From Pseudomonadota bacterium (GTDB taxonomy: Bacteria > Pseudomonadota > Alphaproteobacteria > Micavibrionales > UBA2020), in assembly GCA_021845905.1 (NCBI GenBank), contig JAJZVA010000005.1, positions 1 through 36,860 on the forward strand: 36,860 bases of DNA. The letters run 5' to 3'. The notes under the pieces are model-generated. The model was not told the origin of the DNA, did no database searches, and was given only the letters and a program-made list of their open reading frames with translations. This document shows positions 1-36,860 of this stretch, piece by piece; position 1 is the first letter of the stretch, and the number at the start of each line of letters is the position of its first letter. The translations under genes were made by a program, and so were the position numbers.

Positions 1-2
1 CG

Positions 3-21
3 ATGGAGCACAAGGCTCCAT
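3..21. terminator. Possible hairpin/terminator at left edge
   Basis: A perfect 7-bp inverted repeat (ATGGAGC / GCTCCAT, 5-base loop) is followed by the T-rich GATTCTATTTAT. It could be an intrinsic terminator of a gene lying left of the window, but the T tract is interrupted and the upstream gene is not visible. Confidence 0.35.
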
Positions 22-105
22 GATTCTATTTATCGCATATTATTGCTGAATACGCAATATATAATTTATAAATTGTTAATTATCAATAACGCAGGCTCTA
101 AGCAT

Positions 106-134
106 TTGACCATTTCTTTATTATTATGTATATT
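106..134 (+). promoter_or_regulatory. Sigma-70-like promoter with overlapping inverted repeat
   Basis: TTGACC (106-111), 17 bases, TATATT (129-134), about 29 bases before the ATG at 163. A 9-bp-arm inverted repeat (124-132 with 138-146, TTATGTATA / TATACATAA) covers the -10 box, as an operator would. The region is AT-rich, so chance is not excluded. Confidence 0.5.
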
Positions 135-162
135 TCATATACATAAATACAGGCACGATTCC

Positions 163-1422
163 ATGTACCAAAAAATTAAAAAGCAGAACGGCGAAAAGTT
201 CGCGCAAGTCATCCGCAATTTTCACAACGGCATCTTCGAGATTCCGGAGATCGATGTGATGTTGCGCCACGCGGGGCGTGATGCGGAAGATGCGGAGAAG
301 TTGTTGCCTTATCTGATGACGCTGCTGACGACAAACGACGATGCGCCGCCGCCCGAACCGCAAAATCCATTCGATCTTTTGGAGCAGGCCGGATATGACG
401 CCTTCACCGCCGATACGCTGGAAAAACAAAACAGCATCAAAAAATATTTTCAGCCGGGCGAGCTGCTCTGCACCTTCAACGACGCGTCGCGCCATGAGAA
501 ATATCACATCGTCCACGCCGTTAAAAAAGACGTCAGGCAAATCCGCCGCGAAGATTTCAAAGGCAAGGAAAAGCGCGAGGATGAATACGGCACGTCGGTC
601 ATCTCCATCCAGATGCTTAAATCCGGCGGCTTCATCAGCATCAAGAACCGCTACAACCACGCAGTTAACAACTGCGACAACACCTTCAACAGCAACCCCG
701 ACAATATCATCGAAGGGTTGTCAGTATCCTTGAAGGATCATTTCAACGTCGAGTTCACCATAACAGAATCTCCACTGCCTGCCAATTTTCTTTTGGTCGG
801 CGAGCAAAAACAAATCTTCAAATATCACCACGAGATCAATAACGTCTATTACGGCGATCAGGCCTGGGTGCAAAACGGCGAGATCCACGTCATCGATAAA
901 TCCGCCGGAGACGCGCTGTTCGATTATTTCCGCTTCGACAATAAAACCAAGACGCTGATCAAGCTCGACCCAAACTACGAGGACAGCTTCGCCGACGATT
1001 TCAACCGCGCCTACGGCGGCAACAAGGCATTGATCGTCAAAAACGGCAACCTGATGCTGGGTGAAGACGTGCTGATCGGCGCGGAAAATTCCCGCATCAA
1101 GACGCTCGATCTGCCGGAGCTTGCAGAGATGGGTCATTATTGCCTTTGCAATGCCCGCGCGCTGACGGAATTAAATGTCCCCGCACTCACGGCAATGGGT
1201 GCTTGGTGCCTTCAAAATATCGACTCCCTGACGATGTTCAACGCCCCCGCGCTCACGACAATGGGCAGTCACTGCCTTTGCAATGCCTACGCCCTGACGA
1301 CGCTCAATGCGCCGTTGCTCGGTAAAATTCCTGATGATATCCGCAAGACTCTTCGCAAAAACAATCCCTCGCGCATCCGCGCGGGTATGCGGCGGCGCAT
1401 GGGCTTTTTATCGCGCCGGTAG
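163..1422 (+). CDS. Hypothetical protein with C-terminal LRR-like repeats
   Basis: Predicted 419 aa. I chose the ATG at 163 because codons 43-162 lie in AT-rich non-coding-looking DNA that contains a promoter, and the sequence becomes protein-like at MYQKIKKQNGEK. The body (residues 1 to about 310) matches no family I recognise. Residues about 317-388 hold three imperfect 22-23-residue units of the form PALTxMGxxCLxNxxxLTxLNA, resembling BspA-like/LRR_5 leucine-rich repeats, usually protein-binding modules. A basic tail (RRRMGFLSRR) ends the protein. There is no signal peptide or membrane segment from this start. It is a single-gene unit that converges on eno with an 8-base gap. The Shine-Dalgarno is weak (AGG at 151). 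Function unknown. Confidence 0.8.
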   Translation: MYQKIKKQNGEKFAQVIRNFHNGIFEIPEIDVMLRHAGRDAEDAEKLLPYLMTLLTTNDDAPPPEPQNPFDLLEQAGYDAFTADTLEKQNSIKKYFQPGELLCTFNDASRHEKYHIVHAVKKDVRQIRREDFKGKEKREDEYGTSVISIQMLKSGGFISIKNRYNHAVNNCDNTFNSNPDNIIEGLSVSLKDHFNVEFTITESPLPANFLLVGEQKQIFKYHHEINNVYYGDQAWVQNGEIHVIDKSAGDALFDYFRFDNKTKTLIKLDPNYEDSFADDFNRAYGGNKALIVKNGNLMLGEDVLIGAENSRIKTLDLPELAEMGHYCLCNARALTELNVPALTAMGAWCLQNIDSLTMFNAPALTTMGSHCLCNAYALTTLNAPLLGKIPDDIRKTLRKNNPSRIRAGMRRRMGFLSRR

Positions 1423-1430
1423 AGGGCTTC

Positions 1431-2817
<1,387 letters not shown>

Positions 2818-2840
2818 CAGGCGGACTTGGGGTCCTGACC

Positions 2841-3344
2841 TTAGGCGATTTCCCCCTGCAGGATGGCGCCGGTGCCGAACTGCCGGCGTATCAGGTCGAG
2901 CGCGGCGGCGTGAAAGTGCGGCCCGCCGGAAGAAGCGCTGTAATGTTCGAGCACGAACGGACGGATTTCGGCCTCCCACAGCGCGAAAGCCGCCGCCATG
3001 ATGCAGGCGTCCGTATCGACGCCGCAAAGTCCGACGCTTTTGTATTTCTTCAGGGCGGCGAGCAGTTCGGGCGGCGGTGCATAGCCGAAATGTTCGAATA
3101 CCGGCGCGTTTCCCACATAAATTTCCGGCACGAGATCGGCCTGCCCCGCCGTCATGCAGTCCTGCCAGTCGAGATGCCTCTCATAGAGGCTGCCCGGATG
3201 GTTGCGGTATTTCAGGTAGTAGAGATGCCCGGGCGGCCATGCGCGGACAAGGCTGGCGACGGGGCCGACGACGCGCTCGGAGCCGTGCTCCATGAAGCCG
3301 TTCTGGATGTCGATGACAAGCAGCGCTTCGGGTTTCGCCGTCAT
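2841..3344 (-). CDS. Isochorismatase-like cysteine hydrolase
   Basis: 167 aa, cysteine hydrolase superfamily (nicotinamidase/isochorismatase fold). Visible: Asp12 in VIDIQNGF, the cis-peptide/nucleophile region GLCGVDTDACIMAAA with Cys114, and the following strand FVLEHYSAS. The Lys expected between them is not evident: the segment APVFEHFGYAPPPEL aligns with the usual Lys-x-x-x-Ser-x-Phe but has Glu84 where Lys is expected. Substrate cannot be named from sequence. ATG at 3344 shares its A with the kdsA stop (TGATG), so translation is probably coupled to kdsA. Cytoplasmic; no signal peptide. Confidence 0.85.
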   Translation of the reverse strand: MTAKPEALLVIDIQNGFMEHGSERVVGPVASLVRAWPPGHLYYLKYRNHPGSLYERHLDWQDCMTAGQADLVPEIYVGNAPVFEHFGYAPPPELLAALKKYKSVGLCGVDTDACIMAAAFALWEAEIRPFVLEHYSASSGGPHFHAAALDLIRRQFGTGAILQGEIA

Positions 3345-4201
3345 CAGGCGGCCTTTGCTTTCGCGTAAGATTCGGGTTTCAGCAGCCGGTCGATGGAAAC
3401 GAGTTGCTCCAGCAAAGCGGGCATGTCTTTCAGGTTGACCATGTTGGGGCCGTCGGACGGCGCTTTGTCAGGGTCTTGGTGCGTTTCCATGAAGACGGCC
3501 GCGACAACGCCGGTCGCTATTGCCGCGCGCGCGAGATAAGGCACCATGCGGCGGTCGCCGCCCGTCGTCGCGCCGTTGCCGCCCGGAGACTGCACCGAGT
3601 GCGTCGCGTCGAACACCACAGGATGTCCCGTTTCCGCCATCACGGGCAGGGCGCGCATGTCGTTGACCAGCGTGTTGTAGCCGAAGGTCACGCCCCGCTC
3701 GCACAGCATCACGTCTTTGTTGCCGCTGTCGGTGATTTTGGCGGCGACGTTTTTCATGTCCCACGGCGCGAGAAACTGGCCTTTTTTGACGTTGATCGGT
3801 TTGCCGGTTTTGGCGGCGGCGATCAGAAGGTCGGTCTGGCGGCAGAGGAACGCGGGGATTTGCAAAACGTCGACATGTTCCGCGACGGCGGCGCATTGCT
3901 CGGGCGCGTGCACGTCGGTGACGACGGGCAGGCCGGTTTGTTTGCGCAAGTCGTCGAAGATCGGCATCGCTTTGTCAAATCCCATGCCGCGTCCGCCTTT
4001 CAGCGACGTGCGGTTGGCCTTGTCGAACGATGTTTTGTAGACGAATGGGATGTTCAGCTTTTGGGTGATCTCTTTCAGCGCGCCCGCCATGTCGAAGGCG
4101 TGATCCTTGCTTTCGAGCGCGCAAGGCCCCGCGATCAGCATGAAGGGCAGGTCGTTGCCGACTTTGAAATTCTTGAGGGAGATGTGGTGTTGTGCGGTCA
4201 T
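3344..4201 (-). CDS. kdsA: 2-dehydro-3-deoxyphosphooctonate aldolase (KDO-8-P synthase)
   Basis: 285 aa. Condenses phosphoenolpyruvate with D-arabinose 5-phosphate to KDO-8-phosphate, for the LPS inner core. Motifs: IAGPCALES (23-31), YKTSFDKANRTS (55-66), INVKKGQF (136-143), FDATHSVQSPGG (197-208), METHQDP (238-244). Cys27 replaces the Asn of metal-independent enzymes; with His201, Glu239 and Asp250 it makes the four-ligand site of the metal-dependent class (spacing close to that of the Aquifex enzyme). I chose ATG 4201, not an ATG 54 bases upstream, because AAAGGA stands 7-8 bases before it and homology begins there. First gene of the run kdsA - hydrolase - eno, consuming PEP next to the gene of the enzyme that makes it. 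Confidence 0.96.
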   Translation of the reverse strand: MTAQHHISLKNFKVGNDLPFMLIAGPCALESKDHAFDMAGALKEITQKLNIPFVYKTSFDKANRTSLKGGRGMGFDKAMPIFDDLRKQTGLPVVTDVHAPEQCAAVAEHVDVLQIPAFLCRQTDLLIAAAKTGKPINVKKGQFLAPWDMKNVAAKITDSGNKDVMLCERGVTFGYNTLVNDMRALPVMAETGHPVVFDATHSVQSPGGNGATTGGDRRMVPYLARAAIATGVVAAVFMETHQDPDKAPSDGPNMVNLKDMPALLEQLVSIDRLLKPESYAKAKAA

Positions 4202-4227
4202 GGGTTTTTTCCTTTGAATACAGGCGG

Positions 4228-4255
4228 AATTTAGCATGTGCGGGCGACATGTCAA
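4228..4255 (-). promoter_or_regulatory. Candidate kdsA promoter
   Basis: Minus strand: TTGACA (4255-4250), 16-base spacer, TAAATT (4233-4228), about 27 bases before the kdsA ATG. A perfect -35 and reasonable -10 make this one of the better promoters in the window. Confidence 0.6.
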
Positions 4256-4324
4256 TGTTTTTCATATTTATGTTTTTTTACCGATGTCGTGAACAGCAAA
4301 AAAAAAACGTCATAGACATAAGCG

Positions 4325-4358
4325 TATAATTATTATATGAATGCGTATTCATATAATA
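4325..4358 (+). promoter_or_regulatory. TATAAT box followed by a 12-bp-arm palindrome
   Basis: A perfect TATAAT (4325-4330) lacks a good -35. Directly after it, arms 4331-4342 (TATTATATGAAT) and 4347-4358 (ATTCATATAATA) pair perfectly around GCGT. The palindrome covers the expected transcription start, 19 bases before the ATG at 4377; it could be an operator for an autorepressor or a 5'-UTR hairpin. Confidence 0.5.
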
Positions 4359-4376
4359 TTTTATTAGGAAAAAATC

Positions 4377-5330
4377 ATGGCCGAGATGTTGAATATTGCC
4401 AGGGCGGACGCGGAGCCATTTTATGTGGACCCCGAGAAGATCACCGCCATCCATATCGCGCAGGACAATATCCGCGTTTCCGGCGCTGCCGGCGAAATGT
4501 TTTCGATCAATGCCGACTATAGAGGCGTCGATCTCGAGGACATGCTGCAAAAGATGCGCGACAGCGGCAATCCCATGCTGGGCTTTCCGGTCAGGTATGA
4601 AGGCGGCATGGAATATCCCTGCTATATCTCGCCGCGTGCGGTTACGTACCTGTCGGTTTTGGGGCATACGGCCAGCGGCAACGTCAAGGTTCTGGCGGGC
4701 GTCAAGGGCGTCAACAGAATAGAGACGGCGACGGCCGGCATGACGCAGAAAGAATATACGGACATTCACGACGCCGTCCTCGCCGCCAAGGATATGCTGG
4801 ATCTCAAGTCGCTTTGCATAGATCCGCGCGCGGTGGCGCAGATCGTGGATTGCGGGGATCGCCTGACGTTTTCTTTCGACCAGACGGGCGATGTCAATAT
4901 CATCGTCAAGCGCCCGCCCGTTCTCGGCGACAATCCGCGCGATACGGAGAACATGTCGCCTGAAGAATATAACCGGATGCTCTCCGCCTATCCCAAGGCC
5001 GTCGCCGAGGCGCAAGCAAGGGCGCATTTCAATTTCGCCGCAGGTATCGTCTCTTACGAACAAAACCGCCTGGTCAATCTCTCCACCGCGGACCGCGTCA
5101 ACTATATCCGCAAGAAAGACATCAGTCATGTCAGTTTCTATGACGCTCCCGAGCGCGGCGATTATTACCTGAGCGTTTTTCCCCGCAAGGACTTGCCGGA
5201 CAGGACGAACCTGGTCGTCATTTTCAACTCGGCCGCCGAGCGTCAGGCCGCTTTCGATATGTTGCAGAACGCGCCCGCGGAAGAGCCGGAATATCCCGGA
5301 AAAAGCGTGGTCAAAAAGTATAAATGGTAA
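4377..5330 (+). CDS. Hypothetical protein with four internal repeats
   Basis: 317 aa, no signal peptide or membrane segment, no family I recognise. Four short stretches share the pattern hydrophobic-[DS]-P/T-x-x-[VI]-x-x-[IL]: residues about 16-27 (YVDPEKITAIHI), 83-94 (YISPRAVTYLSV), 147-158 (CIDPRAVAQIVD) and 233-244 (LVNLSTADRVNY). Each is followed by alternating hydrophobic residues and then, in most, a helical-looking stretch, so the protein may be a tandem of small alpha/beta domains. ATG 4377 has AGGA 7 bases upstream. Monocistronic: divergent from kdsA, 74 bases before ftsB. The promoter region carries a striking palindrome. Role unknown. Confidence 0.85.
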   Translation: MAEMLNIARADAEPFYVDPEKITAIHIAQDNIRVSGAAGEMFSINADYRGVDLEDMLQKMRDSGNPMLGFPVRYEGGMEYPCYISPRAVTYLSVLGHTASGNVKVLAGVKGVNRIETATAGMTQKEYTDIHDAVLAAKDMLDLKSLCIDPRAVAQIVDCGDRLTFSFDQTGDVNIIVKRPPVLGDNPRDTENMSPEEYNRMLSAYPKAVAEAQARAHFNFAAGIVSYEQNRLVNLSTADRVNYIRKKDISHVSFYDAPERGDYYLSVFPRKDLPDRTNLVVIFNSAAERQAAFDMLQNAPAEEPEYPGKSVVKKYKW

Positions 5331-5369
5331 AGCCGGGTCTTGCCCGCCGCGCGCCTGCTCTTTTTTGGA

Positions 5370-5398
5370 TTGACGGTTTTTGTTCTCTGTGATTCCAT
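5370..5398 (+). promoter_or_regulatory. Weak candidate promoter for ftsB
   Basis: TTGACG (5370-5375), 17 bases, TTCCAT (5393-5398; only 3 of 6). It would place the start almost on the ftsB ATG at 5405, so a leaderless or very short leader transcript. Low certainty. Confidence 0.25.
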
Positions 5399-5404
5399 AG
5401 GCAA

Positions 5405-5719
5405 ATGAGCGCCTTGCCGCAAAATGACCGCAAACTGATTTCGCAGATGCTGGCGACGCTCTCCAGTTTCGGTCTGTTCGTGTATTTCTGCTATTTCCTG
5501 CTTCATGGCAATATGGGCTATTTCGCGTTGCAAGGCTTGAACGACAAGCTCGCGGCGGCGCAGGCGGAATACGATCAGGTGCACGCGGAGCGCATGGCGC
5601 TGCAAAACAGGGTCGTGCAACTGCGCCCCGGCAGCATCGATCCCGATATGCTGAGCGAGCGGGCGCGCATCGTTCTCGGCTACGCGAAGTCGGACGAACG
5701 CGTCCTGATCGATCCGTGA
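5405..5719 (+). CDS. ftsB: FtsB/DivIC-family cell division protein
   Basis: 104 aa bitopic membrane protein. A short cytoplasmic N-terminus is followed by a transmembrane helix at about residues 20-36 (SSFGLFVYFCYFLLHG), then a predicted coiled coil (about 42-72, LNDKLAAAQAEYDQVHAERM) and a C-terminal patch with DPDMLSERARIVLGYA, typical of the FtsB/DivIC family, which links divisome proteins FtsL and FtsQ. The position immediately before pdhA is conserved in alphaproteobacteria. The ribosome site is weak (AGGC just before ATG). About 170 bases separate it from pdhA. Confidence 0.88.
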   Translation: MSALPQNDRKLISQMLATLSSFGLFVYFCYFLLHGNMGYFALQGLNDKLAAAQAEYDQVHAERMALQNRVVQLRPGSIDPDMLSERARIVLGYAKSDERVLIDP

Positions 5720-5813
5720 CGGAAGAAACGCCCGTTTATTGCTGCGCCGCACAATGAATTTCATGTGTCTTTTCTATTATTATGGCATTTATTCGGCGTG
5801 AAGCATGTTGCAA

Positions 5814-5825
5814 AAGAGGCCTCTT
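5814..5825. repeat. 12-bp perfect palindrome before pdhA
   Basis: AAGAGGCCTCTT lies 62 bases before the likely pdhA start. It has operator-like symmetry, but I know of no regulator with this site; the function is unproven. Confidence 0.3.
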
Positions 5826-5887
5826 GGGCTTAGGTTTTGAGCCTGGCGAAAAAACGCAAATTCTTAAGGACAAAAGGGGAAAGCTCC

Positions 5888-6922
5888 TTGGCGAAACCAA
5901 CATCCGCAAGTCCGCCGGTTTCCGGCGGCAAGGCAAAATTGCAATCCGTGAACGCGGCGTCCAACGTCGCCACGCCGGAGCAGATGCTCGCTTTTTATAA
6001 AGGCATGTTGCTGATCCGCCGCTTCGAGGAAAAAGCGGGCCAGCTCTACGGCATGGGTTTGATCGGCGGGTTCTGCCACCTTTACATCGGGCAGGAAGCG
6101 GTCGTCACCGGCGTGCAGTCGGTGCTGGAGCCGAAAGACTCGGTCATCACAGCCTACCGCGACCACGGCCATATGCTCGCCTGCGGCATGGATCCGAAGG
6201 GCGTGATGGCGGAGCTGACCGGACGCGCGGGCGGCTATTCGCGCGGCAAGGGCGGCTCGATGCACATGTTCAGCCGCGAGAAGAATTTTTACGGCGGCCA
6301 CGGCATCGTCGGTGCGACGGGGCCGCTCGGCATCGGGCTGGCATTTGCGCACAAATATCGCGGCGACGGCGGCATCACCACCGCTTATTACGGCGATGGC
6401 GCGGCCAATCAGGGGCAGGTGCACGAGGCGTACAACATCGCCTCGCTGTGGAAGCTGCCGATCATCTTCATCATCGAAAACAACAAATACGGCATGGGCA
6501 CGAGCCAGAAGCGCCACGCCGCGGGCGATCTGCTCAAGCGCGCCGAAGGCTTCGGCATCTCCGGCGAAAAGGTCGACGGCATGGACGTGCTCGCCGTGCG
6601 GTCTGCGGCGCTGAAAGCGGTCGAGCATGTGCGCACGGGAGACGGCCCGATGCTGCTGGAAGTCGAAACCTACCGCTATCGCGGCCACTCGATGTCCGAC
6701 CCCGGCAAGTATCGCAGCAAGGAAGAAGTCGAGGACATGCGCGAGCATCACGATCCGATCGAGCACATCCGCAAGGCCATTCTGGGCAGCGGAAAAATGA
6801 CCGAGGAGGCCTTCAAGCCCATCGACAAGGAAATCAAAGAGATCGTCAACGCCGCCGCGGACTTCGCGCAGGCCAGTCCTGAGCCGGACCCGTCCGAGCT
6901 TTGGACGGATGTGTTGCTGTAA
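5888..6922 (+). CDS. pdhA: Pyruvate dehydrogenase E1 component, alpha subunit
   Basis: 344 aa from a TTG start at 5888. The frame is open further up (another TTG at 5837), but only 5888 has a good ribosome site (AAAAGGGGA, 7 bases before) and the resulting length fits the family; no ATG is available in the right place. Thiamine-diphosphate motif GDGAAN at 169-174 running to ENN about residue 200; also LLIRRFEEKAGQLYGMGLIGGFCHLYIGQE-type N-terminus, GSMHMF and the phosphorylation-loop-like YRYRGHSMSDPGKYR. With PdhB it decarboxylates pyruvate and transfers acetyl to lipoyl groups. First gene of pdhA-pdhB-pdhC-lpd, 16 bases before pdhB. Confidence 0.96.
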   Translation: MAKPTSASPPVSGGKAKLQSVNAASNVATPEQMLAFYKGMLLIRRFEEKAGQLYGMGLIGGFCHLYIGQEAVVTGVQSVLEPKDSVITAYRDHGHMLACGMDPKGVMAELTGRAGGYSRGKGGSMHMFSREKNFYGGHGIVGATGPLGIGLAFAHKYRGDGGITTAYYGDGAANQGQVHEAYNIASLWKLPIIFIIENNKYGMGTSQKRHAAGDLLKRAEGFGISGEKVDGMDVLAVRSAALKAVEHVRTGDGPMLLEVETYRYRGHSMSDPGKYRSKEEVEDMREHHDPIEHIRKAILGSGKMTEEAFKPIDKEIKEIVNAAADFAQASPEPDPSELWTDVLL

Positions 6923-6938
6923 AGGAAGGGTTTAGAAC

Positions 6939-8333
6939 ATGTCCATTCAAATTCTCATGCCCGCGCTGTCGCCGACCATGACCGAAGGCAAGCTTGCCAG
7001 ATGGGTCAAGCACGAAGGCGACGCCGTCAAGGCGGGTCAGGTGATTGCCGAGATCGAGACGGACAAGGCGACGATGGAGGTCGAGGCGGTCGACGAGGGC
7101 GTGATCGGTAAAATTCTCGTCGCGGAAGGCGCGGAGGGCGTCGCCGTCAACACGCCGATCGCGGTTCTGCTCGAAGACGGCGAAGACGCAGGAGATGTCG
7201 AGGTGACGTCATCGCCGTGCAGCATGCCCGAGCCGAAGATGATGGACACAAAGCCGCCCGCATGCCCGCCGCAAGCGCCTGCGCCAGCCGCGCATGCCGC
7301 ACCCGCGCAGGCCGTGGTGGATATCGACGAGGAAAAGTTTTTCAAAAACGTTCAGACCATGACGGTGCGCGAAGCGCTCTGCGCCGCGATGGCGGAAGAA
7401 ATGCGCCGCGACGGCGACGTCTTCGTCATGGGCGAGGAAGTGGCGGAATATCAGGGCGCATACAAGGTCACGCAAGGCCTGTTGCAGGAATTCGGCGACA
7501 GGCGCGTTATTGATACGCCGATCACCGAATATGGCTTCGCCGGCCTCGGCGTCGGCGCGGCCTTCGCGGGGCTAAAGCCGGTCGTCGAATTCATGACCTT
7601 CAACTTCGCCATGCAGGCCATCGACCACGTCGTCAACTCCGCCGCCAAGACATTATACATGGCGGGCGGACAGCTCGGTTGCCCCATCGTCTTCCGCGGG
7701 CCGAACGGAGCGGCGTCGCGCGTCGGCGCGCAGCACTCGCAGTGCTACGCGAGCTGGTACGGGCATGTGCCGGGGCTGAAAGTCATCGCGCCATGGTCGG
7801 GCGCGGACGCGAAAGGACTGCTCAAGGCCGCGATCCGCGACCCCAATCCGGTCGTCTTCCTTGAAAACGAAATCATGTACGGGCAGAGCTTCGATGTGCC
7901 GGTCGATCCGGAATTCATCATCCCGATCGGCAGGGCGAAGATCGAGCGCGCGGGCACGGACGTCACCATCACCGCGTTTTCGCGCATGGTCGGCGTCGCG
8001 CTTCAGGCGGCTGAAAAGCTCGCGGAGCAGGGCATCAGCGCGGAAGTGATCAACCTGCGCACCATCCGCCCGCTCGACGTCGAGACGATCGCTGCGAGCG
8101 TGAAGAAGACCAACCGTCTTGTGTCGGTCGAGGAAGGCTGGTATTTCGCGGGCATGGGCGCGGAGATCGCGGCGCAGATGATGGAGGTCTGTTTCGACGA
8201 TCTCGATGCGCCGGTCGTGCGCGTGTATGGCGCGGACGTGCCGATGCCTTACGCCGCCAACCTCGAAAAGCTCGCCCTGCCGCAGGAAGAAGACATCATC
8301 ACCGCAGCGAAGAAGGTAGCCTATGCCGCATAA
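6939..8333 (+). CDS. pdhB: Pyruvate dehydrogenase E1 component, beta subunit, with lipoyl domain
   Basis: 464 aa. Residues 1-80 are a biotinyl/lipoyl domain with Lys43 in [11 protein letters not shown] as the lipoylation site. After an Ala/Pro-rich linker (about 88-125), residues 135-464 form the E1-beta transketolase-like fold ([86 protein letters not shown]). The lipoyl fusion on E1-beta is a known alphaproteobacterial trait. Ribosome site AAGGAAGGG before ATG 6939. The end overlaps pdhC by 11 bases, so the subunits are probably translationally coupled. Confidence 0.97.
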
Positions 8334-9618
8334 CGTATTGATGCCGGCGCTCTCGCCGACGATGACCGAAGGCAAGCTCGCCAAGTGGGTCAAGAAAGAA
8401 GGCGATAAAGTCAAGGCCGGACAGGTCATCGCCGAAATCGAAACCGACAAGGCGACGATGGAAGTCGAGGCGGTCGACGAAGGCACGCTCGGAAAAATTC
8501 TCGTCGCGGAAGGCACTGAAGGCGTCGCCGTCAACACGCTGATCGCCGTGCTGCTCGAAGAGGGCGAGACGGCGAATGATATAAAGACAGACGCCGCACC
8601 GGCACCGAAAGCCGCCGCACCTGCACCCGCGGCGCCGGTCAAAACAGTGACGCCCGCGAATACGCAGAGCCCCGCGCCGCAAAAGACGGTCGCATTGCTG
8701 CCGCAAAAATCTGTTGCGCCGCTCTCGCAACAGGGCGGGCGCATTTATGCCTCGCCGCTGGCGAAACGTCTGGCGAAGGAACGCGGGATTGATTTGTCGC
8801 GCGTGACAGGTTCCGGCCCGCACGGACGGATTGTCAAGAGCGATCTCGATAAAGCGCCTGTCGGCGTTGCGCCGGTGAAGTCGGCTTCACCGACGTCATC
8901 CATCGACGCCAAAGCGCTGGCCGATGCGTATGGGATTCCCTACACGCTGCAGCCCAATTCCGGCGTGCGCAAGGTGATCGCCCGCCGTCTGCTGGAATCG
9001 AAGCAGACCGTGCCGCACTTTTATCTCACCGTCGATTGCGAGCTGGACGCGCTGCTCAAAATCCGCAAGGACCTGAACGACGGCGCGACGGATTTCAAGA
9101 TTTCCGTCAACGACTTCATCATCAAGGCGACGGCGGCGGCGCTGGTGAAATATCCCGCGGCGAACGTCTCGTGGACGGACGACGCGCTGTTGCAATATAC
9201 GCGCGCGGACGTGTCGGTCGCCGTCGCGACGCCGAACGGCCTCATCACGCCGATCATCAAGGACGCGGCGAACAAGAGCCTGAAAGTCATTTCCAACGAG
9301 ATGAAAGAACTGGCGCAAAAAGCCAAGGACGGCAAACTGAAGCCCGCAGAGTTTCAGGGCGGGACGATCTCCGTTTCCAATCTCGGCATGTTCGGCATCC
9401 GCGAATTTTCCGCGATCATCAACCCGCCGCAAGGGGCGATCCTCGCCGTCGGCGCGGGCGAAGAACGCGCGGTCGTCAGGAACGGGCAGTTGAAAATCGC
9501 CAATGTCATGACCGTCACCATGTCCGTCGATCACCGCGCCATCGACGGCGCGGTCGGCGCGGAGTTTTTGCAAATCTTCAAGAAACTGATCGAAAGCCCG
9601 ATGAGTTTAATCCTATGA
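8323..9618 (+). CDS. pdhC: Dihydrolipoamide acetyltransferase (PDH E2)
   Basis: 431 aa. Order: lipoyl domain 1-80 (Lys43 in [11 protein letters not shown], almost identical to that of PdhB), Ala/Pro linker, peripheral subunit-binding domain about 141-177 ([30 protein letters not shown]), second linker, then the catalytic acetyltransferase domain from about 207 with His404 and Asp408 in DHRAIDGA. E2 forms the core of the complex and makes acetyl-CoA. Starts inside pdhB (11-base overlap); its TGA overlaps the lpd ATG (ATGA). Confidence 0.97.
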
Positions 9619-11003
9619 CCGAACAAGACTTCGACATCATCGTGATCGGCGGCGGGCCGGGCGGCTATGTGGCGGCGATCCGCGCGGCGCAGCTTGGCAT
9701 GAAGACGGCGGTGGTCGAGCGCGAGCATCTCGGCGGCATCTGCCTCAACTGGGGCTGCATCCCGACCAAGGCGCTATTGCGCTCGGCGGAGATTTATCAC
9801 CTGATGCACCGCGCCGCCGAGTTCGGCCTCAAGGTCGAGAACGTCAGCTTCGATTTCTCCAAGATCATCGAGCGCTCGCGCAAAGTCTCGGCTCAGCTTT
9901 CCGGTGGCGTCAAACACCTCCTCAAGAAAAACAAGGTCACGGTGTTCGACGGGACGGCCAAACTGCTCGGAAAAGGCAAAATCTCCGTCGACGGCAAGAC
10001 GGAATTGAAAGCGCCGCACATCATCATCGCCACCGGCGCGCGGGCGCGGGTGCTGCCCGGTCTGGAGCCGGACGGAAAGCTGGTCTGGAGCTACAAGGAA
10101 GCGATGGTGCCGACGGAGATGCCGAAATCGGTGCTGGTGATCGGCTCGGGCGCGATCGGCGTCGAGTTCGCCAGCTTCTACCGCAGCCTCGGCGCGGACG
10201 TGACCGTCGCCGAAGTGATGGATCGTATTTTGCCGGTGGAAGATATTGATATTTCAACGTTCGCCCGCAAGCAGTTTGAAAAGCAGGGGATGAAAATCCT
10301 CACCTCGACGAAAATCGAGAAGCTGGAAAAATCCGCCGCGTCCGTCACCGCGCATATCGCCGTGGGCGGAAAAGTTGAAAAAATAACCGTCGACCGCGTG
10401 ATCTCCGCCGTCGGCATCTCAGGCAACGTCGAGAACATCGGCCTTGAAAACACCAAGGTGAAGGTCGACCGCGGACATATCGTCATCAACGAATGGATGC
10501 AGACGGGCGAGCCAGGCGTTTACGCCATCGGCGACGTCGCGGGCCCGCCGTGGCTGGCGCACAAGGCGAGCCACGAAGGCGTGATCTGCGTTGAAAAGAT
10601 CAAAGGTTTGGCCGACGTGCATCCGCTGAAGACGGAGAATATTCCGGGTTGCACCTATTGCACGCCGCAAATCGCCTCGGTCGGTTTGACCGAAGCGAAG
10701 GCGAAAGAAAAAGGATATCAGGTCAAGGTCGGCAAGTTCCCCTTCATCGGCAACGGCAAGGCGATTGCGCTCGGCGAGCCGGAGGGCATGGTCAAGACGG
10801 TGTTCGACGCAAAAACCGGCGAACTGCTCGGCGCGCACATGGTCGGCGCGGAAGTGACGGAGCTGATTCAAGGCTACGGCATCGCCAAGTCGCTTGAATC
10901 GACGGAGCTCGACCTGATGCACGCCGTCTTCCCGCACCCGACGCTCTCGGAAATGATGCATGAAAGCGTGCTGGATGCCTATGGCCGCGCCATTCACTTT
11001 TAG
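9615..11003 (+). CDS. lpd: Dihydrolipoyl dehydrogenase (PDH E3)
   Basis: 462 aa FAD flavoprotein that reoxidises dihydrolipoyl groups with NAD+. Start ATG 9615 overlaps the pdhC stop; the frame is open far upstream, but that part is only pdhC read out of frame. FAD motif GGGPGG (12-17), redox disulfide Cys43/Cys48 (CLNWGC), NAD motif [10 protein letters not shown], second FAD motif YAIGDVAG, and the C-terminal catalytic HPTLSE. The last seven codons including TAG are exactly repeated directly after the stop (22-bp tandem duplication), which leaves the protein end intact. Confidence 0.97.
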
Positions 11004-11025
11004 TGGCCGCGCCATTCACTTTTAG
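10982..11025. repeat. Exact 22-bp tandem duplication across the lpd stop
   Basis: The unit 10982-11003 (starts TGGCCGCGCC, ends CACTTTTAG) is repeated without change at 11004-11025. Each copy ends in TAG. Perfect identity suggests a recent slip; the remaining bases to 11095 contain no gene I can support. Confidence 0.95.
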
Positions 11026-11095
11026 TGACCGAGCTAAATCAGCTTGACAGTGACATAATGCGCTGATAGTTTGCACACATGCCATCGATCATGCC

Positions 11096-11182
11096 TTACA
11101 TCGCCGCTTTGGCCTCGATCTTCCTTTTCACCTCCGCATCCGCCTGGTGGCGCTGAGGCGCGACTGGCGCGGAGATATTCAC
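11096..11182 (-). CDS. Possible 28-codon ORF after the transpeptidase gene
   Basis: GTG at 11182 overlaps the preceding stop (GTGA) and reads 28 codons to TAA with strongly G/C-ending third positions (tail ADAEVKRKIEAKAAM), just as real genes do here. It may be a tiny coupled peptide, a lost C-terminus of the transpeptidase after a frameshift, or chance. Nothing in the short sequence identifies a family. Confidence 0.25.
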   Translation of the reverse strand: MNISAPVAPQRHQADAEVKRKIEAKAAM

Positions 11183-11685
11183 CGCATGCGGCGCAGCTTC
11201 TTCAGTTCTTTTTTTGAAAGGCTTTTCGGCGGCACGATCTTCACTTCGTCGCCGACCTGCAAAGCGTCGTAGATTTTGACGATGTCTTCCGGCGAGAAGA
11301 CGATGCATCCTTCCGAATTCGGCGTGCCGAGCTTGCTCGCGTGGCTGGTGCCGTGCAGATAGATGTAGCGATCCTTGGTGTTGCTGTTGTGGCGCTCCGC
11401 GCCTTCGAGCCAGAGGATGCGTGTGAGCACCGGCGATTGGCCGTCGCGCTCCTGTCCGTCCCACAGACCGCTGGCGACGCGGTCGTTGAAGACGGTATGC
11501 AGCGGCATGCCGCCGCCGAATTTTTCCGACACGCGCAGTTTGCCGATCGGCGTGCGGTTGCTGCCTTCCTTGTTGCCGATGCCTCTTTTGCCGGTGGAGA
11601 TGTTGAACTCGCTTTTGAGCAACCGTCCTTCATAGAGGCGGGCTTTTTGCTGTTCTACGTCGATGATGAGCTTCCTGCGTCCCAT
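11179..11685 (-). CDS. L,D-transpeptidase (YkuD) family protein
   Basis: 168 aa. YkuD domain nearly end to end: N-terminal strand KLIIDVEQQKARLYEG, RTPIG at 44-48, and catalytic signature His111-GTSH ... Ser124-EGC127-I. The family makes 3-3 crosslinks in peptidoglycan or attaches proteins to it. Unusually, no signal peptide or membrane anchor is visible, and the frame closes 12 codons upstream (TGA at 11719-11721) without an earlier ATG, GTG or TTG; export would need another route. A Lys/Arg-rich tail (SLSKKELKKLRRMR) ends it. No strong ribosome site. It follows the FtsH-like gene on the same strand after about 105 bases. Confidence 0.88.
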   Translation of the reverse strand: MGRRKLIIDVEQQKARLYEGRLLKSEFNISTGKRGIGNKEGSNRTPIGKLRVSEKFGGGMPLHTVFNDRVASGLWDGQERDGQSPVLTRILWLEGAERHNSNTKDRYIYLHGTSHASKLGTPNSEGCIVFSPEDIVKIYDALQVGDEVKIVPPKSLSKKELKKLRRMR

Positions 11686-11790
11686 TGTCTTAAATGGTAT
11701 ATGAAAATGCAGAATTTGTCAAACTTCTCATGCAGTCATCTGTTTTAAAAGGAAAAACTATATCGGAGTCATTCCTTTCAAAGCGACATT

Positions 11791-13848
<2,058 letters not shown>

Positions 13849-13924
13849 GATAAAATTCCCCAAGTTAAGTCAGTCTGATCGTTGAATGGCATGGTTATCG
13901 TGTGTATTTATTTGTTATGAATAT

Positions 13925-13953
13925 ATCATATGTAAAACTTAATGAAAAGTAAA
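13925..13953 (-). promoter_or_regulatory. Candidate promoter of the FtsH-like gene
   Basis: Minus strand: TTTACT (13953-13948), 17-base spacer, TATGAT (13930-13925), about 77 bases before the ATG. The surrounding 130 bases are very AT-rich. Confidence 0.45.
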
Positions 13954-13965
13954 AAACTGCGGATC

Positions 13966-13986
13966 TTTTGAAACTTTATTTCAAAA
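13966..13986. repeat. AT-rich inverted repeat between slt and the FtsH-like gene
   Basis: TTTTGAAA (13966-13973) and TTTCAAAA (13979-13986) with a 5-base loop, 14 bases after the slt stop. Without a T run after it on the minus strand it is not a classical terminator; it might be a weak one or a protein site. Confidence 0.4.
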
Positions 13987-13999
13987 AAATAGTCATTAT

Positions 14000-15979
14000 T
14001 TAAAAATCAAAGATGGTTTTGGGCTTTTCCGCGAGGCGCAACCTGTAAAGATAATAAGTCTCAAGGACGCGCTGTATATAATTGCGCGTCTCGTAAATGG
14101 GAATTTCCTCGATCCAGTCGATGACATTGACGCCTTTGTCGCGCGGGTCGCCGAATTCATTGATCCATTCATTCACATTGCGCGGCCCGGCGTTATAGGC
14201 GGCGATGGCGAGCGGATAAAAGCCGTTATACGTGTCCAAAAGCTGCTGAAGATAAGCCGCGCCGAGCCGGACGTTGTATTGCGGATCCCCGACGAGCGCG
14301 TCGCGGCTGTAGCGCGCGTCGATGCGCCGCGCGATCTGGTGCGCCGTGCCCGGCATGAGCTGCATGAGGCCGAGCGCGCCCGCGGGGCTTTGCGCGTTGG
14401 CGTCGAACATGCTTTCGCGGTGCACGATGGCGTCGATCAGCGCGTTCTCCGGGCGGGCGTCCGCTTTGGGCGGCAGCAGCGGATAGCCTTCGGGATAGAT
14501 GAACGTGCCGAGCAGCATTTGCATGCGCATGTTGGCGAGCACGGCGAACTGCGGGCGGTTGACCTGATAGGCGAGGCGGGCGATCTGCGTGAACTCGGGC
14601 CGCGTTTGCGCCATATAGAGCATTTTGTAGAAGAACGGATCGGTTTCCTTGGCGAGGCCGTCGGCGTTCAGCAGGCGCACGGCGCGGACAAGCTCGTTGG
14701 CGTCGAAATCCTGCCGGTCTTGCGCGGAGACGCGAACGTCGCGGAACAGGTCGGGCGGCGTTTTTTTCCGCGCGGCGCCGGCATAAGCGAGCTGGCCGTA
14801 GAAGGTCGAGGGATATTGCGCGGCGATGCGCTCCCAGCGGCGGGCGGTGACGCGCCAGCCCATTTTCCGCGCGGCGCGTCCGAGCCAGTAAGCCCCGCGC
14901 GCGCAGGAGATGGCGGATTCCGCGGCGTTGTAAAAGCTTTCGAAATGCAGATAGGCGGGGCGCGGGCGCTTGAGAAAATCGAGGTCGAGCCAGCCGAGAA
15001 GCCATTCCCTGGTGATGTAATCGTCGCCGGATCTGACTTCGCTGTCGTTGATGAGGTCGAAGGCGCGGCTGAAATCATGCTTTTCGATCGCGCGGCGGGC
15101 GAGGATGTCGCGCTCGCGCCACCAGAGGTCGATATGCGGCGGATTTTTCGGTTCCTGCCGCAAGAGAAGATAGGCGTCCGTGTCGTGCTTCGTCATCCGC
15201 AGCCAGCGGACGCGCGCGTAGATCAGGCCGGGATCGTTTTGCTCCGCGCGCGGCACGCGCCGCACCCGCCACGAGACGTCGCGCGCCATGCGGCCGAGCG
15301 CGATGCGCGCCTTTGCGATCCTGACGTCTTTCGCGCCGACGAAGGGGAACAGATATTCCGCTTCGGTGAAACGGTCCGACCACAAGAGGTTTTCCAGCCG
15401 TTCGTGCTGGAGTTGCGGCGTCAGGAAGGCGCGGTAGCGCGCGGCGAGATCGCGGGTTTGCGCGGCGGTGAGGTCGGCGCGCGGCCAGAATTTTTCCAGT
15501 GCGGTCTGTTGCCCCGCCTTGTCGCCGCGCGCGCCGAGCGCCCACATGGCGGCGTTGAAGGCGTCGACCTTCTGCGGCGGATGCTTCGTGAACCATGCGG
15601 CGATCTGGCTGGCGCGCAGGTCGGAGGTCTTGATGCCGTTTTCGATCTGCTGGGCGAAGATGTAAAGCTCCGGCCAGTCGGGGTTCGCGTCGGCGAAGGC
15701 GATCAGCGTGCTGGCGGGCACCGGCTTGTCGGTTTGCGTGATCGTCAGCCACAAAACGAGCTTGTGCGCCAGCGGCGAAGGATCGTTCATCAGTCGCCGG
15801 TTGTGCTGCCAGCCGCGCCAGTTGAATATGGAGGCGCGCGCGGGACTGACCGGCGCGTGGAGGCCGCAAACCAGTAAAAATCCGGCAAAAATGCCTGAAA
15901 AAAGGGCTTTTTTCAGCAGGAACGCGGCGGGTTGCTTGCGCCTTTGCCCGCGGCGGGGTAGAGTGGGCGCTGTTTTCAA
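14000..15979 (-). CDS. slt: Soluble lytic murein transglycosylase (Slt type, GH23)
   Basis: About 659 aa if begun at TTG 15979. The protein has a signal peptide (KKALFSGIFAGFLLVCGL ... SPARA), a long alpha-helical, superhelical U-domain-like region (about 60-480), and a C-terminal SLT domain with catalytic Glu in AIVHRESMFDANAQSPAGALGLMQLMPGTA-type sequence, then YNVRLGAAYLQQLL and AIAAYNAGPRNVNEW. It cleaves glycan strands to 1,6-anhydroMurNAc in the periplasm. The start is uncertain: the only in-frame ATGs lie inside divergent dapA (16120 and beyond), TTG 15979 has no Shine-Dalgarno, and a start further down is possible. Size agrees with E. coli Slt70. Confidence 0.92.
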   Translation of the reverse strand: MKTAPTLPRRGQRRKQPAAFLLKKALFSGIFAGFLLVCGLHAPVSPARASIFNWRGWQHNRRLMNDPSPLAHKLVLWLTITQTDKPVPASTLIAFADANPDWPELYIFAQQIENGIKTSDLRASQIAAWFTKHPPQKVDAFNAAMWALGARGDKAGQQTALEKFWPRADLTAAQTRDLAARYRAFLTPQLQHERLENLLWSDRFTEAEYLFPFVGAKDVRIAKARIALGRMARDVSWRVRRVPRAEQNDPGLIYARVRWLRMTKHDTDAYLLLRQEPKNPPHIDLWWRERDILARRAIEKHDFSRAFDLINDSEVRSGDDYITREWLLGWLDLDFLKRPRPAYLHFESFYNAAESAISCARGAYWLGRAARKMGWRVTARRWERIAAQYPSTFYGQLAYAGAARKKTPPDLFRDVRVSAQDRQDFDANELVRAVRLLNADGLAKETDPFFYKMLYMAQTRPEFTQIARLAYQVNRPQFAVLANMRMQMLLGTFIYPEGYPLLPPKADARPENALIDAIVHRESMFDANAQSPAGALGLMQLMPGTAHQIARRIDARYSRDALVGDPQYNVRLGAAYLQQLLDTYNGFYPLAIAAYNAGPRNVNEWINEFGDPRDKGVNVIDWIEEIPIYETRNYIQRVLETYYLYRLRLAEKPKTIFDF

Positions 15980-15991
15980 AGGAGAACGGAC

Positions 15992-16924
15992 ATGACGAAA
16001 ATAAAAGGTTCCCGCATCGGAGGATCTCTCGTGGCGCTCGCGACTCCCTTCAGGAAGGGCAAGGTCGATCTCGACGCTTTTCAAGGTCTGGTCGAATGGC
16101 ACATTGCCAGCGGTACGCATGGGCTTGTTCCCTGTGGGACGACGGGTGAAACACCCACTCTCCTCGATGACGAACACAAACGCGTGATTGAAGCTTGCGT
16201 GGAGGCGGCGGACGGACGCGTGCCGGTGATCGCCGGCGCAGGCTCGAACGCCACGCAAAAATCCGTCGATCTGGCGCGTTTTGCCGAGAAAAGCGGGGCG
16301 GATGCCATTCTAGTCATTACGCCCTACTATAACAAGCCCACGCAGGAGGGCATTTATCAGCACTTCAAGGCCGTCAACGATTCCTGCGGCCTGCCCATAA
16401 TCGCCTATAACGTGCCGGGGCGCACCGGCGTGGAAATTTCCGTCGAGACGATGATCCGTCTTGCGGGGCTGAAGCGCGTCGCCGGGATCAAGGACGCCTC
16501 GGTTGATCTTTCGCGTCCCTTGCAGTTGCGCGTCGCGCTCGGCGACGATTTCATCCAGCTTTCCGGCGAAGACGCCACCGTCGCCGCCTATCTCGCGCAG
16601 GGCGGGCACGGCTGTATCTCGGTCACCGCCAACGTCGCGCCCGCGTTGTGCGCCGACTTGCATAATTACTGGCGGAAGAAGGACTGGAAGAATTTCGCGC
16701 GCGTGCGCGACATGCTCTCGCCTCTCCATAAAGCTTTGTTTGCCGAAACCAGCCCAGCGCCCGCGAAATATTGCCTTGCGCGGCTCGGCAAGTGCGCGGA
16801 AGACCTGCGCCTGCCCATGGTGCCGGTCTCCGAGGCCACGCGTCGCAAGCTCGACGAGGCGATGGAGTTCGCCGGATTGTTCAAGACCGGGCGCAAAACC
16901 CTTAAAAAGGTTGGAAAAAGATAA
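15992..16924 (+). CDS. dapA: 4-hydroxy-tetrahydrodipicolinate synthase
   Basis: 310 aa. Condenses pyruvate with aspartate semialdehyde on the way to diaminopimelate and lysine; cytoplasmic TIM barrel. Visible: CGTTGE (48-53), Tyr112/Tyr113 (PYYNKP), Tyr139 with Arg144 (YNVPGRTG), and Schiff-base Lys167 (GIKDAS). ATG 15992 has AGGAG 7 bases before it. Only about 12 bases separate it from the assumed divergent slt start, so its promoter must lie within the 5' part of slt. Followed by a small membrane protein and smpB on the same strand; dapA-smpB neighbourhood is common in alphaproteobacteria. Confidence 0.97.
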   Translation: MTKIKGSRIGGSLVALATPFRKGKVDLDAFQGLVEWHIASGTHGLVPCGTTGETPTLLDDEHKRVIEACVEAADGRVPVIAGAGSNATQKSVDLARFAEKSGADAILVITPYYNKPTQEGIYQHFKAVNDSCGLPIIAYNVPGRTGVEISVETMIRLAGLKRVAGIKDASVDLSRPLQLRVALGDDFIQLSGEDATVAAYLAQGGHGCISVTANVAPALCADLHNYWRKKDWKNFARVRDMLSPLHKALFAETSPAPAKYCLARLGKCAEDLRLPMVPVSEATRRKLDEAMEFAGLFKTGRKTLKKVGKR

Positions 16925-16950
16925 GAGGTAAGGAGCGGAGTGTTGCGTTC

Positions 16951-17256
16951 ATGAATTGGCACGGGCTTATCATCTGTTTCTTTTCCGGGGCTTTTGCCGC
17001 CAACGCTGTTCCGCATTTCGTTACGGGCATGGCGGGTGATCGTTTCCCCACGCCCTTCGCCAGTCCGCCGGGCAGGGGATTGTCCTCCCCGCGCGTGAAT
17101 GTTTTGTGGGGGCTTTGCAATATTCTGGCCTGTTATGCCTTATTTCGTCTCGGGCATGTCTGGAACGGCGGGCTTGTCGCCCAGGCGGCTTTTTTTGCTG
17201 GAGTTGCTCTTTTGAGTGTCTTTTCCAGCGGTCATTTTGCAAAGCGGCAGCGATGA
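16951..17256 (+). CDS. Small conserved-looking membrane protein
   Basis: 101 aa with three predicted transmembrane segments: about 4-22 ([18 protein letters not shown]), 50-67 ([17 protein letters not shown]) and 76-93. The sequence between the first two, HFVTGM ... [22 protein letters not shown], resembles a widespread uncharacterised bacterial membrane family; function unknown. The ATG lies 15 bases after AAGGAG, a long spacing. It sits between dapA and smpB, and its TGA overlaps the smpB ATG (ATGA), so it is cotranscribed and coupled. Confidence 0.85.
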
Positions 17257-17735
17257 CCAAAAAGAAAAAAGATCCTTCCGAATCAAAGACCGTCGCCCAG
17301 AACCGCAAGGCGCGGTTTAACTATTTTATAGAAGATACGCTCGAAGCCGGGATCGTGCTGACCGGAACGGAGGTGAAATCTCTGCGCGCGGGGCAGGCGA
17401 GCATCAACGAGAGCTACGCTGACGTGAAAGGTAATGAACTTTTTCTCTTAAATGCTTATATTCCAGAGTATATAAAGGCGCATATTCAACTGCAACATGA
17501 AGTTCGCAGGCCGCGCAAACTGCTCCTGCACAAGCGCGAGGCGGACAAGCTGATCGGCGCGGTGCAACGCAAGGGCACGACCATCGTGCCGCTGGCCATC
17601 TTTTTCAACAAGCGCGGCATTGCCAAGGTCAGCCTTGGCATCGCTTCGGGCAAGAAGCAGCACGACAAGCGCGAGACCGAGAAGAAACGCGACTGGCAGC
17701 GCGAAAAAAACCGCATTATGCGCGAAAAGAACTGA
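17253..17735 (+). CDS. smpB: SsrA-binding protein SmpB
   Basis: 160 aa. Binds tmRNA (SsrA) and rescues stalled ribosomes in trans-translation. Typical features: [21 protein letters not shown] near the start, [20 protein letters not shown], a beta-barrel core, and the Lys/Arg-rich C-terminal tail [18 protein letters not shown] that enters the decoding site. ATG 17253 overlaps the preceding stop; an earlier in-frame ATG lies inside the membrane-protein gene and is not needed. No ssrA gene is visible in the window. Confidence 0.96.
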
Positions 17736-17772
17736 ATAGTCCCTTTTATTGACATAAACTTGTAATCGCCGC

Positions 17773-17801
17773 TTGCCATCTTTGATAACATTAGGCATAT
17801 T
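17773..17801 (+). promoter_or_regulatory. Candidate hppA promoter
   Basis: TTGCCA (17773-17778), 17 bases, CATATT (17796-17801), about 60 bases before the ATG. A TTGACA at 17749 also lies near, but without a fitting -10. Confidence 0.35.
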
Positions 17802-17861
17802 TCCTTGGCTCCGATTCAGGGGCGACGATCATTACAGGGTAACAAAAAGGAAACACAGACG

Positions 17862-19961
17862 ATGGAGAATATCCAGATCATCATTATTGGTTCCGGCGTG
17901 CTGGCGCTTGCATACGGTATCATCACCAGCATGCAGGTCATGTCCGCGAGCCCGGGCAATGCCCGCATGCAGGAAATCGCCGCCGCCATTCAGGAAGGCG
18001 CGAGCGCTTATCTCAATCGTCAATACACCACCATCGGCCTGGTCGGTGCGGTCGTCGCCGCCATCCTCGGCCTCACGCTCGGCGCGCAAGTCGCCGTCGG
18101 CTTCGTCATCGGCGCGGTGCTCTCGGGCGCGGCCGGTTACATCGGCATGAACGTTTCGGTGCGGGCGAACTGCCGGACCGCGGAAGCGGCGCAAAAGGGC
18201 ATGAAGGAAGCGCTCTCCATCTCCTTCCGCTCCGGCGCGATCACCGGCATGCTGGTGGTGGGCTTGGGGCTGCTCGGCGTCGCGGGCTATTATTTCTATC
18301 TGCTTCATTCCGACCCCAATGACACCCGCGCCGTGATCGAAGGCCTTGTCGGCCTCGGCTTCGGCGCTTCGCTGATCTCGATCTTCGCGCGTCTCGGCGG
18401 CGGCATCTTCACCAAGGGCGCCGACGTCGGCGCCGACCTTTGCGGCAAGGTCGAATCCAACCTGCCCGAAGACGACCCGCGCAACCCCGCCGTGATCGCC
18501 GACAACGTGGGCGACAACGTCGGCGACTGCGCCGGCATGGCCGCCGACCTCTTTGAAACCTACGCCGTGACCGTCGTTGCGACGATGCTGATCGCGTCGT
18601 CCGTCTTCGTCGACGGCGCGCAAGCCTCCATGATGCAGCTTCCGTTGCTGATCGGCGGCCTTTGCATCATCGCCTCGATCATCGGCACCTTCTTCGTGCG
18701 CCTCGGCTCCTCGCAGAACATCATGGCCGCGCTTTACAAAGGCCTCGCCGTGACGGGGACACTTTCGATCGGCCTCGTCTACTGGGCGGTCGGCAAGGAA
18801 GTCGGCTACAACGCGGCCGTCGGCCTCGTTTCCGGCGGCGGCGTGACGGGCATGGAACTTTTCTACTGCGCGCTCACCGGCCTTGCCGTGACGGCGGGCC
18901 TCGTCGTGATCACCGAGTACTACACCTCGACGGCGTTCCGTCCGGTGAAGTCGATCGCTGCGGCGTCCGAAACCGGCCACGGCACCAACATCATCCAGGG
19001 CCTGGCCGTTTCTCTCGAAGCGACGGCGTTGCCCGTGATCGTGATCTGCGTCGGCATCTATGTCGCCTACCATGAAGCGGGCCTCTACGGCATCGCGCTC
19101 GCGGCGACCACCATGCTCGCGCTCGCCGGCATGATCGTCGCGCTCGACGCTTACGGCCCGGTCACGGACAATGCCGGCGGCATCGCCGAAATGTCCAAGC
19201 TACCCAAGCACGTGCGCACCGTCACCGACGCGCTCGACGCCGTCGGCAACACCACCAAGGCCGTCACCAAGGGCTATGCCATCGGCTCCGCCGCGCTCGC
19301 CGCGCTGGTGCTGTTCGCCGCCTACACGCAGGAACTGGTGCACTACTTCCCGCACCTTGACGTGACGTTCCCGCTCAACCAGCCGTTCGTCATCATCGGA
19401 CTGTTCCTCGGCGGCCTGCTGCCGTTCCTGTTCGGGGCGATGTGCATGACCGCCGTCGGCCGCGCCGCGGGTTCGATCGTCATCGAAGTCCGCCGCCAGC
19501 TGAAGGAGATCCCGGGCATCCTCGAGGGCAAGACCAAGCCGGAATACGGCACCGCCGTCGACATGCTCACCAAAGCGGCGATCAAAGAGATGGTCGTTCC
19601 GTCTTTGTTGCCGGTTCTCTCTCCGGTCGTGCTGTTCTTCGTCATCTACTGGGTGTCGGACAGCGTGACGTCCGCTTTCCAGGCCGTCGGCGCGATGCTG
19701 GTCGGCACGATCGTGACGGGTCTCTTCGTCGCCATCTCGATGACCTCGGGCGGCGGCGCGTGGGACAACGCCAAGAAGTACATTGAAGAAGGCCACTTCG
19801 GCGGCAAGGGCTCCGAAGCCCACAAGGCCGCCGTGACCGGCGATACCGTCGGCGACCCGTACAAGGACACCGCCGGCCCCGCCGTCAACCCGCTCATCAA
19901 GATCACCAATATCGTGGCGATTTTGCTGGTGGCGGTCGCGGCCAAATTGCTGACCCACTAA
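17862..19961 (+). CDS. hppA: K+-independent-type membrane H+-pyrophosphatase
   Basis: 699 aa, about 16 membrane segments. Couples pyrophosphate hydrolysis to proton pumping. Catalytic loops: [21 protein letters not shown] followed by [21 protein letters not shown], then DNAGGIAEM, and the last loop [21 protein letters not shown]. In [11 protein letters not shown] the Lys after GNTT marks the K+-independent class (K+-dependent enzymes have Ala there). Begins at ATG 17862 (AAAAAGGAAAC upstream); an ATG 57 bases earlier would add a non-membrane, non-homologous head. Single-gene unit ended by an intrinsic terminator. Common in Rhodospirillales-like alphaproteobacteria. Confidence 0.96.
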
Positions 19962-19980
19962 CGGCAATCTCTCATAAAAG

Positions 19981-20014
19981 AAAAAAGGCTCTCCGTTCAG
20001 GAGAGCCTTTTTTT
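19981..20014 (+). terminator. Intrinsic terminator of hppA
   Basis: Perfect 8-bp GC-rich stem (GGCTCTCC 19987-19994, GGAGAGCC 20000-20007), 5-base loop, then seven T; flanking A6 extends the stem. The clearest terminator in the window. Confidence 0.93.
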
Positions 20015-20028
20015 ATGCCGCGGGTGCC

Positions 20029-20058
20029 TTGACTCGGTTTATCGCATTAACATATATT
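20029..20058 (+). promoter_or_regulatory. Promoter of the ankyrin-repeat gene
   Basis: TTGACT (20029-20034), 18 bases, TATATT (20053-20058), 45 bases before the ATG at 20104 and just after the hppA terminator. Confidence 0.55.
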
Positions 20059-20103
20059 ATTGCCTTATATCATTTATAATTTACCATTTGAGAGAAAAAC
20101 AAT

Positions 20104-20721
20104 ATGGACGAGAACCCGCTCTTTCAAAAAGTCATAGATGCCGCCTGCCTGGGCGATGCTCAGGCTGTTCAGGACATCCTCCGGCAGGGCTTCGACATCA
20201 ATGAAGCTGACAAGGTCGGCAACACCGTCCTGATGTGGACGGCGCTGAATTCCGCGCAGGGTATCCGCCTGCTGATCGCGCACAATCCCGATTTAAACCA
20301 TCAGAACGAAGATGGCTGGAGCGCACTGATGTGGACGGCTTCGCACGCGAAAATCGAAGCGGCGAAGGTTCTGATCGATCACGGCGCCGACATCAACGCG
20401 AAGAGAGGGGATGGCTACAGCGTCCTGATGGTGGCGGTAGAAAGAAGGTCGATGGATATCATCAGCCTTTTGCTTGAAAAAGGCGTTGATATCGACGCGC
20501 GGAATGATAACGACGTCAGCGCCGCCGATATCGCGGAAAGAATAGGCGACACGGCATTGGTTCAGATGTTGAACGGCGCCAAGGAGAATATCCGCCGCCG
20601 TGCCGAAGAGGCCGCTTTGCAGGAGGAAAACGCGAAGCGGATGGAAATCGAGAAAAAAGTGAACCGCCTGAAAGAGAACAGGGTCAAGGCCAAGGTGCGC
20701 TTGAAGCCCGCGGGTCCCTGA
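20104..20721 (+). CDS. Ankyrin-repeat protein with charged coiled-coil tail
   Basis: 205 aa. Four ankyrin repeats cover about residues 5-150, with the usual GxTxLMxA / LLxxGADINA consensus visible (GNTVLMWTALNSAQGIRLLI, DGWSALMWTAS, LIDHGADINAKRGDGYSVLM, LLLEKGVDIDARNDNDVSAADIA). Residues about 158-205 are a charged, helical, likely coiled-coil tail (KENIRRRAEEAALQEENAKR ...). No signal peptide: a cytoplasmic protein-protein interaction module of unknown partner. GAGAG lies about 8-10 bases before the ATG. Single gene with its own promoter; converges on the next gene with 4 bases between stops. Confidence 0.88.
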   Translation: MDENPLFQKVIDAACLGDAQAVQDILRQGFDINEADKVGNTVLMWTALNSAQGIRLLIAHNPDLNHQNEDGWSALMWTASHAKIEAAKVLIDHGADINAKRGDGYSVLMVAVERRSMDIISLLLEKGVDIDARNDNDVSAADIAERIGDTALVQMLNGAKENIRRRAEEAALQEENAKRMEIEKKVNRLKENRVKAKVRLKPAGP

Positions 20722-20725
20722 AGGC

Positions 20726-21103
20726 TTATAATTTTTTCATCATCAGGCGCGTGCTTTCGTTGCCGTGTTCGATGATGCCGCTGAGGACGATTTTTCCGTC
20801 GACACTTTTCGCGTCGAGAACGGATTTGTAGGTAACGATGCTTTTGGTCGGGTTGCCTTTTTCGTCGAGAATGTAGATGTTCGCTCCGGCATGGCTCGGG
20901 TCGACGGTCGATTCGATCTTGACCTTGCCTTCGCCGATGACGCTGAAAGCGCTTTCCCAGATGCAGCCTTTGTCGTCCTTGCGGTAGGTGAGGCCGTTTT
21001 TGATGAGCGTGGTGCCGTCGCCGTTGACCACGAAGGGGCCGCCCTGACTTGTCTCGGAGATGACCTGATATTCGCCGTCCAGATCTTCGAGGGTGATGGG
21101 CAT
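20726..21103 (-). CDS. Hypothetical small beta-rich protein
   Basis: 125 aa, no signal peptide or membrane segment. Alternating strands and turns (GEYQVISETSQGGPFVVNGD, GLTYRKDDKGCIWESAFSVI, SIVTYKSVLDAKSVDGKIVL) suggest a small lipocalin-like beta barrel, but I recognise no family. ATG 21103 has AAGGA about 10 bases before. Single gene facing the ankyrin gene; codon usage like its neighbours. Confidence 0.75.
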   Translation of the reverse strand: MPITLEDLDGEYQVISETSQGGPFVVNGDGTTLIKNGLTYRKDDKGCIWESAFSVIGEGKVKIESTVDPSHAGANIYILDEKGNPTKSIVTYKSVLDAKSVDGKIVLSGIIEHGNESTRLMMKKL

Positions 21104-21174
21104 GGCCTGTTTTCCTTTTTTTATTGTAATTTCATATAGCTAACCGCAATTCAGCGCCTTTTTCAAGATATCTC

Positions 21175-21203
21175 TTGCCGTTTGATGAGAATCTGACAAT
21201 ACT
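21175..21203 (+). promoter_or_regulatory. Candidate promoter of the SRP RNA gene
   Basis: TTGCCG (21175-21180), 17 bases, AATACT (21198-21203). Predicted start at about 21208-21210 coincides with the first base of the RNA's closing stem. Confidence 0.45.
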
Positions 21204-21303
21204 GGGTGCGGAAGGCTGGCGGGCGAATGTCTCGCCAATCCGGTCAGGGCCGAAAGGCAGCAGCCGCAACGAGTTTATCCGGGTCGCCGGTCTTCCGCTT
21301 CTC
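21204..21303 (+). ncRNA. ffs: Signal recognition particle RNA (4.5S, small type)
   Basis: Conserved SRP domain IV: CCGGTCAGGGCCGAAAGGCA then GCAGCCGCAACGAG and TTTATCCGGGT, with a GAAA tetraloop where GGAA is usual. The ends pair: GCGGAAG (21208-21214) with CTTCCGC (21292-21298), and GGCGGGCG-type inner helices fit a single long hairpin of about 100 nt. This RNA binds Ffh and targets nascent membrane proteins. Location upstream of dnaX is typical. Ends are estimated from pairing, not known. Confidence 0.9.
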
Positions 21304-21396
21304 CAATAATGTTATGTTCATGCGACCCGGAAGAGATAATCTTGCATGCGGGGCATGCGAGTCGCCGGTCTTTCACTTCCTCTCTGAATCATGTTA
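21279..21396. repeat. Repeats at and after the 3' end of ffs
   Basis: The 3' end of the RNA gene (21283-21304) recurs at 21361-21382 with 18 of 22 bases identical (first 12, GTCGCCGGTCTT, exact), and both copies are followed by a similar AAT-ATGTTA stretch. In addition CCGGGTCGC (21279-21287) is inverted at 21322-21330 (GCGACCCGG), and GCATGC-GGG-GCATGC (21344-21358) can form a hairpin. Together they fill the gap between ffs and dnaX. Confidence 0.75.
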
Positions 21397-21436
21397 ACCT
21401 TCCAGCCTGTTTTCAAAAATAGGATGACAACCTCTT

Positions 21437-23116
21437 ATGGCCAAAAAAACGGCATCAGAAGCGGAAAGCGCCGCGTCGGAAAAAGCGCAAGCGAAACCGG
21501 GTGAATACCGCGTTCTGGCGCGCAAATACCGCCCGCAGAACTTTGCCGAACTGAAGGGACAGGACGCGCTGGTGCGCACGCTGACCAACGCGATCAATTC
21601 CGGAAGGCTCGCCCATGCCTTCATGCTGACGGGCGTGCGCGGCGTCGGCAAGACGACGACGGCGCGGATCATCGCCCGCGCGCTCAACTGCGAAAAAGGC
21701 CCGACGGTCAATCCCTGCGGCGTGTGCGACCAGTGCCGCGCGATCTCCGAAGACCGCCACGTCGACGTGCTGGAGATGGACGCGGCCTCGCGCAACGGCG
21801 TCGACGAAATCCGCGAGATCATCGATTCCGTGCAGTACGCGCCGGTCTCGGGGCGTTATAAAATATTCATCCTCGACGAAGTGCACATGCTCTCCAAGGC
21901 CGCGTTCAACGCGCTGCTCAAAACGCTGGAAGAGCCGCCGGAGCACGTGAAGTTCGTCTTCGCCACGACCGAAATCCGCAAAGTGCCGGTGACGGTGCTG
22001 TCGCGCTGCCAGCGGTTCGACTTGCGCCGCATCGACGCCGACGTGCTGGAGAAATATTTCGGCGAGATTTTAGAAAAAGAAAAAGTGGAAGCGGAGCAGA
22101 GCGCCGTCGCGCTCATCGCCCGCGCCGCGGACGGTTCGGCGCGCGACGGATTAAGTTTGCTCGATCAGGCGATCTCCCGCGAGCCGCAAAAGATCACCGA
22201 AGAGCAGGTGCGCGGCATGCTTGGCCTCGTAGACCGTTCGATTACGCTCGATCTGTTCGAGGCGGTGATGAAGGGCGACAGCATCGCTTCCATGACGCTG
22301 CTCGACGGCCTTTACAAAAGCGGCGCGGACGCGCTGATGGTGTTGCAGGATCTGCTCGATCTCACGCATTACCTCACCAAGGTGCGCGTTGCGCCCGAGG
22401 TCGCCAAAAACGCCGCCTTGCCGGAAGCGGAGCGCGTGCGCGGCGCGGATCTGGCGCAGAGCCTGTCCGTTCCCGCGCTGACCCGCACGTGGCAGATGCT
22501 GCTCAAGGGCGTGCCGGAAGTGCAACACGCCTTCAATCCGCAACTGGCTTTGGAAATGGTGATCATCCGTTTGCTTTACGTCTCCGACCAGCCGACGCCG
22601 GGCGATATTTTGAAACAGCTTCAGGACGGCTCCGTCGTCAGCGCGGGCGGCGGCATGCCCGCCGGTTCCGCGCCGCGCGGCACGACGATCATGCGGCGCA
22701 ATGCTGCCACGGTCGCGGTCGCGGAGCTTGGCGCGCCGGAGCAGGCGGTCGCCGCCCGGGTGGACGATTTTTCCTCCGCCGTCGCGCTGTTCGGTTTGCA
22801 CAAAGAGGCGATTTTGAAAACGCAGATCATGAACTTCGTGCATCTGGTCAAATTCGAGCCGGGACATATCTCGGTGCGGCTGGCGGATGGCGCGCCGCAA
22901 AACCTGCTCGGACAGATGTCCGACCGCTTAAGCCAGTGGACCGGACGCCGCTGGGTGATCAGCATATCGAACGAGCGGGGCTTGCCGACTCTTGCCGCGG
23001 CGGAGCAGAACGAGAAAGACGCGGTCATGAACGAAATCAAGGCGCACCCGGTAGTCGGCGCTGTGCTGGAGGCGTTCCCCGGCGCGAAAATCATCGATAT
23101 AAAGGAGAAAGAATAA
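21437..23116 (+). CDS. dnaX: DNA polymerase III subunits gamma/tau
   Basis: 559 aa clamp-loader ATPase of the replisome. EYRVLARKYRPQNFAELKGQ at the start; Walker A GVRGVGKT (66-73); zinc-binding Cys85, 94, 97 and 100; Walker B/DExx LDEVH (146-150); sensor-1 FATTEIRKVPVTVLSRCQRF. The C-terminal domain is moderate in length (about 370-559), with a low-complexity join around 395-420. No A-rich slippery heptamer (as used in E. coli to make gamma) was found by reading. ATG 21437; AGGATG about 11 bases upstream. The stop overlaps the next ATG (TAATG). Confidence 0.95.
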   Translation: MAKKTASEAESAASEKAQAKPGEYRVLARKYRPQNFAELKGQDALVRTLTNAINSGRLAHAFMLTGVRGVGKTTTARIIARALNCEKGPTVNPCGVCDQCRAISEDRHVDVLEMDAASRNGVDEIREIIDSVQYAPVSGRYKIFILDEVHMLSKAAFNALLKTLEEPPEHVKFVFATTEIRKVPVTVLSRCQRFDLRRIDADVLEKYFGEILEKEKVEAEQSAVALIARAADGSARDGLSLLDQAISREPQKITEEQVRGMLGLVDRSITLDLFEAVMKGDSIASMTLLDGLYKSGADALMVLQDLLDLTHYLTKVRVAPEVAKNAALPEAERVRGADLAQSLSVPALTRTWQMLLKGVPEVQHAFNPQLALEMVIIRLLYVSDQPTPGDILKQLQDGSVVSAGGGMPAGSAPRGTTIMRRNAATVAVAELGAPEQAVAARVDDFSSAVALFGLHKEAILKTQIMNFVHLVKFEPGHISVRLADGAPQNLLGQMSDRLSQWTGRRWVISISNERGLPTLAAAEQNEKDAVMNEIKAHPVVGAVLEAFPGAKIIDIKEKE

Positions 23117-23739
23117 TGGCATTCGATTACGCGAAGACGGGTTTGCCCGACAAGCCGGAATGGCGCGCGGCGGTGGAGATCTGCCATGCGTGGCTGACGA
23201 AGAACATGATCATGTTCGGGCCGGAGCGCATTGAAAACTTCATGAAGAACCAGCCCCTCACGGCGGCGAACCTGATCATGGAGAATTCCGAAGAATGGTC
23301 GGAAGACTCCGTGACGATGGCGCTGCTCGGCCCCGCCAAGGCCGACGTGTTCGATGAAAAAGGCGCTTTCCACGCGCGGGCCGGCGAGTTCGGAGAGAAA
23401 ACAAAGGCATTGTTCAAGGCGATGACGGAAGAAGGGCACGCGCCCGACGCGGAGCAACGGCGCGATATGGTGCGGCTGTTCCTTGTCGAGGGGCTTTCGA
23501 CGATGAACGACCAGATGATCGGCCGCAAGAAGGCGGACGGTTTTCATGAGAAGAGATGGATTATCCTGCGCGACCTCGAGCGCGATTTTTCCGCCGTCAA
23601 GGGACAAAATCCGGCGCTGGACGATCTTTTCGAAAAGGCCGCCAAAGAATCCCGCGCCACGCTGGAGGCGCTGGACTTCGAGCGTGAAAAGAGCGGCAAG
23701 GGGCTTAAAAAGAATGCGCGTCGTAACCTGGAACCTTAA
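23116..23739 (+). CDS. Hypothetical protein between dnaX and xthA
   Basis: 207 aa, acidic/basic, mainly helical, no signal peptide or membrane segment. Readable parts include YAKTGLPDKPEWRAAVEICH, FGPERIENFMKNQPLTAANL, LSTMNDQMIGRKKADGFHEK and a Lys/Arg-rich end. I recognise no family. ATG 23116 overlaps the dnaX stop (TAATG) and has AAAGGAG 8 bases upstream, so it is translated from the dnaX transcript. Its end overlaps xthA by 26 bases in another frame. In many bacteria ybaB and recR follow dnaX; neither is here, and this protein does not resemble them. Confidence 0.82.
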   Translation: MAFDYAKTGLPDKPEWRAAVEICHAWLTKNMIMFGPERIENFMKNQPLTAANLIMENSEEWSEDSVTMALLGPAKADVFDEKGAFHARAGEFGEKTKALFKAMTEEGHAPDAEQRRDMVRLFLVEGLSTMNDQMIGRKKADGFHEKRWIILRDLERDFSAVKGQNPALDDLFEKAAKESRATLEALDFEREKSGKGLKKNARRNLEP

Positions 23740-24508
23740 TTCCGTCCGCCTGCGCATCGGCCTCGTCGCGCGCCTGATCGACGCGAAAAAGCCTGATGTG
23801 ATCTGCATTCAGGAGACCAAGACGCAGGATGAATTTTTCCCCGTCGAGGCCTTCGAGGCCAAAGGCTACACCCATCACCACTTCACCGGCATGAAGAGCT
23901 ACAACGGCGTGGCGATTTTCTCTAAATTGCCGCTGACGGAGAAACAGATCCACAAGCGCGTCGGCAGGAACGACTGCCGCCATATCTCCGCAAAAGTCGG
24001 CAAAAAGTTCGAGCTGCACAATATTTACATTCCCGCGGGCGGTTACGAGGCCGACATCAAATCGGAAAAATTCCGCCACAAGCTCGATTTCGTCGACGAA
24101 CTGGCGAAGTGGTTTCCGAAGGAACGGTCAGCGAAAGCAAAAATGATCGCCGTCGGCGATTTCAACATCGCGCCGCTCGAAAACGACGTTTGGGATCACA
24201 AGAAGATGCTCGACGTCGTCTCGCATACGCCCGTCGAGGTGGAAAAGTTCACGAAGTTCTACAATTCCGTCGGCTGGGTCGATGCCGTGCGCCATTTCGT
24301 GCCGGAAGAGAAAAAGCTTTATTCGTGGTGGAGCTACCGCGCGGCGGACTGGGACGCCGCAGACAAGGGCCGTCGCCTCGACCATGTCTGGGTCACCAAG
24401 GGCTTGAAACCCGCGCTGAAGAGGCAGGAAATTCTCCGCGACGCGCGCGGCTGGGAACGCCCGAGCGATCACGCGCCTGTCATTCTCGATCTGGATTTTT
24501 CCGGATAA
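23714..24508 (+). CDS. xthA: Exodeoxyribonuclease III (AP endonuclease)
   Basis: 264 aa, endonuclease/exonuclease/phosphatase fold; cuts at abasic sites and removes 3' blocks in base-excision repair. Catalytic residues in family positions: Asn7 (WNLNSVR), Glu34 (IQETK), Asp149 and Asn151 (VGDFNIAP), Asp223 (RRLDHV), His253 (PSDHAPV). Start ATG 23714 gives a clean family N-terminus (MRVVTWNLNS); it lies 26 bases inside the preceding gene, implying coupling. Length fits E. coli XthA (268). An 8-bp inverted repeat (24497-24504 / 24520-24527) at the end might act in termination. Confidence 0.95.
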   Translation: MRVVTWNLNSVRLRIGLVARLIDAKKPDVICIQETKTQDEFFPVEAFEAKGYTHHHFTGMKSYNGVAIFSKLPLTEKQIHKRVGRNDCRHISAKVGKKFELHNIYIPAGGYEADIKSEKFRHKLDFVDELAKWFPKERSAKAKMIAVGDFNIAPLENDVWDHKKMLDVVSHTPVEVEKFTKFYNSVGWVDAVRHFVPEEKKLYSWWSYRAADWDAADKGRRLDHVWVTKGLKPALKRQEILRDARGWERPSDHAPVILDLDFSG

Positions 24509-24527
24509 CCCCGGATTTGCCGGAAAA
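24497..24527. repeat. Inverted repeat at the end of xthA
   Basis: TTTTCCGG and CCGGAAAA with a 15-base loop span the xthA stop codon. Only TTATTTC follows, so terminator function is doubtful. Confidence 0.3.
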
Positions 24528-24665
24528 TTATTTCATAACATCGCGCGATGGTTTCGGGCGCATGTATGTCCGAAAAGCGGTTTTGTAAGAGAGTTCTTTC
24601 GCCTATGATATTGGAGCATTGAACGCGCACCCGCGCGCTTCCTCAAAACCAAGGAGTTTGCCTTC

Positions 24666-27347
<2,682 letters not shown>

Positions 27348-27350
27348 CGC

Positions 27351-27977
27351 ATGAAGAAAGCCGTTATCTTCGCCGCTGTCGCGGGTGTTTTGGCGGGATC
27401 TTCGGTCGCGCGGGCGCAAAGCGCCGCAGCGCCCGCGTCTCCCGCGCCTGCGGCAACGCAGCAAGCCTTGCCGGCCTGGCTGCAATATCACTCTCCCTAT
27501 GCCGGGAAGGAGAGCGACATCGCCAATCCGCACCGCACGATCGGCGAGATTGAAATCTGGGCCGAGCAAACCGCCGCCGACGTCCTGTCGTTCAACAAGC
27601 GGAACTATACGCCAAAGATGACGGGGTTTCAGAAATATTTCACGCCGTCCGGCTGGAAGCAGTATGCCGATTATCTTCAGTCTTCCCGCATCGTCGACAT
27701 GGTGGGGACGGACAATTATTCCGTCGGCACGATCGTCGACGAAAGGCCGCTGGTCATCAATCAGGGCGACGTCAACGGCGCTTACAACTGGATTTTGCGC
27801 ATGCCGGTGACGATCAGCTTCTTCACCAAGGATCCGGTGACGGGCACGGAAAAAACCGGGCCTTCCGCGAAGTTCTATCTTTTCATGGACGTCGCGCGCG
27901 TGGCGAGCGGCGGCGGAGAAAACGGCATCGCCATCGCCGACTGGCGCATGGAGAACAACACCAGCACGCAGAATTAG
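27351..27977 (+). CDS. Secreted DotI/IcmL-like protein
   Basis: 208 aa. Signal peptide MKKAVIFAAVAGVLAGSSVA with ARA-Q cleavage after about residue 22, then an Ala/Pro linker, then a domain whose pattern matches the periplasmic IcmL/DotI family of type IVB secretion and conjugation machines: ADVLSFNKRNYTPKM, YFTPSGWKQYADYLQSSRIV, ERPLVINQGDVNGAYNWILR, MPVTISFF. Classical DotI/IcmL has an N-terminal transmembrane anchor; here it seems to be a cleavable signal, so the protein may be soluble in the periplasm. Three bases after acnA, thus probably cotranscribed. No other dot/icm gene is in the window. Family assignment is by pattern only. Confidence 0.7.
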   Translation: MKKAVIFAAVAGVLAGSSVARAQSAAAPASPAPAATQQALPAWLQYHSPYAGKESDIANPHRTIGEIEIWAEQTAADVLSFNKRNYTPKMTGFQKYFTPSGWKQYADYLQSSRIVDMVGTDNYSVGTIVDERPLVINQGDVNGAYNWILRMPVTISFFTKDPVTGTEKTGPSAKFYLFMDVARVASGGGENGIAIADWRMENNTSTQN

Positions 27978-28165
27978 GACGTCGACTTGAAAAGCGCATC
28001 TGCGGCGGCCTTGTGTTTTTCCTTCCTGGCGATGTCGGCTTCGGCGCGGACGATTTCCTCTTTCAGCTGAAGGACGTATTCCTTCAGTTCCGGAACGGAA
28101 AGATTGTCGAGTGGGCGCGGTTTGGGTTTCTTGGTTTTGGGGTCGAGATCGTCGTCAAAAATCAT
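27974..28165 (-). CDS. DUF1192 small protein
   Basis: 63 aa. MIFDDDLDPKTKKPKPRPLD followed by LSVPELKEYVLQLKEEIVRA and a charged coiled-coil end with AAADALFK: the typical plan of DUF1192, an alphaproteobacterial family of unknown function. ATG 28165 has AAGGA 8-10 bases upstream; longer versions of the frame would run into the divergent gene. Only 28 bases separate it from the oppositely oriented quinone oxidoreductase. Its stop overlaps that of the IcmL-like gene by 4 bases. Confidence 0.85.
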   Translation of the reverse strand: MIFDDDLDPKTKKPKPRPLDNLSVPELKEYVLQLKEEIVRAEADIARKEKHKAAADALFKSTS

Positions 28166-28193
28166 CTGTTTCTTCCTTTGGAGTGTCACGCTC

Positions 28194-29144
28194 ATGAAAT
28201 GCATCGAAATCCGGGATGGGCGCCTCGTTCTGGCCGAGCGCCCTGTTCCTAAACTTAAAGCGGGGGAAGTTCTTGTCAAGGTGCACGCGGCAGGCGTCAA
28301 CCGTCCTGACATTTTGCAGCGCAAGGGGCTTTATCCGCCGCCAAAGGGTGCTTCCGACATTCCGGGGCTGGAAATCGCGGGGGTAATCATTAAGGGCGCG
28401 GGCAAGGGAAAAAAGGTGATGGCGCTGGTTACGGGCGGCGGTTACGCGGAATATTGCGCCGTGCCGGCAAAGCAATGTCTGCCGCTTCCGAAAAACATGG
28501 ATTTCATCACCGCCGCGGGCATACCCGAAACGTACTTCACCGTCTGGACGAATCTGTTTGACCGTGGACAGATTAAAAAAGGCGAAACGCTCCTGATCCA
28601 CGGCGGCGCGTCGGGCATCGGCACGACGGCGATCCAGATCGCCCGCGCGTTCGGCGCGAAGGTCGTCGTCACCGCCGGAACGGACAAAAAATGCCGCGTC
28701 TGCAAAAAGCTCGGCGCGGCGCATGCCATCAATTACAAGGAAAAAGATTTCGTCGCCGAGACGTTGCGCGTCACGAAAAACGCGGGCGTCGACGTGGTGC
28801 TCGACATGGTCGGCGGGGATTACCTGCCGCGCAATTTGCAGCTTCTGAAAGCGGGCGGCCGGCACGTCAGCATCGCCATGCAACATGGGCGTGTGGCCGA
28901 GCTCGACATCTTTCAGGTCATGTCCAAGCGGCTTATTTTGACCGGCTCGACGCTTCGTCCGCGCAGCGTCGCAGACAAGGCCGCCATTGCAAAAGCCCTC
29001 CACAAGGCCGTTTGGCCGCTTTTGGGCAGGGGCAAGGCAGGGCCCGTGATCGACAGGGTTTTTCCGCTCGCGGCGGCGCAGGACGCGCATGATTACCTCG
29101 ATGCAGGAGAGCATGTCGGCAAGCTGATCCTGAAGGTCATTTAG
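28194..29144 (+). CDS. NAD(P)H quinone oxidoreductase, PIG3-like
   Basis: 316 aa, zinc-independent medium-chain dehydrogenase/reductase. N-terminal GroES-like domain with VKVHAAGVNRPDILQRKGLYPPP, a cofactor domain with HGGASGIGTTAIQIA (136-150), FDRGQIKKGE before it, and NYKEKDF after it; no zinc-binding Cys cluster. Such enzymes reduce quinones with NAD(P)H; the true substrate is unknown. ATG 28194 has GGAG 10 bases before. In alphaproteobacteria this gene often stands between DUF1192 and the DUF1013 gene, as here. Confidence 0.9.
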   Translation: MKCIEIRDGRLVLAERPVPKLKAGEVLVKVHAAGVNRPDILQRKGLYPPPKGASDIPGLEIAGVIIKGAGKGKKVMALVTGGGYAEYCAVPAKQCLPLPKNMDFITAAGIPETYFTVWTNLFDRGQIKKGETLLIHGGASGIGTTAIQIARAFGAKVVVTAGTDKKCRVCKKLGAAHAINYKEKDFVAETLRVTKNAGVDVVLDMVGGDYLPRNLQLLKAGGRHVSIAMQHGRVAELDIFQVMSKRLILTGSTLRPRSVADKAAIAKALHKAVWPLLGRGKAGPVIDRVFPLAAAQDAHDYLDAGEHVGKLILKVI

Positions 29145-29308
29145 TCGGATTTTGATTTAACATATTGCAATATTTTTTTCTCTGGACTTTCCAAGCCGTT
29201 ATTATATTATGCCCGCATATTCCCAAATCGATTGAAGCCTATCTCAATCGTTGCCGTTCGTGAAAAATCGGCACGCGCATGAAAGTTTATTTTTGAAGGA
29301 GAGACAAC

Positions 29309-29938
29309 ATGGCCAACTACCCCCTGATGCCCAAGGCGACCGCTTCCTGGCTGGTGGACAACACCGCCCTGACGTTCGACCAGATCGCGGAATTCTGCAA
29401 CCTGCACCCGCTGGAAGTGCAGGCTCTGGCCGACGGCGACGTCAACAGCGGGATCATGGGCATGAGCCCGATCCTTTCCGGCGAGCTGACCGTGGACGAA
29501 ATCGCCCGTTGCGAGAAGAACACCAACGCCCGTCTCAAGATACTCAAGAACGATCTGCCCAAACCGCGCGCGCGCTCCAAGGGCCCGCGCTACACGCCGG
29601 TGACGAAACGCGCTGAAAAGCCGAACGCGATTTTCTACCTTCTCAGGAAATATCCCGATCTGGCGGACGTGCAGATCGCGCGCCTCGTCGGCTCGACCAA
29701 GCCGACCGTCGACGCCGTGCGCAACAAGACGCACCCGACGCAATCGATGCTGAAGCCTGTCGATCCCGTTTCCATCGGCCTTTGCACTGCGGACGAGCTT
29801 GAAAAGGCGGTGAAGAAGGCCGAGCGCCGCGTCGCGCGCGAAGCGGGCAAAAAGCCCGGCGCCCCCGCCGTGGATGCGCCCGCCGAACAGCAGGACAACG
29901 GTGACAGCGACACGCCGCAAAGCGCGACTTCGCTTTAA
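29309..29938 (+). CDS. trcR: Cell-cycle transcriptional regulator TrcR (DUF1013)
   Basis: 209 aa. Very typical alphaproteobacterial DUF1013: MPKATASWLVDNTALTFDQI, FCNLHPLEVQALADGDV, then NAIFYLLRKYPDLADVQIAR, LVGSTKPTVDAVRNKTHPTQ, and a divergent Ala/Asp-rich end. Two helix-turn-helix-like parts are suggested (about 19-40 and 110-135). Family knowledge: a DNA-associated regulator linked with the cell cycle. Strong ribosome site GAAGGAGAG before ATG 29309. The 164-base leader before it is AT-rich with a TATATT at 29203 and a palindrome ATATTGCAATAT (29162-29173), but no full promoter I can defend. Stop overlaps the convergent gene's stop by 4 bases. Confidence 0.88.
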   Translation: MANYPLMPKATASWLVDNTALTFDQIAEFCNLHPLEVQALADGDVNSGIMGMSPILSGELTVDEIARCEKNTNARLKILKNDLPKPRARSKGPRYTPVTKRAEKPNAIFYLLRKYPDLADVQIARLVGSTKPTVDAVRNKTHPTQSMLKPVDPVSIGLCTADELEKAVKKAERRVAREAGKKPGAPAVDAPAEQQDNGDSDTPQSATSL

Positions 29939-32067
29939 GCGTCTGTTTTAGTATGCGCGACTTCCGGCACCATCCATCCCTGGCGGCGCGTCTGGAAGGC
30001 GATGCCGCCTTGCATGTCGACTTGCGCGAGTCCCGAGGCGAAGCGTTTCATCAGTTCCTGACGCATGTCGAGCGGCAGGCTGTCTTCCGTGCGCATGACC
30101 ATGTCGAATGATTTCTTGTGGACGTAGCCGTCGAGCTGCAACGGCCCCAAGCGGCTGAAGGTCATGTTGAGGATGAACCGCGTTGCGGGCTTTGACGGGC
30201 CGGAGATTTCGCTTTTTTGCTCGCGGTCTTCCTGCCGCCGCACGTAAAACTGCATCTGGCTGATCTGCTCCTCGTGCCGCAGAGGGATGGAGAGGACGCG
30301 CCAGCCGCCGGGCAGGGTGGTCTTCGCTTGCGCGGACATTTTGCCGAAATCGCTTGAAAGCGCGTCGCTCAAGCCTTTTGCCGCGATTTTTTCGATGGCG
30401 CGCAGCGTGTTTTCCCCGAGCCAGTTTTTGATGTCGCCGCTGCGCAATGCGGCAAGAAAGAACAGCGCCGTCGGCACGAGGCGTTGCGTCGGCGTCGGCA
30501 GGCTGTTGTGAAGGATTTGTCCTGCCGCCGTCGCGGCTGTTGTCATTGCCGCCGTCGCGGCTGATGTTATCGCCGTCGTCTGTTCCCCTTGCGTGGACGA
30601 AAGCGCCTGCAAAGCCTGTTGCAACGCGGGCCAGCCTTCCTTTTGCGGAATGATCGCGCCGTTGGGCGCGGCGGCGAGCCCCGTTTGAATGCTTTGCAAA
30701 ATGTCTTTTGCCGCCATCGGCGTCGCCGTGAGGATGATCTTGCTGCCCAGCGGCACGGCGGCGGGCGTGGTGAGGACGAAATGTTCCCCGCCCGTCGTTT
30801 GCAGGATCGGTTTGCCGCCGGAGGCGAGCGTCTCGACGGTCGCGATCTGCAATTTTATATGCTGCGCCGTTTGCGTTGCGGGTTGTCCGGCGCGCGCTTC
30901 CTGCAGGGCGGTTTGGGTTTGCGCGGACGTCGTTTCAGGCGGCAGGATTTTCAGGATATGGATGCGGAACATGTTTTGCGGCAACGGCAGACGGGCTTGC
31001 AGGTCTTGCGGCATCAGCTGACGCATCAATGCCGTCACGCCCGAAGGCGTTTCCTCGCCCAGCGCCGTGGCCAGCATGTCGAGCGTCGAGGCGAGCGGCA
31101 GGAATTTTTCCGGCTTGTTGTCGCCCGGCGCGGAGGATGTTTGGAGGTTTTCCTGCGTCGCCCGCGCCAGCAACTGCGCGCGCGCGATATGCAGGAGATT
31201 GTGGTCGAAAGCTTCCGGTGCAGGTTCGCTTTGCGCGTTCGGCGGCGCGGAGGCTGCGTTTTGTTTTCCCGCTTCCGGCGGCATATAGGTTGAAATGATT
31301 TGTTGCAGGATATCGGCGGGCTTTTCAGCGGGCGTTTGCGGCGCGGATAAAAACGCCTCCGCGAGTGATTGCTGCGTTTGGGGCGGCAGGCGTTCGAGAA
31401 GAGGCTTGAGGTCGGCTGTTTTCAAAAAAGCGTCCAGAAGCCGTGCTGGCGCGCGCGTTTTCAGGATGTCTTGCTGTCCCGTTTTTTTCAATCCTTCGAT
31501 GGCGGCCGCGAGCTGGTCGATTTGCAAGGGCGTGATGGTTTCCTGCGCCGGCGCGGCGGGCAATGGAACGGAGGACGCGGGAATTTGCGAAGGCGCGCTT
31601 GTCGCCGCAGGCAGCTGCAAGGCTGCAAGGATGCTGCCTTCCTGCAACGGCGGAGCGGATTGCTGTTGGGTTGCAGGCGTGGTGATGGCGTTTTCCAGCG
31701 TTTGCAGCCCTTGCGCGGTTGCCTCGCGCGCCTGCGCCTGCGCGTCGGAAGCCCCCTGACGGACGACCGAGACTGTCGCGCGGGTTTGCGCGTTGCTGGT
31801 GAAGATTTCAAGCAAAACCGGCGTGTCCGTGGGCAGGGCCGCGGACGTTTGCACGACGATCTCGCCTTGCGGCGTTTGGATGCTGAGCTTTTGCGCCTGC
31901 GGATTGCTGGAGATCACCGTGCCGGAAACCTCTACGGGTTGCGGCGGCGCGGTGAGCGCGGGCGGAGCCTTTGCGACGGCGGCGTTTGGAATATTCGCTT
32001 GCAGCGCGCTATTGCCGGAGACCGGAGAGGGCGGCGCGGGCGGCGTGACGGAAGGAATATCCGCCAT
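29935..32067 (-). CDS. FliK-like flagellar hook-length control protein
   Basis: 710 aa. The first about 520 residues are rich in Ala, Gln, Pro and Thr with little predicted fold, as in FliK ruler regions. The C-terminal part (about 560-700) is globular: LPGGWRVLSIPLRHEEQISQ, MQFYVRR, TRFILNMTFSRLGPLQLDGY, resembling the FliK C-terminal Flg_hook domain where L-x-P-x-x-L-G-x-L strands occur. FliK measures the hook and switches export to filament. Assignment rests on composition, C-terminal pattern and position as last gene of the flbD-flhA-flhF-flhG operon (3 bases after flhG). Could instead be a flagellar protein of another kind. Confidence 0.65.
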   Translation of the reverse strand: MADIPSVTPPAPPSPVSGNSALQANIPNAAVAKAPPALTAPPQPVEVSGTVISSNPQAQKLSIQTPQGEIVVQTSAALPTDTPVLLEIFTSNAQTRATVSVVRQGASDAQAQAREATAQGLQTLENAITTPATQQQSAPPLQEGSILAALQLPAATSAPSQIPASSVPLPAAPAQETITPLQIDQLAAAIEGLKKTGQQDILKTRAPARLLDAFLKTADLKPLLERLPPQTQQSLAEAFLSAPQTPAEKPADILQQIISTYMPPEAGKQNAASAPPNAQSEPAPEAFDHNLLHIARAQLLARATQENLQTSSAPGDNKPEKFLPLASTLDMLATALGEETPSGVTALMRQLMPQDLQARLPLPQNMFRIHILKILPPETTSAQTQTALQEARAGQPATQTAQHIKLQIATVETLASGGKPILQTTGGEHFVLTTPAAVPLGSKIILTATPMAAKDILQSIQTGLAAAPNGAIIPQKEGWPALQQALQALSSTQGEQTTAITSAATAAMTTAATAAGQILHNSLPTPTQRLVPTALFFLAALRSGDIKNWLGENTLRAIEKIAAKGLSDALSSDFGKMSAQAKTTLPGGWRVLSIPLRHEEQISQMQFYVRRQEDREQKSEISGPSKPATRFILNMTFSRLGPLQLDGYVHKKSFDMVMRTEDSLPLDMRQELMKRFASGLAQVDMQGGIAFQTRRQGWMVPEVAHTKTDA

Positions 32068-32070
32068 GGC

Positions 32071-32868
32071 TCAGGCCAGGATTTCCGCGTTGACGTTCCG
32101 GGCTATTTTTTCGATGTCGGCGGCGGTGTCCGTATTGGGCGAGCGCGTGAGGTAAGGCGTTTGCGCGCGGATCGCCTCGCGCACGCGCTTGTCCTGCCGG
32201 ACGACGCCGAGCAGCGGCGGCGTGAGCTTGAGAAAGTTCTTGCAGGCTTTCAAAAGCGTGTTGTAGGTCGCCGTGCCTTCCTTCGCGTCGCCGGTCATGT
32301 TGACGACGACTTTTATGTTGTCGGCGTGGCCCGCCGCGTGGCTGAGTTTGATCAGAGCGTAAGCGTCCGTGAGGGCGGTCGGCTCGTCGGTGGTGACGAC
32401 GATCGTCGCGTCCGTGGCGGCGGTGATGAAGCGCACCGTGCGGTCGATCCCCGCGCCGAGGTCGATGATGACCGCGTCATATTCCGGGACGATGCCGCGG
32501 ATCTGCTGCAACAGCGCGTTGAGCCGCTCCAGCGGCAGCGACGAAAGCGAGCCGTGGCCCGAGCGTCCGGCGACGATGTCGAAGCCGCCGTCCGCATAAT
32601 GCTCGACGACATGGGCGAGGCTGAGATGTCCTTCGATCACGTCGTTGAGGTCGCGCTTGGCCATCAGGCCGAGCTGCACGTCGATGTTGGCGAGGCCCAA
32701 ATCTCCGTCGAACAGCAAAACTTTTTTCCCTTCGCGCGCCAGCGCATGGCTGAGCGTGATCGAAAACCATGTTTTGCCGACGCCGCCCTTGCCGGAGGCG
32801 ACGGCGATCAGGTGGCCTTTGTTTGCCCCGGCGGATTTCATTTCAGGTTTTTGCGTTTTTGTCGTCAT
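32071..32868 (-). CDS. flhG: Flagellar number regulator FlhG (MinD-like ATPase)
   Basis: 265 aa. Deviant Walker A GKGGVGKT (26-33), FDGDLGLANID (53-63), and IIDLGAGID in the Walker B region: ParA/MinD superfamily. FlhG counters FlhF to limit flagella number and placement. The short C-terminus has IEKIARNVNAEILA and no clear long amphipathic MinD-type membrane helix. Sits 8 bases after flhF and 3 bases before the FliK-like gene; the FlhF-FlhG pairing supports the name over MinD or ParA. Confidence 0.92.
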   Translation of the reverse strand: MTTKTQKPEMKSAGANKGHLIAVASGKGGVGKTWFSITLSHALAREGKKVLLFDGDLGLANIDVQLGLMAKRDLNDVIEGHLSLAHVVEHYADGGFDIVAGRSGHGSLSSLPLERLNALLQQIRGIVPEYDAVIIDLGAGIDRTVRFITAATDATIVVTTDEPTALTDAYALIKLSHAAGHADNIKVVVNMTGDAKEGTATYNTLLKACKNFLKLTPPLLGVVRQDKRVREAIRAQTPYLTRSPNTDTAADIEKIARNVNAEILA

Positions 32869-32876
32869 GGTTCATT

Positions 32877-33830
32877 TTACCTCTTTTTAGGTGAATGAGG
32901 TATTAACAAATCGGCGATAACGTCGGGCGCGAGGGAAAGAATGCCGTCCACGACTTGCGGCGTGTGGCTCGCTTCCGTAAAAGAAAGGCCCGCGCGTTCG
33001 GCTGCGCTTAAAATTCCCCCGAGCCGCCGCGCGAAGTCGAGACGCGTCGGGATCAGCGATTTCACGCCCAAAACCCCGAATGTCAATGCGATTTCGGCGG
33101 ATTCCTCGGCATCGATGCCCGCAGGCAGGACAAGCGCGGATTCCATCTCGCCCGCATGCAGAAGCTTGGCGAGGAATTTCATCTCCTGCGGATCGAAAGG
33201 ATTGAGGCCCCCGGTATCGATGATGACGGGCGTATGCGGTTTGATTTTGGCGAGGTGGGCTTTCAGCTCTTTCGCATCTTCGGCCTGCGTCAGGGGAATG
33301 CCGAGAATATCGAGAAACGCGGAAAGCTGCTCGATGCCGCCCGCGCGCGCAATGTCCGTGGTGATGATGACGGGCTTTGTCGCGGCTGATGGTTTCGCTT
33401 TCGCGCCGAGCGCGAGCCGCGCCGCCAGTTTCGCCGTCATCAGCGTTTTCCCCGCGCCGGGCGGGCCGACGAGGACAAGCGGCTTTTTGAAGGAAATGCC
33501 GGAGAACGAAAAGGTTTTTTTCAGCGCGGCGCCGAGCATTTTCTGCGGCTCTTTCGCCGGAGCGGAAATGGCGGCGGAGATGATCCGGTCGCTGGTCGCG
33601 GCGGGCACGCGGTGTTTGAGCAACGCTTCGGTGATGGTCTCGATGTTGGTCTCGGAATCGAAGAACTCATCCTCCGCGGGCGCGCTGATCTGCTCGACGG
33701 CGGCGGTGATCTTGACCCAGCCGCTCTTTTCCTCCTTGCTGGAGACGATGATGGCGTCTTCGCCGAGCGTGTCGCGCACCTGCCGCATCGCTTCGGACAT
33801 CGATTTCGCGTGGAATGACTTCAGTCTCAT
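32877..33830 (-). CDS. flhF: Flagellar SRP-like GTPase FlhF (degenerate motifs)
   Basis: 317 aa, short for FlhF. Begins MRLKSFHAKSMSEAMRQVRDTLGEDAIIVS, the usual B domain; short linker; N/G domain with G1 GPPGAGKT (122-129). Other GTPase signatures deviate: DIARAGGIEQL (159-169) for DTYRIGAxEQL, DTGG (205-208) for DTAG, and TRLD (262-265) for TKLD. FlhF marks the pole for flagellum assembly. Whether this copy still turns over GTP normally is open. 14 bases after flhA, 8 before flhG. Confidence 0.9.
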   Translation of the reverse strand: MRLKSFHAKSMSEAMRQVRDTLGEDAIIVSSKEEKSGWVKITAAVEQISAPAEDEFFDSETNIETITEALLKHRVPAATSDRIISAAISAPAKEPQKMLGAALKKTFSFSGISFKKPLVLVGPPGAGKTLMTAKLAARLALGAKAKPSAATKPVIITTDIARAGGIEQLSAFLDILGIPLTQAEDAKELKAHLAKIKPHTPVIIDTGGLNPFDPQEMKFLAKLLHAGEMESALVLPAGIDAEESAEIALTFGVLGVKSLIPTRLDFARRLGGILSAAERAGLSFTEASHTPQVVDGILSLAPDVIADLLIPHSPKKR

Positions 33831-33844
33831 GCTTTTTTATGTTC

Positions 33845-35932
33845 TCATTCGATTTGCGCGACGGTGCGGATCTTGGCGCGCGGGTGGATTTCATTTTGCG
33901 AGATGACGGTGGTTTGCGGGCGGAAGCGCTCGATGATCGAGCGCACGTAAGGCCGCACATGCGGGCTGGTGAGCAGCACCGGCGTTTCGCCTTTCATCGC
34001 CAGATCTTCGTAGGTCTTGCGGATGCCCTGGATGAAGTCCTGCAACTGGCTCGGCGGCATGGCGAGCTGCTTGTCCTCGCCCTGGCCGATGAGGGATTCG
34101 GCGAAGGCCTGTTCCCATTTCGGCGCGAGGGTCACGATCGGCAACAGGCCTTCGCGGTTGGCGTACTGGTCGCAGATTTGCCGCGCGAGGCGGGCGCGCA
34201 CGTGCTCGGTGATCAGCGTGATGTTGTTGGTGAAGCCGGTGGCCTCGGCGACGCCCTCGAGGATGGTTTGCAGATCGCGGATGGAGACGCGCTCGTTGAC
34301 GAGGTTTTGCAGCACGCGTTGCAGGCCGGTGACGGTGATCTTCGTCGGGATGATGTCGGCGACGAGCTTCTGGTGCGTTTTCGGCAGTTCGTCGAGGAGC
34401 TTCTGCGTCTCTGCGTAGGAGAGCAGGTCGGCCATGTTGTCCTTGATGATCTCGGTGACGTGCGTCGTGACGATGGTGGCCGGGTCGACGACGGTGTAGC
34501 CCTTGAAATGCGCTTCCTCGCGGTATTCGGGGTTGATCCACATCGCGGGCAGGCCGAACGTCGGCTCGCGGGTGGCCTCGCCCGGCAGTTCTATCTTCCC
34601 GCCCGACGGGTTCATGCACAGGAGCATGTTGGGGCGCACTTCGCCGCGTCCCGCTTCGATCTCCTTGATGCGCACGATGTATGTCGTGGCGGGGAGTTGC
34701 AGGTTGTCCTGAATGCGCACGGAGGGCAGGATGAAGCCCATGTCCTCGGCGAGCTGGCGGCGCAGGCCCTTGATCTGGTCGGTGAGCTTGCCTGTTTCCT
34801 GGCTGTTGACCAGCGGCAGGAGACCGTAGCCCAGCTCGATCCTGAGCGTGTCGATGGCGAGCGCCTTGGAGATCGGCTCTTCCGCGACGGGGATTTTCGC
34901 CTGCGCCGCTTTTTCCGTTTCTATTTTCAAGTTTTCTTCGCGCTTGCGCGTCTCGCGCACGTTGTAGGCGAAGAGGCTTGCCGTTCCGGCCATCAGCAGG
35001 AACGGGAAGGCGGGAATGCCCGGCAAAACGGCGAGCGTCGCCATCAAAACCGCGCTCAGGGTGAGCGCCTGCGGGCGGTTGCTGAGTTGCGAGAACAGCG
35101 CCTTGTCGGCGGAGCCGCTCACGCCCGCTTTCGAAACCAGCATGCCCGCCGCGATCGAGACGATCAGCGCGGGGATCTGCGTGACAAGGCCGTCGCCGAT
35201 CGTCAGGTGCGTGTAGGTGTTCGCGGCGTCGGAAAAATCCATGCCTTTTTGCGCGACGCCGATGATCATGCCGCCAATGATGTTGACGAAGACGATCAGG
35301 AGGCCGGCGATGGCGTCGCCGCGCACGAATTTCGACGCGCCGTCCATGGCCCCGAAAAACGCGCTTTCGTTCGCCAGTTCAGCGCGGCGCTCCTTGGCTT
35401 CGTTTTCATTGATGATGCCCGCGGAGAGGTCCGCGTCGATGGCCATCTGCTTGCCGGGCATGGCGTCCAAGCTGAAGCGCGCCGCGACTTCCGCGATGCG
35501 CCCCGCGCCTTTGGTGATGACGACGAAGTTGACGATGATCAGGATCGAGAAGACGATCACTCCGATCACGTAATTATTCTGCATCACGAAACTGCCGAAG
35601 GCCTCGATCACGTGGCCCGCCGCGTCCGCGCCCTGGTAGCCGTTGGCGAGGATCAGGCGCGTCGAGGCCAGTTCCAGCGACAGCCGCACCATCGTCGAGA
35701 TCAGCAGGATGGACGGGAACGAGCTTAAGTCCAGCGGCTTTTCGACGAACAGCACCGTCATCAATATCAGCACCGAGAACGACAGCGACATGGCGAGCGA
35801 GATATCCAGCAGCCATTTCGGCAGCGGCAGAATGAGCACGATGATGATGCCGATGATGCCGAGCGCGAGAACGACATCGCCTTTCATGCGAAAGGCGGAG
35901 GAGCGTCCTGTTGCGAGCGCCGCCTCAGCCAT
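33845..35932 (-). CDS. flhA: Flagellar export gate protein FlhA
   Basis: 695 aa. N-terminal half has about eight membrane segments (from [19 protein letters not shown] to [17 protein letters not shown], about residue 325), containing the FHIPEP region ([20 protein letters not shown] and [15 protein letters not shown] ... INENEA). The C-terminal half is the cytosolic docking domain for export chaperones. FlhA forms the export ring in the flagellar basal body. ATG 35932 overlaps the flbD stop by 8 bases. Confidence 0.97.
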
Positions 35933-36860
35933 GGCTCATCTCCTGCGCGCCGTATTCCTTGAGCTTGTTGCGGAGCGTGCGGATGGAGATGCCGAGAATG
36001 TTCGCCGCGTGCGTGCGGTTGCCGAGGCAGTGGTCGAGCGTGCTCAGGATCAGTTCGCGCTCCACGTCGGCGACGGTGCGTCCGACCAGCGGGAGCGGGG
36101 CGGATGCCTCCTCTTGCGGGTTTCCTGCGGCTTTTTCCGCCGTCTGCGCGACGGCCTGCGCGGTTTGCACGACGTTTTGCTCCGGCGCGGGCTGTTTTTT
36201 CCCGGAAATCAGGATGGCGGCGGCCTCTATCTCGTTTTCCTGCGACATCAGCACGGCGCGGTGCATGGTGTTTTCCAGCTCGCGGATGTTGCCGGGCCAG
36301 TCGTGCGCCTTGAGGCGCGCGGCGGCGGCGGCGGAAATCTTTTTCTTCGGCAGGTCGTTTTGCTCGCCGTATTTTTCGGCGAACATCTCCGCCAGAGACA
36401 CGATGTCCGACGGACGGTCGCGAAGCGGCGGCAGGGCGAGATTGATGACGTTGAGCCGGTGATACAAGTCTTCGCGGAAGTTGCCTTCCTTCACGTAGGA
36501 TTCAAGGTCGCGGTTGCTGGTGGCGATCAGGCGGATGTCGACTTTGACCGGGCCTTTGCCGCCGATGCGGTCGATGACGCGCTCCTGAATGGCGCGCAGC
36601 AGTTTCGCTTGCAGGGACGGGTGCATTTCGCTCACCTCGTCGAGCAGCAGGGTGCCGCCGTTGGCTTCCTCGAACTTGCCGACGCGCCGCGCCACAGCGC
36701 CGGTGAAGGCGCCTTTTTCATGGCCGAAAAGTTCCGATTCCAGAAGGTTTTCGGGGATCGCCGCGCAGTTGAGGGAAATAAACGGCCCGCCCGCGCGCTT
36801 GCTTTTCTGATGGATGTAGCGCGACATGACCTCTTTGCCCGTGCCGCTCTCGCCGGTGAT
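35925..36860 (-). CDS. flbD: Sigma-54-dependent flagellar activator, FlbD-like (5' end beyond window)
   Basis: Only the last 311 residues lie in the window; the frame is open at the right edge. It begins within Walker A ([11 protein letters not shown]), continues through [10 protein letters not shown], the LLLDEVSEM box and LIATSNRDL, i.e. the AAA+ sigma-54 activator domain, and ends in a Fis-type helix-turn-helix ([20 protein letters not shown]). FlbD is the NtrC-family activator of class II flagellar genes in alphaproteobacteria; the name rests on this architecture, the HTH wording and the flhA neighbour. The N-terminal receiver domain cannot be checked. Confidence 0.88.

Follow-up and report, generated by a model that had tools for sequence, protein, structure and literature searches.

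A stand-alone DotI/IcmL paralogue in relatives of Micavibrio that carry type IVB secretion genes

Introduction

In type IVB secretion systems (T4BSSs), DotI (IcmL) is an inner-membrane subunit and the counterpart of VirB8, a membrane-anchored protein. Duplicated DotI (IcmL) genes are described for Coxiella (PMC4454188). An exoproteome study of type II secretion lists Legionella IcmL-like proteins with signal sequences (PMC12239567).

An earlier note on a stretch of 36,860 nucleotides from a member of the Micavibrionales (the window, that is, the whole stretch of DNA analysed) drew attention to a gene of this type next to acnA, and suggested either a domain put to another use or a component whose machine has its genes at another site. 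The gene, here called the solo gene, was followed up by profile searches, structure comparison, a tree and surveys of related genomes. It is real and is now partly explained: relatives of Micavibrio that bear a T4BSS conserve a DotI paralogue that stands alone.

The solo gene and its protein with a predicted signal

The frame of the solo gene is intact over 208 codons, as read from the sequence, and its features are collected in Table 1. Between the stop of acnA and the start of the solo gene lie three bases, CGC at 27348-27350, just as the earlier note had counted. Since the convergent DUF1192 gene has a stop that overlaps that of the solo gene, acnA and the solo gene make up one unit in the gene order, closed by the DUF1192 gene, and the two are probably cotranscribed. 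Among the open reading frames of the window that were read, no type IV secretion genes were noted.

The protein begins with MKKAVIFAAVAGVLAGSSVARA followed by Q, in which a Sec-type signal with an A-x-A site is predicted by eye; this agrees with the cleavable-type signal claimed before, and the protein is presumably exported to the periplasm. Mean pLDDT per 10-residue block is 84-98 from residue 61 on, and 72 for residues 201-208.

Table 1. Positions in the window of the solo gene, the parts of its protein and the adjoining genes.
Feature	Position	Strand	Basis
Solo IcmL/DotI-domain gene	27351..27977	+	208 aa, ATG to TAG; PF11393, PDB and fold matches
Predicted signal peptide, residues 1-22, site between ARA and Q	27351..27416	+	By eye; pLDDT 51-58 over residues 1-30
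Pro/Ala/Gln-rich linker, residues 23-58	27417..27524	+	Sequence; pLDDT 58-75 in 10-residue blocks over 21-60
VirB8/DotI-type periplasmic domain, residues 59-204	27525..27962	+	pLDDT blocks; 62-204 aligned to 3wz5_C
P60-H61-R62 signature of solo copies	27528..27536	+	P-N-L/M in DotI; column counts
acnA, aconitate hydratase, upstream of solo gene	24666..27347	+	Pfam Aconitase 576.5 bits, Aconitase_C 140.7 bits
Possible ribosome-binding site AGAAAGG inside acnA end	27333..27339	+	Read from sequence
Convergent DUF1192 gene	27974..28168	-	Stop overlaps solo stop; Pfam DUF1192 69 bits

A profile search of the solo protein gave a match to PF11393 (DotI/IcmL) with 64.9 bits (E 8.3e-18; cut-off 27.7), beginning at position 44 of 180. 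In the PDB, the DotI crystal chain 3wz4 was matched by sequence at E 1e-12, and a profile built from 23 relatives reached DotI at E 2.2e-22. The AlphaFold model of the protein has a pLDDT of 84.4, with values of at least 90 at 126 of 208 residues. Compared with this model, DotI 3wz5 (chain C) gave a Z of 19.8 with an rmsd of 1.6 over 135 aligned residues, TraM of R64 (3wz3) also a Z of 19.8, the Legionella IcmL-like protein lpg0120 (5cnl) 18.9, VirB8 proteins about 14, and unrelated members of the NTF2-like fold class, which serves many ends, 9-11. By profile and predicted fold, the solo protein is a member of the DotI/IcmL-domain family (PF11393). The DotI/IcmL-like domain read by the earlier note is borne out, and the HMM search proposed there returned a significant match rather than none.

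The protein is not DotI proper, as it falls below the cut-off of the equivalog model: with NF038072 it scored 81 bits against a cut-off of 175, which a DotI copy on contig 20 of the same genome exceeds with 207.7 bits. Two features of DotI are also absent from the solo protein and its gene. No N-terminal transmembrane anchor precedes the domain, the place being taken by the signal predicted by eye, and the gene does not lie directly upstream of dotH, as it follows acnA on contig 3.

Descent and divergence from apparatus DotI

An unrooted tree of 131 domains was built. A branch with support 99/96 has 72 solo copies on one side, and 46 DotI-type domains from apparatus loci and 11 second IcmL domains on the other. 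The two solo copies of genome G326, from another alphaproteobacterial family, fall one on each side of this branch with long branches of their own, and some inner forks among the solo copies are weak. The copies that follow acnA form one group with support 98/95. The second IcmL branches inside DotI, where at least two changes are needed.

In 15 genome pairs the DotI domains are 51-78% identical and the solo domains 21-40%. Both types have in common the fold residues W70, G143, Y145, W147, P152, R183 and W198. At residues 61-62 the 72 solo copies carry H in 93% and R in 86%, and 43 DotI sequences carry N in 98% and L in 86%. Judged by these comparisons, the solo copies are separate from apparatus DotI and diverge faster. 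By a rough rule, an A-x-A cleavage-type site is found in 48 of the 72 solo copies, and the other 24 are a mix: some have true anchors (for example in genera g10, g11 and g48), some have signals of another form, and in some the start was misread. In the sequences compared, the export route varies and the periplasmic domain is kept.

These data bear on two alternatives. The solo protein could be a backup or alternative DotI that takes the place of DotI itself in the inner-membrane ring when some condition calls for it, a role suggested by a fold identical in type to that of DotI and by the DotI-like N-terminal anchor of some copies, in those three genera and others. This is improbable, however, with a cleavable-type signal and no anchor in most copies, all 72 solo copies across the supported branch from DotI, and P-H-R in place of the DotI-type P-N-L/M. 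Moreover, native oligomers are driven by the N-terminal membrane region in the model put forward by Kuroda et al. (PMC4454188). High divergence might also betray a decaying, pseudogene-like duplicate, but this is scarcely credible for a gene that at least 120 of 142 genomes carry and whose frames are open and fold residues conserved; the single in-range stop flagged for G104 leaves its 247-aa open reading frame unbroken, as found on checking the row of that genome.

A type IVB secretion core elsewhere in the genome

The source genome comprises 2.42 Mb in 26 contigs and is 98.8% complete. On contig 20 the order is DotI, a second IcmL (IcmL2), DotH/IcmK, a DotG/TraO-like protein, one further protein, TraQ-like, DUF6750-like, IcmJ/DotN-like and a DotO-like ATPase. 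The two further IcmL genes of the genome are thus adjacent and upstream of DotH. Above their cut-offs are DotI (NF038072, given above) and DotH/IcmK (PF12293, 249.9 bits); the DotG-like protein scored 137.7 bits with NF033900, below the cut-off of 750, and the IcmJ-like protein 87.5 bits with NF038221, below the cut-off of 100. The DotO-like ATPase (1034 aa) matched no DotO model and is named from its position and its plasmid relatives, which at 80% coverage or more occur on 3623 of 72,556 plasmid records; in the PDB it had no sequence match at E 0.01.

Contig 13 carries matches to DotC, DotB and DotD, with 53%, 63% and 49% identity to genes of genome G063 that in turn match PF16932, TIGR02524 and PF16816. 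The DotB gene of G063 reached 408.8 bits with TIGR02524, below the cut-off of 463.3. PF10412 (TrwB_AAD_bind), a model that is not DotL-specific, matched with 103.7 bits at G000:C4:117022-117951, in a 1092-aa frame of the genome studied here; this may be a coupling protein or belong to a mobile element. In relatives few strong PF10412 matches were seen, and none in G124, G126 and G005.

As read from these genes, the source genome holds a T4BSS core away from the solo gene, and the puzzle of a lone secretion domain is explained by a machine present on other contigs. The claim that no partner lies nearby holds for the surroundings of the gene only, given the T4BSS loci on contigs 20 and 13. The genome search that had been suggested for dotB, dotO, icmK and paralogues found DotB, a DotO-like gene, DotH/IcmK and two IcmL paralogues. 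The machine supposed in the second suggestion of the earlier note has been located, and the membership of the solo protein in it would follow only from the reading proposed below.

Several side observations concern this locus. In family f1, and in a few other cases, DotI has a second full-length IcmL next to it (L004:4286-4921), a duplication separate from the solo gene. The flagellar genes flgK and flgL adjoin the T4BSS locus in the genome studied here (L004:124-3245, 3455-14214) and in several distant relatives (L125, L129/L038, L140/L037, L130), so that the linkage is a conserved one. In G047 (L125, G047:C1:2421000-2440999), DotI, DotH, a DotG-like gene, IcmJ and a DotO-like gene lie at about 1.4-12 kb of the locus, with DotC at G047:C1:2442550.

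Neighbouring genes and the link to acnA

In families f1 and f2 all 22 solo copies that could be assessed come directly after acnA and share its strand, with the aligned end within 0-213 bases. Outside them, 50 genomes were hand-picked across genera from 97 solo-bearing genomes, and the solo gene is next to acnA in none (0/50). In these, COQ9 is a same-strand upstream neighbour no more than 300 bases off in 39/50 copies, GapR lies downstream within 300 bases in 34/50, and all 50 have one or more of COQ9, UbiB and GapR beside the solo gene. COQ9 and GapR were named by Pfam, and the marker for UbiB matched Pfam ABC1. From the two kinds of context, with acnA and with COQ9, UbiB or GapR, it follows that there was at least one move of the solo gene from one housekeeping unit to another. 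The adjacency to acnA, on the same grounds, is a lineage-specific trait of gene order. In none of 72 loci read was the solo gene inside a T4BSS locus.

A functional partnership with aconitase or the TCA cycle, in which linkage reflects a shared pathway, would account for the constant adjacency in f1 and f2. It is extremely unlikely in view of its absence from the other families, where COQ9, UbiB and GapR are the neighbours, and of the export-type signal of a protein whose supposed partner, aconitase, is cytoplasmic. The coupling with aconitase that headed the earlier note stands as gene order within these two families and fails as a general association; as a mechanism it was dropped on this shift of context.

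Distribution of solo copies and T4BSS genes

A solo copy was defined as an IcmL match that is not within 8 kb of DotH on one contig, and counts were taken from listed matches with hand-copied coordinates, so that they are lower bounds. Of 142 genomes of the order, 138 have an IcmL match, 132 have DotH and at least 120 have a solo copy. Among the matches listed, 112 genomes have both a solo copy and DotH, 8 a solo copy only, 20 DotH only and 2 neither. The 8 genomes with a solo copy only include 6 with a DotO-like gene. The remaining two, G064 and G107, are 99-100% complete and keep the solo gene, and DotH, DotO and DotC were not found in them. These two also lack FlgK and have FlhA, and flgK adjoins the T4BSS locus in relatives. 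Since flagellar genes are there without flgK, the contig with the T4BSS and flgK is probably missing, so that their missing T4BSS probably reflects assembly gaps. They had been considered as cases of a solo gene independent of the T4BSS; they were counted neither way. A flanking gene, which we take to be HtpX-like, is not conserved as a flank, and a search with it could not inform on this gap.

The 20 DotH-bearing genomes without a solo copy among the matches listed include nearly complete ones (G002, G063 and G119). From these it follows that the solo gene appears to be either dispensable or diverged past detection in genomes with DotH only. In G104, contig C8 (L042, L043) holds IcmD-like genes, IcmJ and a DotO-like gene beside what is presumably an accC-like gene, with DotC about 43 kb off, and DotI, DotH and FlgK were not found; its T4BSS reads as split or incompletely assembled.

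In an even sample of the class, IcmL was found in 15/387 genomes, 5 of the 15 from this order. Among the 10 others, copies away from the apparatus were seen in one, G326, which also has DotI, DotH and DotO-like genes at its own apparatus locus. Its two copies (L128:5920-6573 and 6621-7172) are adjacent, apparently membrane-anchored and on a different contig from the T4BSS, next to genes that we assume to be transketolase- and GAPDH-like. In an even sample of the phylum, IcmL was found in 8/397 genomes, 7 of them above the cut-off. One of these 8 genomes, G828, has the order DotJ-DotI-DotH and dispersed IcmL copies with signal-type N-termini; from this order and a copy resembling lpg0120 it reads as Legionella-like. 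It also encodes a 571-aa protein with two tandem IcmL domains and a signal-type N-terminus (L198:1414-3129). A plasmid origin of the solo type was rejected: 13 plasmid records match the IcmL domain, 12 annotated as DotI-type and 1 without annotation, and none of the 13 over 80% of the query.

Within the reach of these searches, the solo gene is confined to T4BSS-bearing lineages. This co-distribution favours a T4BSS reading, with little power because nearly all genomes of the order carry both genes. It has to be weighed against repurposing of the domain, in which an NTF2-like protein, either periplasmic or exported by the type II route, would have no tie to the T4BSS any more and would, for example, bind a ligand or an envelope partner. 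Fast divergence of the solo copies, loss of the canonical anchor in most of them, their genomic separation from the T4BSS and the versatility of the fold class would all suit such a protein, as would the lower amounts of Legionella IcmL-like proteins in supernatants of a type II mutant, reported in PMC12239567. Repurposing is possible, though we would not call it probable; in the searched genomes the solo type occurs only alongside T4BSS genes, save the two probable assembly gaps.

The genome paper on Micavibrio aeruginosavorus ARL-13 (PMC3189940) reported that it saw no evidence for type IV secretion. Contrary to that statement, a chromosomal type IVB core is kept in the order of Micavibrio, which has been studied for its epibiotic predators, and its near-universal presence is more surprising than the solo gene.

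Proposed role of the solo protein

A conserved paralogue outside the cluster is a candidate accessory part of the T4BSS. The best reading is that the solo protein arose long ago as a paralogue of the VirB8/DotI subunit, without an anchor and with an accessory part to play. In its full form, this is a third, stand-alone DotI/IcmL paralogue that leaves the cytoplasm by the Sec route, has its signal removed and serves as a soluble periplasmic accessory part of the T4BSS, to which we give an even chance. Export and signal cleavage would leave a free VirB8-fold domain in the periplasm, which may dock on the ring that the DotI/IcmL2 domains form, or else on DotH/DotG. We infer that it works in the T4BSS in this way, as an anchorless copy that is additional, exchangeable or regulatory. 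Tight packing does not seem to hold it, since the gene lies outside the T4BSS locus and is far less conserved than DotI. In a minority of relatives an N-terminal membrane anchor would deliver the domain instead, so that the periplasmic domain would be kept and the mode of delivery not. The place after acnA would offer merely a housekeeping transcription unit.

A wider version, that the vertically kept chromosomal T4BSSs of Micavibrio relatives and, separately, of Legionella each evolved a free periplasmic VirB8-type subunit built into or regulating the DotI ring from its periplasmic side, is rather unlikely. If true, the subunit would have escaped notice because its gene never lies in the secretion cluster, and prey cells would be the target of the machine in Micavibrio relatives. 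The signal-bearing IcmL-like proteins in the type II exoproteome of Legionella (PMC12239567), by analogy, would point away from a T4BSS role.

Comparison with known systems

With DotI/IcmL of Legionella (3wz4, 3wz5) and TraM of R64 (3wz3), the solo protein shares the VirB8-type periplasmic domain of PF11393. It differs from them as a solo protein without an N-terminal anchor, encoded outside a dot/icm cluster and scoring 81 against 175 bits, and it differs from DotI of its own order in having P-H-R instead of P-N-L/M. VirB8 of type IVA systems (CagV 6iqt, TrwG 4nhf, R388 arches 8rta) is of the same fold class, with Z about 14, and belongs to a different subfamily, with 6-11% identity in the rows compared.

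Coxiella (PMC4454188) resembles the genomes described here in having an extra IcmL paralogue in a T4BSS-bearing genome; by arrangement, its duplicates would be closer to the second IcmL of contig 20, which branches inside DotI, than to the solo gene.

There is also a likeness in build to lpg0120 of Legionella (5cnl) and to the IcmL-like exoproteins of PMC12239567, which have a stand-alone IcmL domain, a signal and a dispersed locus. The solo protein likewise combines an IcmL domain and a signal with no secretion cluster around its gene, and comparable copies are found in G828. Identity to the lpg0120 type is only 18-20%, and the Legionella proteins were detected in supernatants (PMC12239567). 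Stand-alone, signal-bearing IcmL proteins were thus already known from Legionella, and what is new here is a copy that runs through nearly a whole order and shifts its genomic context.
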